Shown here one piece after another: positions 1 through 64,000 of a DNA stretch of 64,000 bases. Within the stretch, counting starts at the first letter, position 1, and every line of letters starts with the position of its first letter. The stretch comes from Alistipes sp. (GTDB taxonomy: Bacteria > Bacteroidota > Bacteroidia > Bacteroidales > Rikenellaceae). Made by a program: the position numbers and the translations under genes. The DNA lies in NCBI GenBank assembly GCA_017463615.1, contig JAFTOU010000027.1:62001-126000 (forward strand). The letters are read 5' to 3'. The notes beneath the pieces were generated by a model. The model was not told the DNA's origin. It saw only the letters and a list, made by a program, of their open reading frames with translations, and searched no databases.

Positions 1-2221
1 CATATCCCAGAGTTTTGAGGCGAGAGACAAGAGATGCGACTTGTAGGGCGACAATATGCTTAGCATCCTCGCTCGTAAGGTTATTGAAAGCCACAATCTC
101 GTCCACGCGGTTGATAAACTCTGGCGAGAAGTTACTCTCCAGCGCCTTGCGGTAGTCGCTTTTGGGATATGCTGCCACATCGGCAGCCGTTGCATAGCCC
201 ACGCGAGCAGCCGCTGCGAGGCTCAGGTTGGAGGTCATTATTATTATCGTATTGCGGAAGTCCACCTTGCGCCCCTCGCCGTCGGTCAGGGTCCCCTCGT
301 CAAATATCTGCAACATCGCGTTGAACACCTCCTTGTGCGCCTTCTCAATCTCGTCCAGCAGCACTACGGAGTATGGTCGGCGACGCACAGCCTCGGTGAG
401 CTGTCCACCCTCGCCATAGCCGACATATCCCGGCGGAGCACCAAAGAGCCTTGCCACATTGTGCTGCTGGCTATACTCCGACATATCAAGCCTTATAAGA
501 CTGTCGCTGCTGCCGCCTAACCAGGCTGCCAACTCCTTGGCCAACAATGTCTTACCCACACCCGTAGAGCCGACAAATAGGAACACACCTGCCGGGCGAT
601 TCTCGCTCTTCAGCCCCGCCCTTGAGCGACGGATAGCACGGGCGACGCTCTGCACCGCCTCCTTCTGCCCCACAACACGCTCTGCAAGGCGAGCCTCAAG
701 GGCGCTGAGCAGCTGCCCCTGCTCGCTATTTATGCGACTTGCCGGCACGCCTGTTATCTGAGTCACCACGCGCGCAACATCCTCTCTATCAACCACTACG
801 GGGTTTGCCTTAAGCTGCTCATCCCACTGCTCAAGGCTCAGCTTGAGGTTGTGCTTCAGCGCTAACTCCTTCAGGCGGAGCTCTATGGCGCGATTGTACT
901 CGCTCTGCTGCACAGCCTGCTCACGCTCGGCAGTGGCGGAGGCTATCGCCCGTTCCATGGCGACGATATTCTCGGGCCTTGCTGCCGACGATATGTGCGC
1001 CTTAGCCCCCGCCTCGTCCAGCAGGTCTATCGCCTTGTCGGGGAAGTGGCGCTCGGAGATATACCGCTCGGCAAGCTCCACGCACGCCTCTATCGCCTGC
1101 TCGGTGTAGACCACACGGTGGTGCGCCTCGTATATCGGCGCAGCTCCGCGCAGTATTGTCAGCGTCTGCTCTGCCGTTGTCGGCTCAACCATAACGCGCT
1201 GGAAGCGACGCTCTAAGGCGGCATCGCGCTCTATATGCTGGCGATACTCGGCAATGGTCGTAGCACCTATAGTCTGAAAGTCGCCACGCGCAAGGGCTGG
1301 CTTGAGGATGTTTGCCGTATCTAACGCCCCCTGCGTAGAGCCCGCGCCGACAATGGTGTGAATCTCGTCTATAAAGACAATCACATCCTTCGCCTCCCTG
1401 AGGGTTACGAGCAACTGCTGCATCCGCTCCTCAAACTCACCACGAAACTTCGTCCCCGCAACAAGCGCCGAGACATCAAGCGAGAGGATGCGCTTCTGCA
1501 TAAGGTTGTAGGGCACATCTCCCTGCACTATCCTTAGGGCTAAACCCTCCACTATCGCACTCTTGCCAACGCCAGCCTCGCCCACAAGCACTGGGTTGTT
1601 CTTCTTGCGCCGCGAGAGCAGATGTATCACCCGCTCAATCTCGCACTCACGACCTACTACGGGGTCTATCTTACCCTCGCGTGCCAAGCGGGTGACATCT
1701 ACACCAAACTGCTCTAACTGCGAGGGCTTATGCTCAGCAACTGGCTCACTATCAGATGTATATATACTCGACATAGCATCCGCACTATCGTCGCCATCCA
1801 TAGCCTTAACACCCTGCAGAATATCCTGCTCAATATCCGCCGCCGTGATGCCATAGAGTGCAAAAACCTTTGAGCATACGGTGGTGCTGTCGGCAAGAAT
1901 ATCTATCAGCGCATGGAGCGTGGAGATACTGCGCCCCTGACCATAACGCGATGTGAGGTCGGCTGTGTAGCTGCGGAAAAACTCCTCTGCCGAGAGGCTA
2001 TCACCCGACGAGCTATGTAGCTGATTCTCAATGCGCAACACCGCCTGATATATCTGCCAGTCTGCCATCCTGCGCTGTAGCAGCCGCTGCGCCAACGACC
2101 CCTCGTGCCGAAGAATCGCCAACCCTAAATAGTCCTTGAACGACGAGCCTACGCCCGCCTTCGCCGTATCAAATGCCGTCTGGGCAATTATGCCCTCCAA
2201 TACCTTTGAAATTTTATTCAT
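1..2221 (-). CDS. clpC: ATP-dependent Clp protease ATP-binding subunit, ClpC/ClpA type (3' end outside window)
   Basis: About 740 residues are in the window; the C-terminal end runs off the left edge. It is a class I Hsp100 unfoldase that threads substrates into ClpP. Seen: an N-terminal Clp repeat region, a first Walker A (GEAGVGKS, about residues 213-220) followed by FRGEFEERM, a short middle domain, and a second Walker A (GSTGVGKT, about residue 549) followed by GYVGYGEGG. Near the window edge comes [11 protein letters not shown], the usual end of the second AAA+ module. The linker between modules is too short for the long ClpB coiled coil, so I prefer ClpC/ClpA over ClpB. The ATG at 2219-2221 is the only convincing start. 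The next gene is divergent. Confidence 0.93.
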
Positions 2222-2319
2222 ACAAACCTATTAACCTAACTAATTTCCACAATATAACGGATATACAAATAAATTATTATGGTATTTACAGTGAGTTATA
2301 GATACAATTTTACTATATA

Positions 2320-2351
2320 TTTGGCGAATTGAAACTAAATAACTATCTTTG
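2320..2351 (+). promoter_or_regulatory. sigma-ABfr type promoter of the thioredoxin-like lipoprotein gene
   Basis: TTTG at 2320-2323 and TATCTTTG at 2344-2351 are separated by exactly 20 nt, matching the Bacteroidota promoter TTTG-N19/20-TAnnTTTG. Transcription would start near 2358, giving an almost leaderless mRNA for the ATG at 2360. Confidence 0.6.
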
Positions 2352-2359
2352 AGTCTGTT

Positions 2360-2896
2360 ATGAGAGTCATTTACAACATTTTGGCGGCATTATTCATCCT
2401 GGTAGGTGTATCGGGATGTAGTGCTATGTACGATGATGCGATGCCGAGCTACGAGAAGACTGCCCTTGTTCGCGTGGGAGATACCGCCCCCGACTTTACC
2501 ATCCAAACACTTGATGGTCAGAGCATTGCCCTCTCGCAGCAGCGTGGCAAGACCGTGCTGTTGGTATTCTTTGCCACCTACTGTCCCGACTGCAAGAAGC
2601 AGCTCTCGGTGCTGGAGGGTGTAAAGGAGCGTTTTGCAGATAAGGAGTTTACGATACTTACCATTTCGCGTGGGGAGAAGGAGGAGGATGTTCGCGCATA
2701 CTTTGACGAGCGCGACTACACCTTCGCCGTTGCTGTGGATGGCGACTCGTCTATCTACAATCTCTACGCTACGCGCTATGTACCTCGTTGCTATGTTATT
2801 GACCCACTTGGTCGCATCGTTGCCCTCTCTGCCGAGTACGACGAGGACGAGTTTGAGCTGCTGTGCGATGTAATTGAGATGACGGTGGGGGATTAG
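2360..2896 (+). CDS. Thioredoxin-fold lipoprotein (TlpA/AhpC-TSA-like thiol-disulfide oxidoreductase)
   Basis: 178 residues. The N-terminus is a lipoprotein signal with a lipobox ending at Cys20 (VSGC), so the protein should be lipid-anchored in the envelope. A redoxin domain follows from about residue 37 (VGDTAPDFTIQTLDG), with a CPDC active-site motif at 75-78 and a cis-Pro region near RYVPRCYVIDP. Proteins of this family reduce or oxidise periplasmic thiols, for example in cytochrome maturation or peroxide defence. No partner gene is adjacent, so the substrate cannot be named. It is a single gene, divergent from clpC. Its TAG stop (2894-2896) runs straight into the heptamer arm of a structured repeat. 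Confidence 0.88.
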   Translation: MRVIYNILAALFILVGVSGCSAMYDDAMPSYEKTALVRVGDTAPDFTIQTLDGQSIALSQQRGKTVLLVFFATYCPDCKKQLSVLEGVKERFADKEFTILTISRGEKEEDVRAYFDERDYTFAVAVDGDSSIYNLYATRYVPRCYVIDPLGRIVALSAEYDEDEFELLCDVIEMTVGD

Positions 2897-3130
2897 CTAT
2901 TGGCCATTAGCCGTTGGCCGTTGGCTATATTAAGGTATCGCTACGCGATAGTTTTTATAGGGTGCAGTTGGAGCTGTTGGGTTCTAATTGCACCCTATAA
3001 ATATTGTCGGTTTGCCGACACCGCTGAAAAGCTAACCGACGCTGCGGAGCGAGAGCAGAGCAAACTTGTTTGCTATACCGAGCCGCGAGGAGGAAGGGTT
3101 GCCGTAGGCAAGCCAACGGCCAACAGCTAA
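2895..3130. repeat. Family A cruciform repeat with heptamer arms, copy 1
   Basis: The left arm (2895-2930) has five heptamers of the form RGCYRTT. Then come three hairpins: TATCGCTACGCGATA (2936-2950), a 13-bp stem TTTATAGGGTGCA/TGCACCCTATAAA (2954-2966 with 2989-3001), and TGTCGG-TTTG-CCGACA (3005-3020). The right arm (3112-3130) is complementary to the left arm. A roughly 65-nt module at 3037-3105 recurs inverted near 40903-40982. No coding function is seen. Confidence 0.8.
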
Positions 3131-3342
3131 ATTTGTCGTCAACCCTGCGATTAAGCCGAGTGCAATCAAACTCGTTTGAATTGCCGAGGCGGAGCAGGGA
3201 AGAGCCGCCTTTAGGTGGCTCAAAATGCGGTAGTAGTTGCAACGCTCGGGTAAAAAAACAGCGAAGGGTAGTACTAAAGCGTACAACCCTTTGCTGTTTA
3301 TTTTAGCCAGCGGCAGCAAATGCTGCCTTTTCACGACAAATT
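3130..3342. repeat. Family B structured repeat, copy 1, at the end of gcvT
   Basis: The outer 10-bp stem AATTTGTCGT (3130-3139) pairs with ACGACAAATT (3333-3342), whose last two bases belong to the gcvT stop codon. An inner hairpin around 3247-3305 has a TAGTAC...GTACA loop and runs of A and T outside the stem, so it can act as a terminator on the gcvT side. The conserved segments GTAGTAGTTGCAACGCTCGG and GCAGCAAATGCTGCC are shared with copies near 31.9 and 33.3 kb. This copy carries an extra ~80-nt hairpin insert at 3143-3225. Confidence 0.75.
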
Positions 3343-4435
3343 ACACGAATGGGAGTTTCACAACCTCAGCCTTCAATAGACGCCCTCTCACCTCAACGGC
3401 TATGACGGTGCCAACCTTAGCGAAGTCGGTAGCGACATATCCAAGGCCGATGCCGACATTGAGGGTTGGGGACATGGTGCCAGAGGTTACAACGCCGATA
3501 GAGTTACCCTCAAGGTCTGCGAGAGGGTACTCGTGGCGAGGGATGCCGCGGTCAATCATCTTGAAGCCCACGAGCTTACGGCTTACGCCCTGAGCCTTCT
3601 GTGCTGCGAGCAGGTCGCGGTCCACGAAGTTTTTGCCATCAACGAACTTGGTAATCCAGCCCAGGCCCGCCTCAATAGGCGAAGTGGTGTCGGAGATATC
3701 GTTACCATAGAGGCAGAAGCCCTTCTCCAGGCGGAGGGTATCGCGAGCGCCCAGACCGATATTCTTCAGTCCATACTCCTCGCCAGCAGCCCAGAGTGCG
3801 TTCCACATAGTCTCAGCGTCGGCATTGTGGAGGTAAATCTCGCAACCACCTGCGCCAGTATAGCCAGTGATAGAGAGTATTGCATCGCAGCCAGCGACAT
3901 TCATCTGGCGGAAGGTGTAGTACTCCATATCCTCAACTGGCTCGTCGCACATCTTCTGGACAATCTTCATAGCCAGAGGACCCTGAATAGCCAGCTGGCA
4001 AATGCGGTCAGAGGCGTTCTCAAGCTCCACGCCCTCGCGCATACCGAGCTGTGCGCCATACTTGAGGATGTGAGCCCAGTCCTTATCCACATTGGCTGCA
4101 TTTACGCAGAGCATATACTTCGTCTCGCTGAAGCGATATACAAGCACATCGTCCACAATACCGCCCTGACCATTCGGCATACAAGCGTAGAGCACCTTGC
4201 CGTCGTAGAGCTTAGAGCAGTCGTTGGACATAATTATCTGCAGCAGCTCAAGAGCCTTCTCGCCCTTGACCCAAATCTCGCCCATGTGGCTGACATCAAA
4301 CACGCCCGCGCCATTGCGAACAGTGGCGTGCTCGTCCTTAATGCCCGAGAACTCAATAGGCATATTGTAGCCTGCAAACTCTGCCATCTTGGCACCTGCA
4401 GCGATGTGATAATTTGTAAACGGAGTCGTTTTCAT
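3341..4435 (-). CDS. gcvT: Glycine cleavage system T protein (aminomethyltransferase)
   Basis: 364 residues, normal length for the family. The enzyme transfers the methylene group from the aminomethyl-lipoyl H protein to tetrahydrofolate, releasing ammonia. Family sequence runs the whole length: an N-terminal [10 protein letters not shown] start, [23 protein letters not shown] (the folate-site region), [13 protein letters not shown] and a C-terminal barrel with [12 protein letters not shown]. gcvP and gcvH are not adjacent, which is common in Bacteroidales. The stop codon lies in the outer stem of a structured repeat, which probably provides the terminator. The downstream reader on this strand is intergenic. 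Confidence 0.95.
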
Positions 4436-4479
4436 TGAAGGTATGTTCTATAAATTAGTAATTAGTTGGTCTTAAGGTC

Positions 4480-5697
4480 TTAATTAGTCGGTTTTGCAGG
4501 GCGCTTGAAGCCGATGCGTGGGCAGCGGGTAAACTCCTTGGTGCGGTCAAAGAGGTAGCGGTATGTGGTGTGCATCTTATGGCGTGTAGCGCAGACATAA
4601 CGCTCAATCATCTTATTCATCACTGGGTTAAAGTCGCCAATCCACGCGAACTCAACTGTCTTATAGTGGTTGCGGTCGGTCTGGATATAGGTCTCAAGGA
4701 TATGGCGCATCATGCAGCTCTCAATACCCTTGCCCTGGAACTCAGGGGTGATACCGAAGATGATGCCGAAGATACGGTCCGAAGCCTTGCGCACCTTCAG
4801 GTCCCACATCAGGCGCAGCTTCTCAATAAGTCCGAAGCGACCGTTGAACTTACCGATAACGCGGTTAAGGTCTGGCACCATAACGAAGAAGCCGATAGGC
4901 TCGTCGTTGAAGTATGCGAAGAAGATGATATTAGGGTCGATGATAGGCTTAAGTGTATTTACCAGGTTGTGGGCATCCTCCTTGCTCATTGGGCGCACGC
5001 CGGTAAAGAGCGACCACGCCTTGTTATAGATAATTCTAAGATTCTGAGCCGCCTCCTCAAGGTCGGTATTGCGGATATCCTCAAAGCGGTAACCCGGCGT
5101 AGCCATCACACGCTTAGCCTTCTCAAGGACAACATCGTTCAAATGGTCGTCGTAGACACGCCAGATGTAAGAGTTCTGGTTAAAGTAGTTCTGGAAACCG
5201 TAGTTCTCAAACAACTCCTTGTAGTAAGGTGGGTTGTAAGGGTTTGCATAGAGTGGCTGGAACTGATAACCATCCACCAGCAGACCCCACCAAGAGTCGC
5301 GCGAGCCGAAGTTTATAGGACCATCCATAGCCTCCATACCCTTGCTCTTGAGCCACTGCAGGCAGGCGTCAAACATCATATTTGCCACCTCATGATTGTT
5401 TATACACTCAAAGAAACCGCAACCACCTGTAGGCTGGTCGTAGTCATCCGATGCGGTAGTGTCGTAGAAGGCCGCGATACGACCTACAGCCTCGCCCGTA
5501 GTAGTGTCAAAGGCAGTCCAGCGGATAGCCTCGCCGTGCTCAAACTTCTTGTTGTGCGTAGGGTCAAAGACCTTACGAATATCGTCATCCAATGGACAAA
5601 CCCAGTTTGGATTTCCCTTGTAGATAGGTCTATCCACATGCAGCCAAATCTTCTCGTCAGACTTGGTCTTTACCTCTTTAAGAATATACTTTGCCAT
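4480..5697 (-). CDS. GNAT-fold N-acetyltransferase-like protein, substrate unknown
   Basis: 405 residues from the ATG at 5695-5697; a GTG thirty bases upstream overlaps the rimO stop and is less likely. A large protein of a type common in Bacteroidota. The N-terminal half has motifs such as GPINFGSRDSWWG and YNPPYYKELFENYGFQ. The C-terminal half carries a GNAT-like core with FFAYFNDEPIGFFVM and an acetyl-CoA-loop-like PEFQGKGIESCMM. The acetyl acceptor is unknown. It lies 27 nt behind rimO in the same direction, so it may be co-transcribed with ftsY-rimO. Confidence 0.75.
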   Translation of the reverse strand: MAKYILKEVKTKSDEKIWLHVDRPIYKGNPNWVCPLDDDIRKVFDPTHNKKFEHGEAIRWTAFDTTTGEAVGRIAAFYDTTASDDYDQPTGGCGFFECINNHEVANMMFDACLQWLKSKGMEAMDGPINFGSRDSWWGLLVDGYQFQPLYANPYNPPYYKELFENYGFQNYFNQNSYIWRVYDDHLNDVVLEKAKRVMATPGYRFEDIRNTDLEEAAQNLRIIYNKAWSLFTGVRPMSKEDAHNLVNTLKPIIDPNIIFFAYFNDEPIGFFVMVPDLNRVIGKFNGRFGLIEKLRLMWDLKVRKASDRIFGIIFGITPEFQGKGIESCMMRHILETYIQTDRNHYKTVEFAWIGDFNPVMNKMIERYVCATRHKMHTTYRYLFDRTKEFTRCPRIGFKRPAKPTN

Positions 5698-5723
5698 AAT
5701 ATTTAGTTTTGTTTTTATCTTTC

Positions 5724-7016
5724 TCACTTTACAATCTCTGCAAACAAATCGTACTCGTCAGCGCCTGTGATGCGCACGGTATAGAAGCGACCGCGATAGA
5801 GTCGCTTACCCTCGGCAGGGATAAGTATCTCCTCGTCCACCTCGGGCGAGTCGTACTGGCTGCGGGCAACATAGTAGTCGCCACGACGCTCGTCTACAAT
5901 CACACGCTCAACATCTCCCACGCGCGCATAGTTCTTATACAACGAGATATCCCTCTGGATATCCATTATGCGGTCGGCACGATACTCCTTAACGCGCTGA
6001 GGAACATTATCCTCAAGCTGCGTAGCGGAGAATGTGCCCTCCTCCTCCGAGTATGGGAAGACGCCAAGGCGGTCAAAACACTGCTCCTCAACAAAGTCGC
6101 ACAGCTCCTCAAAGTCCTCCGCGCCCTCATTCGGGTAGCCGACAAGCAGCGTTGTGCGGATAGCGATATCGGGCATAGCCTCGCGCAGGCGAGCAAGCAG
6201 GTCTATCGCCTCGGCCTTAGTATGGCGGCGGTGCATAAGCGAGAGCTGCTTATCCGAGATATGCTGTAGCGGAATATCAAGATACTTACAAATCTTAGGC
6301 TCGCGAGCCATAACATCTATAACATCCTGCGGGAAGTCGGTCGGGTAGGCGTAGTGGAGGCGAATCCACTCAATGCCCTTGATGCGGCACAGAGCCTCAA
6401 GTAGCTGTGCCAGGCGGCGCTCGCCATAGAGGTCCACGCCATAATATGTGGTATCCTGAGCGATAACCATCAGCTCCTTCACTCCCCTATCGGCGAGCTT
6501 CTGAGCCTCCTCCAGCAGCTGTTCCATAGGCACAGAGGTATGCTTTCCGCGAATGAGCGGGATGGCGCAGTAGCCACAACGCCAGTTACACCCCTCCGAA
6601 ATCTTGAGGTAGGCGTAGTGCTTAGGCGTGGAGAGCTCTCGCTCGGTAGAGTCGCTCTTGTAGCTAATCCCCAGAGCCTCAACCACTCCTGACAGGTCGC
6701 GAGCACCGAAAAACTCGTCCACCTCGGGTATCTCCTCGCGCAGGTAATCGGCATAACGCTCCGAGAGGCAGCCGATAACAAAGAGTTGCTCTATAAGTCC
6801 CTCGCGCTTGGCATTCACAGCGCCGAAAATCATATCAATACTCTCCTGCTTGGCATCGCCAATAAATCCGCAGGTGTTTATAACGACAATCTCGGCATCG
6901 TTGCTATCGCTGTCAAAGACAATCTGATAGCCCGCCGCTGCAAGCTGTGCTGCAATATGCTCCGAATCTACGCGATTCTTAGCACATCCGAGGGTGATGA
7001 CATTTATCTTCTTCAT
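5724..7016 (-). CDS. rimO: Ribosomal protein S12 methylthiotransferase RimO
   Basis: 430 residues from the ATG at 7014-7016, which follows the ftsY stop by one base. RimO adds a methylthio group to the conserved aspartate of ribosomal protein S12, using two 4Fe-4S clusters and SAM. Seen: an N-terminal MTTase domain with three cluster cysteines (GCAKNRVDSE, NTCGF, GCLSERY), the radical-SAM motif CNWRCGYC, a long radical-SAM barrel (IPLQHISDKQL, TTLLVGYPNEG) and a C-terminal TRAM domain. GCAKNRVDSE fits RimO better than the tRNA enzyme MiaB. Tight spacing suggests translation coupled to ftsY. Confidence 0.94.
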   Translation of the reverse strand: MKKINVITLGCAKNRVDSEHIAAQLAAAGYQIVFDSDSNDAEIVVINTCGFIGDAKQESIDMIFGAVNAKREGLIEQLFVIGCLSERYADYLREEIPEVDEFFGARDLSGVVEALGISYKSDSTERELSTPKHYAYLKISEGCNWRCGYCAIPLIRGKHTSVPMEQLLEEAQKLADRGVKELMVIAQDTTYYGVDLYGERRLAQLLEALCRIKGIEWIRLHYAYPTDFPQDVIDVMAREPKICKYLDIPLQHISDKQLSLMHRRHTKAEAIDLLARLREAMPDIAIRTTLLVGYPNEGAEDFEELCDFVEEQCFDRLGVFPYSEEEGTFSATQLEDNVPQRVKEYRADRIMDIQRDISLYKNYARVGDVERVIVDERRGDYYVARSQYDSPEVDEEILIPAEGKRLYRGRFYTVRITGADEYDLFAEIVK

Positions 7017-7017
7017 A

Positions 7018-8016
7018 CTACTTACCAAACAGTGCACGCACAAACTCGTGACGGTCAAAAATCTTGAGCTGGTCTATACCCTCGCCAATGCCGATATATC
7101 GCACCGGCACGCGGAAGGTGTCGCTAATACCGATAACCACGCCACCCTTTGCCGTACCGTCTAACTTGGTGATAGCCAGCGAGGTTACCTGCGTAGCGGC
7201 GGTAAACTGACGCGCCTGCTCAAAGGCATTCTGACCCGTAGAGCCATCCAGCACAAGCATAACCTCGTGTGGAGCATCAGGGATAACCTTAGCCATAACA
7301 TTGCGAATCTTGGTCAGCTCGTTCATCAGTCCCACCTTGTTGTGCAGACGACCTGCCGTATCAATCAGCACCACATCGGCACCATTTGCCACGGCACTCT
7401 TGAGCGTATCGTATGCCACCGAAGCGGGGTCTGAGCCCATCTGCTGGCTAATCATCGTAGCACCTGCGCGCTCTGCCCATACGGCAAGCTGGTCTATAGC
7501 CGCAGCGCGGAAGGTGTCGGCAGCACCGATATATACCTTCTTACCTGCGCGGGTAAGCTGTGCGGCGAGCTTGCCGATGGTCGTGGTCTTACCTGCGCCA
7601 TTGACGCCAACAACCATAACCACATAAGGCATACCCTCCTTGACATCCAGTCCGAAGCTGTCGGCCTTACCCTCAGCCTCCTCCATCAGGCGGGCAATCT
7701 CGTCATGCAGAATATCCTGCAGCTCCTCCGAGCCAACATACTTATCGCGAGCCACGCGCTCCTCAATGCGGTTGATAATCTTCACGGTGGTATCCACACC
7801 CACATCGGAGGTTATAAGCACCTCCTCCAGCTCATCCAGCACCTCAGCATCTACGGTCGAGCGACCTGCTATGGCGTGAGCTATCTTTGAGAAAAATCCC
7901 TGCTTTGTCTTCTCCAGTCCGGCATCAAGTTCCTGGCGCTCCTGCTCCACAGTTGCCACCTGCTCTGCCGACTGTTCGTCCTGTTTCTTTCGCTTAAAAA
8001 GGTCAAAAAATCCCAT
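7018..8016 (-). CDS. ftsY: Signal recognition particle receptor FtsY
   Basis: 332 residues. FtsY is the membrane-associated GTPase that docks SRP-ribosome complexes at the Sec translocon. Seen: a short charged N-terminal A region (1-45), a helical N domain (50-120), and the NG GTPase with P-loop GVNGAGKT at 137-144, DTFRAAA, DTAGR, TKLDGTAKGG and the closing GEGIDQL. The short acidic A domain is usual for Bacteroidota. It heads a ftsY-rimO transcription unit. A TATATTTG box on this strand at 8047-8054 is a plausible -10-type element. Confidence 0.96.
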   Translation of the reverse strand: MGFFDLFKRKKQDEQSAEQVATVEQERQELDAGLEKTKQGFFSKIAHAIAGRSTVDAEVLDELEEVLITSDVGVDTTVKIINRIEERVARDKYVGSEELQDILHDEIARLMEEAEGKADSFGLDVKEGMPYVVMVVGVNGAGKTTTIGKLAAQLTRAGKKVYIGAADTFRAAAIDQLAVWAERAGATMISQQMGSDPASVAYDTLKSAVANGADVVLIDTAGRLHNKVGLMNELTKIRNVMAKVIPDAPHEVMLVLDGSTGQNAFEQARQFTAATQVTSLAITKLDGTAKGGVVIGISDTFRVPVRYIGIGEGIDQLKIFDRHEFVRALFGK

Positions 8017-8046
8017 ATCTTCAATAAAAGTTCATATTACGCAACG

Positions 8047-8073
8047 CAAATATAGTGATTTTTACTATATTTG
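8047..8073. promoter_or_regulatory. Divergent promoter elements between ftsY and the 8094 gene
   Basis: TATATTTG on the minus strand (CAAATATA at 8047-8054) faces ftsY, and TATATTTG on the plus strand at 8066-8073 faces the gene at 8094. Both match TAnnTTTG; the upstream TTTG elements are not clear. Confidence 0.5.
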
Positions 8074-8093
8074 TAGCAATCAAAACCACTAAA

Positions 8094-8978
8094 ATGAAGC
8101 GAATAGCCACTTTTATAACCCTTTTTGCAGCCATTTGTAGCTCCGCAGTGGCGCAAGATATGCTCGTTAAGCGAAATGGCGAGAAGATGAGGGTCACCGT
8201 CCTGGAGGTTACAAAGAAGAAGATTAAGTTCGTCCGCCACCTCACCCAGATGCCCGTCTATACCCTACCAATCTCCGATATTGACTATATTGAGTACCCC
8301 GACGGCGAGCGCGACACCTTCGGCAAACCCGCCAAGGTAACACCCGCACCCGCTGCCACACCAGCGCCTCAGCCTGTAGCTAAAGCAGAGCCTCAGCGCA
8401 CCGCGACATATACCGACCCTGCCGCCGAGCGCTACGACATCGGCTCCTACTACTGCAAGGATGGCATTGAGGGTATCGTCATCGCCACTACCGACGGAGG
8501 CACCCACGGCACAATCATCTCCATTGACGAGGCAGATGCCGCCTGGACTACTATAGAGAGGAAACAGATTACCGCCACGGGCTGCACCGACCGCATTGAC
8601 GGCCGTGTGAATATGAAGACCCTGGAGGAGTATATCTCCCGCAACAACCTGAGCTGGAGCGACTTCCCCGCTGCAAATTGGTGCCGCAATAAGGGCGAGG
8701 GCTGGTACCTCCCCGCGCTGAACGAGATTTGGCAACTGGGCACCGTGGTCAATGGTGGCTCCCGCACCTCCGCCCGCCGCGAAGTGCGCCGCCAGTATAA
8801 CAGCCTGCTCAAGGAGTGCAACGGCAAACCCCTCAACCCGCTGATGTTCTACTACTCCTCCACCGAGGCGACCAACCCCAAACTGGCCACCTACTCCCAC
8901 TGTAACCCCGACCCACCCCACACAGGCGAAACCTCCAAAACCGACCGCCTCTTCATCCGCGCCTTCCACCGCTTCTGA
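8094..8978 (+). CDS. Exported protein with Pro/Ala linker and DUF1566/Lcl-like C-terminal domain
   Basis: About 294 residues from the ATG at 8094; an upstream in-frame start would lie at the promoter. A signal peptide ends near SSAVAQ (residues 15-21). The first ~60 mature residues (LVKRNGEKMRVTVLEVTKKK...ISDIDYIEYPDG) are a pattern common in Bacteroidota exported proteins. A flexible linker rich in P, A and T follows. The C-terminal part has GWYLPALNEIWQLGTVVNGG and FYYSSTEATNP, resembling Lcl/DUF1566 domains of surface proteins, where the fold is C-type-lectin-like. Ligand and role are unknown. Confidence 0.75.
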   Translation: MKRIATFITLFAAICSSAVAQDMLVKRNGEKMRVTVLEVTKKKIKFVRHLTQMPVYTLPISDIDYIEYPDGERDTFGKPAKVTPAPAATPAPQPVAKAEPQRTATYTDPAAERYDIGSYYCKDGIEGIVIATTDGGTHGTIISIDEADAAWTTIERKQITATGCTDRIDGRVNMKTLEEYISRNNLSWSDFPAANWCRNKGEGWYLPALNEIWQLGTVVNGGSRTSARREVRRQYNSLLKECNGKPLNPLMFYYSSTEATNPKLATYSHCNPDPPHTGETSKTDRLFIRAFHRF

Positions 8979-9059
8979 CAATACACCCAACACATACCAA
9001 CACACCACCCCGACCAACAATCATCATATCTATCGGTCTTATTCGTTTCAATTTCATGA

Positions 9060-9093
9060 CAAAGGTAGCGCTGAGTTGTGCCAAAATTTGGCA
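9060..9093 (-). promoter_or_regulatory. P1-type promoter/palindrome E, orphan
   Basis: On the minus strand TTTTGGC (GCCAAAA at 9080-9086) is followed after exactly 12 nt by TACCTTTG (CAAAGGTA at 9060-9067). The TTTTGGC is the right half of the palindrome TGCCAAATTTTGGCA. No recognisable gene follows on this strand; transcription would run antisense into the 8094 gene. Confidence 0.5.
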
Positions 9094-9133
9094 TAATGCC
9101 TGAAAGGTGAAATAAAAAAAACACCCCGGCTGG

Positions 9134-9160
9134 AAAATCACCTTTTGGTGAGGTGATTTT
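9134..9160 (-). terminator. Hairpin terminator overlapping the stop codon of the 9138 gene
   Basis: A perfect 10-bp stem AAAATCACCT/AGGTGATTTT (9134-9143 with 9151-9160). The TGA stop of the hydrolase gene (9138-9140) lies in the stem, and the minus-strand arm ends in TTTT. Confidence 0.6.
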
Positions 9161-9794
9161 CTGCTATGCACTGCTCTATGAGGTCGAGCGTCGAAGGGGT
9201 GGTGCGGTGAGCACCGTTGGGGTCTTCGATGATGGTGTAGTTACATGCGGCGAGTGTTTGGCGAGCTTGGGCGGCGGCATCATCACCGAGCAGTTCGTCG
9301 TGGGCGGCGAAGATGGCGTAGTTTGCTTTACCGAGCGAAGGGGTGTGCGATGCGATATACTCTTCATAATCGCAGCACATCTGCTCTGTCAATTCAAATT
9401 CGCGAGCACCATTTATACGGCGGCAGAAGTATTTATGCACACCTAAGCCGATGGTATTGCGCACGCAGTCGGCAATCGACAAGGCAGGATTGCAGACAAT
9501 CTTCACTGCATCGGGCGCATCGGCATAGAGCACGGTCAGGCCACCCATAGAGCTACCAATAATCAGCGAGGGCTGTAGGCGAGCAATAAATCGGTTGAGA
9601 ATCTTCACATTCTTCTCAATATCTTCACCAAAATCAGCAACACCCCACGCAAACTGAGGGAAACGCTTCTGAATATTCAAAAAGGTCTGCGAGCTAGCAC
9701 CTGATGCAAGACCGTGGACATAGATTGCGTGCAGTGGGCGTCGTCTTGGCTTTTGAACTTTGCGGACAGCAGAGGTAGATGTTTTTGTTGTCAT
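9138..9794 (-). CDS. Alpha/beta-hydrolase, YqiA/UPF0227-like small esterase
   Basis: 218 residues. A small alpha/beta-hydrolase: YVHGLASG near the start of the fold, the nucleophile elbow GSSMGG, a late Asp in AAHDELLG, and a His in NGAHRTTP that could complete a Ser-Asp-His triad. The closest recognisable relatives are YqiA-type esterases. The basic N-terminus (about 20 residues rich in K, R, T and S) is unusual and is not a signal peptide. Transcription probably starts from the P1-type promoter at 9834-9860, which links it to the 9-23 kb island. Substrate unknown. Confidence 0.78.
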   Translation of the reverse strand: MTTKTSTSAVRKVQKPRRRPLHAIYVHGLASGASSQTFLNIQKRFPQFAWGVADFGEDIEKNVKILNRFIARLQPSLIIGSSMGGLTVLYADAPDAVKIVCNPALSIADCVRNTIGLGVHKYFCRRINGAREFELTEQMCCDYEEYIASHTPSLGKANYAIFAAHDELLGDDAAAQARQTLAACNYTIIEDPNGAHRTTPSTLDLIEQCIAENHLTKR

Positions 9795-9833
9795 AGCTTT
9801 ACTGTTTTAGTTGTTAATTTTTTAATTCTGGTG

Positions 9834-9877
9834 CAAAGATAGTTCCCACTTACGCCAAAATGTGGCACAAGTGGGAA
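9834..9877 (-). promoter_or_regulatory. P1-type promoter D inside a 35-bp palindrome
   Basis: Minus-strand TTTTGGC (9854-9860) lies exactly 12 nt from TATCTTTG (9834-9841), giving a leader of about 33 nt for the hydrolase at 9794. The site is embedded in a larger inverted repeat, TTCCCACTT (9843-9851) with AAGTGGGAA (9869-9877). Confidence 0.6.
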
Positions 9878-9899
9878 ATTGCTGCATTTTTTGCTTAAA

Positions 9900-10481
9900 T
9901 TAGTCTGCTTGCGTGTAGTGAATGTAATATATCCGAGAGCTCGCATCAACATTGTATAGACCAAATTCAGCCTTTAACTTATCAACGGAGTCAATCTCCC
10001 GATTACAAAAATCGCTCACAAATCGGCAAGCCTCTTTAGCAGTACGAAAGTCGTGAACTGTCCACTCGCCCTCCTCATCCTGAAGTACGACCCTATGTGA
10101 CGCAAAATATCTACCTCCAACATCGTTGGTCTCAAACACACCACCGGCAAACTCCTCAGCGCGATAATAGAATATGAGTGAGGGATAGCGCTCGCAAATA
10201 AAGTTGCGCACCTGGTCTAGCTCCACCCATTTAGAATCAACAGTAAATGTTAAAACACCTCTCTGCTCATCCAGCTCAAGGTCGCACCACTCTCCAGGGC
10301 AATAGTAGTCGGTCGGCTCACCACCCAACGAACTAATTAGCCTTCCCAGCCAGACATACTGCTGTGCCGCGCTATTTTCTTTGGAGCTACTATCCACAAG
10401 AGAGTGCATTTTTGCGTAAAGGTCTTGCAACTCCTGCAACTCACCCTCAACAATGTACTCTGTGGTACAGATATTTGCCAT
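9900..10481 (-). CDS. Hypothetical protein with ferredoxin-like (YubB/Api92-type) features
   Basis: 193 residues, soluble, acidic. The start MANICTTEYIVEGELQELQDL and the later PGEWCDLELDEQRGVLTFTVDSKW resemble the YubB/Api92-like ferredoxin fold found on plasmids and phages of many bacteria. This is pattern resemblance only. It ends WTVHDFRTAKEACRFVSDF...YYIHYTQ. It follows the 10532 gene by about 50 nt in the same direction, so the two may form a small operon at the left border of the island. Function unknown. Confidence 0.6.
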   Translation of the reverse strand: MANICTTEYIVEGELQELQDLYAKMHSLVDSSSKENSAAQQYVWLGRLISSLGGEPTDYYCPGEWCDLELDEQRGVLTFTVDSKWVELDQVRNFICERYPSLIFYYRAEEFAGGVFETNDVGGRYFASHRVVLQDEEGEWTVHDFRTAKEACRFVSDFCNREIDSVDKLKAEFGLYNVDASSRIYYIHYTQAD

Positions 10482-10531
10482 AGGTTTGTACTTATTTAGT
10501 ATTTTCTGAGTCTAAACAATCTCGCCTACAT

Positions 10532-10834
10532 TTACAGTTTTTCGCCAGAACACTCGTTGATGGCAGTACAAATGCACTCATAGATACAATCTAACACAAA
10601 AGCTCGAGTACCACAGCACTCCTCTTCATGGTCAAACATATCTTCCACCTTTTGCCAGGATCTCTCATCTGCAAAATATTTCGCCCAATTGGTCTGATTT
10701 TGCTCGTCTATGTCTTGGAGTATTCCTTTCTCGTACTCCTCTTGGGTAAAGCATACTGCCGTATCAACATACGCTCCCTCATACTCATCATCATTGAGTG
10801 AAATATACACCTCGCCATTTTCAAATTTCATCAT
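10532..10834 (-). CDS. Hypothetical small acidic protein
   Basis: 100 residues, strongly acidic (MMKFENGEVYISLNDDEYEGAY), with a Cys-rich C-terminal third (EEECCGTRAFVLDCIYECICTAINEC). No family recognised. No signal peptide or membrane segment. Two adjacent ATG codons (10834 and 10831) could both start it. It reads away from the WYL regulator and precedes the 9900 gene. The roughly 270-nt gap to the WYL gene holds promoter C but no clear promoter for this gene. Confidence 0.5.
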   Translation of the reverse strand: MMKFENGEVYISLNDDEYEGAYVDTAVCFTQEEYEKGILQDIDEQNQTNWAKYFADERSWQKVEDMFDHEEECCGTRAFVLDCIYECICTAINECSGEKL

Positions 10835-10998
10835 CGAAATCGTGAACCAAGGCTCGTCTGCACCTTGAAGAATAGCGGCGGCACAATACGCTGGGCAATT
10901 GGGTATTTTATCTTTTCACAGGCAAAAATAGGGGTGGCATACGCCAAACTATTGCCGATGTGTAAATATTTCGTATATTTGTAGAGCAATACTTCCTC

Positions 10999-11032
10999 TG
11001 CCGGGTTTTGGCGCATGTAGCTAATATCTTTG
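10999..11032 (+). promoter_or_regulatory. P1-type promoter C of the WYL regulator gene
   Basis: TGCC-GGGT-TTTTGGC-like half-sites (10999-11015), with TTTTGGC at 11006-11012, 12 nt, then TATCTTTG at 11025-11032. It lies about 70 nt before the ATG at 11105. The same arrangement occurs at four other sites in the island, so autoregulation by the WYL protein is possible. A further TATATTTG box lies at 10974-10981. Confidence 0.55.
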
Positions 11033-11104
11033 CGGGCGGAAAGTAAAACAGATCGATCTTAACTCAGCCACGGACTAATGGTCAGTGGCTAATACAAAAA
11101 AATT

Positions 11105-12277
11105 ATGGCGGCACATCTATTTAAGCGTTATGTTTGGTTGCTTGACCTAATAGATAGGACAGGCGGAGTAGACTACGACGAGATTAGTAGCAAATGGGAG
11201 GCTTCGGCCCTTAACAAATATCAAGAGCCGCTACCTCGACGCACTCTGCACAACCACATCGCGGCAATCTCTGATATGTTCGGCATCGACATCGTCTGTC
11301 GCCGACAGGGTGGGTACAGATATGTAATAGAAAATAGCGGAGATAACAGCGATTCAAAAATGCAACAAAATCTGGTCTCTCAGCTGCGAATAGCTAATGT
11401 AATGATGAATCATTCAAAATTACAGAAGCGCATTGTTATGGATCAATATAAGCAGTTCCGATGGTTTACTCCGCTGATAACGGCGATGGAGCAGGATAAA
11501 GCTGTGAAGGTAATCTATTTTGACCCAAACAAGGATAGGATGGACGCAAAACGCTCAACAATAACCATTGAGCCATACTTCATAAATCAGTTTGATAAGT
11601 ATTTTCTCATTGGGCGCGCCCGCGAGGACGGATTGGTGCACGCCTTTGCACTCCAATCAATACGTCGCATAGATATTACCGACGAGATATTCTCTATGCC
11701 AAAAGATTTTGATATCCAGGCCTATATTGCCGACCCGCCATACTATGATACGGCTGATTGCGTGGACAATGATGATGCTACATTCCTTGCAGAGCGTGTC
11801 TATAGCGTGCGAAGGAGTCGTTGGAGTGATGATTTCTCGCCTCAAGACGGCGAGGTTGATTATGCAAAATTAGATGTGACCCACGATAAGATTGCTCGAA
11901 ATGCCCACCTAACAGAGAAATACCAGAAACGACATCTCTTCGGAATTACTCTATATGAGACCCCTTATGATGATATGGGTTTTGTAGTATTTCTGCAAAA
12001 CTACACCCCAACAACACGCCCATATATTTACGCTGTGATGTTTGATAATTGTATCGAGGTGAAAATTGCGTTGGACAACAGAGAGATAATTGATACTAAT
12101 CGTAGAGGTAGAGAGACCCCGCAGGGTGTTGCTAAGCTCTATAGTCGTGTATGCGACTGGCTTGACGAAAGTTGCCAGGAAAAGAAGTTTAACGGTACAA
12201 ATAGCGAGTACGCGCTGTGGCTGTGGAATCACTTCTACGCCCCAAGTCCAATGCTACTTAGGCTCCTTCAGGAATAG
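11105..12277 (+). CDS. WYL-domain transcriptional regulator
   Basis: 390 residues. The N-terminal ~80 residues form a winged-helix-like DNA-binding region (LPRRTLHNHIAAISDMFGI...GGYRYVIEN). A WYL domain follows at about 130-200 (KAVKVIYFDPNKDRM, IEPYFINQFDKYFLIGRARE, FALQSIRRIDI), then a long C-terminal WCX-like region. WYL regulators sense nucleic-acid fragments or other ligands and often control defence or DNA-repair operons. The gene heads the rightward half of the island, and its own promoter carries the P1 palindrome. I infer, but cannot show, that it controls the P1 sites. Confidence 0.88.
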   Translation: MAAHLFKRYVWLLDLIDRTGGVDYDEISSKWEASALNKYQEPLPRRTLHNHIAAISDMFGIDIVCRRQGGYRYVIENSGDNSDSKMQQNLVSQLRIANVMMNHSKLQKRIVMDQYKQFRWFTPLITAMEQDKAVKVIYFDPNKDRMDAKRSTITIEPYFINQFDKYFLIGRAREDGLVHAFALQSIRRIDITDEIFSMPKDFDIQAYIADPPYYDTADCVDNDDATFLAERVYSVRRSRWSDDFSPQDGEVDYAKLDVTHDKIARNAHLTEKYQKRHLFGITLYETPYDDMGFVVFLQNYTPTTRPYIYAVMFDNCIEVKIALDNREIIDTNRRGRETPQGVAKLYSRVCDWLDESCQEKKFNGTNSEYALWLWNHFYAPSPMLLRLLQE

Positions 12278-12310
12278 TCCCAACCCGCCACACAACCGCC
12301 CTCCAGAAAA

Positions 12311-12342
12311 TTTGACATTCTCGGGAAAGTTGCTTAATTTTG
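12311..12342 (+). promoter_or_regulatory. P2 promoter, copy 1, before the PD-(D/E)XK gene
   Basis: TTTGACA at 12311-12317 and TAATTTTG at 12335-12342 with a 20-nt spacer after TTTG: a full Bacteroidota promoter. The 37 nt from 12311 are identical at 34 positions to those starting at 15483 before the second nuclease gene. Confidence 0.7.
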
Positions 12343-12380
12343 TAAAGAGAAACGCGTGAGCCATGTAAACACAAATATAT

Positions 12381-13682
12381 ATGGGCAAAATAAAGATTCT
12401 AGAATCAGAAATGGAAATTATAGAGGCCGTGCTAGATTTTAACAACGACCCTAAAGTTCAACGGTTAGCGTCTTATTACACTAACCAAAGCATCCCCGAA
12501 ATATTCAAAATAAGCCGTAAAGAGGAGTCCCATAGTGCATTCTTAGCGTGGTTATTTACACCCACAGCCAATCATGAACTGGGCAATGTACCACTTATCC
12601 TATTTATAGAGCTATACATAAGATGCTATCATAAACAAGAACATAGATTCTCCATTTCACAAGAGCTCGAAGTTGCCATTCTTACACGCACTATTTCCAT
12701 TATTTCTGCCGATGTAAGGACAGAAGTTGCAACAGCAAAGGGACGTACAGACATCGAGATTTATTGCAATGTAAGTATACCTGGTAGCGCAATTGAAAAA
12801 TTACGAATCATCATTGAGAATAAGGTTTATAGCAAGGAGCAAAACTGTCAGACTCAACGATATTATGATTATCACGATAGTTCAAGAGCTCGAAATGGTA
12901 AAGGTGATTACATCGAAGAATGTCTGTATATTTACCTAACACCTCCTACCAATAATAAAGATGCTGACTGCCCATACTTTGTACACCTCACATATCAAAA
13001 TCTATTAGACTATGTTTTAGAAATATTGCTTGTGCGATCTAATCTAAATGAACGAACAAGATTTGTCCTAAATGAATATATTAGTAGTTTAAGTGTACCA
13101 TCAGAATATATAAACAAAGAGGGAAAAACTATGAAAAGTAAAACTATACTTGCTATAAATGAAAAAGAGCGCGATGTATTACAATCTTTTTGGGGAAAAT
13201 ATAAAAGCTTAGTTATAGCAGCTCTAACAGCGATATCATTAGATGAAAACGCGTCGGACGAGGAGAGAAAAGAGGCAAATAGCGTTCTACAATCAGTGCA
13301 AAAATTTGAAGGCAAGAAATATTATAGATATTCTATCGATAATCAAGGTCGATATAGTGTCGGTCGCGTAGTTGTAGAGTTAATAAGAAGGTATATAAAC
13401 ATAAATCATGCAGTATCCCTTGAATCCATTAATAACATATTTCAGCAACCAGTAAGCGGCAAGTTAGCCCTGACTTTAGCGGAGGCAATAAAAGAAAACA
13501 CAACCCCCAAAGGGAGCAAAGGAACATGTTATAAGCGCTATTTTACAGAGTTTCCATTGGTTTTACCAAATGGAAATGAAATTGCTATAAGTAGTCAATG
13601 GGGAAATGATGAAAGATTTGAAAACTTTTTAAAGATAGCATCGCAACACATCCCCGGATGTGAAGTCAAAAGGATTGTCTAA
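12381..13682 (+). CDS. PD-(D/E)XK nuclease superfamily protein
   Basis: 433 residues. The N-terminal half matches the PD-(D/E)XK nuclease group often annotated PDDEXK_4: HSAFLAWLF (51-59), an acidic residue in RTDIEIYC (D124), then IIIENKVYS with the E-x-K pair at E146 and K148, and QTQRYYDYH. These residues would hold the catalytic metal. The C-terminal half (about 250-433) is an unassigned domain with basic stretches, possibly for DNA binding. AT-richer than flanking genes, consistent with acquisition. It stands alone between a P2 promoter and a terminator, a cassette layout repeated around the GIY-YIG gene at 15597. Confidence 0.78.
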   Translation: MGKIKILESEMEIIEAVLDFNNDPKVQRLASYYTNQSIPEIFKISRKEESHSAFLAWLFTPTANHELGNVPLILFIELYIRCYHKQEHRFSISQELEVAILTRTISIISADVRTEVATAKGRTDIEIYCNVSIPGSAIEKLRIIIENKVYSKEQNCQTQRYYDYHDSSRARNGKGDYIEECLYIYLTPPTNNKDADCPYFVHLTYQNLLDYVLEILLVRSNLNERTRFVLNEYISSLSVPSEYINKEGKTMKSKTILAINEKERDVLQSFWGKYKSLVIAALTAISLDENASDEERKEANSVLQSVQKFEGKKYYRYSIDNQGRYSVGRVVVELIRRYININHAVSLESINNIFQQPVSGKLALTLAEAIKENTTPKGSKGTCYKRYFTEFPLVLPNGNEIAISSQWGNDERFENFLKIASQHIPGCEVKRIV

Positions 13683-13691
13683 ACAATTAAT

Positions 13692-13802
13692 CCCTCCTCC
13701 ACTCATTTTGCATAAATAGTAGTGCGAGGCTTTATAATCTTCCCTGTCGAAACCATCGGCAGGGATTTTTTTGCACCTTTTTAACCAGTGCCAACTTTTG
13801 GC
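13692..13802 (+). repeat. Cassette 3' block, copy 1: stem-loop, terminator and P1 palindrome
   Basis: About 111 nt closely similar to 16509-16619. It holds a first imperfect stem-loop (13692-13729), then a rho-independent terminator, then a shared stretch (CTTTTTAACCAGTGCC) leading into the P1 palindrome. Each copy immediately follows a nuclease gene. Confidence 0.75.
13742..13772 (+). terminator. Rho-independent terminator after the PD-(D/E)XK gene
   Basis: Stem CCCTGTCG (13742-13749) with CGGCAGGG (13757-13764), one G-T pair, followed by a run of seven T after one A. Confidence 0.85.
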
Positions 13803-13822
13803 GCATCTTTTATTTTTCTTTG
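13788..13822 (+). promoter_or_regulatory. P1-type promoter B
   Basis: Palindrome GTGCCAACTTTTGGCGC (13788-13804), with TTTTGGC at 13796-13802, 12 nt, then TTTCTTTG (13815-13822), a one-base departure from TAnnTTTG. The predicted start lies about 20 nt before the ATG at 13850. Confidence 0.55.
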
Positions 13823-13849
13823 TGCCATAAAACTAAAAATGGTACAATT

Positions 13850-14830
13850 ATGTTTGGATTGCAAAGAAAAGTTACTACTCGCCGACTCGGTAATGGTTGG
13901 CGTAAATTAGAGTTTAGTTCAGGTAGAACAAACCTCGAAGGGGCTTTCAAAGTGAAGCACCAGATTACAGTCGAACTCACTCGCCCCTACATCGAAACAA
14001 TAACAATCGAGACTACCGAGCCTTTCAGCGACTCGGCAGACATCGCAAGTTTTGCTGAGCAGTTGGCTCTTGTGGTCGATTATCGCCGTAAGGCTCGTCG
14101 CAAGCAAAAGATTCGTGACAACGAGGCATTGTTTCGCACAAATATTTTTCCCTTATGGTTTGAGCGCGAGGCGTATATTGCCTGCCAAGATGCGGGAAAC
14201 AATGATAGACGCAAAGAGGCAAGGCGAAGACTAAACGCTGGCACAATGGAGCTAAAAGCCTACAATAATTTTGTCCGCTCACTGCAGAGTCAATACCCTG
14301 ACGAGGATTATATGGACAATATCAATATATACAACAGAGATATCAATAACCACCTTGATAAAATATATATTGAGAGCGATTTCCATATATCGCAGCGCGA
14401 TCTGAGAGAGCTATTTGGCAAAGATGTTTGGGAGAATACACTACAAATTAAACATCTCAAAGGCGATGCCCGCAAGCAAAATATCGTTCGCGTAGCAAGA
14501 GGGGTTGAATACTTCAATCGTCTTTACAATCTCGAACAGCTATCACTCGATGCAGAGCAGGTACTTGCCGAGTATGATACTATCTCGGTGGCGGGTTTTG
14601 GGGATATTATTCTTGCGGCTGCACTGAAAAAGGGTGATGAAATTTGTGCTGTTATGGCGATAGACAATGTGCAGGGACGAAGGGCGTTGCGCCATCTTGT
14701 CGGAGCCGAGCGACTCGGCGAATTGTTGCCAAAACGAGCCTACAATGCCGTGATGCGTGAGGAGCGTTTCGATTTGGACGAGGTGCGCTACAACGAAAAA
14801 GAGAGTTTGGACCTGATGATAATTGAGTAG
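13850..14830 (+). CDS. Hypothetical protein, island
   Basis: 326 residues from the ATG at 13850; an upstream TTG in the same frame falls inside the promoter. No family recognised. The N-terminus (MFGLQRKVTTRRLGNGWRK) is basic; a long charged helical middle follows (RRKARRKQKIRDNEALF, DRRKEARRRLNAGTMELK), then HISQRDLRELFGKDVWENT and a C-terminal DIILAAALKKGDEICAVMAID. No signal peptide or membrane segment. It is followed after three bases by the 14834 gene, so the pair should be translated from one mRNA driven by promoter B. Its place between two nuclease cassettes suggests a role in the same system. Confidence 0.55.
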   Translation: MFGLQRKVTTRRLGNGWRKLEFSSGRTNLEGAFKVKHQITVELTRPYIETITIETTEPFSDSADIASFAEQLALVVDYRRKARRKQKIRDNEALFRTNIFPLWFEREAYIACQDAGNNDRRKEARRRLNAGTMELKAYNNFVRSLQSQYPDEDYMDNINIYNRDINNHLDKIYIESDFHISQRDLRELFGKDVWENTLQIKHLKGDARKQNIVRVARGVEYFNRLYNLEQLSLDAEQVLAEYDTISVAGFGDIILAAALKKGDEICAVMAIDNVQGRRALRHLVGAERLGELLPKRAYNAVMREERFDLDEVRYNEKESLDLMIIE

Positions 14831-14833
14831 CAG

Positions 14834-15481
14834 ATGAAACACTACATGGAACTTACAGACGGAATATGCATTGAGGCATTTCCGAGGGCGGAACAGTCCG
14901 AAGAGATTGAAACAGACAACCTCGCACTCGATACTACGGGCGAGTTTTTGCAGATGGGCGGAGGGCTAAAACGACATAAAAAGATAGCAACCTGCACCAA
15001 CGAAGAGCAGTTAAAACTCTTTTTGCAGAATGCCCGCCGACTGATTGGCGAGAGCGATAGAATCATGTCGGATAGCCGTATGTTCCTCGCTTCGCTGCCT
15101 ATTCGCAACGGCTTGGCATATATAGGCACTTCGGGATTTAACAACCCAACCTTAGGCGTCTATATCGAGTGGTGGCGCAATAACGAATGTGCGTGGACAA
15201 AGGATAAATTCGGGGAGTTGCAACCGATATACTATATCGCAGGTAGCCCGTTGAGCGGCCGCAATGCGTGTGCCTATATCGGTCCGGAGGGGGATAGTCG
15301 CAGCGTACAAGTGCTCAACTTTTCGCAGGTATGGCACTCGTTTGTACAGATCAACACCCACTACACCGAAGCCAAGCAACTCTACGAAGCCTACTCGTTA
15401 GAGGAGGTTATTGAGATTCTGTTCAGGGATAGTACATACAACACGAATGATGCAGACTATACAGCCAACACGCCGAACTAA
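14834..15481 (+). CDS. Hypothetical protein, island
   Basis: 215 residues, acidic, soluble; no family recognised. Features: EFLQMGGGLKRHKKIATC, SDRIMSDSRMFLASLPIRNG, a Trp/Gly-rich stretch around GVYIEWWRNNECAWTKDKFG, and PLSGRNACAYIGPEGDSR. It begins three bases after the stop of the 13850 gene (TAGCAGATG), indicating coupling. Its TAA stop lies two bases before the TTTG of the second P2 promoter. Function unknown. Confidence 0.5.
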   Translation: MKHYMELTDGICIEAFPRAEQSEEIETDNLALDTTGEFLQMGGGLKRHKKIATCTNEEQLKLFLQNARRLIGESDRIMSDSRMFLASLPIRNGLAYIGTSGFNNPTLGVYIEWWRNNECAWTKDKFGELQPIYYIAGSPLSGRNACAYIGPEGDSRSVQVLNFSQVWHSFVQINTHYTEAKQLYEAYSLEEVIEILFRDSTYNTNDADYTANTPN

Positions 15482-15482
15482 A

Positions 15483-15514
15483 TTTGATATTCTCGGAAAA
15501 GTTGTTTAATTTTG
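15483..15514 (+). promoter_or_regulatory. P2 promoter, copy 2, before the GIY-YIG gene
   Basis: TTTG at 15483-15486, a 20-nt spacer, then TAATTTTG at 15507-15514. Spacer and flanks match copy 1 at 12311 with three mismatches in 37 nt. Confidence 0.7.
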
Positions 15515-15596
15515 TAAAGGAACGAAAAGGTAGCCGTAATGAGATTATGACTACACGCAAACATAAACCTTAATTAAAAAGCTCACTCAAACGATT

Positions 15597-16481
15597 ATGG
15601 CAAATAAAAAACGAGGTAGCCAGTACACAATTGTATATGTATTTGGTCCGACAAGATGCAAAGATGCCTACTTTAATGATGAAATCCTTGATAGGACAAA
15701 AGGAGAATATGTAAAAATTGGCAAGGCTGATTTTGATGGTGACTTAAAATCATGCACCGAAGAATCTATAAAAAAAACAGCGGTAATCAGATGTTCTCAA
15801 GAATCCAAAACCGGAATACCTGATTGGTGTGATATTTATGATACTTTTATTTTCCCTCAGAAAGATGGGCAAGATGTGGACAATATCATTCGCAACTTAC
15901 TTTGCAATGATGTATATTCTTTAGATAATAGTAAGGATGAATGTAAAAAGATGAAAGGTGATATACAGCCTGGTAGGGAATTTGTTTATGGTGTTAGCCG
16001 TAATCATATTAAACACGCTGTAGAATCTTATTGTTTTCAGTTGATTGTCAATGCTGATGAAGACAGCCTAAATGAAATCCAAACCATTTGTAAGTTTAAC
16101 GCGATTATTAGCGATACCGAGGATGACGAAGTAGAAGACGAGAAGGATATTAAAACAAGAAGAACTCGTAATATTAATATGATTTTATCTAGCGGGGATA
16201 TTGTTTACTTGACTAATAGTCGAAATAAATTCCAAGAGGTAAGAATTAATGGAGAGCAAATAACAGCCGAATATATTGGCAATAAGAAATTTAGATTCGC
16301 TAATGAAGAACCGATGTCGGCTAGCAATCTTGCTATAAATTTAATAAACAAATATGGTCTACAGGAGGGAACAAGACAGATTGATACAATTAATGGATAT
16401 GATTGCTGGCAGATTGAAGATGAAAAAAATCATAGAGTATCTCTATCAGATTATTATGATAGACTTATTGGAGCAAAGTAG
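15597..16481 (+). CDS. GIY-YIG nuclease with C-terminal DUF4357-like domain
   Basis: 294 residues. The N-terminal domain (10-110) has a GIY-YIG-like pattern: YTIVYVFG (10-17) then EYVKIGKAD (37-45), a later WCDIYDTF and DVDNIIRNLL, as in T5orf172-type relatives. An acidic linker follows (about 175-195). The C-terminal region (SGDIVYLTNSRNK, EPMSASNLAINLINKYG, INGYDCWQIED) follows the DUF4357/RAMA-like pattern seen beside restriction-modification proteins. AT-rich relative to its neighbours. Catalytic residues are not all certain from sequence alone. It sits in the same promoter-gene-terminator cassette as the 12381 nuclease. Confidence 0.72.
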   Translation: MANKKRGSQYTIVYVFGPTRCKDAYFNDEILDRTKGEYVKIGKADFDGDLKSCTEESIKKTAVIRCSQESKTGIPDWCDIYDTFIFPQKDGQDVDNIIRNLLCNDVYSLDNSKDECKKMKGDIQPGREFVYGVSRNHIKHAVESYCFQLIVNADEDSLNEIQTICKFNAIISDTEDDEVEDEKDIKTRRTRNINMILSSGDIVYLTNSRNKFQEVRINGEQITAEYIGNKKFRFANEEPMSASNLAINLINKYGLQEGTRQIDTINGYDCWQIEDEKNHRVSLSDYYDRLIGAK

Positions 16482-16508
16482 ATCAACCTTTAAGTTTCTT
16501 CCTCTCCT

Positions 16509-16619
16509 TCCCCTCGCTCATTGTGCGTAAAAAGTAGCGCAGTGAGGGTTCTAATCTTCCCTGTCGATGATTTCGACAGGGATTTTTTTGCATCTTTTTA
16601 ACCAGTGCCAACTTTTGGC
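16509..16619 (+). repeat. Cassette 3' block, copy 2
   Basis: About 111 nt similar to 13692-13802: stem-loop CCCTCGCT...AGTGAGGG, then the terminator, then the shared stretch into the P1 palindrome. The differences keep both hairpins pairable; the terminator stem here is perfect where copy 1 has a G-T pair. Confidence 0.75.
16559..16588 (+). terminator. Rho-independent terminator after the GIY-YIG gene
   Basis: Perfect stem CCCTGTCGA (16559-16567) with TCGACAGGG (16573-16581), followed by A and seven T. Confidence 0.88.
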
Positions 16620-16639
16620 ACTAGTTATCTATACCTTTG
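16604..16639 (+). promoter_or_regulatory. P1-type promoter A with perfect 19-bp palindrome, before the ligase/MoxR/VWA operon
   Basis: AGTGCCAA-CTT-TTGGCACT (16604-16622) is a perfect palindrome. TTTTGGC (16613-16619) is 12 nt from TACCTTTG (16632-16639). The predicted leader is about 98 nt. At 16678-16711 a weaker relative of the P2 sequence may be a second promoter. Confidence 0.6.
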
Positions 16640-16743
16640 CACTGCAAACGAGGAATTAAGGGTAGTTGCTAAATAAATTTCACATTTTCACTAAAGATTT
16701 TTGAAAATTTGGTAATTATAAATAGGATATAAAATGATTAAGT

Positions 16744-17347
16744 ATGTGCAAAACGTTAAATTTCAGAATTGGAGAGAGAGATTTTGATCTTGCGCCCACA
16801 AAGGTTGAACGCAAGAAACTCTATGGGTGGACTGAGACGCAGGTAACTACCTCCGATGGGCAAGTGTGCCGTCAGGCGGGGCTTGACAGAAGTGGCAAAA
16901 TAATCATCCCCAAGGGGGCGATAAAGATTGGCTGCGTCGCCAATGATGGTCAGTGGGTTGATAAGTCGCAGTTTGTCGCCGTACACGCTGATGGTCAGAG
17001 GGCCGAGAGTATCGCCTCGTCATTTGACATGCCAATAACTCTTGACAACAAAGCGACCGCAGAGCAGCTGCTTGACCTCCGTGTCACGGCTGTATATCAG
17101 CTAAGTGGAGAGTCTATCGGCGAGCTGAACAGCATGCTGAGTGATGAAATTTACACCTTCCCATTTAGCTACCGAGGGGGGTTACGAGACCTCCACAGCC
17201 TTTCTGCTAACAAATGGCACAACGCCATATCTAATCACGGGCGAGCCAATGATGTTTGAGTATGTTGATTTAGAGGATACCAGCGTACTGACAGATGGTG
17301 ATGATTTTGATTTAGAGGATGATGAACTTGATTTTAGCATGATGTAG
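16744..17347 (+). pseudogene. First gene of the island operon, interrupted by a one-base frameshift in a G run
   Basis: The frame from the ATG at 16744 reads 171 residues and stops at 17257-17259. The natural protein seems to continue in the next frame: at 17176-17181 there is a run of six G. Removing one G joins FPFSYRGG to YETSTAFLLTNGTTPYLITG and an acidic tail (DGDDFDLEDDELDFSMM) that ends at 17347, two bases before the next ATG. The restored protein would have about 200 residues. No family recognised. The shift could be a sequencing error, a phase-variable tract, or a true mutation. Confidence 0.65.
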
Positions 17348-17348
17348 T

Positions 17349-18050
17349 ATGAGAGCAATTAACCTATCAAACGACAAAAACCGAAATGCTCAAGTAGGTT
17401 TTGAACAGAAGAGAACTAAGAGTGATATCAGAATGGTCTGCAGCGATGGGCGCGAGCACCAGAATGCGCGTTTCCTCAAATCTACGATTGATACCGAGGT
17501 TGACAAGCTCGTTGAGCAAGCGGGCTCTGCAGAGCAGTTACTTGCCGATATCATCAACTCAGACCCTGAGATTGACCTCGAGCGAGTAGGTATGCAACTT
17601 ACGGGGGTACGCAAGATTTACATCTCCGACATGAGTGATATTGTCCACAGCATCCACCGCAACGAGGTGGTCTTTACGCCCAATGGAGAACTAAAGGAGT
17701 CGCGACCGTACGAAGATGTTGAGTCGAACATCAACACCGACATTCCGCTGCGATGGACTGGCAAACTGATTCCAAAGCAGAAGGCAGTACGAATGTTCGT
17801 ATTCTCTCGCAAGTATCAAATCAAGCACATCAACGGCTTGACATACGACTTCCTCTACGACATGGCAAAACAGCTATCCGAGAAGGGGGCTGTAATGCTA
17901 CTCGGAGCGGGCAGCAAGGGTGTTGGGCCTGTTGTACTGAGCAACGGCGGTGTCTCCTATCGTGCCTTTCTTGAGGGTCGTATCTCCGATGATGGTAAAT
18001 ACTGTCTTATTCTTCACTTAACAAATCTCGAACTTAAAGCAATAGCATAA
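17349..18050 (+). CDS. Hypothetical protein of the ligase/MoxR/VWA operon
   Basis: 233 residues, soluble, no recognised family. Seen: a Lys/Arg-rich start, a helical middle with LVEQAGSAEQLLADIINSD, then GVRKIYISDMSDIVHSIHRN, WTGKLIPKQKAVRMFVFSRK, and a C-terminal half with YDFLYDMAKQLSEKGAVMLL and a Gly-rich GAGSKGVGPVVLSNGG. It starts one base after the previous frame's stop (TAGTATG) and ends one base before the ligase ATG (TAATATG), so the three are translationally coupled. Immediate adjacency to the ligase suggests a dedicated partner, but the role is unknown. Confidence 0.6.
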   Translation: MRAINLSNDKNRNAQVGFEQKRTKSDIRMVCSDGREHQNARFLKSTIDTEVDKLVEQAGSAEQLLADIINSDPEIDLERVGMQLTGVRKIYISDMSDIVHSIHRNEVVFTPNGELKESRPYEDVESNINTDIPLRWTGKLIPKQKAVRMFVFSRKYQIKHINGLTYDFLYDMAKQLSEKGAVMLLGAGSKGVGPVVLSNGGVSYRAFLEGRISDDGKYCLILHLTNLELKAIA

Positions 18051-18051
18051 T

Positions 18052-19422
18052 ATGAAAACAAACTTTTCTGAGTTAGCCAAGAGCTACAAACGCAAAATTT
18101 CTAACACATTTTTCCTTGTCAATGGCGAGCAGGTAGCAGAGATAAAGAGCGACAAATACTGTGTAACCCGCAAGATTGACGGAACGATGCAGATGCTCTT
18201 CTATCGTGATGGCGAAGCTGTAGCCGTATCAACTTCGGGCATTGAGCGTCGTGGTCTACCCTGCCTTGCAGAGTTTGCATCACTTGTAGAGCGCGCAGGG
18301 TTCAAGAGTGCAACTGTCGTTGCTGAGCTCTATGCAGTGTTAAACGACTCTGGCAGAGAGCGTGTTTGCAATGTTGCTACCGCCATTGCCGACAAGTCAC
18401 TAAACGAGCGCCTAAAGCTCGCCATCTTCGACCTTATAGACCTTGACGATGAACAAGTGACAGCAGAGTATAGCGAAAAACTGAAAAAGGCTGCCGAGCT
18501 ATTTACCGGTGAGCGGGTTCACACTGTTCAGTCCCGCGATGTAACCTCCCCAGAGGAGGTGAGCAAACTCTACGAAGAATGGGTTAATGAGAGTGGCGCA
18601 GAGGGACTTGTCGTACATACCAATAGCCCTATTGTCTACAAAGTAAAGCCAGTACACAATGTTGATGCTGTAATTATAGGCTACACCCTCCGCGAGGCTC
18701 CCAACAATAACTCTATCCGCGACATTATGATTGCTGTAATGCGTCCCGATGGCCTTTTCCAGCAATTTGCCGTAACGGGTAGTGGTTTCTCGCAGACAAC
18801 ACGCCGCCAGATGTACGACCTGCTTGCGCCACTTACGACTAACAGTGACTATGTTGAGACCGACTCGCGCAATATAGCCTTCCAGATGGTGCGTCCAGAG
18901 GTTGTCATAGAGCTCTCCGTAGGAGATTTCGTTGCCGAAGATTCATCAGGCAATGCAAAGATGAACACTCTGCTCTCATACTCCGAGCAGCAAGGTTATA
19001 AAGCCGAGGCAAGCACCCCTGGAGTCGCATGCCATCACGCACGCTTTGTATGTATAAGAGATGACAAAGATGTCGATGCTACATCTATTCGAATCTCGCA
19101 GATTACAGATATCTGTCCATTCTCCGAGAGAGGGGCTGTGAGCTATGGTCCTCTACCCACCTCCGAAGTGATCTATCGCAGAGTCTTCACCAAAGGCGTT
19201 GGCGAGAAGGCTATGGTGCAAAAGTATATCATCTGGCGTACTAACAAAGTAGATAGCGGACTCTTCCCTAACTATGTTTTCCACTACACCGACTTTAGCA
19301 TCAGTCGCAAGGAGCAGCTTAAACGAGATATCAGGGTTTCGTCCAGCGAGGAGCAGATCATCTCTTTTGCCGAGGAGTTTATCGCAGCCAATGTAAAGAA
19401 GGGCTGGAGCGAAGTTGCATAA
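18052..19422 (+). CDS. ATP-dependent polynucleotide (DNA/RNA) ligase-like nucleotidyltransferase
   Basis: 456 residues. The nucleotidyltransferase motifs are in order: motif I KIDG with the adenylated Lys at 41, motif Ia STSGIERRG, motif III VVAELYA, motif IIIa IFDLIDLDD, motif IV EGLVV and motif V YKVKP. An OB-fold-like segment follows (DAVIIGYTLRE, AVMRPDGLFQQFAVTGSGF). This is the core of ATP-dependent DNA ligases, but RNA ligases cannot be excluded. The last ~150 residues (from about 300) are an extra region of unknown fold. There is no LigD-type polymerase or Ku nearby. It sits in the middle of the seven-gene operon with MoxR and VWA genes. Confidence 0.8.
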   Translation: MKTNFSELAKSYKRKISNTFFLVNGEQVAEIKSDKYCVTRKIDGTMQMLFYRDGEAVAVSTSGIERRGLPCLAEFASLVERAGFKSATVVAELYAVLNDSGRERVCNVATAIADKSLNERLKLAIFDLIDLDDEQVTAEYSEKLKKAAELFTGERVHTVQSRDVTSPEEVSKLYEEWVNESGAEGLVVHTNSPIVYKVKPVHNVDAVIIGYTLREAPNNNSIRDIMIAVMRPDGLFQQFAVTGSGFSQTTRRQMYDLLAPLTTNSDYVETDSRNIAFQMVRPEVVIELSVGDFVAEDSSGNAKMNTLLSYSEQQGYKAEASTPGVACHHARFVCIRDDKDVDATSIRISQITDICPFSERGAVSYGPLPTSEVIYRRVFTKGVGEKAMVQKYIIWRTNKVDSGLFPNYVFHYTDFSISRKEQLKRDIRVSSSEEQIISFAEEFIAANVKKGWSEVA

Positions 19423-19439
19423 CCTAAAAGATTATAACA

Positions 19440-20036
19440 ATGACAAGAAAAACAATAATACCACCTACCACCACAGAGGTAGAGGACTTAGTAGAGTCGT
19501 TATCCAAATTAGAGGCGCACAAATCAGGCAATCCATTCTCGATGGAGAGGTACTTTATGTGGCTCAAAGAGTCTAAATATTTCAAGTATGTTGGCAACTT
19601 TCACCCTGTATCTGAACATATATTCATATTCAGACCTATTGACAACATCCAGATCTATTTTAAGCTCTGGGCTGTAAATATCCCGGCATACAATATCTCG
19701 ATTCCGTTCTCGACCATTGAGGCGGCTATTGAGATTACACAGCGCACTATTGACTTTATGTTAGAGGATAGAGACCATATCCACCGGCAATGCGAAGCGC
19801 TATTCTCACAAGAAATAAAGGGTAGCGGACTAACCTACGCCTTTGTGCGCAACGACGACCCAAAGCGAAAGACCAATTCTGAGTGCGCCTATGTAAAGAT
19901 GGGAATGAGCACTATTGTCTTCTCATTCAATGAGATGACAAACAAGCAGAGCTTTGAGAAGATGGTTCACCACGCACTCAAATATAGAGATATTTATAGA
20001 AAATATACCAAATACAACTGTTTTGTAAGGCTATAG
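19440..20036 (+). CDS. Hypothetical protein of the island operon (paralogue-like to the next gene)
   Basis: 198 residues, no recognised family. Distinctive elements: RYFMWLKESKYFKYVGN, FIFRPIDNIQIYFKLW, and a helical ITQRTIDFMLEDRDHIHRQC. The next gene has the same order of elements (ELFMYLRQSPYAKYLSN, FGFQPF, then IIKKVIEMIENPSIAKEY), so the two look like diverged tandem duplicates. No membrane segments. It starts 17 nt after the ligase stop. Role unknown; a structural or adaptor part for the ATPase or ligase is one possibility. Confidence 0.6.
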   Translation: MTRKTIIPPTTTEVEDLVESLSKLEAHKSGNPFSMERYFMWLKESKYFKYVGNFHPVSEHIFIFRPIDNIQIYFKLWAVNIPAYNISIPFSTIEAAIEITQRTIDFMLEDRDHIHRQCEALFSQEIKGSGLTYAFVRNDDPKRKTNSECAYVKMGMSTIVFSFNEMTNKQSFEKMVHHALKYRDIYRKYTKYNCFVRL

Positions 20037-20038
20037 TT

Positions 20039-20737
20039 ATGATTAGAGTAGAATATATACCCCAGCCAGATGCACTAAATTATCTATTAAGTATAGGCAA
20101 GAGAATGCATTTCCACGACAAGGATGAGAATCAGTGGGAGCTATTCATGTACCTACGCCAGAGCCCATACGCAAAATACCTAAGCAACGAGTCAAACGAC
20201 CACTCGTGGTTTGGCTTTCAGCCATTTACTGACGGTAGATTCACACTAAAACTATCCTATTCAAAGATTGAGGTGTTCAGAAACAATGAAAATATCTTTC
20301 ATCACTTCATAAGGTTCACATCTCGCGATGGTAGGCGTTGGATTATCAAGAAGGTTATAGAGATGATTGAAAACCCCTCTATAGCAAAAGAGTATGCTCG
20401 CAAAGTAGCGGCGCAGAAGGCACATCAGAACATGATTATTCAAACCACTGAAGATGCTATCAGAAATAAGCTAAGTGCACTCGGATGCACTGCAATCAAC
20501 ATCTCCTTTGAGATGTCTTCCGGAGGTGGCTGGCAGATGCCTATCAAAGATATAAAGTTCAGGTTTACCTATCAAGGTTCATATTTTCAACTATCATTAG
20601 ATTTCAACCACCTCTCCGACCTACTAAACGAGATAGAGTATCTTATCGGAGACTATATGAAGTTAAGGAGTGAAAAGCGTGGTCGCATTATGGATACAAA
20701 CAATTTACCGCGCGACTTAAAATGGATAACAGCATAA
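20039..20737 (+). CDS. Hypothetical protein of the island operon
   Basis: 232 residues, soluble, no recognised family. The N-terminal 150 residues resemble the preceding protein in the order of WLxxSxYxKYxxN-type, aromatic FxFxPxxD-type and helical segments. It is longer at the C-terminus (LGCTAINISFEMSSGGGWQM, FNHLSDLLNEIEYLIGDYM). It begins two bases after its neighbour's stop and ends four bases before the MoxR ATG. Both genes keep clean open frames, arguing for selection on both copies. Confidence 0.6.
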   Translation: MIRVEYIPQPDALNYLLSIGKRMHFHDKDENQWELFMYLRQSPYAKYLSNESNDHSWFGFQPFTDGRFTLKLSYSKIEVFRNNENIFHHFIRFTSRDGRRWIIKKVIEMIENPSIAKEYARKVAAQKAHQNMIIQTTEDAIRNKLSALGCTAINISFEMSSGGGWQMPIKDIKFRFTYQGSYFQLSLDFNHLSDLLNEIEYLIGDYMKLRSEKRGRIMDTNNLPRDLKWITA

Positions 20738-20741
20738 CATT

Positions 20742-21800
20742 ATGGTAATAACAATATCAACACAAGATCTACTACAAGTAGTGGCACATACACCAGCCAC
20801 ACAGAACATTATGCTTGCAGGCAAGCACGGTATCGGCAAGTCAAAGATACTCACCGACTACTTTGAGCAGCAGGGGCAGCGGGTAGTAACCCTCTTCCTT
20901 GGGCAGATGAGTGACCCTGGCGACTTGATAGGTCTGCCGCGCAAAAACGAGCAGAGTGGCAAGACCGAATTTATGCCACCCTACTGGTTTCCTACAGACG
21001 GCAAGCCGATAGTCCTCTTTCTGGACGAGCTAAACCGTGCTCGTCCAGAGATTCTGCAGACGATTATGGACTTGGCGCTCAATCGCCGCTTGGCGGGTCG
21101 CCCACTACCCGAAGGTAGCCGTATAATCTCTGCCGTAAACGATGGCGATGAGTATCAGCTCACCGACCTTGACCCTGCACTCATATCGCGTTTTAACATC
21201 TACACCTTTGTACCAACGACTGCCGACTGGCTCATTTGGGCAGAGAAACACGGTATTGACCCGCGCATTATCAAGTTTATACAGAGCAACGAATCTATGC
21301 TTGATTCTACTATTAACAACGATGGCAGTTCATCGCTTGAGAAGTCCCCCGACCGTCGTGCGTGGGAGCGAGTATCGCATATCATCAAGGATGTCAAAAA
21401 TATTGACACTATATTTAGTAAAATTATCGCCGGTATTGTCGGTTCAAAGGCTACTGCGGCATTTATGGCGAGCATTGCGAACGACGATATCATCTCCGCC
21501 AAAGAGCTTCTTGCCTCCTTCGACGCTGTGCAGGAGATCCTCAATAGATACGAGGTGCATCAGCTGAGCATCCTCAACGAACGCGTATATCGCCATCTTG
21601 AGACCGCCAAAAGCGTTAAGCCAAAAGAGGGTGTTAGCCTAAAAAAATATATCGAGTGGCTAAGCAACAGTAGGCGTGAGGCTATGGCACACTTCTGCTC
21701 GTTGTATGAGAAGAACAACTACTCAAAGGCAAATGTATTTATGATGATTAACACCCCCGAGTGCTTCAAAATTATAACCAGCTTCTTAAAATCTATTTAG
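20742..21800 (+). CDS. MoxR-family AAA+ ATPase
   Basis: 352 residues. Walker A AGKHGIGKS at 26-34, GQMSDPGDLIGLPR (a typical MoxR/CbbQ region), Walker B VLFLDELNRA at about 88-97, a sensor-1-like ISAVNDGD, and an arginine-finger region LDPALISRFNIY. MoxR ATPases work with VWA proteins to remodel or activate a target complex, and a VWA gene follows after 12 nt. The C-terminal ~150 residues are helical and less conserved. Cytoplasmic. The target is unknown; the co-encoded ligase is an obvious candidate by context only. Confidence 0.9.
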   Translation: MVITISTQDLLQVVAHTPATQNIMLAGKHGIGKSKILTDYFEQQGQRVVTLFLGQMSDPGDLIGLPRKNEQSGKTEFMPPYWFPTDGKPIVLFLDELNRARPEILQTIMDLALNRRLAGRPLPEGSRIISAVNDGDEYQLTDLDPALISRFNIYTFVPTTADWLIWAEKHGIDPRIIKFIQSNESMLDSTINNDGSSSLEKSPDRRAWERVSHIIKDVKNIDTIFSKIIAGIVGSKATAAFMASIANDDIISAKELLASFDAVQEILNRYEVHQLSILNERVYRHLETAKSVKPKEGVSLKKYIEWLSNSRREAMAHFCSLYEKNNYSKANVFMMINTPECFKIITSFLKSI

Positions 21801-21812
21801 CTTCAATTTAAT

Positions 21813-23111
21813 ATGCACCCTATTCTGCAAAAGATATCTACCGAGTGGTTCCTGCTGGAGCCTGCCCTATTCTCCACCCTTCTGACCCACAAAATAGTTG
21901 CCAACCCCAATCTCATGGGGTTGTTTCGAGTGGGTCAGATGCGATTGGAGTACAACCCTGCATTGTTAAACGAAGAGCAAGATATCAACACAGTGGAGCT
22001 GCGCCTCCGCTATGAGGTGGTGCGAATACTGCTCGGTCATCCCTATATGCGACAGCCACTCAACGCTATCCCCTATATGATGACATTAGCGAGCAACCGC
22101 ACCATCATCGACAACTTCCCGATGGCTTCGAACCACCTTCTTGGAGGTGAACTTGAGCTGGAAAGTGGGCTCTGCTTTGAGGAGTATTACGCACTACTAA
22201 GCAAGATGTACAGCCAAATGCCAGACAATAGTGTATCGGATAACACATCGGACAATAGCGAGCAAGATGCGCAAGGAGCAGACGAGGCTCAGGACAATCA
22301 GTCTGAGGATAGTGGCTCAGATGGTGACGGAGAGCAATATGACAACGGAGCACAAGATGGCGACGAGGCAAAGTGTGAAAACGACACCGAGCAGGAGCAA
22401 ATGCTCAGCGAGCAGTCCGAACTTTGGGAGGAGAGTCCGTTGGCGCAGGATACAATCCATGAGAGTATTCGTTCTATCTCCGAATCTAACTCGTGGGGAA
22501 CACTCCCAGGCGATATAGTGGAGCAGATAAAGAGCAGCCTCATCGTAAAGGTAGACTATCGCCGTATTCTATCAATGTTCCGTGCCTCAGTGCTCTCCAG
22601 TAAACGCCACTTGACCAGGATGCTACCCTCGCGTCGCTATGGCTTTGATTTTATGGGCAGCAAGCGAGACTTCTCAACACGCCTATTGGTTGCTATAGAT
22701 GTCAGCGGCTCAATAGATTCTAAACAGATAGAGGTGGCATTGGCTGTGATAAATAAGGCCTTCAGATATGGTGTAGAGGCTATTGATGTCATCCAATTTG
22801 ATACCGAAATTCATGGTTCTGCCACGCACCTACAGCGAAAGATTAACACCTTCGATATCAAAGGTCGCGGCGGCACAAATTTCCAACCTGCCGTAGATTA
22901 TTATGCCTCAAATAATTACGACGGTCTATTTATCATTACCGACGGCTACGCCCCGCAACCCACACTTCCTCCCAGCTTCCACGGTGGCATCCTTTGGATG
23001 CTGTACAACGAAAGCGCATACAAGAGTAACAACCGCTACACACTACCGTCATCGCTACAGTGGCTCTGCTCAATGCCCCGCTCCCGCCACCTAATCCTTC
23101 CGCCCGTATAA
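21813..23111 (+). CDS. VWA-domain protein with degenerate DUF2201-type metallopeptidase-like N-terminus
   Basis: 432 residues. The N-terminal part (1-135) resembles the putative metallopeptidase region of DUF2201 proteins, but where HExxH is expected it reads RYEVVRILLGH, so both zinc-binding His of the motif are absent. A low-complexity acidic/Asn/Ser linker follows (about 135-210). The C-terminal VWA domain has a complete MIDAS: DVSGS at about 295-299, the Thr in KGRGGTNFQPAV and the Asp in IITDGYAP. MoxR plus VWA pairs form chaperone-like modules. It is the last gene of the operon, followed by a strong hairpin. Confidence 0.87.
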   Translation: MHPILQKISTEWFLLEPALFSTLLTHKIVANPNLMGLFRVGQMRLEYNPALLNEEQDINTVELRLRYEVVRILLGHPYMRQPLNAIPYMMTLASNRTIIDNFPMASNHLLGGELELESGLCFEEYYALLSKMYSQMPDNSVSDNTSDNSEQDAQGADEAQDNQSEDSGSDGDGEQYDNGAQDGDEAKCENDTEQEQMLSEQSELWEESPLAQDTIHESIRSISESNSWGTLPGDIVEQIKSSLIVKVDYRRILSMFRASVLSSKRHLTRMLPSRRYGFDFMGSKRDFSTRLLVAIDVSGSIDSKQIEVALAVINKAFRYGVEAIDVIQFDTEIHGSATHLQRKINTFDIKGRGGTNFQPAVDYYASNNYDGLFIITDGYAPQPTLPPSFHGGILWMLYNESAYKSNNRYTLPSSLQWLCSMPRSRHLILPPV

Positions 23112-23113
23112 CG

Positions 23114-23145
23114 CCAGCGAGGTTGGACAAATCCAACCTCGCTGG
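23114..23145 (+). terminator. Strong hairpin at the end of the island operon
   Basis: A perfect 14-bp stem CCAGCGAGGTTGGA (23114-23127) with its complement (23132-23145) and a 4-nt loop, starting three bases after the VWA stop. The usual long T run is missing (GTGTATAAAAAG follows). Confidence 0.65.
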
Positions 23146-23162
23146 TGTATAAAAAGTCTGGG

Positions 23163-23309
23163 TTATAACCTAATTTCATGGGAGTTTTCATACTCTTTCA
23201 ACGAATAGAATCGGCGTTCAATCTTATTGTATCCCGCGTTAAATTTGCACTTGCAATGCTCAAGTTTTCGAGTCACGCTACCTTTAGTATTACCATTATA
23301 TGACTGAAA
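23163..23309 (-). pseudogene. Possible remnant of a coding region at the island's right border
   Basis: A stop-bounded frame of about 48 codons without an ATG reads a charged, gene-like stretch (GNTKGSVTRKLEHCKCKF, YNKIERRFYSLKEYENSHE) that ends at TAA 23163-23165. It resembles a broken gene end rather than random sequence, but no family is recognised. The roughly 220-nt gap 23112-23331 otherwise holds only the hairpin. Confidence 0.25.
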
Positions 23310-23331
23310 AATCGGTCATATCTTTTCTGTT

Positions 23332-23649
23332 TTACTTTCGTTTCGTTTTCGGAGTGGGGAGGTTTTTGAGGGTTATGCGGATGATGGCGGTGAGGAGGTC
23401 GCGGTTGTCAATATCGGTGATTTCAAGGTACTCCTTCGCGCCGGCGTAGGGTGGGCGCAGAGTGGGATTGTGAAGCAAATCTTTGCACGCCTCGGTCACT
23501 TTGACAAACAGAGTGTTATCGCAGATAAGGCCAAAGAGGGCTCCGTCGCAATATATGCAATAGTCGCCCATCATCTTGCGCACTGTAATACTCCCCGCAT
23601 CGGAGCACTGGTCAATAACATACTGAACAAAGTCTGCGCTACAAGCCAT
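23332..23649 (-). CDS. TfoX N-terminal domain family protein
   Basis: 105 residues from the ATG at 23647-23649; a TTG upstream lies before a TAACTTTG promoter box (minus strand, 23663-23670), so the ATG is preferred. The sequence follows the TfoX N-domain pattern: ITVRKMMGDYCIYCDGALFG, ICDNTLFVKVTEAC, PPYAGAKEYLEI. In Gammaproteobacteria TfoX regulates competence, but stand-alone N-domain proteins occur widely without known function. It ends in a Lys-rich tail. It is the first gene right of the accessory island and probably single. Confidence 0.82.
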   Translation of the reverse strand: MACSADFVQYVIDQCSDAGSITVRKMMGDYCIYCDGALFGLICDNTLFVKVTEACKDLLHNPTLRPPYAGAKEYLEITDIDNRDLLTAIIRITLKNLPTPKTKRK

Positions 23650-23691
23650 ACCGTTTTTGTTTTCAAAGTTACGAATTATCCCCAAAACAAA

Positions 23692-23717
23692 AGAGAAAAA
23701 GCCGAAACTTTTTCTCT
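23692..23717 (-). terminator. Terminator after the sigma/anti-sigma pair
   Basis: Stem AGAGAAAAAG (23692-23701) with CTTTTTCTCT (23708-23717), loop CCGAAA. On the minus strand it is followed by TTTTGTTTT. The same 26-nt hairpin recurs at 25135-25160. Confidence 0.8.
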
Positions 23718-23762
23718 CCTTATCTTGTTGCGGTTAATGCAATTAAGTACAATGCTGTGCGG

Positions 23763-24512
23763 CTACTCGGTAGGCAGTACATCAAAGTCAATTTGATTGA
23801 TGGTGAGCACCGTGACCTGCTGCCCGTTGTATAGCCCTGAGCACTCAGCTCCGAGCAAGCGACTCTCGCTTTTTGAGAAACGGGCAACAATCCCGACCTT
23901 GTCGCCCCTTGTGCTGACCAAAATCATATCGCCCTCCTCGCGGAATTTTAGCAGTACTCCCGTTAGCAAAGCGTACTCCTTCAATTTATCAATCGTAGCG
24001 AACGGAGTGAGGTCTATTCCTCCGTCGGGTCGTTCAAGGACTAATTGTCCGTTCTGGTAGCGTTGATAGCTTTCGCCGTCATAGAGCTCCATAGAACGAG
24101 CCTTGTCCTGCCATTTGATAGCCATTTTGACCTTTGAGCCCTCTTTGCGAATTTCAACGATGCCCTGCGTCGGAACACCCTCAAATTCAATATTGTAGAG
24201 TTCATCCTGCGTGCGCTTGCTCTCGGTAACATTTGCGGTGAAGCGAATAAGGTAGCTATCCGATTCAAGGAGTTGAGTTATTGCTCGCTCAACACCCTCG
24301 CGGGCGGTGCTGGTCTGCACTCCGCTAATGCCGATGATGACTGCTACTGCAACCATCGCAGCAACGGCTCCAATGCGTACTACCTGCCACAGCGTGCGAC
24401 GGCGCGGTGCGGGAGCTTTGAATTCAAGTGATGTTGTAGGTGCAAAACGTGGTGTGAGGAGGTTCACAACACGGATGTCCGAAAAACTGTCTAAATTGTT
24501 GTTAGCGTTCAT
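23763..24512 (-). CDS. Putative membrane-anchored anti-sigma factor with LolA-like outer domain
   Basis: 249 residues. A short cytoplasmic part (1-40) is followed by one membrane segment (VVRIGAVAAMVAVAVIIGIS, about 45-64) and a long outer domain. The outer domain has a beta-rich pattern (LIRFTANVTESKRTQDELYN, GSKVKMAIKWQDKARSMELY, GESYQRYQNGQLVLERPD) like LolA/LolB-type lipoprotein-binding folds. It lies 17 nt behind an ECF sigma gene, the usual place for a cognate anti-sigma factor. No HExxH or zinc-finger anti-sigma motif is visible, so the assignment rests on context and topology. Confidence 0.65.
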   Translation of the reverse strand: MNANNNLDSFSDIRVVNLLTPRFAPTTSLEFKAPAPRRRTLWQVVRIGAVAAMVAVAVIIGISGVQTSTAREGVERAITQLLESDSYLIRFTANVTESKRTQDELYNIEFEGVPTQGIVEIRKEGSKVKMAIKWQDKARSMELYDGESYQRYQNGQLVLERPDGGIDLTPFATIDKLKEYALLTGVLLKFREEGDMILVSTRGDKVGIVARFSKSESRLLGAECSGLYNGQQVTVLTINQIDFDVLPTE

Positions 24513-24529
24513 AATTCTGTTTTTTTGTG

Positions 24530-25042
24530 TTAAATCAACCCGCGCTCTTCAAGAGCTTCGCGCAACTTGTCAATGCCATAGCGGAAACGCGATTTGGCAG
24601 TTGTGAGAGGAATATTGCAAATTGAGGCAATCTCGTCAAACTTCTGTCCGCCATAGATTCGCAAGCGAATCACCTCGCTCTGCTCATCGGGCAGGTGTGC
24701 CATTAGTCGTTCAATTAGTCGGTACTCCTGCTCAAAATCCGTTGTAGCAAGCTCTTCGCTGGATAATGTGTCAAGAGTTTGAATCGGCGCCAAAGGTCTA
24801 CGCGAACGCAAAATTGAGGTGCAACTATTTGACAAAGAACGATAAATGTACCCTCGCAGATCGCCGATTTCGGCGAGTCGTGCCTTCTGCTTTGAGAGCC
24901 TGAGGTAGAGGTCTTGTATCACATCGTCGGCTTCGGCTGCCGACCCCAGCCGATAGCAGGCATAGCGAAACAGATTATCGCGCTCAGACTGCATTAGCTC
25001 CGCGAGGCGGGTGAGTTGTTTTTCTTCGGTTGTTAGTTTCAT
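24530..25042 (-). CDS. ECF-family RNA polymerase sigma factor
   Basis: 170 residues. Region 2 at 15-85 (RDNLFRYACYRLGSAAEADDVIQDLYLRL, quoted here only by its core AEADDVIQD) and region 4 at 110-165 (LPDEQSEVIRLRIYGGQKFD, then a helix-turn-helix IPLTTAKSRFRYGIDKLREAL). Together these define a type ECF sigma. The membrane protein behind it is the likely anti-sigma factor, so the pair should carry an envelope signal to transcription. The regulon is unknown; no obvious autoregulatory promoter was identified. Confidence 0.92.
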   Translation of the reverse strand: MKLTTEEKQLTRLAELMQSERDNLFRYACYRLGSAAEADDVIQDLYLRLSKQKARLAEIGDLRGYIYRSLSNSCTSILRSRRPLAPIQTLDTLSSEELATTDFEQEYRLIERLMAHLPDEQSEVIRLRIYGGQKFDEIASICNIPLTTAKSRFRYGIDKLREALEERGLI

Positions 25043-25134
25043 AATTTGTTTTCGTTTATTGGAAACGCGCTTCTGAATATATAACGCACCAAGATAGAAA
25101 AAGACTTAACACTTCTAACAATCGGCAATAAAAA

Positions 25135-25160
25135 AGAGAAAAAGCCGAAACTTTTTCTCT
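25135..25160 (-). terminator. Terminator after the flavodoxin-fold reductase gene
   Basis: The same hairpin as at 23692-23717: AGAGAAAAAG (25135-25144), loop CCGAAA, CTTTTTCTCT (25151-25160), followed on the minus strand by TTTTTTATTG. Confidence 0.8.
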
Positions 25161-25193
25161 TGTAATCGTTGCATCTGTTTCGTGCGCTCAACG

Positions 25194-25817
25194 CTACCTG
25201 ATAAAGTGCATCGCGTCCCATTTCTCGTCGGCAGGGCGACCTGGGGCTGGGGTGGCGTTGGTGCATCGGAGCAGCCACGCCATGTTGCGCGCCAGCGTGC
25301 GCATGGTCTGCATACCCTCCGTATCGTGCGCCGCCTCGCCCTCCGCGCGGCCGTAGACGATGTTCCAATACTGCGAGGTTACAACGGGCATATTCATCAT
25401 CTGGAAAGGCATATTGAGCGCCTCAAATGCCGCTGTAGCGCCGCCTCGGCGACATACGGCAATGGCGGCTGCAGGCTTACCGGCAATGCTTGCACCGTTG
25501 GAGTAGAAGGCGCGCTGGATGACCGACAGCAGTGCACCATTAGGCTGTCCGTAGTAGACTGGCGAGCCGATGATAAGGCCATCCACCGCGGCAAATTTCT
25601 CGGAGATGCGGTTGCAAATATCGTCGTCAAAGATGCACCTGCCTAACCCCTTTACCGAGCACTGATTGCAGGCAGTACACCCACGAATAGGGCTGTTGCC
25701 AATCCAGACAATTTCGCTCTCAATGCCCTCAAGGGCGAGCTGCTCTGCGACCACTTTTAGGGCCGTTGCAGTATTACCCCCACGACGAGGGCTGCCATTT
25801 ATAAGTAGAACTTTCAT
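25194..25817 (-). CDS. NADPH-dependent FMN reductase / flavodoxin-fold oxidoreductase
   Basis: 207 residues. The N-terminal LLINGSPRRGGNTATAL is the FMN phosphate-binding loop, and GLIIGSPVYYGQPNG is the second flavin loop. CTACNQCSVKG (about 46-56) is a Cys cluster as in iron-sulfur flavoprotein relatives, though the full 4Fe-4S spacing is not clear. It probably transfers electrons from NADPH through FMN to quinones, metals or proteins. It follows the FMN-binding flavin reductase gene at 25832 by 14 nt, so two flavin proteins share a transcript. Confidence 0.87.
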   Translation of the reverse strand: MKVLLINGSPRRGGNTATALKVVAEQLALEGIESEIVWIGNSPIRGCTACNQCSVKGLGRCIFDDDICNRISEKFAAVDGLIIGSPVYYGQPNGALLSVIQRAFYSNGASIAGKPAAAIAVCRRGGATAAFEALNMPFQMMNMPVVTSQYWNIVYGRAEGEAAHDTEGMQTMRTLARNMAWLLRCTNATPAPGRPADEKWDAMHFIR

Positions 25818-25831
25818 AACGCTAAACTATT

Positions 25832-26389
25832 CTATTTCAACTTCTTACCATCCGCAAAGGCATTGCCAACCACAGCGCCCAACTCAATATAGTGGTGGTT
25901 AATCGGGTCGTAGGTTATCGGGCGCAACTTGCGGTAGTCAATCTTGCCGTCGGTCAGAATGCACTCGTCGGCACTCACATTCACGATACGACCCACAAGG
26001 TGGTTGCTCTCCTTGTCGTACGACACCAGCTCGCACTCCAACGCCATAGGTAACTCCCTTATTATCGGCGCATTAACCACCTCCGAACGCTCAGCAGTAA
26101 AGCCCGCCTTTGCAAACTTGTCGGGCACTTTGTTACCCGAAACAATGCCCACATAGTCGCACGCCACAACCTGCTCGGCAGTAGCCATACTCACGGTAAA
26201 CGCCCCCGTTGCGAGGATATTCTTCGTGGTCTTGTGACCCTCCGATATGCAAATGCCGATATGCTCGTCGGTAAACATCCCGCCCCACGCTGCATTCATC
26301 GCATTCGCCACTCCCGCCTCATCATACGCCGCCACAATCAGCACCGGCATAGGATAAAGCCAACTCTTTGCTCCAAAATTCTTACGCAT
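25832..26389 (-). CDS. Flavin reductase family protein (FMN-binding split barrel)
   Basis: 185 residues. The split-barrel pattern of FlaRed-type proteins is visible: KSWLYPMPVLIVAAYDEAG, NAMNAAWGGMFTDEHIGICI, GHKTTKNILATGAFTVSMA, and the late HLVGRIVNVSADE and GAVVGNAF. Such proteins bind FMN and reduce flavins or other acceptors. The gene lies 18 nt behind the GNAT gene and just before the FMN reductase. A redox or stress role is likely, but no specific substrate can be stated. Confidence 0.87.
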   Translation of the reverse strand: MRKNFGAKSWLYPMPVLIVAAYDEAGVANAMNAAWGGMFTDEHIGICISEGHKTTKNILATGAFTVSMATAEQVVACDYVGIVSGNKVPDKFAKAGFTAERSEVVNAPIIRELPMALECELVSYDKESNHLVGRIVNVSADECILTDGKIDYRKLRPITYDPINHHYIELGAVVGNAFADGKKLK

Positions 26390-26407
26390 AGTTATAATTG
26401 TATTATT

Positions 26408-26974
26408 CTATTTTCTTCTCTGCAAATGCCACATTTTGTGTCCGAAGAACTCTTTTGTGCCGACACGCTCAAAGCCGAGGGAGGTGTATAGCTTTTCGGC
26501 GTTGGGGTTAGTGTGGTCAACTATCAGACCTACGCGCGCGTGCCCCTCGGCAAAGGCTTTTTCGCAAAACGCTGCAACCAGTGCTCGCCCCACGCCAAGA
26601 CCGCGAAAGTCGGGCAGAACGCCCACTGAGTCAAGGTAGAGCTCGCCCGCCTCGGTCTCGTCGGCAATAGTCGGAGTGCGTCCAATCTGCTCCCGTAGAA
26701 CGGTAAAAGTACCCTCGCGCAGCTCAGATAGTCGCGCGCCGTCATAACCGACTATCGCACCCGCAGTAGCGCCCTCAACCTCCGCCACAAGGGCATACTG
26801 CCAACTATACTGCGTAGCCTCGCGAGCCGCAACCTCGGTCAGCACCGCGAGGTAATCATCGCCACAATATGCCCGCAGTGCCACCTGGTCGCCAATCGCC
26901 ATCGCAACCGCACGGGCAATCACCGCCGCATCCTGCTGCCTCGCCTGCCGCACTATGATTTTCGAAGTTTTCAT
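26408..26974 (-). CDS. GNAT family N-acetyltransferase
   Basis: 188 residues. A standard GNAT fold: N-terminal VRQARQQDAAVIARAVA, the core strand YLDSVGVLPDFRGLGVGRAL with the acetyl-CoA loop R-G-L-G-V-G-R-A, and the C-terminal VDHTNPNAEKLYTSLGFERV. The latter two are classic motif A and motif B regions. The acceptor substrate is unknown. It heads a leftward run with the two flavin proteins. The upstream gap to the hydrolase is only 23 nt. Confidence 0.9.
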   Translation of the reverse strand: MKTSKIIVRQARQQDAAVIARAVAMAIGDQVALRAYCGDDYLAVLTEVAAREATQYSWQYALVAEVEGATAGAIVGYDGARLSELREGTFTVLREQIGRTPTIADETEAGELYLDSVGVLPDFRGLGVGRALVAAFCEKAFAEGHARVGLIVDHTNPNAEKLYTSLGFERVGTKEFFGHKMWHLQRRK

Positions 26975-26997
26975 ACTACAAAGTTAGTGATTTTTGT

Positions 26998-27957
26998 CTA
27001 TTTGGACAACCATGCACAGCGGACGGAGATTTGTTGTTGGGTTATATCGCTGCGCTGTGTCATGTCAAAGCCGTGCATTGTCCCCTTGGTCTGCGTGTAG
27101 GTTGTCGCTACGCCCGCAGCAGTTAGCATCTGAGCAAAGAGGTTGCCCTCGTCGCGCAGGCAGTCAAACTCTGCCGTCTCTATATAGGTTGCGGGCATAT
27201 TTTGCAGCTCATCTGCAGTAAGGTCAAGCAGCGATTTCTCCGTTGCGCCTTGCAGGTAGTAGTTCCACATCCGACGGTTTAACTCGCTGTTCCACACGGG
27301 AGTATCGCTGAACTCAGCCATGCTCTCGGTGCGCATCGCACAATCTACAACGGGGTATATAAGCATCAACTTCGCGGGGCGGACATCGCTACAGAGCGCA
27401 GTCTTGATGGCAAGAAAACCACCTGCCGAATCGCCCACGATAGCCGTTTTGGAGGTATCTATGCCGAGTGTTGTCGCGTTATCGTGCATCCACCGCCACG
27501 CATCCACGCAGTCTTGCAGCGGAGTGCCGTAGGGGTTATTGTGGGCGGTGCGATAATCTACAAAGACCACCACCGAGCCAGTGCGCAGAGCATACTCCTT
27601 GGCAAGGTCGTAGTGATATGGCGCAGCCTTATAGACAAAGCCACCACCGTGCAGAAAGAGTATCGCAGGGCGCAGAGTTTCAGTGTCTTTCGGCGTTATC
27701 ACCCACGCAGCAAACTCCTTGCTGTCAATCGTTGAGCAAATATCTACCTTGTTGATTGTCAGCTCTTTATCAGAGTGCATACCTTTTGGCATAACACCGA
27801 GGAAGGCATTACCCACGCCCAGCACGCCCCGACCCAGAGGTGCGGTTATACGGCACGCCGAGCGGAAATCGTCGTGTATGGGGTACTTCGTCTGAGCCAT
27901 AGCCGCAAGCGGGGCGACGATAAATAGCAGGCAGAGCAGTCGTTGCAGGTTGTTCAT
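26998..27957 (-). CDS. Exported alpha/beta-hydrolase (esterase/lipase of the HSL/GDXG type)
   Basis: 319 residues from the ATG at 27955-27957, which opens a clear signal peptide (MNNLQRLLCLLFIVAPLAAM, then AQ). Hormone-sensitive-lipase type: oxyanion-hole motif LHGGGFVY, nucleophile motif GDSAGG, then an Asp in ETAEFDCLRDEG and the terminal His in GTMHGFDM. The likely reaction is hydrolysis of short-chain or acetyl esters in the periplasm, perhaps on glycans. It precedes, in the same direction, the GNAT/flavin genes. Confidence 0.88.
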   Translation of the reverse strand: MNNLQRLLCLLFIVAPLAAMAQTKYPIHDDFRSACRITAPLGRGVLGVGNAFLGVMPKGMHSDKELTINKVDICSTIDSKEFAAWVITPKDTETLRPAILFLHGGGFVYKAAPYHYDLAKEYALRTGSVVVFVDYRTAHNNPYGTPLQDCVDAWRWMHDNATTLGIDTSKTAIVGDSAGGFLAIKTALCSDVRPAKLMLIYPVVDCAMRTESMAEFSDTPVWNSELNRRMWNYYLQGATEKSLLDLTADELQNMPATYIETAEFDCLRDEGNLFAQMLTAAGVATTYTQTKGTMHGFDMTQRSDITQQQISVRCAWLSK

Positions 27958-28055
27958 AGTGTTAGTCTGAAAATTCTCTGTCAAAGTTAATAAAAAATGG
28001 CGACCTGCAATCGCAAAGTCGCCATAATCAATAAATTATTCAGCAGTGGCCGATG

Positions 28056-29027
28056 TTACTTCACTCTAAGCACTCTGCCGATTTGCAGCGTGGTGGTAGA
28101 CTTGATACCATTGAGGCGGCAGAGGGCAGAGACGGTGGTATGGTTGCGCTTAGCGATAAGGCCGAGGTAGTCGCCACTGCGCACCTTATAGTAGCGCTTC
28201 TCGGCAGAGAGTGCCGTCTCCTTCTTCTCAGCCTCGTTGCGCTCAGCCTCGGCGTTGAAGTCCTGCGAGTACTTTGAATAGATGCTAAAGTAGCCCTTCT
28301 TGAGCAGGAAGTGGTCGCGACGAAGCTCGCCCGTGCGGAAGTTGATAAGTCGCTCAGGGTCAAAAGATTGACCCAAGTAGCGGGTCTCAAAGTGGAGGTG
28401 CGGGCCAGTGCTACGACCCGAATTACCACCCAGAGCGATTGGCTGACCTGCCACTACCCTATCGTTCTCCTCCACAAGGCGGGCAGAGAGGTGACCGTGG
28501 TAGGTCTCCAGGCCGTTATCGTGGCGGATGATGATAAGCGTTCCATAGCCCGTATCTGTAGCCTTAGAGAATCGCACGCGACCATCAAAGGCGGCACAGA
28601 TAGTATCGCCCACCTTCAGGGCGATATCAATGCCGTTATGTGGACGGCGGTGGCGAATGCCGTAGCGCGAGGTTATACGACCCACATATGGGTAGCGGTA
28701 GCTCTTAAGGCTATCCACAAGGTTTATAGCCACCGAAGAGGGCAGCGAGTCCTTCGGCATAGAGTTGTATGCCGAGATATTGTCGTTATCCCAGTAGCGG
28801 TTATACACCAGCGAGTCCTGCTCAGTAGTTCTATTCTGCACATAGCGCCATGTGCCGTCGTTAAAGAGCAACACCGAGAGCGCAGGGCTCTCTGTCGCCA
28901 GCGTATCTACCACAATAGGCGACGCCACGGGCTCTATAGGCTGCACCGCGAGCGAGTCGGCACTCTGTCCCGCAGCGCAAAAGTAGGTCAGGGCGAACAA
29001 AGTCGCCACAGCAAAAAGTCTCTTCAT
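28056..29027 (-). CDS. M23 family peptidoglycan endopeptidase with C-terminal LysM
   Basis: 323 residues. A signal peptide (MKRLFAVATLFALTYFCAAG). A central peptidase M23 domain (about 120-250) has the zinc ligands in HRRPHNGIDIAL and the HxH in LETYHGHLSA, plus GNSGRSTGPHLHFE. The C-terminus (about 278-323) is a LysM peptidoglycan-binding domain (YYKVRSGDYLGLIAKRNHTT). It cleaves peptide cross-links or regulates amidases in the envelope. The metal ligands are all present, so it should be active, unlike EnvC/NlpD-type relatives. Confidence 0.93.
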   Translation of the reverse strand: MKRLFAVATLFALTYFCAAGQSADSLAVQPIEPVASPIVVDTLATESPALSVLLFNDGTWRYVQNRTTEQDSLVYNRYWDNDNISAYNSMPKDSLPSSVAINLVDSLKSYRYPYVGRITSRYGIRHRRPHNGIDIALKVGDTICAAFDGRVRFSKATDTGYGTLIIIRHDNGLETYHGHLSARLVEENDRVVAGQPIALGGNSGRSTGPHLHFETRYLGQSFDPERLINFRTGELRRDHFLLKKGYFSIYSKYSQDFNAEAERNEAEKKETALSAEKRYYKVRSGDYLGLIAKRNHTTVSALCRLNGIKSTTTLQIGRVLRVK

Positions 29028-29041
29028 CTCTTATATATTCC

Positions 29042-29623
29042 CTATTTTTTCTCGTTTTTTAACATATCCTCGGCGCACTCCAAAGCCCGATAGAACTCCT
29101 CACCAAACTGGCGGATAATAGGCTCCTTGAGTGACTTATAGACCGGTATTCCCAGCTTTTTACCGCACTGACAGGCGGAGTGGCAGATGCCCCAGCGATG
29201 GTAGTTCAGACCCACAGTGCCATTTGAGAACTCCACCACGCGAATTGGGTAGAGGTGGCAGGAGATAGGCTTATAGAACGAGCACTTACCCGCACGATAT
29301 GCCGCCTCAATAGCGCAGAGGGTTATGCCCTGCTCATTGACAAAGGTGTAGGCGCACTCGCAGCCATTGACCAGTGGCGTAGTGTAGTCGCCCTCAAAGT
29401 CCACAACCATAAAGCCCTGCGACTCTACGGCAGCAATGCCCTCGGGGGTCATATAGGGCTTGTAGTTCTCGTACTCAGCCTCCAGAATATCCACCTCCTC
29501 AAGGGTCAGAGGTGCACCCGCATCGCCATCTATACAACACTGCCCCTTGCAGGCTGCAATATCGCAAGCAAACTGCTCGGTAAGCAGGTCGGTGCTGACA
29601 ATCTTGCCGTCAATCTCTATCAT
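29042..29623 (-). CDS. DUF3109 family protein with Cys-rich metal-binding motifs
   Basis: About 193 residues from the ATG at 29621-29623; a GTG six codons upstream overlaps the ddl stop. The family is widespread in Bacteroidota and related to YkgJ-type metal-binding proteins. Cys motifs seen: FACDIAACKGQCCIDGDAG near the N-terminus, VNGCECAYTF, and CSFYKPISCHLYPIRV followed by CHSACQCG. These could hold iron or zinc. Function unknown. It lies directly behind ddl and is probably co-transcribed. Confidence 0.86.
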   Translation of the reverse strand: MIEIDGKIVSTDLLTEQFACDIAACKGQCCIDGDAGAPLTLEEVDILEAEYENYKPYMTPEGIAAVESQGFMVVDFEGDYTTPLVNGCECAYTFVNEQGITLCAIEAAYRAGKCSFYKPISCHLYPIRVVEFSNGTVGLNYHRWGICHSACQCGKKLGIPVYKSLKEPIIRQFGEEFYRALECAEDMLKNEKK

Positions 29624-29637
29624 ACTCAGAAAATGGT

Positions 29638-30639
29638 TCACTGCCTCTTGAATTTCTTTAGTGAGTCCTCAATAACTATGTCGTAGAGCTCGCCCAGAGT
29701 CATACCAGCCTCGCGCACCTGTTTTGGAACGATGCTACCGCTGCTCATACCAGGGATAGAGTTTATCTCTATAAGGTATGGCTCGCCAGCCTCCGTCACG
29801 ATAAAGTCTATGCGCACAATGCCGCTACAACGACACGCGCGGTATGCCTCAAGGGTCATACGGTTGAGTTTCTGGCGAATATCGTCGCTAATAGGCGCAG
29901 GGGTAATCTCGTCTGACAGACCCTCGGTATACTTCGCCTCGTAGTCAAAGAAGTCGCGCTTAGAGACAATCTCCGTAATTGGCAGCAGTATCTCGCGGTC
30001 GGCAGTAACTACCACGCCACAGCCCATCTCGCGACCTACTATGCACTGCTCAATGAGCACCTGCTCGCTCTCCGCCGCCGCAGCCTCCACAGCCGCTGCA
30101 ATCTGCTCTACAGCTGTAACCTTAGTTACGCCGAAGCTACTACCGCTGGCGTTAGGCTTGACAAAGAGTGGCAGGCCGAGCTGATTGACAACATCCTGAG
30201 CATCAACGCTATCGCCACGGCTAACCATAATCTCGCGAGCGAGGTTTATGCCACAACCTGCAACAGCGCGCTTGGTAGATATTTTGTCAAAGGTGATTGT
30301 TGAACTTACCTGCGAGCAGGAGGAGTATGGGATACCCATCATATCAAGGTAGCCCTGCAGCTTACCATCCTCGCCAGGAGTGCCGTGGATGATGATAAGG
30401 GCATACTCAAACTCCGTACGGCAGCCCGCCACGGTGAGTGAAAAGTCGTTCTTGTCCACCTCCCACTGCGAACCGTCTGGGGCGGTGTAGGTCATCTTAC
30501 GACCGTGAAGGTCTACGACCTTGACATCGTACTTGGCACTATCCAGTGCCGCTGCTATCTGCTGTGCGCTGCCGAGGGCAATCTCTCGCTCCGAGGAGTT
30601 TCCACCCGCCAGTAGCGCAACCTTTAGTCTACTATCCAT
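29638..30639 (-). CDS. ddl: D-alanine--D-alanine ligase
   Basis: 333 residues. An ATP-grasp enzyme that joins two D-Ala for peptidoglycan. Seen: ALLAGGNSSEREIALGSAQQ (N-terminal domain), IIHGTPGEDGKLQGYLD, LPLFVKPNASGSSFGVTKV (ATP-grasp), EFIVT-like and GEPYLIEINSIPGMSSGSI (the metal-binding and D-Ala site). Its ATG overlaps the nadD stop by one base (TAATG), as nadD overlaps gmk, so gmk-nadD-ddl-DUF3109 form one operon. Confidence 0.96.
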   Translation of the reverse strand: MDSRLKVALLAGGNSSEREIALGSAQQIAAALDSAKYDVKVVDLHGRKMTYTAPDGSQWEVDKNDFSLTVAGCRTEFEYALIIIHGTPGEDGKLQGYLDMMGIPYSSCSQVSSTITFDKISTKRAVAGCGINLAREIMVSRGDSVDAQDVVNQLGLPLFVKPNASGSSFGVTKVTAVEQIAAAVEAAAAESEQVLIEQCIVGREMGCGVVVTADREILLPITEIVSKRDFFDYEAKYTEGLSDEITPAPISDDIRQKLNRMTLEAYRACRCSGIVRIDFIVTEAGEPYLIEINSIPGMSSGSIVPKQVREAGMTLGELYDIVIEDSLKKFKRQ

Positions 30640-31223
30640 TATTCGTAAATCTTATTTTTCCTAATATAATCTTCCACCTCAGATACAACCATATCCGAAA
30701 TCTCGCGCCCCTCCGCTACTGCCTTGCGCACATCGGTTGCTGAGTGGTTAAAGAGCGGTGCATTCTCAAGGTATACGACCCTATCTGCCAGCTTGGCGAT
30801 GCTATAACCCTCGCGCGGATAGACCAGTATCGGATAGTTCTGCAGTATCTGCTCGTGCTCCTTCCAGCGGTCAAAACCATCCACATTGTCCGCGCCCATA
30901 AGGATAGAGAACTGCATCTGGTCGCCGAAGTTCTCGCTCAGAAAGCGCAGAGTATCAATCGTATAGGATGGTCGTGGCAGGGTGAACTCCACAGCCGAGA
31001 CCTTTATCTTGTCGGGATAGAGTGACGACTCGCACGCCATCTGACACATCTCATATCGCGAAAACTCGGGCGCAAGGTCTGCCGACTGCTTGAATGGGTT
31101 TTGGGGCGAGACGATAAGTATCACCTCGTCGGCAAAGCCGTCAGCGATGACATACTCCGCCAGGGCTATATGCCCGCGATGTACGGGGTTAAAAGAGCCG
31201 AAATAGAGAACTACGCGCTTCAT
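30639..31223 (-). CDS. nadD: Nicotinate-nucleotide adenylyltransferase
   Basis: 194 residues. It adenylates nicotinate mononucleotide in NAD synthesis. The nucleotidyltransferase motif GSFNPVHRGHI (with the HxGH) is at 9-19; VSPQNPFK and SYTIDTLRFL mark substrate-binding parts, and the end has the ISSTxxR-equivalent NHSATDVRKAVAEG. Its start overlaps the gmk stop (TAATG). The gmk-nadD pairing is standard in Bacteroidales. Confidence 0.96.
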   Translation of the reverse strand: MKRVVLYFGSFNPVHRGHIALAEYVIADGFADEVILIVSPQNPFKQSADLAPEFSRYEMCQMACESSLYPDKIKVSAVEFTLPRPSYTIDTLRFLSENFGDQMQFSILMGADNVDGFDRWKEHEQILQNYPILVYPREGYSIAKLADRVVYLENAPLFNHSATDVRKAVAEGREISDMVVSEVEDYIRKNKIYE

Positions 31224-31786
31224 TACTCAGCAATAAAACGGTCAATAATCTCGCGGGTCTGAGCAATAGCCACCTCCAAATCGTCATTTACCACAATAGC
31301 GTCAAACTCCGGTGCACGCTCAATCTCCGTTGCAGCCTTAGCCACACGCTTGGCAATAACCTCAGGTGCATCTGTCGCACGACCAATCAGTCGGCGCTCC
31401 AGCTCCTCTACAGATGGCGGCATGATGAATATAGAGCGAGCCTTGTCGCCAAAAATCTTCTTGAGGTTTATGCCACCCACCACATCTACATCAAAGACAA
31501 TGATATTGCCCTTGCTCCAGATGCGGCGCACCTCGCTGTGCAGAGTGCCGTAGAATGTGCCAGCATATACAGCCTCCCACTCCACAAAGTTACCAAGCTC
31601 TACACGGCGCAAAAACTCCTCCTCGGTAAGGAAGTAGTAGTCCACACCATCCACCTCCTTGCCTCGCGGAGCACGCGAAGTTGCAGAGATAGAGAACTCA
31701 AAGTTGTCGTAAACCTCCAGCAGACGGTGTACGATAGTTGTCTTGCCCGATCCACTCGGCGCCGAGAATATGATTACCTTTTCCAT
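31223..31786 (-). CDS. gmk: Guanylate kinase
   Basis: 187 residues. It phosphorylates GMP to GDP. P-loop SAPSGSGKTTIV at 8-19; GMP-binding EFSISATSRAPRGKEVDGVD with YYFL; DVDVVGGINLKK; lid region RLIGRATDAPEVIAKR. Normal length. The gene order yicC-gmk-nadD is conserved in the phylum. Here the ~278-nt gap between yicC and gmk is filled by structured repeats, which probably end yicC transcription early. Confidence 0.96.
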   Translation of the reverse strand: MEKVIIFSAPSGSGKTTIVHRLLEVYDNFEFSISATSRAPRGKEVDGVDYYFLTEEEFLRRVELGNFVEWEAVYAGTFYGTLHSEVRRIWSKGNIIVFDVDVVGGINLKKIFGDKARSIFIMPPSVEELERRLIGRATDAPEVIAKRVAKAATEIERAPEFDAIVVNDDLEVAIAQTREIIDRFIAE

Positions 31787-31790
31787 AGTT

Positions 31791-31938
31791 TAGCTGTTGG
31801 CCATTGGCTATTAGCTATTAGCTTTTTTGTTTTTGTTTTTAATTATGCTTTTTGCACCGACCCCGTTTATTGCACCCGTTTATTGCACCCCCCCCGTTTA
31901 TTGCACCGACCACCGTTTATCGTCAGAGTGCACCGACC
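31791..31938. repeat. Heptamer arm of family A plus tandem GTTTATTGCACC units
   Basis: Five RGCYRTT-type heptamers lie at 31793-31828. Then, from about 31850 to 31938, four or five units built on CCGTTTATTGCACC, with the last reading CCGTTTATCGTCAGAGTGCA, which resembles the left end of family B. The other hairpins of family A are absent here. Confidence 0.65.
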
Positions 31939-31939
31939 A

Positions 31940-32064
31940 TTTTGTTGTCAAAAGGTAGTAGTTGCAACGCTCTCGTTTTTTGGCTCGGAGGGAGCATACT
32001 CCTCGTATGTGACCTTCAAGCCAAGAACGAGGAAGGCGGCAAATGCTGCCTTTTCACAACAAAA
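31940..32064. repeat. Family B structured repeat, copy at the end of yicC
   Basis: Outer stem TTTTGTTGT (31940-31948) with ACAACAAAA (32056-32064), abutting the TGA stop at 32065. Next stem AAAGGTAG/CTGCCTTTT. The inner hairpin CTCGTTTTTTGGCT/AGCCAAGAACGAG has a loop stem CATAC-TCCTC-GTATG where other copies have GTAC/GTAC: changed bases keep pairing. Confidence 0.75.
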
Positions 32065-32937
32065 TCACAATAAGTTTAACACTTGCTCCTTTATCTTTTC
32101 TAGTTCGTCCTTCATCTTGACGACAAGCACCTGAATATCATGATTGTTGGCTTTGGAGCCGGTGGTGTTGATTTCGCGACCCATCTCCTGAGCGATAAAG
32201 CCGAGCTTGCGACCTGCCAGAGGCTCGGTAGAGGCGACCTCGTGGAAGTACTTGCAGTGGTTTGCAAGGCGCACCTTCTCCTCGGTGATGTCAAGCTTCT
32301 CGATGTAGAAAATCATCTCCTGCTCCAGGCGATTCTCGTCTACCTCCACGCCAATCTTTGCAATACCCTCGCGGATGCGGGTACGAACAGCCTCGGCACG
32401 CGCAGTCTCAAATGGGGTTATAGCATCGCGGTAGGCGCTGATATTATCCACACGCTTGAGCAGGTCGGCAATAAGCACCGCACCCTCCTGCACGCGGAAC
32501 TTATCAAGCTGCTCCGCCGCAAGGCTCACTGCCTCAACAATAGCGGCGATATCGCTCTCTGACGCGCTCTCCACCTCGGTAGTAAGGACATTCGGCATAC
32601 GAAGCACCGCTGGCACGATAGCGTCGTAGGCGGCATCTATACCGCTGTAGCTCAGCGCATCGGTCACCTGCGTAAGGTAGGCACGGAAAATCTCCTTGTT
32701 CACCTCGCCCGAGGTCTGCACCTGCTCTGACTGCACAGTTATCAGCACATCCACCTTACCGCGCACTAACGCCTGAGATACCACGCTGCGTACCTGCGCC
32801 TCGGCAGCACGAAACGCCATAGGCAACTTCACAGAGAGGTCCAACTGCTTAGAATTTAGTGAACGAATCTCCGCCACAAAGGTCTTTTCACCCACTTTCA
32901 CCTCGGCCTTGCCGAAGCCCGTCATAGATTTCTGCAT
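32065..32937 (-). CDS. yicC: YicC family endoribonuclease-like protein
   Basis: 290 residues, typical length. The family start MQKSMTGFGKAE is present, followed by EIRSLNSKQLDLSVKLP and the DUF1732 C-terminal part (RLEQEMIFYIEKLDITEEKV, ELAGRKLGF-like LAGRKLGFIAQEMGREINT, GSKANNHDIQVLVVKMKDEL). YicC/YloC proteins are RNases that affect small-RNA turnover in other bacteria. The stop codon abuts a family B repeat on its downstream side. It is upstream of gmk in the same direction. Confidence 0.93.
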   Translation of the reverse strand: MQKSMTGFGKAEVKVGEKTFVAEIRSLNSKQLDLSVKLPMAFRAAEAQVRSVVSQALVRGKVDVLITVQSEQVQTSGEVNKEIFRAYLTQVTDALSYSGIDAAYDAIVPAVLRMPNVLTTEVESASESDIAAIVEAVSLAAEQLDKFRVQEGAVLIADLLKRVDNISAYRDAITPFETARAEAVRTRIREGIAKIGVEVDENRLEQEMIFYIEKLDITEEKVRLANHCKYFHEVASTEPLAGRKLGFIAQEMGREINTTGSKANNHDIQVLVVKMKDELEKIKEQVLNLL

Positions 32938-32991
32938 AATCGGTTATTTTAGACCGCAAAGGTAATAAAAAAATCTTGCGACTGCAAGGTT

Positions 32992-33065
32992 TTTGGCTAT
33001 TAGCTGTTGGCCATTAGCTATTGGCTGTTAGCTGTTAGCTTTTTCAGAGGTATCGCTACGCGATA
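32992..33065. repeat. Family A repeat, left arm only
   Basis: Seven RGCYRTT heptamers (about 32994-33042), then TTTTCAGAGG and the hairpin TATCGCTACGCGATA (33051-33065). The rest of family A is replaced by the family C element at 33088. Confidence 0.7.
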
Positions 33066-33087
33066 GTATTTAGCACGATAAGAGAAT

Positions 33088-33203
33088 AACATTAAGGGTC
33101 ATTAAAGAACATTAAGGGCTACTAATGGTCGCTGACGCGACGCTACGCAGTACAGAATTGTGCCACCCTTAATGGTCCTTAATAACCCTTAATAATCTTT
33201 AAT
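33088..33203. repeat. Family C repeat with ATTAAGGG arms
   Basis: The left arm 33088-33118 has three ATTAA(A/G)GG-like units. The right arm 33167-33203 has three or four CCTTAAT units and is complementary to the left. A GC-rich core lies between (GCTGACGCGACGC, TACGCAGTACAGAATTG). The design parallels family A with other unit sequences. Confidence 0.6.
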
Positions 33204-33245
33204 ATATCGCCATCCGGACTCCACCACTGGCTATTCCTTGCACCA

Positions 33246-33370
33246 TTTTAGCGTCAAAAGGTAGTAGTTGCTGTGCATCGTGCGAAAAATCAGCCGTGAA
33301 TAGTACTAAAAGTACAGCCACGGCTGATTTTTAAGGGATGTGCAGCAAATGCTGCCTTTTCACGCTAAAA
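33246..33370. repeat. Family B structured repeat, copy at the end of the DUF1015 gene
   Basis: Outer stem TTTTAGCGT (33246-33254) with ACGCTAAAA (33362-33370); the TAG stop of the gene (33365-33367) lies inside the stem. Inner hairpin GAAAAATCAGCCGTG with CACGGCTGATTTTT and loop stem GTAC/GTAC. T runs on both strands make it a likely bidirectional terminator. Confidence 0.8.
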
Positions 33371-34600
33371 CTTGTGGATAACTACACCCGAACGCAACTT
33401 AGGCTCAAACCATGTAGTCTTCGGCGGCATAATGTTGCCGGTGTCGGCAATATCTATGAGCTGGCGCATAGAGACTGGGTAGAGGGCGAAGGCGACCTTC
33501 ATCTCGCCGCTATCTACGCGGTGACTCAGCTCGCCAAGCCCGCGAATACCACCAACGAAATCTATACGCTTAGAGGTGCGCAAATCGCTGATACCCAAAA
33601 TCTTATCCAGGACAAGATTTGACAAAACGGTAACATCTAGAACGCCTATAGGGTCGTTATCGTCGTAAGTACCCTCCTTAGCGGTAAGGCTATACCACTC
33701 GCCAGCAAGGTACATAGAGAAGTTATGCAGGGCATTAGGAGTGTAAATCTCCGCCCCCATCTTCTCAACGGTAAAGTCTGCCTCAAGAGCCGCGAGGAAC
33801 TGCTCCTCGGTAAGGCCATTCAAATCCTTAACAACGCGATTATAGTCGATAATTCGCAGGTGTGACTCTGGGAATGTTACGGCAAGGAAGTAGCAGTACT
33901 CCTCCTCGCCCGTATGGGCAGGGTTATTAGCCTTGCACTCAGCACCCACGCGAGCAGCCGCAGCTGTACGGTGGTGACCATCAGCGACATAGAGGGCAGG
34001 GATAGTTGCGAAAATCTCGGTTATGCGGCGGCAGGTAGCCTCGTCGTCAATAACCCAGAGCTGGTGACCGAAGCCATCGTCGGCAACAAAATCGTACTCG
34101 GCAGGCTTTGCCGTAGCCTCGGCAACGATAGCATCAATCTCCGCGTTGTCGGGGTATGCGAAGAATACAGGCTCTATATTTGCACGCTGGTTGCGCACAT
34201 GAATCATACGGTCCTCCTCCTTATCGGGGCGGGTAAGCTCGTGCTTCTTGATAGCGCCAGAGAGGTAATCCTCAAAGTGACAGCACATTACAAGTCCATA
34301 CTGCGTTCTGCCGTCCATAGTCTGTGCGTAGACATAGTAGCACTCCTTATCGTCCTGCTTGAGCCAGCCATTCTGCTGCCAGAGGCGGAAGTTCTCAACA
34401 GCCTTCTGGTAGACAGCCTCAGAGTGCTCGTCGGCGATAGGGTCAAAGTCTATCTCGGGCTTGATGATATGGAGCAACGAGCGCTCTGTAGCCTCAGCCT
34501 TAGCCTCAACAGAGTTTAGTACATCATAGGGGCGCGATGCCACCTGAGCGGCATACTGCTTTGGTGGGCGAACACCCTGGAAAGGTTTTATTCTTACCAT
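33365..34600 (-). CDS. DUF1015 family protein, in the serine-biosynthesis unit
   Basis: 411 residues. The start VRIKPFQGVRPP and motifs ASRPYDVLN, LHIIKPEIDF, YVADGHHRTAAAARVG and ILGISDLRTSKRIDFVGG identify DUF1015. In Bacteroidota it regularly follows serC and serA, as here (5 nt behind serA), so a link to serine or phosphoserine metabolism is likely, although its biochemical role has not been settled to my knowledge. Soluble, no signal peptide. The stop codon is part of a structured repeat. Confidence 0.9.
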   Translation of the reverse strand: MVRIKPFQGVRPPKQYAAQVASRPYDVLNSVEAKAEATERSLLHIIKPEIDFDPIADEHSEAVYQKAVENFRLWQQNGWLKQDDKECYYVYAQTMDGRTQYGLVMCCHFEDYLSGAIKKHELTRPDKEEDRMIHVRNQRANIEPVFFAYPDNAEIDAIVAEATAKPAEYDFVADDGFGHQLWVIDDEATCRRITEIFATIPALYVADGHHRTAAAARVGAECKANNPAHTGEEEYCYFLAVTFPESHLRIIDYNRVVKDLNGLTEEQFLAALEADFTVEKMGAEIYTPNALHNFSMYLAGEWYSLTAKEGTYDDNDPIGVLDVTVLSNLVLDKILGISDLRTSKRIDFVGGIRGLGELSHRVDSGEMKVAFALYPVSMRQLIDIADTGNIMPPKTTWFEPKLRSGVVIHKF

Positions 34601-34605
34601 AACAA

Positions 34606-35529
34606 CTATCTATTTACTTGGAACTTGGTACATCCTGTTGCGAAGTAGTCTACAATCTGACGCGCTGCAGCCAGACCAGCGTTGATATTTGCCTCAGCGG
34701 TCTCGGCACCCATCTTCTTAGGGGTTGAGAATACACGCTTGCCGAAGCTCTGGCACATATCGTCGTTGCAATCTGGGGCAACATCGCTGACATACTTCAA
34801 ATCCTCGCGCTCTGCCAGTGCACGACAGAGACCCGCCTCGTCAATAACCTCCTTGCGGGCGGTATTTACCAGCGTAGCACCCTTAGGCATTGACATAACA
34901 AGCTGATAGCCTATAGAGCCCTTAGTCTGCGGTGTTGCAGGGATATGGAGCGAGAGGAAGTCGGCACGGCGGTAGAGCTCCTCAATGCTCTCTACACGCT
35001 CCACGCCATCGTTCTCAAAGACAGCATTATCTGCCACAAATGGGTCGTAGGCGATGACATTCATACCCAATGCCTTACCCTTAAGACCCACAAGGCGACC
35101 CACATTACCGTAGGCGTGGATAGCCAGGGTCTTGCCCTTAACCTCACAGCCAGTGCCTGGGGTGAAGCAGTTGCGCGACATAAATATCATCATCGCCAGA
35201 GCCAGCTCGGCAACGGCGTTGGAGTTCTGACCCGGAGTGTTCATAACAACAATGCCGCGCTCCTTAGCCGTAGCGCAGTCTACATTGTCGTAGCCAGCAC
35301 CTGCGCGGACAACAATCTTGAGGTTTGGCGCTGCAGCCATAACCTCGGCAGTAACCTTATCGCTACGCACAATAAGGGCGTCTACATCGGCAACGGCGGC
35401 GAGCAGTTGCTCACTCTCTGTATATTTCTCAAGGCGAACAACTGTATGACCAGCGCCCTCTAAAATCTCTACAATACCATCTACAGCCTGCTTGGCAAAT
35501 GGTTTCTGAGTTGCAATAAGAACTTTCAT
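34606..35529 (-). CDS. serA: D-3-phosphoglycerate dehydrogenase-type 2-hydroxyacid dehydrogenase
   Basis: 307 residues from the ATG at 35527-35529; an in-frame ATG 25 codons upstream gives an extension not typical of the family. It should oxidise 3-phosphoglycerate to phosphohydroxypyruvate, the first serine step. Seen: VVRAGAGYDNVDCATAKERG, the NAD-binding IHAYGNVGRLVGLK, LHIPATPQTKGSI and VNTARKEVIDE. It is the short form without an ACT domain. Position between serC and DUF1015 supports SerA over other 2-hydroxyacid dehydrogenases. Confidence 0.9.
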   Translation of the reverse strand: MKVLIATQKPFAKQAVDGIVEILEGAGHTVVRLEKYTESEQLLAAVADVDALIVRSDKVTAEVMAAAPNLKIVVRAGAGYDNVDCATAKERGIVVMNTPGQNSNAVAELALAMMIFMSRNCFTPGTGCEVKGKTLAIHAYGNVGRLVGLKGKALGMNVIAYDPFVADNAVFENDGVERVESIEELYRRADFLSLHIPATPQTKGSIGYQLVMSMPKGATLVNTARKEVIDEAGLCRALAEREDLKYVSDVAPDCNDDMCQSFGKRVFSTPKKMGAETAEANINAGLAAARQIVDYFATGCTKFQVNR

Positions 35530-35615
35530 ACCTTTAACAAATGAAGTGAAGTAAACACTCTTTTCCTCTTTTTTCTCGTATGTGTATGGGACAATGGTTG
35601 GCATAGCGCAAAATA

Positions 35616-36686
35616 CTACTTGTGCAACTGCTCAAACTCCTGCATACAAGCCACCAGAGCCTCTACAGACTCCTTTGGCAGGGCGTTGTAGCACGAAGCA
35701 CGGAAGCCACCCACAAGGCGGTGACCCTTGATGCCCACCATGCCGCGCTCGGTAGCGAACTTGAGGAAGTCGGCAGCCAGCTCCTCCTTACCCTCAGCCA
35801 TAACAAAGCAGATATTCATCAGCGAGCGGTCTGCCTCGTCTACAGTTGGGCGGAAGAGGCTGTTGCGCTCAATCTCGTCGTAGAGAATCTTCGCCTTCTC
35901 AAGGTTAATCTTGTACATAGCCTCCAGACCACCGATAGACTTAATCCACTTCAGGGTCTCGTTCATAACGAAGATTGGGAATACTGGAGGGGTGTTGAAC
36001 ATAGAGTTGTTCTCCACATGGGTATTTACATTTATCATTGTTGGCAGCGGGCGAACAACCTTGCTCAGCATATCGTCGCGGATAATCACAAACGAAACAC
36101 CTGCAGGGGCGAGGTTCTTCTGCGCACCACCGTAGATTACAGCATACTTTGACACATCAATAGGATGACTCAGAATATCGGAGCTCATATCGGCAATCAG
36201 CGGCACTGGAGAGTCGATATCCACCTTGTACTCAGTACCGTAGATTGTGTTGTTTGTGCAGATGTAGAGGTAGTCAAGGTCAGTAGGAATCTCAAAGCCC
36301 TTAGGGATGTAGCAGAAGTTTCTATCCTCCGAAGTTGCAATAACCTCAACCTCGCCATAGAGCTTCGCCTCCTTGATAGCCTTCTTGGTCCATACGCCAG
36401 TGTTCACATAGCCCGCCTTCTTGCCGAGGAAGTTGGCAGGGATGTGGAAGAACTGAGTACTTGCACCACCGCCCACAAAGTAGATGTGATAATTATCAGG
36501 AATATTAAGCAGTTCACGCATCAGCGCCTGCGCAGAGTTGAGCACATCCTCAAAATCTTTGGTACGGTGCGAGATAGAGAGGATAGAGAGTCCTGTACCA
36601 TTAAAGTCAAGAATTGCCTTTGCGGCGTTCTGATAAGCAATGTCCGGAAGAATTGACGGACCTGCGCTAAAATTATGCTTTTTCAT
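35616..36686 (-). CDS. serC: Phosphoserine aminotransferase
   Basis: 356 residues. A PLP enzyme converting 3-phosphohydroxypyruvate plus glutamate to phosphoserine. Seen: [68 protein letters not shown] followed by [12 protein letters not shown] (the PLP lysine), and [20 protein letters not shown]. First gene of serC-serA-DUF1015, with a good promoter directly upstream. Confidence 0.96.
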
Positions 36687-36710
36687 AACAATTGATAATT
36701 TTGTTTAACA

Positions 36711-36742
36711 CAAATATAACTAACCTTTTACAAATATCCAAA
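36711..36742 (-). promoter_or_regulatory. Promoter of serC
   Basis: On the minus strand, TTTG (CAAA at 36739-36742), a 20-nt spacer and TATATTTG (CAAATATA at 36711-36718): a full match to the Bacteroidota consensus, about 25 nt before the ATG. Confidence 0.65.
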
Positions 36743-36748
36743 TTTTTC

Positions 36749-38392
36749 TTACAATTTATCAGGCATAGGAACACTCTCACCCGTACTCCTCAGACGAGGC
36801 ATTGGCGAGTTCCAGCCACGCAGCTTGTCCGACAACTCTACGGCGAGAGTACGCACCACATCGGGGTGCTTATCTGCCACATTGTGCTGCTCGCCGATGT
36901 CGCTCTTGAGGTTATAGAGCTCCAGCGCGCCCGTACGCATACGGTAGACGAGCTTCCAGTCGCCCTTGCGCACTGCGCTGAGGAAGTCAATATCCTCCAG
37001 CTCATACCCCTTCCACTGATGTGGATAGTGGAACACCAGCGCGCGCTCGGGGTCAATGCCCGACACGCTCTGCGGAACAACGAAGGCGTTGGCACTCTTC
37101 TGGTCGGTAATCTCTCCGTTCTTGGCAGCCTTGACAGCCAACTTAGAGCCCTTAGTGACCAGATTAACAAGGCTCTTGCCATCAACGCTCTGCGGCACAT
37201 CGTAACGCTTGATGCCCGCCATCTGGAGTATTGTCGGGAAGAGGTCCTCGCAGATTACAGGCGTATTTACGCGAGTATCGGGGGCAACCTTACCCTGCCA
37301 CTTAATCATCAGCGGCACGCGAATACCACCCTCATAGACCGAACCCTTACCATTTCTGAGCGGCAGGTTGTGCATAAATCGCACGCCACCCTTAGCCACA
37401 TTCTCGGCATTACCGCCATTGTCGGTCATAAATATAATAATAGTATTATCGGCAACACCCTTAGCCTCAAGGTAGTCCATCAAATCACCCAAACTCTTAT
37501 CCACACCCTCAACCATAGATGCGTAGCGAGCTTGACCCTCATCAAGTCCTGCATCAAGGTATCGCTGGATAAATCGCGCATCGCGCTGTATAGGGGTATG
37601 GGTAGCATAGTGGGCAAAGTAGAGGTAGAACGGCTCGCCGTGCTGAAGTGGGTAGTCAAGGGTCTTGAGCGCCTCGCGGGTCAGCGCCTCGGTAAGATGC
37701 ACGCCCGTGCCGTAGTACTCGGCCATATTCTGCACCGCCATATAGGTCCACTTGTCGGGCTTATTGCCGTAGTTATCCTCGCTAAGGTAGCTGCGTGGCA
37801 TACCCGCAACATTGCCCGTAACATTGACAACATAACCCATATTGTACGGATTTGCCGCAGGAGTTCCCGCCGAGCCCCAGTGCGCCTTACCTACATGGAT
37901 GGTATAATACCCCGCCTCGCGCAGCAGTTGCGGCAGCGGCTTGGCATAAAATGTACCCGAAACGCCCTGCTCAGGGCTCACTCCGTTGATATTCCACTCT
38001 GGGCGCAGAAAACTACTATTCGTATCATCCGCCACACCCGTAACCGAAGCCACAGCTCCGCCAGCAGCGTCAGATGGCATATCGCGCAGTGCCGATGTCC
38101 AGTTTGTGATGTGCGAGTGGGCAGCATTTACACCCGTGATTAGCGAAGTTCTTGTGGGCGTAGATACCGGGCAGGCGTATGCCGAGGTGAGCATAACACT
38201 CTGAGAGGCAAGACGCTGCATATTTGGCGTGTGGTAGCGCAGGTTGTTTGGATATACCTGCTCGCCATAAGCCACCGAGCTATCTACCCAGCCCATATCG
38301 TCAATAATAAAGAAGACAATATTAGGCCTATCCGCCGCAAATGCAACCGACGGCGCAAGCAACGATAAACCCGTAAGATGTTTCAACTTCAT
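36749..38392 (-). CDS. Exported sulfatase, Ser-type formylglycine site
   Basis: 547 residues. A signal peptide (1-20, ending VAFAA). N-terminal metal site NIVFFIIDDMGW. The maturation motif is S-T-P-T-R (S77 to R81) followed by TSLITG, so the catalytic formylglycine would be made from serine by an anaerobic sulfatase-maturating enzyme. Further: HVGKAHWG, FYLYFAHYATHTPIQ, IIFMTDNGGNAENV, VYEGGIRVPLMIKW. It removes sulfate from host or dietary glycans in the periplasm. There is no SusC/SusD or glycoside hydrolase nearby, so the glycan target is unknown. Confidence 0.93.
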   Translation of the reverse strand: MKLKHLTGLSLLAPSVAFAADRPNIVFFIIDDMGWVDSSVAYGEQVYPNNLRYHTPNMQRLASQSVMLTSAYACPVSTPTRTSLITGVNAAHSHITNWTSALRDMPSDAAGGAVASVTGVADDTNSSFLRPEWNINGVSPEQGVSGTFYAKPLPQLLREAGYYTIHVGKAHWGSAGTPAANPYNMGYVVNVTGNVAGMPRSYLSEDNYGNKPDKWTYMAVQNMAEYYGTGVHLTEALTREALKTLDYPLQHGEPFYLYFAHYATHTPIQRDARFIQRYLDAGLDEGQARYASMVEGVDKSLGDLMDYLEAKGVADNTIIIFMTDNGGNAENVAKGGVRFMHNLPLRNGKGSVYEGGIRVPLMIKWQGKVAPDTRVNTPVICEDLFPTILQMAGIKRYDVPQSVDGKSLVNLVTKGSKLAVKAAKNGEITDQKSANAFVVPQSVSGIDPERALVFHYPHQWKGYELEDIDFLSAVRKGDWKLVYRMRTGALELYNLKSDIGEQHNVADKHPDVVRTLAVELSDKLRGWNSPMPRLRSTGESVPMPDKL

Positions 38393-38453
38393 AATACGAT
38401 GATTTTCTCAAGTACAAAGTTAAGAAAAAAATCTTGCGTGTGCAAGACTTTTT

Positions 38454-38570
38454 TGGCTTTTAGCTGTTAGCCATTAGCCATTGGCTATATATAGGTATCG
38501 CTGCGCGATGGTTTTATTATGGTGCAATGTCAGCCCCTTTCTGCTCCCCCAAAAAACTTGTCGCCAGAGG
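38454..38570. repeat. Family A repeat, partial
   Basis: Left-arm heptamers (about 38456-38490), the variant hairpin TATCGCTGCGCGATG (38496-38510), TTATTATGGTGCA and, further on, TTGTCGCCAGAGGCGACA (38548-38565). The right heptamer arm is missing. It lies in the gap after the sulfatase gene start, upstream of the SPFH gene. Confidence 0.6.
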
Positions 38571-38619
38571 CGACACCTCTGAAAAAGTGAACCCGCAATG
38601 AAAAAAATTCAAAAAAATA

Positions 38620-38671
38620 TTTGGAAGTTATGAAAAATCTGCTGTATCTTTGTGATATCAAAATGATATCA
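38620..38671 (+). promoter_or_regulatory. Promoter with tandem TGATATCA palindromes at the SPFH operon
   Basis: TTTG (38620-38623), a 21-nt spacer, TATCTTTG (38645-38652), then TGATATCA twice (38653-38660 and 38664-38671, 3 nt apart) right at the expected transcription start. That placement fits a repressor site. Confidence 0.65.
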
Positions 38672-38703
38672 TTGTGAAACCTTAAAAAAAAGACTTTGTT
38701 ATT

Positions 38704-39657
38704 ATGGTTAGTAAGAATGAAAACTTCGCTTATGCTGGCTGGAAGATGAACGGTTTTCTGGCGCTGCTGCTAAACCTTACACTTGTAGGTGTTGCGGTTT
38801 GGTTATTTATTGAGTTGGTAAACAGCGACGAGTTTGGCGGATTGCTATTTGCCGGTGTATGGGTGGCAGTGATTGCTGCGATTATTATGGCGTGCGGCTA
38901 CAAGATGCTTGAGCCAAACGAGGCGCGTGTATTGCTCTTCTTCGGAAACTATCGCGGCACATTCTATCAGACAGGATTCTGGTGGCTCAACCCATTTATG
39001 AGTGCCAAGAAGCTCTCGCTGCGTGCTCGCAACCTCAATGTAGACCCTATAAAGGTGAACGACAAGGCGGGTAACCCTATTATGATTGGTCTTGTGCTTG
39101 TTTGGAAAATCAAGAACGACGGTGCCTACAAGGCTGTCTTTGAGATTGACGCACCTGCCGAGGTGGGCGGCATGCAGACCTCCTCTACCACACGAATGAA
39201 CATCCTTGAGAACTTCGTCGCTGTGCAGTCCGACTCTGCACTTCGCCAGGTGGCAGGTATGTACGCCTACGACGAGAACTCAAATGCCAATGGCGAGGTG
39301 ACCCTCCGCTCGGGTGGCGACGAGATTAACGACCGCCTGACAGACGAGCTAAACGAGCGACTTGCAATGGCGGGCATTGAGGTTATGGAGGCGCGTTTGA
39401 ACTATCTTGCATACGCTCCAGAGATTGCTGCAGCGATGCTTCGCCGTCAGCAGGCAGATGCGATTATCTCTGCACGCGAGAAGATTGTTGAGGGCGCAGT
39501 ATCTATGGTAAAGATTGCACTTGAGCGTCTCTCTACCGAGGAGGTTGTAGAGCTTGACGAGGAGCGCAAAGCGGCTATGGTTAGCAACCTGCTCGTTGTC
39601 CTCTGCGCCGATGAGGCTGCACAGCCTGTTGTAAACACTGGAACACTTCACAATTAG
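38704..39657 (+). CDS. SPFH/band-7 domain membrane protein
   Basis: 317 residues. Two membrane segments at about 17-35 and 45-65 (LALLLNLTLVGVAVWLFI, GVWVAVIAAIIMACGY), then an SPFH/band-7 domain (LEPNEARVLLFFGNYRGTFY, GFWWLNPF, LSLRARNLNVDPIKVNDKAG, VWKIKNDGAYKAVFEI), with a helical C-terminal part (AAAMLRRQQADAIISAREKI). SPFH proteins form membrane scaffolds and often respond to envelope stress. It leads a four-gene unit with an Arc-like protein and two small membrane proteins. Confidence 0.9.
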   Translation: MVSKNENFAYAGWKMNGFLALLLNLTLVGVAVWLFIELVNSDEFGGLLFAGVWVAVIAAIIMACGYKMLEPNEARVLLFFGNYRGTFYQTGFWWLNPFMSAKKLSLRARNLNVDPIKVNDKAGNPIMIGLVLVWKIKNDGAYKAVFEIDAPAEVGGMQTSSTTRMNILENFVAVQSDSALRQVAGMYAYDENSNANGEVTLRSGGDEINDRLTDELNERLAMAGIEVMEARLNYLAYAPEIAAAMLRRQQADAIISAREKIVEGAVSMVKIALERLSTEEVVELDEERKAAMVSNLLVVLCADEAAQPVVNTGTLHN

Positions 39658-39665
39658 CACCCGTT

Positions 39666-39872
39666 ATGGCTACGAAAGAGAGTAATACTCGCAGTTTTGT
39701 GTTACGCATAGACGCCCAGACTATGGATGCCTTAGAGCAGTGGGCGGCAGATGAGTTTCGTAGCACCAACGGTCAGCTGCAGTGGATAATTGCCGAGGCT
39801 TTGCGTCGCGCAGGGCGCAAGCCTCGCCCAGCAAAACAACGCAAACAAAACACCGAGAGCGATGAACAGTAG
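39666..39872 (+). CDS. Arc/ribbon-helix-helix-like small protein
   Basis: 68 residues. NTRSFVLRIDAQTMDALEQW and DEFRSTNGQLQWIIAEALRR follow the ribbon-helix-helix pattern (a beta strand, then two helices). A basic tail follows (KPRPAKQRKQNTES). In many bacteria such Arc-like genes follow SPFH genes. It might be a DNA-binding regulator of its own operon, for instance at the TGATATCA sites, but that is inference. It starts 8 nt after the SPFH stop. Confidence 0.8.
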   Translation: MATKESNTRSFVLRIDAQTMDALEQWAADEFRSTNGQLQWIIAEALRRAGRKPRPAKQRKQNTESDEQ

Positions 39873-40371
39873 ACACCACAGCCGTCGCAGAAGCACGGCA
39901 CGATTCCTCGGCTGGGGCAACAAGGGGCGCAAGCTATCTACCCCAACGCCAGACGATGGAACGCTCCAGTGGGCAGACATCCTGCTCTGCATAGCCGCAG
40001 TGATGGTTGTCCGAGCCGACAAGTTCAACTGGATACCCGACTTCGCCTACAAAGAGGCTGTAATCACCGCCATAGCCATAGTACTGATACTCTACAGCTA
40101 CTATCGCAACTTCTACAAGCTGTGCCCTATGTCGCGTTGGAGTCGTTCAAGTTGGGCAACAGGTATGGTAGCAGCAACTTGGACAGCCGTCCCGCTAATC
40201 CTCTACGCCACTGGTGTAAGCGACAACTGGGAGCGTATGTGGCACATCAGCGCCTGGTCTGCAGCAATGTGGGTGGCGTTCATCTTCTGCAGCTACAAAC
40301 TCTATAGAGTAAAACAGCGCACCAAAGCCGCCGTAGCGATGATTGAGTGGCGCGCTCGCAACAAACACTAA
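39862..40371 (+). CDS. Small membrane protein of the SPFH operon
   Basis: 169 residues from the ATG at 39862, which overlaps the preceding gene's end. The N-terminal ~35 residues are basic (NSRHHSRRRSTARFLGWG). Then about four hydrophobic segments (ADILLCIAAVMVV, AVITAIAIVLILYSYY, GMVAATWTAVPLILYATG, AAMWVAFIFCSYKLY). No family name recognised. The next gene has the same layout, so they look like paralogues. Confidence 0.7.
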   Translation: MNSRHHSRRRSTARFLGWGNKGRKLSTPTPDDGTLQWADILLCIAAVMVVRADKFNWIPDFAYKEAVITAIAIVLILYSYYRNFYKLCPMSRWSRSSWATGMVAATWTAVPLILYATGVSDNWERMWHISAWSAAMWVAFIFCSYKLYRVKQRTKAAVAMIEWRARNKH

Positions 40372-40376
40372 AGCGT

Positions 40377-40886
40377 ATGAGAAACAGATATAGCATACTA
40401 AAATTCTCACTCGGCAGGCTGAAACGCAAGAGTATGGCCGATGTAAACCGCGACCTGAATATCAGATTTACCAAGGCCGAAGTTCTGGCACTTATATGCT
40501 TAGGACTTATCTTCCTGGCGATATACATCCCCAACGAGCTCATTAGCGGCATAGTGGCACTTGCAGCCCTGATTTGCTATACCGTAGCAACCATATGGGA
40601 CTGCTTCAACTACTCCCCCGTAACCCGCTGGCGCCACGCAACAATGAAGAGCGCCATAGCGGCAACCCTCTGGACAGTAATGCCCATAATCATCTACCAC
40701 ACAGGCGAGGGCGGCGCAGAGGAGTTGCGCGAGATGGTTATCATCTCACTCTCGTCAGTGGTTATGTGGATAGCCGTCGCCATCAGCATCTACAAGTGGA
40801 TTACCAACCGCCGCGATGCCCGCGCCCGCGCCGCAATAATGGATATGAACATCCGCCGCAAACGCAAAAGCGGGTATGGGTTGTAG
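40377..40886 (+). CDS. Small membrane protein of the SPFH operon, paralogue of the preceding gene
   Basis: 169 residues from the ATG at 40377, five bases after its neighbour's stop. A basic start (RNRYSILKFSLGRLKRKS), then about four hydrophobic segments (AEVLALICLGLIFLAIYI, GIVALAALICYTVATIW, AIAATLWTVMPIIIYHTG, SLSSVVMWIAVAISIYKW) and a basic tail. The segment TLWTVMPIIIYHTG parallels TWTAVPLILYATG in the previous protein. Function unknown; an inner-membrane partner of the SPFH protein is plausible. Confidence 0.7.
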   Translation: MRNRYSILKFSLGRLKRKSMADVNRDLNIRFTKAEVLALICLGLIFLAIYIPNELISGIVALAALICYTVATIWDCFNYSPVTRWRHATMKSAIAATLWTVMPIIIYHTGEGGAEELREMVIISLSSVVMWIAVAISIYKWITNRRDARARAAIMDMNIRRKRKSGYGL

Positions 40887-41124
40887 TGATTGGCTATTGG
40901 CTCGTCTACGACGACCCTTCCTCCTCGCGGCTCGGCAGGGCAAACGAGTTTGCTCTGCTCTCGCTCCGCAGCGTCGGTTGGCTGTTAGCTTTTCAGAGGT
41001 ATCGCTACGCGATAGTGTTTAGGGGTGCAGTTTGTACTGCTGGTTTTCTGTAGCACCCTATAAACATTGTCGGCTTGCCGACACCGCTAAAAAGCCAATG
41101 GCTAACGGCTAATAGCCAACAGCT
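40887..41124. repeat. Family A cruciform repeat, copy with inverted 65-nt module
   Basis: Left heptamers are split by a module (40903-40982) that is the inverse of 3037-3105. Then TATCGCTACGCGATA (41000-41014), a stem TGTTTAGGGGTGC/GCACCCTATAAACA (to 41066), TGTCGGCTTGCCGACA (41068-41083) and the right arm of GCCAAT/GGCTAA heptamers (41088-41124). Confidence 0.78.
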
Positions 41125-41256
41125 AATTTTGGCGTCAGAAGGCGGTAGATACAACGCTCGGCAAAAAATCCCAGCGATGGATAGTACTAAAGCGTACAGC
41201 CATTGCTGGGATTTTTTGTTAGCGGAAGTAGGTATCCGCCTTATAACGCCAAAATT
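41125..41256. repeat. Family B structured repeat, copy at the end of the phosphofructokinase gene
   Basis: Outer 11-bp stem AATTTTGGCGT (41125-41135) with ACGCCAAAATT (41246-41256), ending inside the TAA stop of the gene. Next stem GAAGGCGG/CCGCCTT. Inner hairpin AAAAAATCCCAGCGATGG with CCATTGCTGGGATTTTTT (one G-T) and loop stem GTAC/GTAC: a strong bidirectional terminator. Confidence 0.82.
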
Positions 41257-42484
41257 ACCACTCAAGAATCTTCTTAAAGTCGTAAGCCTCAGGGTTCTCT
41301 ACATACTGCTTAGCAGCCTCGTAGTCCTCTGGGGTGATGTAGTGCATTACATTGCCGATAACCTGCTGAATCTTATCAGAGTTGATATCTACCAAGCGTG
41401 GTGGAATCTTACCCTCTGCGTTCTGGAGATCCTTCAGGTAGAGTGGAGATACATAACCCTCCTGGCTGATGTATACCATACAGCCGGTCTTACCCTCGCT
41501 GAAGAGCTTGTAGACACCCATACCGAGCTGTGAGCAGTAAACCAGGTCGTAAGCGATAGGGGTCTGGCAACGAACCTCGTAGCCAATCTCTACTGGGCGA
41601 GACTTAACCTTGAGCTTGAGCTCTGTGAGCTTCTTCTCAAGCATCTCGTTGAAGATGTGAGCCTTAGATACCTTACCGAGCTCTGGGTGACCGTGGTCGT
41701 CGTAAGAGAAGTGTACGCCAGACTTTGCAATCTCCTCGTCAGAGAGGCTGTGGAATACACCCTCAGAGATCATTGCAACACCGTACTCAATACCCATGAG
41801 CTTACGCTTGATGATAGATGAAACAACGAGGTTTACAATCTTCTCAACGGTAATCTCGGTCTTATTGAACATCTCAGGGATAACGATCATTGGGTAGTGG
41901 CAAGCCGAACCGATACCAAACGCGAGGTGACCTGCGCTACGACCCATAGCAGCAACTACAAACCAGTTTGCAGAGGTGCGAGCGTCGTTATATACAGCGC
42001 GACCGATAACGGTACCGCCCTCCTTTGCACTCTGGTAACCGAAGGTTGGAGAACCTGCAGGGAGTGGAAGGTCGTTATCAATAGTCTTAGGTACATGGAT
42101 GTTAGAGATAGGGTACTGCTTAGCCTCCAGGAACTTAGCGATGCGGTTTGCAGTAGATGCAGTATCGTCACCACCAACAGTTACGAGCAACTTGATGTTG
42201 TTCTCAGTGAAGAAAGAGAGGTTGAAGTTGTTCTCAAAGTCAGAATCCTTTGGCTTGAAGCGGCTCATAGTCAGGTAAGAACCACCCTGGTTGAAGATAT
42301 AGTCAGCCTTGAACCAATCCAGATCCTCATAGCGTGGAGTTGGATTGAACAGACCTGAGTAACCATAGTGCAGGCCGATAACACGATAACCCTTGGCAAG
42401 GAATGTCTTTGCCACGCTGCCTACAACGGTATTCATACCTGGTGCAGGACCACCACCTGTGAGAATTGCAATAGCTTCTTTCAT
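41255..42484 (-). CDS. Phosphofructokinase, sequence signature of the PPi-dependent type
   Basis: 409 residues. Starts AIAILTGGGPAPGMNTVVG. The signature GGDDTAS (GGDD where ATP-type enzymes have GGDG) and PKTIDNDLP point to a pyrophosphate-dependent enzyme (Pfp) that interconverts fructose-6-phosphate and fructose-1,6-bisphosphate reversibly. Also GRSAGHLAFGIG and RPVEIGYEVRCQTPIAYD. A TATCTTTG box lies at 42528-42535 on this strand. The stop lies in a family B repeat. Confidence 0.93.
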   Translation of the reverse strand: MKEAIAILTGGGPAPGMNTVVGSVAKTFLAKGYRVIGLHYGYSGLFNPTPRYEDLDWFKADYIFNQGGSYLTMSRFKPKDSDFENNFNLSFFTENNIKLLVTVGGDDTASTANRIAKFLEAKQYPISNIHVPKTIDNDLPLPAGSPTFGYQSAKEGGTVIGRAVYNDARTSANWFVVAAMGRSAGHLAFGIGSACHYPMIVIPEMFNKTEITVEKIVNLVVSSIIKRKLMGIEYGVAMISEGVFHSLSDEEIAKSGVHFSYDDHGHPELGKVSKAHIFNEMLEKKLTELKLKVKSRPVEIGYEVRCQTPIAYDLVYCSQLGMGVYKLFSEGKTGCMVYISQEGYVSPLYLKDLQNAEGKIPPRLVDINSDKIQQVIGNVMHYITPEDYEAAKQYVENPEAYDFKKILEW

Positions 42485-42564
42485 AGTTTTTATAATTAAA
42501 TTGATTAGATAGTATTCAAAAATCGTTCAAAGATAACACTTTTTTTGATTGGTTGTAGCACAAA

Positions 42565-43047
42565 TCAGCCAAAAAATCGTATTTGCACCCCATCGGCATA
42601 GATATTTACCACCTCAATGCACTTTTTCAACGCCTTTTTTACCGTATATCCCGTACCGCTGACACTCTTTCCCGAGTAGTAGCATACCAGCGCATCGGCA
42701 CGCTCTACAAGGTAGTCATTGCGCTCGCGATAGCTATTTACGCTATAGCTCTCCGAGAGCACCACCACGCTATCCGCCGCCGCAATAATATCGGCATACC
42801 GCTTGCGCCACGCAGCGTTGGGCATAGTCATCTCGTGCCCACGAAACGGAACGGCACAGACAAGCGACACTGCCACCCCACGCCGCTTGAGGGCAAGCAC
42901 CGCCTCGGCAGCGATGATGTCAAACCCCTCCGCCATACCACTTATAAAAGTGGTATACCCCCGCAGAGCAAGGCCCTCAATCACCCCCTCCAGCGCAGCG
43001 CAACTCCCCGCCTTGCAGCTCCTATGTCCCGAAAATGACACAACCAT
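42565..43047 (-). CDS. DUF1273/SLOG-type (YpsA-like) nucleotide-binding protein
   Basis: 160 residues from the ATG at 43045-43047. The start MVVSFSGHRSC and the glycine-rich FISGMAEGFDIIAAE are the SLOG/DUF1273 nucleotide-binding pattern. Further: VCAVPFRGHEMTMP, ADSVVVLSESYSVNSY, RADALVCYYSG and GTGYTVKKALK. SLOG proteins bind nucleotides or related ligands; YpsA affects cell division in Firmicutes, but the role here is open. Single gene, between pfp and a structured repeat. Confidence 0.88.
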   Translation of the reverse strand: MVVSFSGHRSCKAGSCAALEGVIEGLALRGYTTFISGMAEGFDIIAAEAVLALKRRGVAVSLVCAVPFRGHEMTMPNAAWRKRYADIIAAADSVVVLSESYSVNSYRERNDYLVERADALVCYYSGKSVSGTGYTVKKALKKCIEVVNIYADGVQIRFFG

Positions 43048-43067
43048 AGCGCAAAGATACAACTTTT

Positions 43068-43246
43068 TTGGCTATTAGCTATTAGCCATTGGCTATTGGC
43101 TATATTAAGGTATCGCTACGCGATAGTGTTTAGGGGTGCAGTTGGTACTCTTAGTTGTCCCTTGCACCCTATAAACACTGTTGGCTTGCCGACACCGCTA
43201 AAAAGCCAACGGCCAATGGCTAACAGCCAACAGCCATATTCCGTCC
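43068..43246. repeat. Family A cruciform repeat, clean copy
   Basis: Left arm with five heptamers (43068-43104), TATCGCTACGCGATA (43111-43125), a stem TGTTTAGGGGTGCA/TGCACCCTATAAACA (43127-43140 with 43163-43177), TGTTGGCTTGCCGACA (43179-43194) and the right arm (43200-43236) with complementary heptamers. It is the simplest complete copy and shows the overall fold best. Confidence 0.82.
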
Positions 43247-43282
43247 GTTTTGTCGTCAGAGTAGTGCAGTTGTATTCCGTCC

Positions 43283-43410
43283 GTTTTCGCGTCAGAAGGC
43301 GGTAGATACAACGCTCGGGTAAAAAAATGACTCTGGATAGTACAGGAGCGTACAGCCAGAGTCATTTTTTTAGCTAGCGGAAGTAGGTATCCGCCTTATC
43401 ACGCGAAAAC
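43283..43410. repeat. Family B structured repeat, copy at the end of rhaA
   Basis: Outer stem GTTTTCGCGT (43283-43292) with ACGCGAAAAC (43401-43410); its last base is the first of the rhaA stop (43410-43412). Inner hairpin AAAAAAATGACTCTGG with CCAGAGTCATTTTTTT. Just before it a second left-end-like piece (TTTTGTCGTCAGAG, about 43248-43261) and a repeated TATTCCGTCCGTTTT suggest a failed or older copy. Confidence 0.82.
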
Positions 43411-44660
43411 TATCTATGGGAAGTGACTTCCCTCTCATACTTTTGAACCTCGGAGATGAAAGAGTCGCTCACTGGAACATTATTGCGGAGACAGAACATA
43501 TCCCAGACGGCGTTCCAAGGGAGGTTTTTGCTCTCCTCAAGCAGGGCAAGACGCTCAAAATATTGGCCATTAGCCTCGTACTGGCGCAGCTGGGTAAGTG
43601 GCTCAAGCAGAGCCTGAAGCAGGCACTTCTGCGTTGCGCGGGTACCGATGACATAGGCACCGATGCGGTTGATAGAGGCGTCGAAGTAGTCCAGGCCGAT
43701 ATGCACGCGGTCAAGGGCGTTGCAGCGGACAATCTCCTTGCACAGGTCCATAGTCTCGTCGTTCATAATGGTCACATGGTCGGAGTCCCAGCGCACCGGG
43801 CGGCTAACATGGAGCATAACCTCCGGAACGAAGAGCAGCAGCGAGGAGAGCTTATCTGCCACGCTCTCGGTTGGATGGAAGTGGCCCGTATCAAGGGTCA
43901 CGAGCTTATTATTCTGCGCGCCATAGCCGATATAGAAGTCGTTTGAACCCACGGTGTAGCTCTCCAGACCGATACCAAAGACCTTAGACTCCACGCAGTC
44001 CTTCATATTACTATAAGGAGTAGCGAAAATCTTATCAAGCGAGTCCTTAAGCAGCTCGCGGTACTTCATACGATTGACGGTAATATCCTTGCTACCATCG
44101 TGCACCCACAGATTCATAATACAAGGGTCGCCCTGACGCACGCCCATATACTCGGCAATGGCACGGCAGCGCACAGAGTGCTCAATCCAGAAGTCGCGGA
44201 TAGCCTTATCGGGATTTGAGAGCGAGAGGTCGCCCGACTTAGGGTGCGAGAAGGAGGTGGTGTTGAAGTCCAGCTTAATGCCGTGCTCCAAACCCCACTC
44301 TATCCAGCTCTCAAAGTGGCAAGGCTCAACCTCGTTACGGTCTACGAACTTACCGCCAAAGTCTCCATAAATCTCGTGCAGGTTGAGTCGCTGACGGCCA
44401 GGGATGAGCGACATAGCCTTCAGGATATCGCCACGCAGCTCCTCCATATTGCGAGCCTTGCCCGGGTAGTTTCCCGTAACCTGAATACCGCCCGTAAGGT
44501 CGCCCGTAGACTCAAAGCCACCAATATCATCCGCCTGCCAGCAGTGCATAGATATCTCTATCTTCTGCAACTGTGCGAGCACCTGCTCCACATCAATACC
44601 AAGCTCCGCATATCGCTCAACGGCGATATCGTAAACCTGCTTAATTCTTGTCTCGTTCAT
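43410..44660 (-). CDS. rhaA: L-rhamnose isomerase
   Basis: 416 residues from the ATG at 44658-44660. It converts L-rhamnose to L-rhamnulose. Seen: IEISMHCWQADDIGGFES, NLHEIYGDFGGKFVDR, KLDFNTTSFSHPKSGDLSLS, the metal-site region LDTGHFHPTESVADKLSS, and HVSRPVRWDSDHVTI. It lies 20 nt behind rhaB in the same direction. The aldolase and transporter genes are not in the window. The stop touches a family B repeat. Confidence 0.96.
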   Translation of the reverse strand: MNETRIKQVYDIAVERYAELGIDVEQVLAQLQKIEISMHCWQADDIGGFESTGDLTGGIQVTGNYPGKARNMEELRGDILKAMSLIPGRQRLNLHEIYGDFGGKFVDRNEVEPCHFESWIEWGLEHGIKLDFNTTSFSHPKSGDLSLSNPDKAIRDFWIEHSVRCRAIAEYMGVRQGDPCIMNLWVHDGSKDITVNRMKYRELLKDSLDKIFATPYSNMKDCVESKVFGIGLESYTVGSNDFYIGYGAQNNKLVTLDTGHFHPTESVADKLSSLLLFVPEVMLHVSRPVRWDSDHVTIMNDETMDLCKEIVRCNALDRVHIGLDYFDASINRIGAYVIGTRATQKCLLQALLEPLTQLRQYEANGQYFERLALLEESKNLPWNAVWDMFCLRNNVPVSDSFISEVQKYEREVTSHR

Positions 44661-44680
44661 AATCAAGGTATGTTTTAAGG

Positions 44681-46150
44681 TTATTTTAGGTTCTCAAATC
44701 TCTTATAAGCCGCATCCCAAGCCTCCGCATCCTGAGGCATAAACTGAGTAGTCTCCACCGAGGCGCGGATAATCTTGCGAGCCTGCTGCAGCGAAGGGAC
44801 AACGCCCGCGCCGATGGCCTGCATCATAATATTTCCGATAGCCGTAGCCTCCGAAGGCCCTGCCACAACGCGCTTGCCCGTAGCGTTGGCGGTATACTGG
44901 TTGAGCAGGTCATTCTTAGAGCCGCCGCCGATGATATGGAGCACATCAATAGCAAATGGAGCCATACTCTCCAGCATACCGAGCACCTGACGGTAGCGCA
45001 GGGCGAGGCTCTCAAATATTGCGCGGACAATCTGCGCATCGCTCTGCGGAGCACTCTGCCCCGTACGCTCGCAGTATGCCGTAATTGCCGAGAGCATAGA
45101 CTTCGGATTGGCGAAGGTAGCATCGTCGGGGTTGATGAAGCAGGCAAATGGCTCGGCGCTCTGAGCCATAGCGACAATCTGAGGGTAGGTGTAGCGCTTG
45201 CCACTACGCTCCCACTCCTTGCGGCACTGCTCCAATATCCACATACCGCAGATATTCTTCAGAAAGCGTGTCGTGCCACCTACGCCGCCCTCGTTGGTGA
45301 AGTTGAGGGCGAATGACTGCTCGCTGATAATCGGCTCTGCGGTCTCAATACCCATCAGCGACCAAGTGCCCGAGGAGAGGTATGCAAATCGCTCATTCTC
45401 AGCAGGTACGGCAGCTACCGCCGAGGCGGTATCGTGACCCGCAACGGCAACCACATCCACCTTGCCGATACCCGTCTGCGCAGCGATAGAGTCGCTCAGC
45501 TGACCGATAACGCAACCCGGAAGCACTATCGGCGGCAGGATATCCTCGCTAACGCCCGCAGCCACAAGCAACTCTCGCGCCCAGTCGCCCGTGCGAGGGT
45601 TTAGAATCTGCGAGGTGGAGGCGATAGTATACTCGCAACTCTGCACGCCCGTAAGCATATAGTTCAGCGCATCGGGCATAAAGAGCAGCTTAGAGGCCTG
45701 AGTAACAGGAGTATATCCCTCCTGCGCAGCTGCAAAAATCTGATAGAGGGTATTGAAGTTCATCACCTGAATGCCCGTCTTGCTATAGACCTGCTCGCGC
45801 GGGATAATCTCAAAATATCGCTCTGGAGCACCGTCAGTATATGGGTCGCGGTAGGCACGCGGCATACCGAGCAGCGAGCCGTCAGAGGCTATAGGCACAA
45901 CATCCACGCCCCAGGTGTCAATACCCACAGAGTCGGGCGTACCTATCTCTCGGGCGCAAGCGGCAAGACCCTCGCGGATATGCTCATAGAGGCTGAGCAG
46001 GTTCCAGTAGTACTTACCACCAACTTCCACAATCGCATTCGGAAAGCGAGTGAGCTCCTTTGTTTCAATTTTGCCATCGCAGAGCGTTCCAACCACCGAG
46101 CGACCACTTGTAGCACCCAAATCAAAGGCTAAAAAGTTATGTTTCTTCAT
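44681..46150 (-). CDS. rhaB: Rhamnulokinase (FGGY family)
   Basis: 489 residues. It phosphorylates L-rhamnulose. The N-terminal FLAFDLGATSGRSVVGTL is the ATP-site phosphate loop; VGIDTWGVDVVPI, AVAGHDTASAVAAVPA, YLSSGTWSLMGIE and HIIGGGSKNDLLNQYTAN complete the FGGY pattern and favour RhaB. It is the first gene of rhaB-rhaA, divergent from an AraC-type regulator, with a minus-strand TAAATTTG box at 46181-46188. Confidence 0.95.
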   Translation of the reverse strand: MKKHNFLAFDLGATSGRSVVGTLCDGKIETKELTRFPNAIVEVGGKYYWNLLSLYEHIREGLAACAREIGTPDSVGIDTWGVDVVPIASDGSLLGMPRAYRDPYTDGAPERYFEIIPREQVYSKTGIQVMNFNTLYQIFAAAQEGYTPVTQASKLLFMPDALNYMLTGVQSCEYTIASTSQILNPRTGDWARELLVAAGVSEDILPPIVLPGCVIGQLSDSIAAQTGIGKVDVVAVAGHDTASAVAAVPAENERFAYLSSGTWSLMGIETAEPIISEQSFALNFTNEGGVGGTTRFLKNICGMWILEQCRKEWERSGKRYTYPQIVAMAQSAEPFACFINPDDATFANPKSMLSAITAYCERTGQSAPQSDAQIVRAIFESLALRYRQVLGMLESMAPFAIDVLHIIGGGSKNDLLNQYTANATGKRVVAGPSEATAIGNIMMQAIGAGVVPSLQQARKIIRASVETTQFMPQDAEAWDAAYKRFENLK

Positions 46151-46176
46151 AAACAGCTGTAGATTTTCAGGTTTCT

Positions 46177-46209
46177 ATTGCAAATTTAAGAATAGTTTTG
46201 CTAACTTTG
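46177..46209 (+). promoter_or_regulatory. Promoter region between rhaB and the AraC regulator
   Basis: For the regulator, ATTG (46177-46180) and TAACTTTG (46202-46209), 21 nt apart. For rhaB, TAAATTTG on the minus strand (46181-46188). The two overlap, so one bound regulator could control both. Confidence 0.55.
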
Positions 46210-46250
46210 GATTTCAAAATTGATATTAAAACTTTCAAATTTGACAGATT

Positions 46251-47144
46251 ATGGCAGCTCACACCATCAACTCGCTGAAATATCTGACTATAAGTCCCAA
46301 CGACGAGCTATGGGGCGTGGTGACCACCACGGTGGGTTCGCAGCAGATTGCCCCAAACGCCTGCTATCCTGCCATGAAGCACCCCGACACCCACAACTTC
46401 AAGCCGAGCAGTGGGCGCATATTGGACGAGTATCAGATTGTCTACATTGCCGAGGGATGCGGATTCTTTGAGTCGCAATCTATGCCGCACCAACGCGTAG
46501 AGGCGGGCACAGCCATAATTCTATACCCCAACGAGTGGCACAACTACGCCCCCGACAAGGAGCACGGTTGGAGCGAATACTGGATAGGTTTCCGCGGAGC
46601 TATAGCAGCACAACTATTTGACTCGGAACATTTTACACGAAACAACGCGTTGCTAAACATCGGACATAGTAACTCCGTCATCTCGCTCTACCGCGAGGCT
46701 ATCCGCCTTGCCGAGGGTCAGAATATCGGCTGCCAGCAGCTTATATCCTCCATCGTTGTACACCTTGCGGGACTTATTCACTATAAGTACAAGAATAGAC
46801 GCCTCGGCTCGTCTTATGCCGAGGAGATTATTGACGAGGCACGACAGATTATGCGCGAGCAGATAGACCGCTCGCTGCGTGCCGAGGATATCGCCAAGCG
46901 CCTCTGTGTGGGATATTCGTGGTTTCGCCAAACCTTCAAACGCATCACGGGCGTCTCGCCGTCACGCTACCAGCAGATGCTGCTCATAAGCCGCGCTAAG
47001 GAGCTACTAATGACTGAAAATCAGAGTATTACAGACATAGCCACCACCCTCGGCTTTGAGAATGTCGGGCAATTTTCCACCGCCTTCCACAAAGCCGAAG
47101 CGCTCACCCCGCGCCAGTTCCGCGAGGAGAATAGGCTCAAATAG
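46251..47144 (+). CDS. AraC family regulator, likely controlling rhamnose use
   Basis: 297 residues. An N-terminal cupin-type sensor domain (GRILDEYQIVYIAEGCGFFE, AGTAIILYPNEWHNYAPDKE, WIGFRG) and a C-terminal AraC double helix-turn-helix (IDRSLRAEDIAKRLCVGYSW, FKRITGVSPSRYQQML, ITDIATTLGFENVGQFSTAF, ALTPRQFRE). Divergent from rhaB, so it is the probable activator responding to L-rhamnose. The ligand is inferred from position only. Confidence 0.92.
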   Translation: MAAHTINSLKYLTISPNDELWGVVTTTVGSQQIAPNACYPAMKHPDTHNFKPSSGRILDEYQIVYIAEGCGFFESQSMPHQRVEAGTAIILYPNEWHNYAPDKEHGWSEYWIGFRGAIAAQLFDSEHFTRNNALLNIGHSNSVISLYREAIRLAEGQNIGCQQLISSIVVHLAGLIHYKYKNRRLGSSYAEEIIDEARQIMREQIDRSLRAEDIAKRLCVGYSWFRQTFKRITGVSPSRYQQMLLISRAKELLMTENQSITDIATTLGFENVGQFSTAFHKAEALTPRQFREENRLK

Positions 47145-47147
47145 AGA

Positions 47148-47252
47148 TTAGATATCGCAATCGTTATCGTCGTTATCTGAATCGCCAAATATACCTAAAC
47201 CAAAAATCTCATTAAAGACCCACAACTTAAACATACTTTCCCAAAAAGACAT
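47148..47252 (-). CDS. Possible 34-residue small protein
   Basis: An ATG at 47250-47252 opens MSFWESMFKLWVFNEIFGLG, then IFGDSDNDDNDCDI and TAA. It has an aromatic/hydrophobic first half and a highly acidic D/N-rich tail, a composition seen in conserved Bacteroidota microproteins. It lies tail-to-tail with the AraC gene, three bases from its stop. Too short for certainty. Confidence 0.4.
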   Translation of the reverse strand: MSFWESMFKLWVFNEIFGLGIFGDSDNDDNDCDI

Positions 47253-47344
47253 AACAGACTATTTTTTATAAATTATACGCTCTGCCACAAAATAAGCTAT
47301 ACTTTGTGACAACTTTTGACACTTTGCGAAAAATCTATAAAAAA

Positions 47345-47913
47345 TTATCTCTTTTTTGCAGTCTTTGGAGCTTTTGTGGTCCAGATGATATGGTAAACAG
47401 AGTATGCCCAGTAGTTACGAAGTCCGAAGCCCCTTGCCTTGCCAACAACCTCTCGCTGGTTGAGAATCTGGCGAGTAGCGATATCGAATTCTATTAGGTT
47501 ATAGGTGGCACAAGCGGCTGGTTTATCAATCAACTTAGCGACCATAATCACACCTGTACCCTCGCTCTGCGAGAGTGTATAGCCCTTTACAAGAGCCTCG
47601 TAGTCTATCTGCTTTGTCTCTCTGCTGTAGCCCTTCATCTTAGAGTAGTCGCCTGCTGGATTGAGCTTCATAACCATCTCTATATCAACGAAGCACTCCC
47701 TGCCGAGCAGTCTTGGAAAGTGGTACTTATCACTCTCTGAAACAAACAGCAGGTTGATACCATCAAAGGCCTTGATAAAATCGGCCTCGCTCTCCTCTGC
47801 AGCAAAGACCTTAACATTGGTGAAATCCACGCCGTAGACATAGGTTTTGTCGCTCTGGGCGGTGGCGGTGCTGATGCCGAGGAGGCAGATTAACGAAAGG
47901 AGTAGTTTTTCAT
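47345..47913 (-). pseudogene. Exported hypothetical protein gene with a frameshift at its second or third codon
   Basis: The open frame from 47830 (161 residues, GTG) lacks a signal. Upstream, the ATG at 47911-47913 leads into ATGAAAAAC, which stops after six codons. With one more A in the run of five (47906-47910) it reads M-K-K-L-L-L-S-L-I-C-L-L-G-I-S-T-A-T-A-Q, a good signal peptide, and joins TYVYGVDFTNVKVFAAEESE. So this is probably one gene with an A-run indel. The mature part (DFIKAFDGINLLFVSESDKY, VDIEMVMKLNPAGDYSKMKG) is a Bacteroidales type without a name known to me. Last gene of the polyene run. Confidence 0.65.
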
Positions 47914-47928
47914 AGTATTGCTTTAAGG

Positions 47929-49230
47929 TTACACATGTCGTAAATCAAAGAATTTCACAACCTTACGGCTCATAGGGGGCATCTGCAGGCGGGCGATAAG
48001 TTCTACCGACTCAAACTTGATATCGGGAGCTACTCTGACGCGCGAGCGGAAGATATCCTTTATCTTCTTAACGAATGCCTCGGAGTGGTTATTGCTTCCG
48101 ATACGAATTTGAATCTGGTCGGTGCCCAGCGAGTTGGTAAACACCTCAACGATATAGTTCTCAACATCGGGGATATTATCCAGGATATCAAAGAGTATTG
48201 GAGGGTATATGGTCGTGCCCTTGAACTTAATCATCTGACCCTTACGACCGATAACTGAGCTCAGGCGCGGGCTATTTCTACCACACTTACAAGGCTCGCT
48301 CATGCGGATGCAGATATCGCCCGTCTTAAATCGCAGCAGCGGCATAGCCTCCACGCCGATAGTTGTGATGGTAACCTCGCCAGGAGTGCCATCAGGCACA
48401 GGCTGATTATTCTCGTCAAGCAGCTCCACGATGATAAGGTCCGAAGGGATATGTCCGCCCTGGTGCATAGAGCACTCGGTAAACGAGGTCTGCATCTCGG
48501 TAGAGGCGTATGTTGAGAAGAGCTCCAGCTCCGGCCACTTCTCGTTAATCTTCTTGCCCAGCGTAGTCAGCTCGCCCTCGGGCGTACGCAGAGCCTCGCC
48601 GATGCAGACAGCGCGCTTGAGGTTGGAGTGGTTATAATCTATGCCGTTCTTCTCGGCAAACTCTATCATCTTGGTAAGGAACGACGGCACAACCATGCAG
48701 GCGGTAGACTTCACGCGCCTAACAGTATCCCACTGCAGTTCAGGAATACCATTACCCACACGCACCACGCCACAGCCCAGCTCACGAGCACCGAGGAAGT
48801 ATGCCAAGCCCGCCATAAAGCGACGGTCTATGGTTGTCATCAACTGCATAACATCCTCGCGGGTGCAGCCTGCCATGGTAAACGAGCTCGCCTCGTTATA
48901 CGCCAGTCGCTGCAAATCGCCCTCGGTAAGGGCAAAGGTCACAGGCTCGCCCAGCGTGCCCGAGGTAGTTACATAGTCAATAACCTCCAGAGGGTCTACG
49001 CAGAGGAAGTCGTTGTTATAGTTCTGCAAGTCCTGCTTTGTGGTTGTAGGAATACTCTGCAAATTCTCCAGCGTGTTGATTGCCGAGATATCTATGCCAT
49101 GCTGCGCAAACATCCGCTTATAGAAGGCGGAGTGGGTAGCAAGATACTCCAAAGTCTCCTTCAGGCGCTGCTGCTCAAACGCCTTGATGTCGGAGAGGGA
49201 CTGATAGTGAAGCTCTCTATTTTTTATCAT
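47929..49230 (-). CDS. Adenylate-forming enzyme (phenylacetate-CoA ligase-like), polyketide cluster
   Basis: 433 residues from the ATG at 49228-49230, overlapping the end of the previous gene. An AMP-binding enzyme of the PaaK-like group: nucleotide loop TTSGTLGEPVTFALTEGD, STYASTEMQTSFTEC, GTPGEVTITTIGVEAMPLLR followed by FKTGDICI, and RLSSVIGRKGQMIKFKG. In aryl-polyene and flexirubin clusters such enzymes activate the aromatic starter acid or a related acid. The substrate cannot be read from sequence. Confidence 0.87.
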   Translation of the reverse strand: MIKNRELHYQSLSDIKAFEQQRLKETLEYLATHSAFYKRMFAQHGIDISAINTLENLQSIPTTTKQDLQNYNNDFLCVDPLEVIDYVTTSGTLGEPVTFALTEGDLQRLAYNEASSFTMAGCTREDVMQLMTTIDRRFMAGLAYFLGARELGCGVVRVGNGIPELQWDTVRRVKSTACMVVPSFLTKMIEFAEKNGIDYNHSNLKRAVCIGEALRTPEGELTTLGKKINEKWPELELFSTYASTEMQTSFTECSMHQGGHIPSDLIIVELLDENNQPVPDGTPGEVTITTIGVEAMPLLRFKTGDICIRMSEPCKCGRNSPRLSSVIGRKGQMIKFKGTTIYPPILFDILDNIPDVENYIVEVFTNSLGTDQIQIRIGSNNHSEAFVKKIKDIFRSRVRVAPDIKFESVELIARLQMPPMSRKVVKFFDLRHV

Positions 49231-50890
49231 ACTCTTCAATTTTTCGTTCTATCTCCTGCACTTCGCCCTGCCTTGTAACCTCACACTGCAGAGCTAATCG
49301 CCAGTGCTCAACTGCCCTATCATACTCTACCACAGAGAGATAGTAGTCGCCCACGATGTTATAGACCTGGAAATAGTTTGGATTATTTGAGATAAAGTTA
49401 GTAATAAAATCGCAATCTACACTCTCCCCCGCCGCGATTGCTGCCGCAAGGCGCTTATAATCCTCGCGATAGCTCACTACCCTACGGCACTCGTCGGCAA
49501 TGGCAGTACTATCGGCTGCAATATTGCACTCTGCCTTGACATAGGATGCCGTACCACCGCCCTGACGCGCAAATACATCGCGCAAATCGTAGCAGATATA
49601 CTCGCCCGACTGCCACGGAGCGGTTGATACCCAGAAGCGCAACTGCTTAGGCTCAAAGACCACTGAGTGGTGGGCAATAAATTGGTTTATAGACTTCTCG
49701 TTGCCGATACCGATATCCTCCCCCTGCAGACCATATCTATTGCGCAGAATCTGCACCGCATCCGCTGCATCTACAGGCGCATATTGAGCCACCAACTCAC
49801 CGAGGCGGGCATAGCGGTATGGGCTATCACTGGTGGCGATATTCTGCCGATTGTGGTCGTCGTCCATATCGGGACTCTGGTAGTGGTTGGTACACAGAAT
49901 ATTTGACTTATCGCTGCGATAGAGAGCCATACGCTCCGGGGTCTTCTCAATAATTGCTGCATAGCCATCTGCAGCAGAGGCGATAAGCAACGACTCGGAG
50001 ACAAAGGTCTCTGCCTGCTGAGCTATGGCGTACGCCTGCTCTATATTTGCGGCATACTGGAGTATCTGGCGAGCCAGCAGCGATATAGGCATAGCCGAGC
50101 CGGTAGGGATATCGCCCTTGGCGGCGTTGATTGTAACGGTCAGTCCGCACTCGTTCATACCCGACAGCACGCCCATCATACCCGCCCACGAGATAGAGGC
50201 GAAGCGATAACCCTCGTCAGGCTCTACGAAGAGTACAAACCTATTCTTTGCAAAATCGTCACCCAAGTAGAAGTCAAAGTTGCGACCCACAATCAACTCT
50301 CCACTCTGGCTATCTGCGCCCCAGCAGGCGAAGGAGCTACAACCCACAAGCATATACTGCTGTATGGCGTGGCCTATATCGTGGGCAGCGTGGAAGTTCA
50401 GCTGACGGACATAGGGCGAGCCATAGCGGTTATACTCCTCGGTGCAGTAGTGGGACATGGCGCATATCTCCTCGCGGAACTGATCGGGAATATGGCGAGC
50501 CATATCGCGGTTGAAGATGATTATCAGCTTATGCAGCCACTCTACCCACAAGTCGGATGGCACAAGCTCGTGCATACGCGCCACGAAGGTATCCTCCTGC
50601 TGACGGATAAGGCTCTGACTCATAAGGCCGTATGTAGCTCCGCGCTCCGTAGCATCGCCCGCGATATATGCCTCCCAGAGTCCATACTCATTCAGGCGAA
50701 GCGAGGAGCCTTGACACACCTTCAGCTGTTGGGTATCCACCGCAAGGGTATATTGCTCCATATCCACCGCCACATCGGGCATGCGGAAGTCGGCAGTAAG
50801 GTATAGATATGCACCAACGGCAAAGAGCAATGCCGCGGCAGCCACAGGGAGCGCTACGATAAGTAGCAGTATCTTCACTATCCTTTTCAT
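49217..50890 (-). CDS. C45-type Ntn-hydrolase / acyltransferase with N-terminal membrane anchor
   Basis: 557 residues from the ATG at 50888-50890. One membrane segment (IVKILLLIVALPVAAAALLF, 3-22) puts the enzyme on the outside of the inner membrane. The C45 (penicillin acyltransferase-like) fold is visible: GCSSFACWG with the candidate nucleophile Cys184, GRNFDFYLG, SWAGMMGVLSGMNECGLTVT, NHYQSPDM. Family members cleave or transfer acyl groups on amides; lipid or lipoamino-acid substrates occur in other Bacteroidota. The C-terminal ~100 residues look like a TPR-type helical region. Confidence 0.82.
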   Translation of the reverse strand: MKRIVKILLLIVALPVAAAALLFAVGAYLYLTADFRMPDVAVDMEQYTLAVDTQQLKVCQGSSLRLNEYGLWEAYIAGDATERGATYGLMSQSLIRQQEDTFVARMHELVPSDLWVEWLHKLIIIFNRDMARHIPDQFREEICAMSHYCTEEYNRYGSPYVRQLNFHAAHDIGHAIQQYMLVGCSSFACWGADSQSGELIVGRNFDFYLGDDFAKNRFVLFVEPDEGYRFASISWAGMMGVLSGMNECGLTVTINAAKGDIPTGSAMPISLLARQILQYAANIEQAYAIAQQAETFVSESLLIASAADGYAAIIEKTPERMALYRSDKSNILCTNHYQSPDMDDDHNRQNIATSDSPYRYARLGELVAQYAPVDAADAVQILRNRYGLQGEDIGIGNEKSINQFIAHHSVVFEPKQLRFWVSTAPWQSGEYICYDLRDVFARQGGGTASYVKAECNIAADSTAIADECRRVVSYREDYKRLAAAIAAGESVDCDFITNFISNNPNYFQVYNIVGDYYLSVVEYDRAVEHWRLALQCEVTRQGEVQEIERKIEEYDKK

Positions 50891-50891
50891 A

Positions 50892-52382
50892 CTACGCACC
50901 TCCTATCTTTTTAGCTAAATACTCTACGCCCAATATCTCCGAGCAGGTGACTGCCGAGGAGATGGTCGTACCTAAACATCCGTGTATATTGAGGCTCTGC
51001 CCCGTAAGCAACATATTTGATATTCGCGTGCGGGCAGGCAGCAGCGTAACCATCGGGTTACGACAATCCTTGACTATGCCGTAAGCACTACCCTCGGGTG
51101 TTGCCGTATAGTCGCGATATGTGAGTGGCGAGGCGGTGTAGATATGCTCCACAGCGCTGCGCAGGTCGGGATAGTAGCGCGAAACAAAGTCCAGCACAGC
51201 GGAGCTGAAGTCGCGCTTAAACTGCTCATACTCAGCACCACGATGACCCAGCTGAGTATCCGCCCACTGCTGACAGAGGGCGTACGGCATAGGGGTAAGC
51301 AGCGTTACCACCTGCGTATACTCGCTACCACTACTTGGCTGCATACAGAGCAGCGCATATGGGATATTATAACCCTTATAGTCGCCCTCCAACGACCAAG
51401 CATCGGTGGTGTTGAACATATAGTGGTTTTGGTTCACATACCGCACCGTATCTGGCTTAAGCAGCAGGTAGGTGGTAAAGAGTCCGTAGGTATTTGGCAG
51501 CGAATTTATGCGCGTAAAAAATGCCTTCTTATAGACCGTATTATTCTCAAGCAGCGAGAATGTCACAGCAGGATGCAGGGAGGAGATAACCCACTTAGCC
51601 TCCACGCGCTCGCCCGAGGTGGTCTCTACATACTCTACCCTATCGCCACAGAGGGCAATCTTTGCGACCTTGGCATTGGTGCACACCGTACCGCCACAAC
51701 CCTCTATCTGCTGCACAAGTAGGTCGGCAAGTTGCTGCGAGCCATCTGCAAAGGCGTAAGCGCCCTCAATATTGGAGTGGGTTATCATACCATACTCATA
51801 GAGCGATGTGGTGAGCTTATTACCCGCAAAAAGTCCGCTATTTCCAGCAAGGACATTGCGCAATTTTGGGTCTGTGATATGCTGTGCAATATGGTCGTAG
51901 GCAGATACCGAGAGGTACTCCATACCGCCATTGGATATACGCCCCTGACGCAGAATCTCGGGCGAAATCAGCTCGCCAACACTACGCAGCGAGGCACAAA
52001 GCGACTCCAGTCCCCTACGCTGAGCAGGGAAGTGCGCCGCCAGAGTATCTACAAATCGCTCGTAACCCATAGCGTGGCAGTAGCTCTGCTCCCCAAAGTG
52101 GAAGTGGTCAAAGCCACTCTCGTCCAACTTGCGGAGCTTCAGCGAGTCCATAATACCCAGATACTTGAAGTACTGGTGCATAATCTGACCCTCCGACAGG
52201 CTACCGACATAGTGCATACCCGTATCCAATGTGCGACCATTGCGCCTAAAGGACTGCAAGCAGCCGCCGATGACGCTATGCTGCTCAAGCAGAGTGACAC
52301 CCAAGCCCTCCTTGCTGAGCATAGCCCCGCAAACAAGACCGGCAAGTCCACCACCGATTATTACAACATCACACCTACTCAT
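50892..52382 (-). CDS. FAD-dependent phytoene-dehydrogenase-like oxidoreductase
   Basis: 496 residues. N-terminal dinucleotide fold VVIIGGGLAGLVCGAMLSKE (6-25), followed by GVTLLEQHSVIGGCLQSFRR, a central DGSQQLADLLVQQIEGCGGT, and the C-terminal LLTGQSLNIHGCLGTTISSA. The pattern is that of CrtI/phytoene-desaturase relatives. In polyene clusters such enzymes may desaturate or isomerise the chain. Its ATG overlaps the stop of the MMPL fusion gene by eight bases. Confidence 0.87.
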   Translation of the reverse strand: MSRCDVVIIGGGLAGLVCGAMLSKEGLGVTLLEQHSVIGGCLQSFRRNGRTLDTGMHYVGSLSEGQIMHQYFKYLGIMDSLKLRKLDESGFDHFHFGEQSYCHAMGYERFVDTLAAHFPAQRRGLESLCASLRSVGELISPEILRQGRISNGGMEYLSVSAYDHIAQHITDPKLRNVLAGNSGLFAGNKLTTSLYEYGMITHSNIEGAYAFADGSQQLADLLVQQIEGCGGTVCTNAKVAKIALCGDRVEYVETTSGERVEAKWVISSLHPAVTFSLLENNTVYKKAFFTRINSLPNTYGLFTTYLLLKPDTVRYVNQNHYMFNTTDAWSLEGDYKGYNIPYALLCMQPSSGSEYTQVVTLLTPMPYALCQQWADTQLGHRGAEYEQFKRDFSSAVLDFVSRYYPDLRSAVEHIYTASPLTYRDYTATPEGSAYGIVKDCRNPMVTLLPARTRISNMLLTGQSLNIHGCLGTTISSAVTCSEILGVEYLAKKIGGA

Positions 52383-55300
52383 CGCACACCTTTGTTAGTA
52401 TATAGAGCGTCTGCGAGCTACTACGCTCACACGGACGCACCTTTATATTAAGACCATTATCCGCCGCAAACTGACGCATCCACTCTGCATCTACAAAGTA
52501 GAGCGGCGCAGTGGTCTTGTTAAACTTCAGAATCTTGGTAGACCACACCTCCGACTGCTCCACCTTGCAGTGTGTAGCCATCTTGGAGCTATCGCCATCG
52601 CGGACGATAATCACTCCGCCCGCATTGAGGCTCTCTGCTGCTCGCTGCAGAATATCGCGCTGAGACTGCTGGTCTACATAGTGCAAGCTGTCGTTAAACA
52701 GCACCGCATCCGACTGCGGGATATCCACCGTGCGCATATCGGCACAGAGGAAACTGATATTACCCCGCCTACAGAGGAAAGAGTGCTGGGCAAGCTCTAC
52801 CTTATTGCTGTCGTAGTCAATGCCCACAACCCTACGCTCAGGGCTAAGCATGGCGAGCATAAATGACATCTGACCATAGCCGCAGCCCATATCGGTAATG
52901 GTTGCGTTGCGCGGCACGAGCTTATCCCACAAATCGTAGTAGCCATCCATACGGCACTTGACGCGCATATACCACTCCAATATCGGCCCCTTATATACAT
53001 AATTCTTTATCAGCGCACGGCGGAAGTAGAGGTCGCTGACCCTGCCTATCTCGCCACAGAATATGCGATACTGCTCCTTATACCACTGGCGGATACTCTT
53101 AGCCTGCTGCTGGTATGTATCGCCGAAGGTCGTATCGCCATAGCTTATACGCTTGAGGGTCTTGGTTGCAATAATGCCCGACTTGATATAGAATCCCTGA
53201 CGCTTTGCCGACACCTGACCCGCACCGTAGATAACCATAGGCAGTATATCCAACTTAAGCAGCTGAGCGAGGTAAAAAGCGCCCTTATGAAAACGCTGCA
53301 CCGAGCAGTCTGCCGAGCGAGTACCTTCGGGGAATATCACCACCGAGTAGCCCTCCGAGATGCGCTGCTGCAGGCGCTCTGCCAGAGCCTCATAGCCATC
53401 GGCAGAGTGGTGGAAGTCGGCATAGCGGACTATCCAGCCGAAGAATGGAGAGTTCCACACCCAGCTATTGGTAACCATAACAATCTTAGGCGTAGTAGAT
53501 AGCAGCAGCAGGATATCTATAAACGACTGGTGGTTGGCAATGATAACTGCTGACTTGCTATAGTCCTCGCCATAAGGGTTCTTGCGCACCGTCTTTACGG
53601 TTATCATCGTGCTGAGGAATAGGCGCGTGAAGCGGTAGACCATACGATGAAAGGCGAGCTTCTTGGTCGTACGCTTAAGGGGCAGCACCATCAGCACAAG
53701 CATATATATCTGCGCAAGGATACATCCGAGCAGGAAGTAGAGGAAACTATACAGAGTATTGAGCACACCACCCAGCGTATACGGAAAACCTCCGCGCTCG
53801 GTCTGCGAGGTTACAAGCAATCGGAAGAGCATCGGCTGCACGGTATACGACACAAGCACCACCACGCTAAGTCCCAGCACCGAAATCAGGGCGATAGACT
53901 GCAGTGCCGGATGCTTTGCAAATATCAGCACACCCATACCCACAATGGCGGTAAATGCCGAGAAGAATATCGCCGTCTTATGCGCTCCCAGCACCTTTTT
54001 ACCACTACGATACTCCTGCAGCAGACCGTCCATAATAAAGATACTGAAGTCGTCGCCGATACCGAAGATAAAGGTGGCAAGGATGATATTTACGATATTG
54101 AACTTGATGTCAAACAGCGCCATCATACCCAGTATTATCACCCAGCTGACAGCCATAGGCAGGAAGGTGAGCAGCGTAAGCTCTATACGGCCATACGAGA
54201 CAAAGAGCGCCAGAAAGACGATGAGCGAGGAGACAAAGAGTATATAGTTGAAGTCGTTGCTGGTAGACTCCACCATCTTTGAGGAGAAGTAGCCACGATC
54301 TATCACCGCCGTATTGGGCAGCGCATCTAACTGCGCGTAGACATCCGCCTTGTGGCAATCATCTATAGCCACGCGACAGAGCATTGACATATACCCCTCC
54401 GAGCTATTCACCCACTCCGAAACCACCGGCACCTCGCCAATCTCAGCCTTGGTGTAGAGGCAAGGGGTATACTCTGCAGATATAAGCTCCTCAAAGCGAC
54501 CGAAAGCACCACTACGGAAGCCATATCGGCTCTCCGATGTCTCAATTTTCGCCATCGTAGCTGCGCGGTGCTTACTCCAAAAGGCGTTCCAGCGCTCAAT
54601 GCGGCGCTGCTGCTCGGCAAGCGGAATGACAAGGTCGTCAATTATCACCACATCGCTAACCACCCCCTGCGAGGCGTAAGAAGCAAGTTGCTCAGAGAGT
54701 GCCGAGTACTCCTCCATAAGGCCATCCAGACTCTCTGCACCCGTAACGATATAGACATCCCTGCTCTCGTCGCCAAAAATCTCCGCCGAGCGAGCCTCAG
54801 CCTTAGCGATATGGTCGGGGATATAGTTGATATTTGACATATTGTCGTCAAACTCAACATCGCGGTAGAAGAATAGCGCCGTAACAAAGAGCACAACGAT
54901 AGGCAGCACCACCCATCTATTACCCTCGTACTTATAGCTCACAGCGCGCTCAATATGGTTCAGAAAACTACTCTTAGTTGTAGTGTCAAAGCCACGCAGA
55001 AATTGAGGCAGGAATATGAGGCTGAAGAGCGTTGTTCCAATCAGTGTAAAGACAGAGAATAGTCCCATATCCTGCAGCAGCGACGAGGAGGTAAAACATA
55101 GCGCTGCAAAGGCACCGATAGTTGTAAAGCAACCGATAGTGAGCGGCAGGGTCAGCTCCTCGATAATCTCCTTAGGCGAGGATATGCTATTGAGGTGCGA
55201 GATGATGTGTATAGAGTAGCTGAGCGATATACCCAGCACCACCGTACCTGCGCCGATGGCGATAGCGGACATCTCCCCCTGCACAAGCCACACCATAGAT

Positions 55301-56205
55301 AGCGCGAAGAGGAAGCCGAATGCCGGCGGGGTGATAATCAGCGGTATAGACCAGCGATTACGGAAGGCGAGGAATAGCACAAAGAGTATAAAGAGCATTG
55401 CCAGGCCCAGCGTGATATTTGCATCGTGCTTTATCTGGCGAGCGTTATAGACGGCAATTATCGGACCGCCAATGCAATCTACAGCCACGCCCTCAACCTC
55501 GGCAACAGCCTCAGCCGCCTCCAGCCCACTTACCAGCGCGTCGTTATTTCCCGTATCGCCCAGGCTATTGCTCGGCTGGATGAATATCATCATCGTTGTA
55601 AGGTCGGCGGTAAAGAGTCTGCCGTTGTATATCTCGTACTGCAGGTTTGGATTAAACTGCTCAAATCGCTGCAGCAGGTGCGTACCAATACCCAGCGGGT
55701 CTTGCATAACCACATCGCCCACGACCATACCCGATGGTGAGGTAAGCAGGTCGTAAGCACCCTTCACTGCCCTATCCACGCCTCCATTTGCAATCTTCTG
55801 TTCCAGCGCCTGATAGTCGGCATCGGTGAGAAAAATCGGCAGGTAGGAGTAGATGAACGAGGTGCAGCTGCTGATGGTCTGAGAGTCGGCATAGGCAGTC
55901 ATTGAGGAGATAAGTCCCTGGTCCAACAGCGGAGTGATATGCTGCTCAAAGCTCTCTGCCGAGGCGATGATAGCATCGGGGTCGGCACCGCTGAACATCA
56001 CTATTATCTTATCCTTGGCAGCTACATTGTCAAAGGTGGCACTCTTTTTCTTGTCCGAGCTGTTGAAGAAGTTGGTGATATTCTCCTGAAACGATATCTG
56101 CGAGGCCATAACCGCGCAGATAGCCACCGAGAGTATCAGCGTCAGATAGAACGCCACTCGGTGCTGCTCAAACCACTCGTATATATATACAAAGAGCTTA
56201 CTCAT
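52375..56205 (-). CDS. Three-domain fusion: MMPL/RND exporter, PlsC-type acyltransferase, SAM methyltransferase
   Basis: 1276 residues. 1-840: RND/MMPL exporter with two repeats (membrane segments near 15-35, 265-400, 655-810; the loop IGAGTVVLGISLSYSIHII and FIFGIGDDFSIFIMDGLLQE are typical). 850-1050: 1-acylglycerol-phosphate-type acyltransferase with NHQSFID (891-897, HX4D) and FPEGTR (958-963). 1070-1276: class I methyltransferase with DMGCGYGQ (1105-1112), VVGIDYDSNKV and VLFNDSLHYVD. Aryl-polyene clusters usually encode these as separate proteins. The fusion suggests acylation, methylation and export are coupled at the inner membrane. No frameshift or domain break seen. Confidence 0.9.
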   Translation of the reverse strand: MSKLFVYIYEWFEQHRVAFYLTLILSVAICAVMASQISFQENITNFFNSSDKKKSATFDNVAAKDKIIVMFSGADPDAIIASAESFEQHITPLLDQGLISSMTAYADSQTISSCTSFIYSYLPIFLTDADYQALEQKIANGGVDRAVKGAYDLLTSPSGMVVGDVVMQDPLGIGTHLLQRFEQFNPNLQYEIYNGRLFTADLTTMMIFIQPSNSLGDTGNNDALVSGLEAAEAVAEVEGVAVDCIGGPIIAVYNARQIKHDANITLGLAMLFILFVLFLAFRNRWSIPLIITPPAFGFLFALSMVWLVQGEMSAIAIGAGTVVLGISLSYSIHIISHLNSISSPKEIIEELTLPLTIGCFTTIGAFAALCFTSSSLLQDMGLFSVFTLIGTTLFSLIFLPQFLRGFDTTTKSSFLNHIERAVSYKYEGNRWVVLPIVVLFVTALFFYRDVEFDDNMSNINYIPDHIAKAEARSAEIFGDESRDVYIVTGAESLDGLMEEYSALSEQLASYASQGVVSDVVIIDDLVIPLAEQQRRIERWNAFWSKHRAATMAKIETSESRYGFRSGAFGRFEELISAEYTPCLYTKAEIGEVPVVSEWVNSSEGYMSMLCRVAIDDCHKADVYAQLDALPNTAVIDRGYFSSKMVESTSNDFNYILFVSSLIVFLALFVSYGRIELTLLTFLPMAVSWVIILGMMALFDIKFNIVNIILATFIFGIGDDFSIFIMDGLLQEYRSGKKVLGAHKTAIFFSAFTAIVGMGVLIFAKHPALQSIALISVLGLSVVVLVSYTVQPMLFRLLVTSQTERGGFPYTLGGVLNTLYSFLYFLLGCILAQIYMLVLMVLPLKRTTKKLAFHRMVYRFTRLFLSTMITVKTVRKNPYGEDYSKSAVIIANHQSFIDILLLLSTTPKIVMVTNSWVWNSPFFGWIVRYADFHHSADGYEALAERLQQRISEGYSVVIFPEGTRSADCSVQRFHKGAFYLAQLLKLDILPMVIYGAGQVSAKRQGFYIKSGIIATKTLKRISYGDTTFGDTYQQQAKSIRQWYKEQYRIFCGEIGRVSDLYFRRALIKNYVYKGPILEWYMRVKCRMDGYYDLWDKLVPRNATITDMGCGYGQMSFMLAMLSPERRVVGIDYDSNKVELAQHSFLCRRGNISFLCADMRTVDIPQSDAVLFNDSLHYVDQQSQRDILQRAAESLNAGGVIIVRDGDSSKMATHCKVEQSEVWSTKILKFNKTTAPLYFVDAEWMRQFAADNGLNIKVRPCERSSSQTLYILTKVCDE

Positions 56206-57382
56206 CTCTACTCTGTCGTTTACAAATAACCATTATTGCGTATGATAGCACAAAGACCGCCACGGCAGCTATTGTCGCCAGCACGAAGCTACCGACTATA
56301 TACTGATTAAGGCTCTGCAGCACACCCTCCAGCGTAATACCCTCCAGCGTAAAGGCATTCGCCTCGCCCAGCACCGCAGCACCAAGTGCCACACTGCCGT
56401 AGAGGATGAATGGTATCATCGGCGGTATGCTTATATTTGAGAAGGCTATCGCCACAACCTTATTCAGGCGCATAAAGTGGGCTGCCACACCCGCAAAGAC
56501 CATCTGGTAGCCCCATATCGGAATTATACCGCAGAATACGCCCCAGCCCATCGCCGCCGCCATAGCTGCGTTGGAGTCCTTGCTGTGGGTGATATTCTGG
56601 CTGATAAACCTCTTGATATTTTCACCCGTCAGCGAGCGCAGGAACTTCCACGGGTAGTAGAACAGCAGCGCATAGAGCACCAGCACCGTGTTGAGTATAC
56701 TTATGCGGGTAAAGTCCTGCAGCGGGCGAAAGTGCGACACGCGCTCCTCAACGGGCGGATAGTAGACCTTGATAGGCACATTCTCCACATTCACCCCGCG
56801 CCAAGCAGCACGCACGATAACCTCTACCTCAAACTCGTAGCGGCGAGTAATAAAGTGGATATTCTGCAGTCGCTCAAGCGGATAGAGTCTAAAGCCCGAC
56901 TGGGTATCCGACAGCTCCTGCCAAGTCTCTACCTTGTACCAGAAGTTTGAGAACTTATTGGCAAAGGTGTTCTTTGACGGCATATTATCCGCCGCAAGGT
57001 TACGCGCACCGATAAGCAGACTATCAGGCGCCTGCTCAATTCTATCCACAAATACGGGTATATCGTCGGCATAGTGCTGACCGTCCGAGTCTATAGTTAT
57101 CGCATAGCGATAGCCCCACTCGTATGCCCTCTTAAGGCCCAACTTCAAGGCGTAACCCTTGCCCTGATTCTTCGGGTAGTCAATCACGCGAATGCCCTCT
57201 GTAGATGCCAAAATCTCCGCCGTATTATCCGTAGAGCCGTCATTTACCACGATAATATCAGATGCAAACTGCTTCACATCCGCTATCACCTGACCGATAG
57301 TTGTGGCATTGTTGTATGTAGGCATCAGCACCACACACTTAAGTGCCGCCATTCGCTGCTTATATGTCGTTGTAGTGGTCAT
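56198..57382 (-). CDS. Glycosyltransferase family 2 fused to DUF2062 membrane domain
   Basis: 394 residues. GT2 domain (12-230): VVLMPTYNNATTIGQVIADV, IIVVNDGSTDNTAEIL, ITIDSDGQHYADDIPVFVDR, DTQSGFRLYPLERL. DUF2062 domain from about 265 with hydrophobic segments (VFCGIIPIWGYQMVFAGVAA, IPPMIPFILYGSVALGAAVL). Such GT2-DUF2062 fusions occur in aryl-polyene clusters and may attach a sugar to the lipid-linked product. It starts with TAATG overlap on the dehydratase stop. Confidence 0.88.
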   Translation of the reverse strand: MTTTTTYKQRMAALKCVVLMPTYNNATTIGQVIADVKQFASDIIVVNDGSTDNTAEILASTEGIRVIDYPKNQGKGYALKLGLKRAYEWGYRYAITIDSDGQHYADDIPVFVDRIEQAPDSLLIGARNLAADNMPSKNTFANKFSNFWYKVETWQELSDTQSGFRLYPLERLQNIHFITRRYEFEVEVIVRAAWRGVNVENVPIKVYYPPVEERVSHFRPLQDFTRISILNTVLVLYALLFYYPWKFLRSLTGENIKRFISQNITHSKDSNAAMAAAMGWGVFCGIIPIWGYQMVFAGVAAHFMRLNKVVAIAFSNISIPPMIPFILYGSVALGAAVLGEANAFTLEGITLEGVLQSLNQYIVGSFVLATIAAVAVFVLSYAIMVICKRQSRDE

Positions 57383-57738
57383 TACTCTATCTCTGCTCTA
57401 AGTTTTAGCGCCGTCTGATTATCTGCTACGCGAACAGCCGTTGCTCGCACCTTATTCTCCGTAATTGTGATATTAAGCACCACCTGCAGTCCCTCTGTAG
57501 GGATAAGGGCAGAGAGGTACTTGCACTCCTTGATAGTGACAAAGTGGACATCCCGCTGTAGAATGCGACCGATAATCTCGCGAATAATAGTGAGCGTACA
57601 CACCCCAGGAACTACCGCCTGCGAAGGGAAGTGACCCTGGTAAATAGGGTGCTGGGCAGCAAGTGTCAAGGTTGCAGTATAGCCATCCTCAACAGCCGCA
57701 ATGCTATCTATATTGTAAAAGTTACCCTCTAATCGCAT
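57382..57738 (-). CDS. FabZ-like 3-hydroxyacyl-ACP dehydratase (ApeI-type)
   Basis: 118 residues, hotdog fold. HPIYQGHFPSQAVVPGVCTL holds the catalytic His36 region (GHFP-x-x-x-VVPG), as in FabA/FabZ; KYLSALIPTEGLQVVLNITI is the back sheet. In aryl-polyene pathways one or two such dehydratases form the conjugated double bonds. Its partner at 63350 is the second. The ATG lies three bases from the stop of the LolA-like gene. Confidence 0.85.
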   Translation of the reverse strand: MRLEGNFYNIDSIAAVEDGYTATLTLAAQHPIYQGHFPSQAVVPGVCTLTIIREIIGRILQRDVHFVTIKECKYLSALIPTEGLQVVLNITITENKVRATAVRVADNQTALKLRAEIE

Positions 57739-57741
57739 ACC

Positions 57742-58356
57742 TTAAAAAAGTTTACTATCTATAGCCACATTAAAGTGCTTATCCATAAAGCTATACATCG
57801 TGTAGTCGCCCGTACGCTCATCCATACGCAGTGTGTTGAGCGACATATTTGCCCTATCAAAATGGATTGCAATCTTGGCAATCTTCGCCCCCTTGCCACG
57901 CTGTGGCGTAAGGGTTACAATCCACTCCTTTGCACTCTGCTCTACAGCGTAACTATACCCGCGAGCAATCTGCTCAAAGTCGCCCACCACGCAAGCGGAG
58001 AGTATAGCACTCAGATTCTTGAGCATAGGGTTTGAGGCAACCTTGGTCTTGGTAGTATTGCCCGCCGTGCACATCTCAAACCACTCGGAGGTCATCTTTA
58101 TATAGTCGCCATCCTCAAAGCGGAGCAACATATTACCGCCCTGCTGAAAGTAGAACTGCCCACCCTTAACCACCGCCGAGGCGAGTACAGACACCTCGCG
58201 CGTCTGGGTAAAACGGCACTTTATGGAGGTCACATCCCCATTTTTCGTCTTCAGCTCCTGCTCAAACTGCTGCGCCATATCACTCTGCTGTGCCGAGGTG
58301 GTCACTGCAGAGAGCATCATAAGCAACAGCGCTATTACTCTAATTCTCATAAGCAT
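57742..58356 (-). CDS. LolA-like outer-membrane lipoprotein carrier, polyketide cluster
   Basis: 204 residues. A signal peptide (1-22, ending TTSAQ). A LolA fold is suggested by SIKCRFTQTREVSVLASAVV, GGQFYFQQGGNMLLRFEDGD, WIVTLTPQRGKGAKIAKIAI. LolA-like proteins in aryl-polyene clusters are thought to move the lipid-linked pigment through the periplasm to the outer membrane. Two ATG codons (58356 and 58350) are both possible starts. It overlaps the deacetylase gene end. Confidence 0.83.
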   Translation of the reverse strand: MLMRIRVIALLLMMLSAVTTSAQQSDMAQQFEQELKTKNGDVTSIKCRFTQTREVSVLASAVVKGGQFYFQQGGNMLLRFEDGDYIKMTSEWFEMCTAGNTTKTKVASNPMLKNLSAILSACVVGDFEQIARGYSYAVEQSAKEWIVTLTPQRGKGAKIAKIAIHFDRANMSLNTLRMDERTGDYTMYSFMDKHFNVAIDSKLF

Positions 58357-59038
58357 CTACATTTAGCATCTTGTCTAACGACTCAAATCTATATCCGCGC
58401 TCCAAGGTCACATCTATCAGCTCGGCAAGCAGTCGCTCCGCCCCGTCGCACCTATCGTGCAGCAGGATAATACCCCCCGTATGGAGTCTGCGGACAACAC
58501 TCTGCCACACCTCGCGGCGCGTGCGGCTACTCATAGTATCCAACGAGCGGATACTCCAGCCAATGGTCCTATATCCACGAGAGCGAACAGCCCTGCCGAT
58601 AATCGGGTTTGTCACCCCAAATGGGGGTCTGAAGAGCTGCGGCTTAAGCCCCGTAGCCTCAAAGATAGCCTTGTGGCACATATCCAACTCCTCCTCAACG
58701 CGCACCCTACTACGCAGCGGGAAATATGCCGAGTGGGTGTGGGTATGGTTGCCAACCGTATGCCCCTCCTCTACAATTCGGCGGACAATATCGGGGTGCT
58801 GAGCAACCTTACTGCCGACAAGAAAGAATGTCGCCTTAACACCGCGCTGGCGAAGAGTATCCAGCACAAGAGGGGTCATCACCGGGTCGGGTCCATCGTC
58901 AAAAGTGAGGGCTACAACGCGCTCGGTGGTCGCTGCACGGCATAGAGTGCGGAGGTAGACATTACTCCCGACATCTGCCGACGCCCATACCATAAAGAGT
59001 ATCAGGCACAGGACCACTATGGCGACTATCCAATACAT
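58340..59038 (-). CDS. Polysaccharide deacetylase (NodB domain), membrane anchored
   Basis: 232 residues. An N-terminal membrane segment (IVAIVVLCLILFMVWAS, 4-20). NodB motifs: TFDDGPDP (45-52) and the metal-binding HTHTH (98-102), then FRPPFGVTNP and GGIILLHDRC. It removes N- or O-acetyl groups from a sugar or other substrate. A deacetylase is not a core aryl-polyene gene. Together with the GT2 protein it suggests the product carries an amino sugar or acetylated head group. Confidence 0.9.
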   Translation of the reverse strand: MYWIVAIVVLCLILFMVWASADVGSNVYLRTLCRAATTERVVALTFDDGPDPVMTPLVLDTLRQRGVKATFFLVGSKVAQHPDIVRRIVEEGHTVGNHTHTHSAYFPLRSRVRVEEELDMCHKAIFEATGLKPQLFRPPFGVTNPIIGRAVRSRGYRTIGWSIRSLDTMSSRTRREVWQSVVRRLHTGGIILLHDRCDGAERLLAELIDVTLERGYRFESLDKMLNVDAYEN

Positions 59039-59835
59039 TGCACCCTAAAAACTGCCGGCGCTGCGCCGAAATATTCGTTATAGACAACAACCTCACTCTC
59101 TCCCTGCTGCACAAGGCGCACAGCCTCGGCAAAGGTATATGCCGCCGAGGTTGGGAATAGTCCATACTTCGCATAGCCGTTATATACTACCGTTGCATCT
59201 GCCCTCGTAGCGTAGCGCTCCCTGCACTGCTCTACGGTAAGGCTCTGACAAAGAAAATCTATAGCTGTAACCTGAGCCACACTCTGCTCGCTACGCTGAG
59301 CTGTAAGGCGGGCGAATACTGCACCCTCGCCATCAGCCACCGTACGAAAAGCACCCATACGCTCCATAATACGGTGTTGCGAAGGGGTCTGCTCGTCAAA
59401 AGCGCCGACAAGCACATTGCAACTCTCGCCATCGGCAATACGCATCATAGCGTCCAGCAGCGCATCCTCAAAGCTATGGCTACGGTTTACATAGGTCACA
59501 TTGTAGCAGTGGTTATGGCGCAGAAGTGCTATCTGCCCACCCACCGTATTGAATGTAGACTGGATAAATGGCGTTGGGTTGAGCAGCTGCTCGTGCTCCA
59601 CAATCATATTGCGCAGAAACTTCTCGCTATCGGCAAGGCATCCCCACCCCGTAGCGGTAATTATTGCATCCAGCGCATCTATACCCTCCGTACCACCTAC
59701 ACACTCTACTGCCGTAGTTACAGCGCTCTTTATCACGCGGCTCATACGGCGACGCAGACCTGCATCGGGGATAAGCAGCTTGATATCGGTAGCCACATCC
59801 TGGGCCGTAACAACACTATCTATATAGCACCTCAT
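59026..59835 (-). CDS. Beta-ketoacyl-synthase-like protein (chain-length-factor type)
   Basis: 269 residues, shorter than a full ketosynthase. IITATGWGCLADSEKFLRNM, LNPTPFIQSTFNTVGGQIAL, and SCNVLVGAFDEQTPSQHRIM match the ketoacyl-synt_2/chain-length-factor-like proteins of aryl-polyene clusters. There is no TACSSA-type active-site Cys, so it should be catalytically inactive and form a heterodimer with an active ketosynthase, probably the one at 59839. Confidence 0.82.
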   Translation of the reverse strand: MRCYIDSVVTAQDVATDIKLLIPDAGLRRRMSRVIKSAVTTAVECVGGTEGIDALDAIITATGWGCLADSEKFLRNMIVEHEQLLNPTPFIQSTFNTVGGQIALLRHNHCYNVTYVNRSHSFEDALLDAMMRIADGESCNVLVGAFDEQTPSQHRIMERMGAFRTVADGEGAVFARLTAQRSEQSVAQVTAIDFLCQSLTVEQCRERYATRADATVVYNGYAKYGLFPTSAAYTFAEAVRLVQQGESEVVVYNEYFGAAPAVFRVQCIG

Positions 59836-59838
59836 ATT

Positions 59839-61011
59839 CTATCGCGTAAAGAGTAGTGAACTACAGTTACCACCAAAGCCAAAGGAGTTTGTCAGCACGC
59901 TATCTATCTTCGCCTGCTCAAAGGCTGTTACAGGGTGCAGACCATACTCCGCTATTGGGGTTGTAAAGTTGAGATTCGGATAACGACAGCCACGCACTAT
60001 AGATAGCACCGACAGCACAGCCTCTATACCTCCCGCCGCAGCAAGGGTGTGACCCGTAAATGCCTTGGTAGAGCTAAACGGAGGGACATTATCCCCAAAA
60101 AGGCGGATGAAGGCGGCACTCTCCGAGGCGTCGTTATTGCCCGTACCCGTACCGTGAGCGTTGATATAGTCCACGCTCTGCGGCTCTACGCCAGCCATCT
60201 GTAGCGCCTGAGCCATAGCCTGATAGGCACCATTACCCTCTGCCGACGAGGCGGTCTGGTGGTGTGCATCGTTGCGGTTAGAGTAACCACTCAGGTGGCA
60301 GTAGTACGAGCAGGCCTCCTCCTCGCGCTGCAGCACCAAGTAACCCGCGCCCTCGCCCAGGTTGAGTCCCGCGCGGCTACTATCAAAAGGTCGGCAAGGC
60401 TCGCCATCTAAAATCATCAGCGACTTGAAACCATTGAGCGTAAAGGCACTAAGGGCATCACTCCCGCCCACAACGACATAATCTACAATATTGTGTTTGA
60501 GCAACTTAGCACCCGCAATAATGGCATTTGCTGCCGACGAGCAGGCGGTGCTGATAGTTGTCCTATAGCCGTTAATACCGCAGTGGCGAGCAATAGCGTC
60601 GGTACTTGCGGCGCAGTCGTGCATCCTCACATCGCGCAGTCGTCCGCGGCTATCGTCCTCAATAAAACTCTCAAAGAAGTGCTCGGTAAGGTCCATACCG
60701 CCCACCGAGGTAGATGATACCAGACCTACGCGGCGGGTATAGTCTATATCTGCACCCGCCATAGCCTCCCGAACCGCCAGAATACCGAGCAGTGCCGTAC
60801 GCGACAGATGCTCGCTCTGCGGTATGGAGAGCATTGAGTGCAGTTGCTCGTTAGTCACAGCAATCTCGCCCACGGGCAGGCGGTTGGCAGTGCGCAGCAG
60901 CGTCGGGGTGGCAGAGATACCACTCTCACCCCTGCATATACGCTCAAGGTTACGCTCCACACCCACGCCGAGTGCCGAGACAATACCTACACCTGTGACT
61001 ACGATACCCAT
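59839..61011 (-). CDS. Beta-ketoacyl-ACP synthase (FabF-like)
   Basis: 390 residues. A full ketosynthase with the active-site Cys157 in STACSSAANA, the first His in INAHGTGTGNNDASE and the second in TKAFTGHTLAAAGG, and the closing TNSFGFGGNCSSLLF. It condenses malonyl-ACP units during polyene chain growth. It is followed after three bases by the chain-length-factor-like gene and preceded by the ACP, a minimal type II PKS. Confidence 0.93.
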   Translation of the reverse strand: MGIVVTGVGIVSALGVGVERNLERICRGESGISATPTLLRTANRLPVGEIAVTNEQLHSMLSIPQSEHLSRTALLGILAVREAMAGADIDYTRRVGLVSSTSVGGMDLTEHFFESFIEDDSRGRLRDVRMHDCAASTDAIARHCGINGYRTTISTACSSAANAIIAGAKLLKHNIVDYVVVGGSDALSAFTLNGFKSLMILDGEPCRPFDSSRAGLNLGEGAGYLVLQREEEACSYYCHLSGYSNRNDAHHQTASSAEGNGAYQAMAQALQMAGVEPQSVDYINAHGTGTGNNDASESAAFIRLFGDNVPPFSSTKAFTGHTLAAAGGIEAVLSVLSIVRGCRYPNLNFTTPIAEYGLHPVTAFEQAKIDSVLTNSFGFGGNCSSLLFTR

Positions 61012-61014
61012 ACC

Positions 61015-61278
61015 CTACTTACGATTCTGCATAATATACTCTGCAAGGCTATTTACCGAGTAGAATACCGGCTTTGCCTCTGCCGAGTTGGCGAGCTTTA
61101 CTCCGTAGTACTTCTCCAAAATAAGGATAATCTCCAACGCATCTATTGAGTCCAGACCCAGACCGTCGCCAAACAGCGGCGCTGCTGCGTCAATATCCTC
61201 TGGGGTAATCTCCTCTAAGTTGAGCTCCTCAATCAGATGCTCCTTTAACTCCTGTACAAGCTGTTCCATATCAATCAT
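61015..61278 (-). CDS. Acyl carrier protein
   Basis: 87 residues. The phosphopantetheine site is Ser44 in GDGLGLDSIDALEI. Acidic helical ACP fold with LKEHLIEELNLEEITPEDID before it. It holds the growing polyene chain. It sits between two ketosynthase genes and overlaps the upstream one by a few bases (ATGATTGA); a second ATG three codons later (61269) is also possible. Confidence 0.93.
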   Translation of the reverse strand: MIDMEQLVQELKEHLIEELNLEEITPEDIDAAAPLFGDGLGLDSIDALEIILILEKYYGVKLANSAEAKPVFYSVNSLAEYIMQNRK

Positions 61279-62923
61279 TTTTTAATAGTTTTACATCTAC
61301 ACTCCAATTCCCCTTCAGGTAGTCGCACCAGCCGCATATAACCGCATCGGCAACCCCCGTAGCTATCAGTGTGCGGGCATACTGCTCTGCAGTACCACTA
61401 TCCGCACTCTCTATAAAGAACGTATTATCGCCCTGAATCTTATGTCTTATACACATCTGCCCCGCCGCAACATTTGCCAGCGTATAGACAAACACCGCAG
61501 GCGAAGCACCCTCCGCCGTGTGGCTGTTAAGTATCTGCTGATGAGCAGCGTCGGCATCCAACGAGGCAGAGCAGTTCGCCAGCACTATAGCGCGGCGCGT
61601 AGGCTCTACATCCCCAAAACCCTCTATGGCAAGCAGTCGCTCAACGGCCACATAGAGCGCCTTGCTCATATCGCTCATCTTGTAGAACTTCATATCGCTC
61701 TGCCCAAAGGTGCGGAACTGCTCGCGGATAAACTGCGCAAATGGCAGCTCCGACTGCGGCAGCGTATACTCCGCCACCTGCTTCACTCCGCGACAAGCTA
61801 TCTCTGCACCCTGATGCGCACCCATATCAAGTACCACCGCCGCATTGCAACCACCAAATCCCGAGGCGGTCTTTACACAGCAACGGCCCTCTATGCTCTG
61901 CGCCCCTGCCGAGAGTTGTAGTTTATGTGGCGTATCGGAGCTCTCAAACCCCTTAGTGCCAAATATATAGTCCTGCTTAAGGCTCTCGGCACAGAGTATC
62001 AACTCCACAACGCCCGAAGCTCCGAGCGTATGGCCGATATAACCCTTCAGGCTATTGAGTGGCTTGCAATCTAACCCCGCCCAAGCGACCGCCTTGCTCT
62101 CCATCTCGTCGTTGTAGCGAGTGGCCGTTCCGTGAGTATTGACAAAGCCTATATCGTCACATCCCACGCCCGCCTCTGCCATTGCACGGCTGATGGCGTA
62201 GTAGAGGCCATCGCCCGTACGAGAGGGCCCTGAGATATGGTTTGCATCGTTGGTTATAGCACCTCCCGCAAGGCGGATATTGCTATCCGCAAGGGCGCTA
62301 TCCGTAGTAAGCAGTACCGCAGCAGCTGCCTCGCCAAGAGTCAGACCATCGCGCTGCGCATCGTACGGACGGCACGGAGCAGGGCTGATAGACTTAAACG
62401 ACGCGAAGCCCGAGGTGATAAACTCGCACAGCGCATCTGCACCCGCAACAATAGCGTGACGGCACCTACCCTGAAGTATCATCTGCCTTGCCACAACAAA
62501 TGCCGAAACACCTGATATACAAGCATTTGAGATAACCACTGGACGAGCAACGCAACCAAAATATGCAGCAATACGCTCTGCCGAGGCGTAGAGGAAGGCG
62601 CGCGGTGGGATATTGTCGCAATCCTCTGCAAGCAGCTCCACATTGCCCTTTGTCGTAGAGATTATAAGCTGCGTATCTGCATCCGAGAGCTGCACGCCCG
62701 ACTGCTGAACAACATCTGCAATCTGGGCGATAATCATCGCCTCAAAGCGGGTATATCCCTCTATGGCAGCCACCTGCGAGCATCCTGCATACATACCCCA
62801 CGCGCTCTGGTAGCTAAGACCACTCTTGCCCTCATTCATAGCAGCAAGGGTCTGAGCCTTATCCCCCAGGCAGGTGCGCATAGCCGATGCGCCAAGGTAT
62901 ATGTCTACTCTCTGTTTAGCCAT
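61271..62923 (-). CDS. Beta-ketoacyl synthase with extra C-terminal ketosynthase-like half domain
   Basis: 550 residues from the ATG at 62921-62923. 1-380: a full ketosynthase with Cys135 in ISNACISGVS (a variant of TACSSA), HGTATRYNDEMESKAV, YIGHTLGASG and TASGFGGCNAAVVLD. 380-550: an added segment (AIVLANCSASLDADAAHQQI, ASPAVFVYTLANVAAGQMCI, ATGVADAVICGWCDYLKGNW) that parallels the chain-length-factor-like protein at 59026. So one polypeptide appears to carry a synthase and a second, inactive half. Such a fusion is uncommon. Confidence 0.85.
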   Translation of the reverse strand: MAKQRVDIYLGASAMRTCLGDKAQTLAAMNEGKSGLSYQSAWGMYAGCSQVAAIEGYTRFEAMIIAQIADVVQQSGVQLSDADTQLIISTTKGNVELLAEDCDNIPPRAFLYASAERIAAYFGCVARPVVISNACISGVSAFVVARQMILQGRCRHAIVAGADALCEFITSGFASFKSISPAPCRPYDAQRDGLTLGEAAAAVLLTTDSALADSNIRLAGGAITNDANHISGPSRTGDGLYYAISRAMAEAGVGCDDIGFVNTHGTATRYNDEMESKAVAWAGLDCKPLNSLKGYIGHTLGASGVVELILCAESLKQDYIFGTKGFESSDTPHKLQLSAGAQSIEGRCCVKTASGFGGCNAAVVLDMGAHQGAEIACRGVKQVAEYTLPQSELPFAQFIREQFRTFGQSDMKFYKMSDMSKALYVAVERLLAIEGFGDVEPTRRAIVLANCSASLDADAAHQQILNSHTAEGASPAVFVYTLANVAAGQMCIRHKIQGDNTFFIESADSGTAEQYARTLIATGVADAVICGWCDYLKGNWSVDVKLLKND

Positions 62924-63360
62924 CTCTCTTTCCACTGCTCAAAAAAGGCAGGGGTATTCAAACACATCTCTCCGTTACTATCCACAAATACCTGCACAGA
63001 GCTTCCGCGGGCAATCAATGCCCCGTCGCTCTGGCGATGAATGACATACTCAAAGCAGAGCTTTGCCGCTGCAGTATCAATATATCGGGTCTCAATCACA
63101 GCCACATCGTTTACCGTCAGCGGCGAGACATACTGCAACTGCAAATCTACTATCGGAGCAGTGTATCCATTGCCGTAGAAGTCCATATATCCGAGACCGG
63201 GGTACTGGCGACCAAACGCCTCGCGACCATCCTCAAAATATCGGACATACTCGCCATGCCACACCACCTGCATAGAGTCCACCTCGCTAAAGCGGACGGT
63301 GGTCTGCGTGGTGCAGACGAGTGCTGCCTGAGCAGTGCCTATTTTACGATTACGCTTCAT
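62905..63360 (-). CDS. Acyl-CoA/ACP thioesterase, 4-hydroxybenzoyl-CoA thioesterase type
   Basis: 151 residues, hotdog fold. TVRFSEVDSMQVVWHGEYVR with YFEDGREAFG is the 4HBT signature (with the catalytic Asp in SEVDSMQVVWH), and VDLQLQYVSPLTVND is the second sheet. It probably releases or edits chains in the polyene pathway, as thioesterases of aryl-polyene clusters do. Its start overlaps the dehydratase stop by eleven bases and its end overlaps the ketosynthase start. Confidence 0.9.
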   Translation of the reverse strand: MKRNRKIGTAQAALVCTTQTTVRFSEVDSMQVVWHGEYVRYFEDGREAFGRQYPGLGYMDFYGNGYTAPIVDLQLQYVSPLTVNDVAVIETRYIDTAAAKLCFEYVIHRQSDGALIARGSSVQVFVDSNGEMCLNTPAFFEQWKERWLNRE

Positions 63361-63766
63361 CTGTATTCAAAAAAATCTTCATCTTACACGAGGCTATCTG
63401 CTCGCCCGCCACGCAGCACACCGCGCGAATAAGCGTAATGCCAAGCACCTCCTGCAGAACCTCTATAGTTGTAAAAATCTGCTCCCCCACAGCTGGATGG
63501 CGCAAGATACTAAAGTCATTCACCGAGCCGATATAGCCGATAGGCACCGCCTGATTCTTGCTACGGAAAATATAGCCGATACGCGCCGCTGCCGACTGGG
63601 CAATATGCTCAATAAGGCCGCACTCCGAGAGGCGATTATCCTCTACAAAGATGTTATCCTTATATACGGCAAAACGAGTCCTTGACAGATTTTCATCAAT
63701 GCCAAGAAACTCATCTACCATCACAATAGGAGCTCTCTGCGGAATTAAATCCAGTATATTATCCAT
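63350..63766 (-). CDS. ApeP-like 3-hydroxyacyl-ACP dehydratase
   Basis: 138 residues. LIPQRAPIVMVDEFLGID is the opening of the ApeP-type hotdog dehydratases, followed by ECGLIEHIAQSAAARIGYIF and VPIGYIGSVNDFSILRHPAV. It is the second dehydratase of the cluster, beside the FabZ-like one at 57382. It overlaps the methyltransferase stop by eight bases. Confidence 0.87.
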   Translation of the reverse strand: MDNILDLIPQRAPIVMVDEFLGIDENLSRTRFAVYKDNIFVEDNRLSECGLIEHIAQSAAARIGYIFRSKNQAVPIGYIGSVNDFSILRHPAVGEQIFTTIEVLQEVLGITLIRAVCCVAGEQIASCKMKIFLNTDEA

Positions 63767-64000
63767 TCTTTCGCTTACATATCATTATTGAGTGTCCCAG
63801 ACCTAAACCATCCACAATCTGCTCCACCTCCAGACCCGCATTGTTCACACAACGAGCCATATCGTCCGAGTGGTACATCTTACTATTTCCATTTGCCAAG
63901 GCGGTGAAGTAGATGCTTGTCAGCGTGAGGCAGTATGCCGCAGTCTCGTACTTCTGACGATCCCAGAAGGTCTCCATAATATAGAGGCGCGAGTGGTCGT
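63759..64000 (-). CDS. SAM-dependent methyltransferase, C-terminal part only
   Basis: About 79 residues at the right edge; the frame continues open past 64000. RLYIMETFWDRQKYETAAYC, LTSIYFTALANGNSKMYHSD and GLEVEQIVDGLGLGHSIMIC are the C-terminal part of an O-methyltransferase/acetylserotonin-methyltransferase-like enzyme, a type found in aryl-polyene and flexirubin clusters. The N-terminal SAM site is outside the window. An internal ATG at 63975-63977 is not a likely start. Confidence 0.82.
   Translation of the reverse strand, partial: DHSRLYIMETFWDRQKYETAAYCLTLTSIYFTALANGNSKMYHSDDMARCVNNAGLEVEQIVDGLGLGHSIMICKRKNG

What the first reader, a model, noticed from the sequence alone, without database searches (positions are those of the whole stretch)
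16744..23111. Seven-gene operon: polynucleotide ligase with MoxR ATPase, VWA protein and four unknown proteins
Seen: seven co-directional genes with gaps of 1-17 nt, a P1 palindrome promoter before them and a strong hairpin after them. Known: MoxR ATPases and VWA proteins act as paired remodelling modules; ATP-dependent ligases seal nicks in DNA or RNA. Inference: the MoxR-VWA pair may load or switch the ligase (or its acidic partner) on damaged nucleic acid, as a repair or defence system. I know of no described system with this exact set. The neighbouring WYL regulator and two nucleases strengthen the idea of a nucleic-acid-linked conflict or stress system.
Basis: partly seen in the sequence, partly recalled or inferred. 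Interest (0 to 1): 0.88.

Follow-up and report, generated by a model that had tools for sequence, protein, structure and literature searches.

The report
WYL-linked three-protein DNA ligase module
Next to a regulator that probably controls it, a gut bacterium carries a DNA-joining enzyme with two partner proteins of unknown function; the same trio recurs in bacteria of many phyla and is sometimes hitched to different protein-remodelling modules, which suggests an unstudied, on-demand DNA-break repair system.

Summary
The operon is real (16744-23111, +). Two corrections. (1) Gene 1 changes reading frame at about 17174-17181; its acidic tail lies in another frame, and relatives carry one intact ~200-aa gene. 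(2) The seven genes are not one conserved unit.

The conserved unit is the first three genes: g1, g3 and an ATP-dependent DNA ligase. Starting from g3 alone, g1 was found in 76 and the ligase in 72 of 80 loci, from 11 phyla by record title. g1 and g3 have no credible Pfam match. MoxR-VWA of the window's type is in 6 of 80 loci; TerY-type VWA with PP2C in another 6, in three of them fused to the ligase. A few loci carry DNA-end-processing genes. No Ku was found in 10 genomes with the ligase.

Best reading: a WYL-controlled, Ku-independent DNA-break sealing module with exchangeable VWA-based remodellers. The biochemistry is untested, structure prediction was off, and one older paper on TerY systems could not be read.

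The parts
16549..16639 (+). 91-nt intergenic cassette: terminator of the upstream gene, then the P1 palindrome and a Bacteroidales-type -7 element (TAnnTTTG, recalled consensus); second copy at 13732-13822
   Evidence: 81% identical direct repeat; terminator-like hairpin 16558-16582
16606..16639 (+). P1 promoter/operator-like motif of the ligase operon: TGCCA-N4-TTGGC-N12-TAnnTTTG
   Evidence: pattern searches, WYL association; a perfect match also lies 125 nt upstream of g1 in G234
16744..17259 (+). g1: N-terminal ~145 residues match the family; the open frame then ends out of frame
   Evidence: alignment A3, frame check
17249..17347 (+). acidic C-terminal tail of g1, in another frame than its body
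   Evidence: 47 of 71 relatives end in [DE].?[LI]DFSM plus up to two residues
17349..18050 (+). g3: 233-aa conserved protein, no known family
   Evidence: A4; no credible Pfam hit among 76 members (2 at E 0.006 to one family)
18052..19422 (+). ATP-dependent DNA ligase: nucleotidyltransferase domain, OB domain, and a ~110-aa C-terminal extension of unknown family
   Evidence: Pfam, PDB profile search, catalytic motifs, extension scan
19440..20036 (+). g5: unknown protein, also in L033
20039..20737 (+). g6: unknown protein, in 2 of 268 family genomes
20742..21800 (+). MoxR-like AAA+ ATPase (Walker A GKHGIGKS, Walker B VLFLDE)
   Evidence: Pfam AAA_5, phrog_1297 E 2.5e-56, motif check
21813..23111 (+). 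VWA protein of DUF2201 type: MIDAS DVSGS present, no HExxH in its metallopeptidase-like half (DUF2201_N 22.2 bits, under its 23.2 cut-off)
   Evidence: Pfam, phrog_1314, motif check
23111..23148 (+). strong hairpin after the operon
   Evidence: fold -33.1 kcal/mol, z -7.3
11105..12277 (+). WYL-domain regulator, candidate controller of P1
   Evidence: PF13280 19.6 bits, just under cut-off; some homologues carry P1 directly upstream
10999..11032 (+). P1 site (1 mismatch) 73 nt before the WYL gene
13789..13822 (+). P1 site (1 mismatch) before the 13820-15481 genes
9834..9867 (-). P1 site before the 9138-9794 (-) gene
9060..9093 (-). P1 site reading leftward; target unclear

Best explanation
The core is a three-protein DNA-break sealing module. 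The ligase seals 5'-phosphate/3'-OH breaks in DNA with ATP. g3 and the acidic g1 form its platform: g3 (mildly basic) is the likely DNA-end or ligase-binding part, and g1, with its acidic DxDFSMF-type tail, a recruiting or regulatory tether in the manner of the acidic tip of SSB (analogy recalled, not tested). In this genome the module carries an extra MoxR-VWA pair, which most likely uses ATP to assemble, load or strip the ligase complex; some other lineages have a TerY-type VWA with PP2C (and usually a kinase) instead, or a TerY-like VWA fused straight to the ligase. Expression is held by the neighbouring WYL regulator, whose presumed palindromic operator overlaps the presumed -33 promoter element; damage-derived nucleic acid, as reported for other WYL proteins, would switch the operon on. 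Shown here: the trio recurs together, its catalytic motifs are intact, it is repeatedly linked to VWA modules and occasionally to DNA-end-processing genes, no Ku in 10 genomes, and P1 sites associate with WYL genes. Inferred: substrate, roles of g1 and g3, action of MoxR-VWA, WYL binding to P1, repression and inducer.
For: Trio: g1 in 76 and ligase in 72 of 80 loci found through g3. Where the stretch has room (2 loci dropped), g1 lies within 700 nt upstream in 69 of 71 and the ligase within 300 nt downstream on the same strand in 61 of 73. Distances of g1, g3 and ligase correlate at 0.93-0.94 over 61 loci against a permuted maximum of 0.17. Ligase: K41 67/67; E92, E184, G185, K197, K199, R336, D338, K339 68/68; D43, G44 67/68; F126 65/68; D127 62/68; the best PDB profile matches (to 1e-19) are DNA ligases. 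VWA links: window-type MoxR and VWA in 6 of 80 loci, at least 4 changes on the trio tree (5 of 41 rows); TerY VWA and PP2C together in 6 of 80, the TerY match lying inside the ligase frame in three Treponema loci, L081, L088 and L091 (in L088 34% identity to the separate TerY of the same locus); a SWIM, MoxR, DUF5682 and VWA gene run after the ligase in L051. DNA-end neighbours: LigD phosphoesterase beside the ligase in L094, L106 and L026; AEP-like protein in L087 and L110 (23.2 bits in L087, under its 27 cut-off) and an endo/exonuclease-phosphatase in L087, L110, L112; a pair that looks like SbcD and SbcC in L104 (Metallophos and AAA_23); a Strawberry-notch-type helicase in L035-L037. No Ku in 10 of 10 genomes with a ligase match, 5 of them at least 90% complete. 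P1: 86 sites in 50 of 268 genomes; 42 within 10 kb of a WYL homologue (1.03 expected) and 15 within 150 nt before one (0.008 expected). WYL regulators BrxR and CapW bind inverted repeats or palindromes in promoters of defence loci (passages of PMC9122601 and PMC9122588).
Against: No assay and no structure (structure prediction off). g1 and g3 have no recognisable fold, so their roles are guesses. The end-processing neighbours are each rare (1 to 3 of 80 loci); in most loci I identified none. About 13 of 80 loci have a VWA module; most do not, some because flanks are short, and in L045 the pair lies 3.5 kb from the ligase with other genes between. The loci are not independent (near-copies such as L045, L048, L049), and the distance correlation has no control gene: any genes inherited together would show it. 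Five loci with room for a ligase show none in the stretch held (L037, L044, L046, L057, L109). g3 was found in only 1 of 395 Bacteroidota genomes drawn evenly. In the window g1 is frame-disrupted, so this copy may be defective or the assembly wrong. P1-WYL: 44 of 86 sites have no WYL match within 10 kb, and only 12 of 90 WYL matches have P1 directly upstream; about 18 reversed-pattern control hits arose (my count of its rows); G234 has P1 but no WYL match; no relative of the window's WYL protein appeared in the 80 wider loci.
Confidence: 0.5

Rival explanations
1. Defence module: the ligase trio protects or repairs host DNA while nucleases act on phage DNA, or reseals damage in a phage-triggered response, under a defence-type WYL repressor.
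For: Sporadic distribution (10 of 268 family genomes); low-GC variable region with a PD-(D/E)XK nuclease; WYL regulators, TerY-P triads and MoxR-vWA pairs are all reported in conflict systems (passages of PMC9122601, PMC9122588, PMC11090510, PMC7159879); DUF2779-family genes in the stretch of 9 of 80 loci.
Against: No PADLOC match for any of the 10 window proteins scanned; the informative neighbours include repair genes; I recognised no toxin-like effector in the operon; no relative of ligase or g3 in the phage records, of g3 in the plasmids, or of either in the pattern-limited viral-contig scans, and only one weak partial ligase match in plasmids.
Confidence: 0.25
2. RNA repair: the ligase seals RNA broken by toxins.
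For: The substrate has not been tested; RNA ligation is a known counter to RNA-cutting immune effectors (passages of PMC7824862).
Against: Pfam and PDB profiles place the enzyme with DNA ligases, with the OB domain and motif VI RxDK; among the neighbours that I had Pfam-scanned, a small part of all, none was an RNA kinase or RtcB-like ligase.
Confidence: 0.07
3. No single system: a widespread ligase trio and an unrelated phage-type MoxR-VWA pair happen to share an operon here.
For: Most trio loci lack MoxR-VWA; the MoxR and VWA proteins match phage families (phrog_1297, phrog_1314), and distant relatives of the VWA protein occur in 104 phage records.
Against: The pair has joined or left the trio repeatedly (4 changes); in 268 family genomes the VWA protein occurs only in the two that also have g6 and the trio; ligase-VWA fusions exist.
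Confidence: 0.18

Closest known systems
LigD / bacterial NHEJ ligases
   Same: ATP-dependent DNA ligase without an N-terminal DNA-binding domain; in a few loci beside a LigD phosphoesterase or an AEP-like protein
   Different: no Ku in 10 of 10 genomes tested; different regular partners (g1, g3); C-terminal extension of unknown family; VWA modules
Archaeal and eukaryotic DNA ligase I-type enzymes (best PDB profile matches)
   Same: nucleotidyltransferase and OB domains with the catalytic motifs
   Different: lacks the N-terminal DNA-binding domain (the match begins near residue 20-40), sporadic, with operon partners
MoxR-vWA systems (eLife 52696; jumbo-phage pairs)
   Same: MoxR AAA+ beside a VWA protein with a metallopeptidase-like half, as described for jumbo phages (PMC7824862, passage)
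   Different: no third component recognised in the operon; HExxH absent; partner is a DNA ligase trio. A further AAA+ protein (PF00004) does lie near the trio in 8 of 80 loci, 3 of them with MoxR-VWA
TerY-P triads (VWA, PP2C, kinase)
   Same: found beside the same ligase family, with TerY-like VWA fused to it in three loci
   Different: not in this operon; MoxR-VWA is there instead
BrxR/CapW WYL regulators
   Same: WYL protein with a palindromic site in its own and its neighbours' promoters
   Different: motif precedes a Bacteroidales-type -7 element; the operon is a ligase module; binding not tested

Membership tests
ATP-dependent DNA ligase superfamily | motifs I (KxDG), III, IV, V and VI (RxDK) plus OB domain | tested here: met
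ATP-dependent DNA ligase superfamily | sealing of nicked DNA with ATP | not testable with these tools
   needs purified protein
LigD/Ku NHEJ | Ku in the same genome | tested here: not met
   0 of 10 genomes with a ligase match, 5 of them at least 90% complete
LigD/Ku NHEJ | LigD phosphoesterase domain in the genome | tested here: not met
   0 of 1, own genome; beside the ligase in three other loci
MoxR-vWA ternary conflict systems | MoxR of the ternary type | tested here: not met
   only bpMoxR was among the matches, 20.5 bits against cut-off 27
MoxR-vWA ternary conflict systems | VMAP, iSTAND, FtsH or beta-propeller third component | tested here: inconclusive
   none recognised among the operon proteins; an AAA+ (PF00004) protein lies near the trio in 8 of 80 other loci
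DUF2201-type VWA with MoxR partner (as in phages) | sequence match, adjacency, MIDAS | tested here: met
DUF2201-type metallopeptidase | HExxH zinc motif | tested here: not met
   absent in the window protein and in the 6 relatives checked
TerY-P triad | TerY VWA, PP2C and kinase together | tested here: not met
   no PP2C or kinase among the operon proteins; all three present in relatives L035-L037, L088, L091
BrxR/CapW-like WYL regulators | WYL domain | tested here: inconclusive
   19.6 bits against cut-off 21.8
BrxR/CapW-like WYL regulators | palindromic site in own promoter | tested here: met
   P1 73 nt before the WYL gene; 12 of 90 WYL matches, in 11 genomes
Known anti-phage defence systems | match to a PADLOC model | tested here: not met
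   0 of 10 proteins at E up to 1

The most novel reading that the evidence does not exclude
An undescribed DNA-break repair pathway spread over many bacterial phyla: a dedicated DNA ligase with two regular partners of new protein families that does Ku-independent end joining or nick sealing, is driven in part of its range by interchangeable VWA switches (MoxR-, kinase/phosphatase- or fusion-type), and is induced in Rikenellaceae by a WYL sensor.
Probability: 0.4. Interest if true: 0.9.

Novelty: new variant of a known kind. Interest (0 to 1): 0.74.

Why it matters
Two protein families without a credible Pfam match travel with a DNA ligase of intact motifs across 11 phyla and in genomes without detectable Ku. 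If the trio seals breaks, it gives such bacteria a repair route not known to me, links MoxR- and TerY-type VWA switches to a defined enzyme, and makes the WYL-P1 circuit of Rikenellaceae directly testable.

Tried and rejected
Homology of the ligase C-terminal extension to a known domain (I suspected WGR): no Pfam support in 16 members. Phage or plasmid origin of the trio: no relatives of ligase or g3 in phages or of g3 in plasmids, none in two viral-contig scans; one partial 29% ligase match on a Sinorhizobium plasmid. Ku-type NHEJ: rejected. g5 and g6 as duplicates of each other: 12-22% identity, left open. A P1-like palindrome before g1 outside the family: one lookalike in a Desulfobacterales locus (L038), not pursued. 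Trio rarity: g3 in 395 Bacteroidota genomes drawn evenly matched only the own genome. Prior description: nine paper searches (those aimed at this gene set are 35, 55, 77, 78, 91) listed no paper that I could recognise as describing a ligase-MoxR-VWA set; I read passages of four of the listed papers on conflict systems and WYL regulators and of the jumbo-phage paper, not whole texts. Anantharaman et al. 2012 on TerY-linked DNA-processing systems, which could mention a ligase, is not held and was not read; nor was Burroughs and Aravind 2016.

Full report
OBSERVATION. Pfam gives a DNA ligase (both domains over cut-off), an AAA_5/MoxR-like ATPase and a DUF2201-type VWA protein; g1, g3, g5 and g6 have no credible hit. 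PADLOC finds nothing in 10 proteins. PHROGs places the ATPase and VWA protein with phage families. The hairpin after the operon is strong. The first gene is not intact as assembled: compared with the L033 copy, its frame changes at about 17174-17181 and its acidic tail is read in another frame. Whether this is an assembly error or a real mutation is open.

THE CORE IS THREE GENES. In the family of the host (268 genomes) ligase relatives occur in 10. In the nine others, g1, g3 and ligase lie in a row in eight (in G210 g3 is broken), and in G209 the ligase is broken and turned round; MoxR, VWA, g5 and g6 were seen only in G234. The VWA protein and g6, searched over all 268, occur in the host and G234 alone. 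A pattern-based scan of a collection of 84,980 genomes with the g3 alignment gave 293 relatives, of which the best 80 were kept; some of these are the family loci again and a few are near-copies of each other. Among the 80, g1 is in 76 and the ligase in 72; window-type MoxR and VWA in 6; g5 and g6 in 1. Where the stretch has room (over 700 nt upstream, over 900 downstream; 2 loci dropped), g1 lies within 700 nt upstream in 69 of 71 and the ligase within 300 nt downstream on the same strand in 61 of 73; of the 12 others, 7 have a ligase elsewhere in the stretch and 5 have none. Over 61 loci with all three, pairwise distances of g1, g3 and ligase correlate at 0.93-0.94 against a permuted maximum of 0.17. 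That fits inheritance as a unit; no unrelated gene was run as a control. The quick tree of these loci holds 11 phyla by record title. An even draw of 395 Bacteroidota genomes found g3 only in the host: widespread but rare.

THE LIGASE. Over 68 sequences the catalytic lysine, the DG of motif I, the glutamates of motifs III and IV, both lysines of motif V and RxDK of motif VI are all but invariant; the aspartate of motif IIIa is kept in 62 of 68 (motif names recalled). The best PDB profile matches are DNA ligases. The match begins near the start of the protein, so the N-terminal DNA-binding domain of ligase I is missing; instead about 110 conserved residues of unknown family follow the OB domain. 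Activity was not tested.

g1 AND g3. No credible Pfam match among 71 and 76 members; PDB profile hits are chance-level. g1 is strongly acidic (median net charge -23) and 47 of 71 end in a DFSM-type tail; g3 is slightly basic (+4). Their roles in my model are inference.

VWA MODULES. Window-type MoxR-VWA is in L033, L045, L046, L059, L062 and L078: beside the trio or part of it in most, 3.5 kb away in L045, and without a ligase in L046. On the tree the trait needs at least 4 changes over 41 rows with enough flank, 5 of them positive. The tree neighbours of L033, L035 and L036, carry instead a Strawberry-notch-type helicase, kinase, TerY-like VWA and PP2C. TerY and PP2C occur together in 6 of 80 loci. 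In three Treponema loci (L081, L088, L091) the TerY match lies inside the ligase frame; in L088 the fused part is 34% identical to the separate TerY of that locus. In Pseudobacteroides (L051) SWIM, MoxR, DUF5682 and VWA genes follow the ligase, and L102 has a SWIM gene there. About 13 of 80 loci thus have a VWA module; the association is recurrent, not general.

DNA-END NEIGHBOURS. LigD phosphoesterase beside the ligase in L094, L106 and L026 (the last outside the 80); an AEP-like protein, under its Pfam cut-off, in L087 and L110; an endo/exonuclease-phosphatase in L087, L110 and L112; genes that look like SbcD and SbcC after the ligase in L104. Each is rare; together they point to DNA ends. 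Ku is absent in 10 of 10 genomes with a ligase match; the control rang in 1 of 14 genomes, Bacillus subtilis.

LINK TO A WYL REGULATOR. In the family there are 86 sites in 50 of 268 genomes, against about 18 reversed-control hits (my count of the printed rows). WYL homologues were searched independently (90 matches in 64 of 268 genomes): 42 of 86 sites lie within 10 kb of one (1.03 expected) and 15 lie within 150 nt before a WYL start (0.008 expected), at 12 WYL genes in 11 genomes. The other 44 sites and 78 WYL matches lack the link, so P1 serves some of these regulators only, or others besides. A perfect site precedes g1 in G234, another genus, which has no WYL match. A 91-nt terminator-plus-P1 cassette is duplicated before two operons of the window. 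Palindromic or inverted-repeat sites in promoters, bound by WYL repressors of defence loci, are reported for CapW and BrxR (passages); ssDNA as signal is reported for PafBC and DriD (search listing only). That the WYL protein binds P1 here, and represses, is inference.

CONTEXT. The region from about 9 to 23 kb is lower in GC than its surroundings, and DNA similarity to the relative whose FtsY is 93% identical (G044) ends at about 8761, so the operon sits in a variable region; the right edge was not settled. Host: the same-genus genome G097 has a 3,921-base contig like the record L090 (Alistipes sp.), hence an Alistipes-like Rikenellaceae member; this is my inference.

VERDICT. A real, recurrent three-protein ligase module, unnamed as far as my paper searches show, carrying here a MoxR-VWA pair and a WYL-associated promoter. 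The most likely function is on-demand sealing of DNA breaks (0.5), with defence as the chief rival (0.25).

Noticed in passing
window 9060, 9834, 10999, 13789, 16606; contig C51 of the own genome; 50 of 268 family genomes: P1 motif marks what looks like a set of WYL-linked islands in Rikenellaceae; some genomes have 3-4 sites within 3-14 kb (e.g. G036:C17, G090:C11, G172:C1). The cargo of the other islands was not examined.
   Followed up: partly
window 12308-12347 and 15480-15519: A second duplicated 40-nt promoter-like intergenic element (93% identical) before the nuclease gene and the 15597 gene.
   Followed up: no
window 9900-10481 (-): Protein of a family (c11) that lies near the trio in 7 of 80 loci; 39% identical to the L033 member. 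Unexplained companion in Bacteroidales.
   Followed up: partly
L055, L056, L058, L067, L072, L074, L077, L078, L082: DUF2779-family gene in the same stretch as the trio in 9 of 80 loci (Pfam match shown for L067).
   Followed up: no
L033, L036, L037, L058, L059, L062, L086, L088: An AAA+ ATPase (PF00004 in L036) in the same stretch as the trio in 8 of 80 loci.
   Followed up: no
L046: g1, g3, MoxR and VWA in a row with no ligase in the stretch held.
   Followed up: no
L089:6791-7162: Small protein with a DFDGT motif (HAD-like by eye, no Pfam hit) overlapping the ligase end.
   Followed up: no
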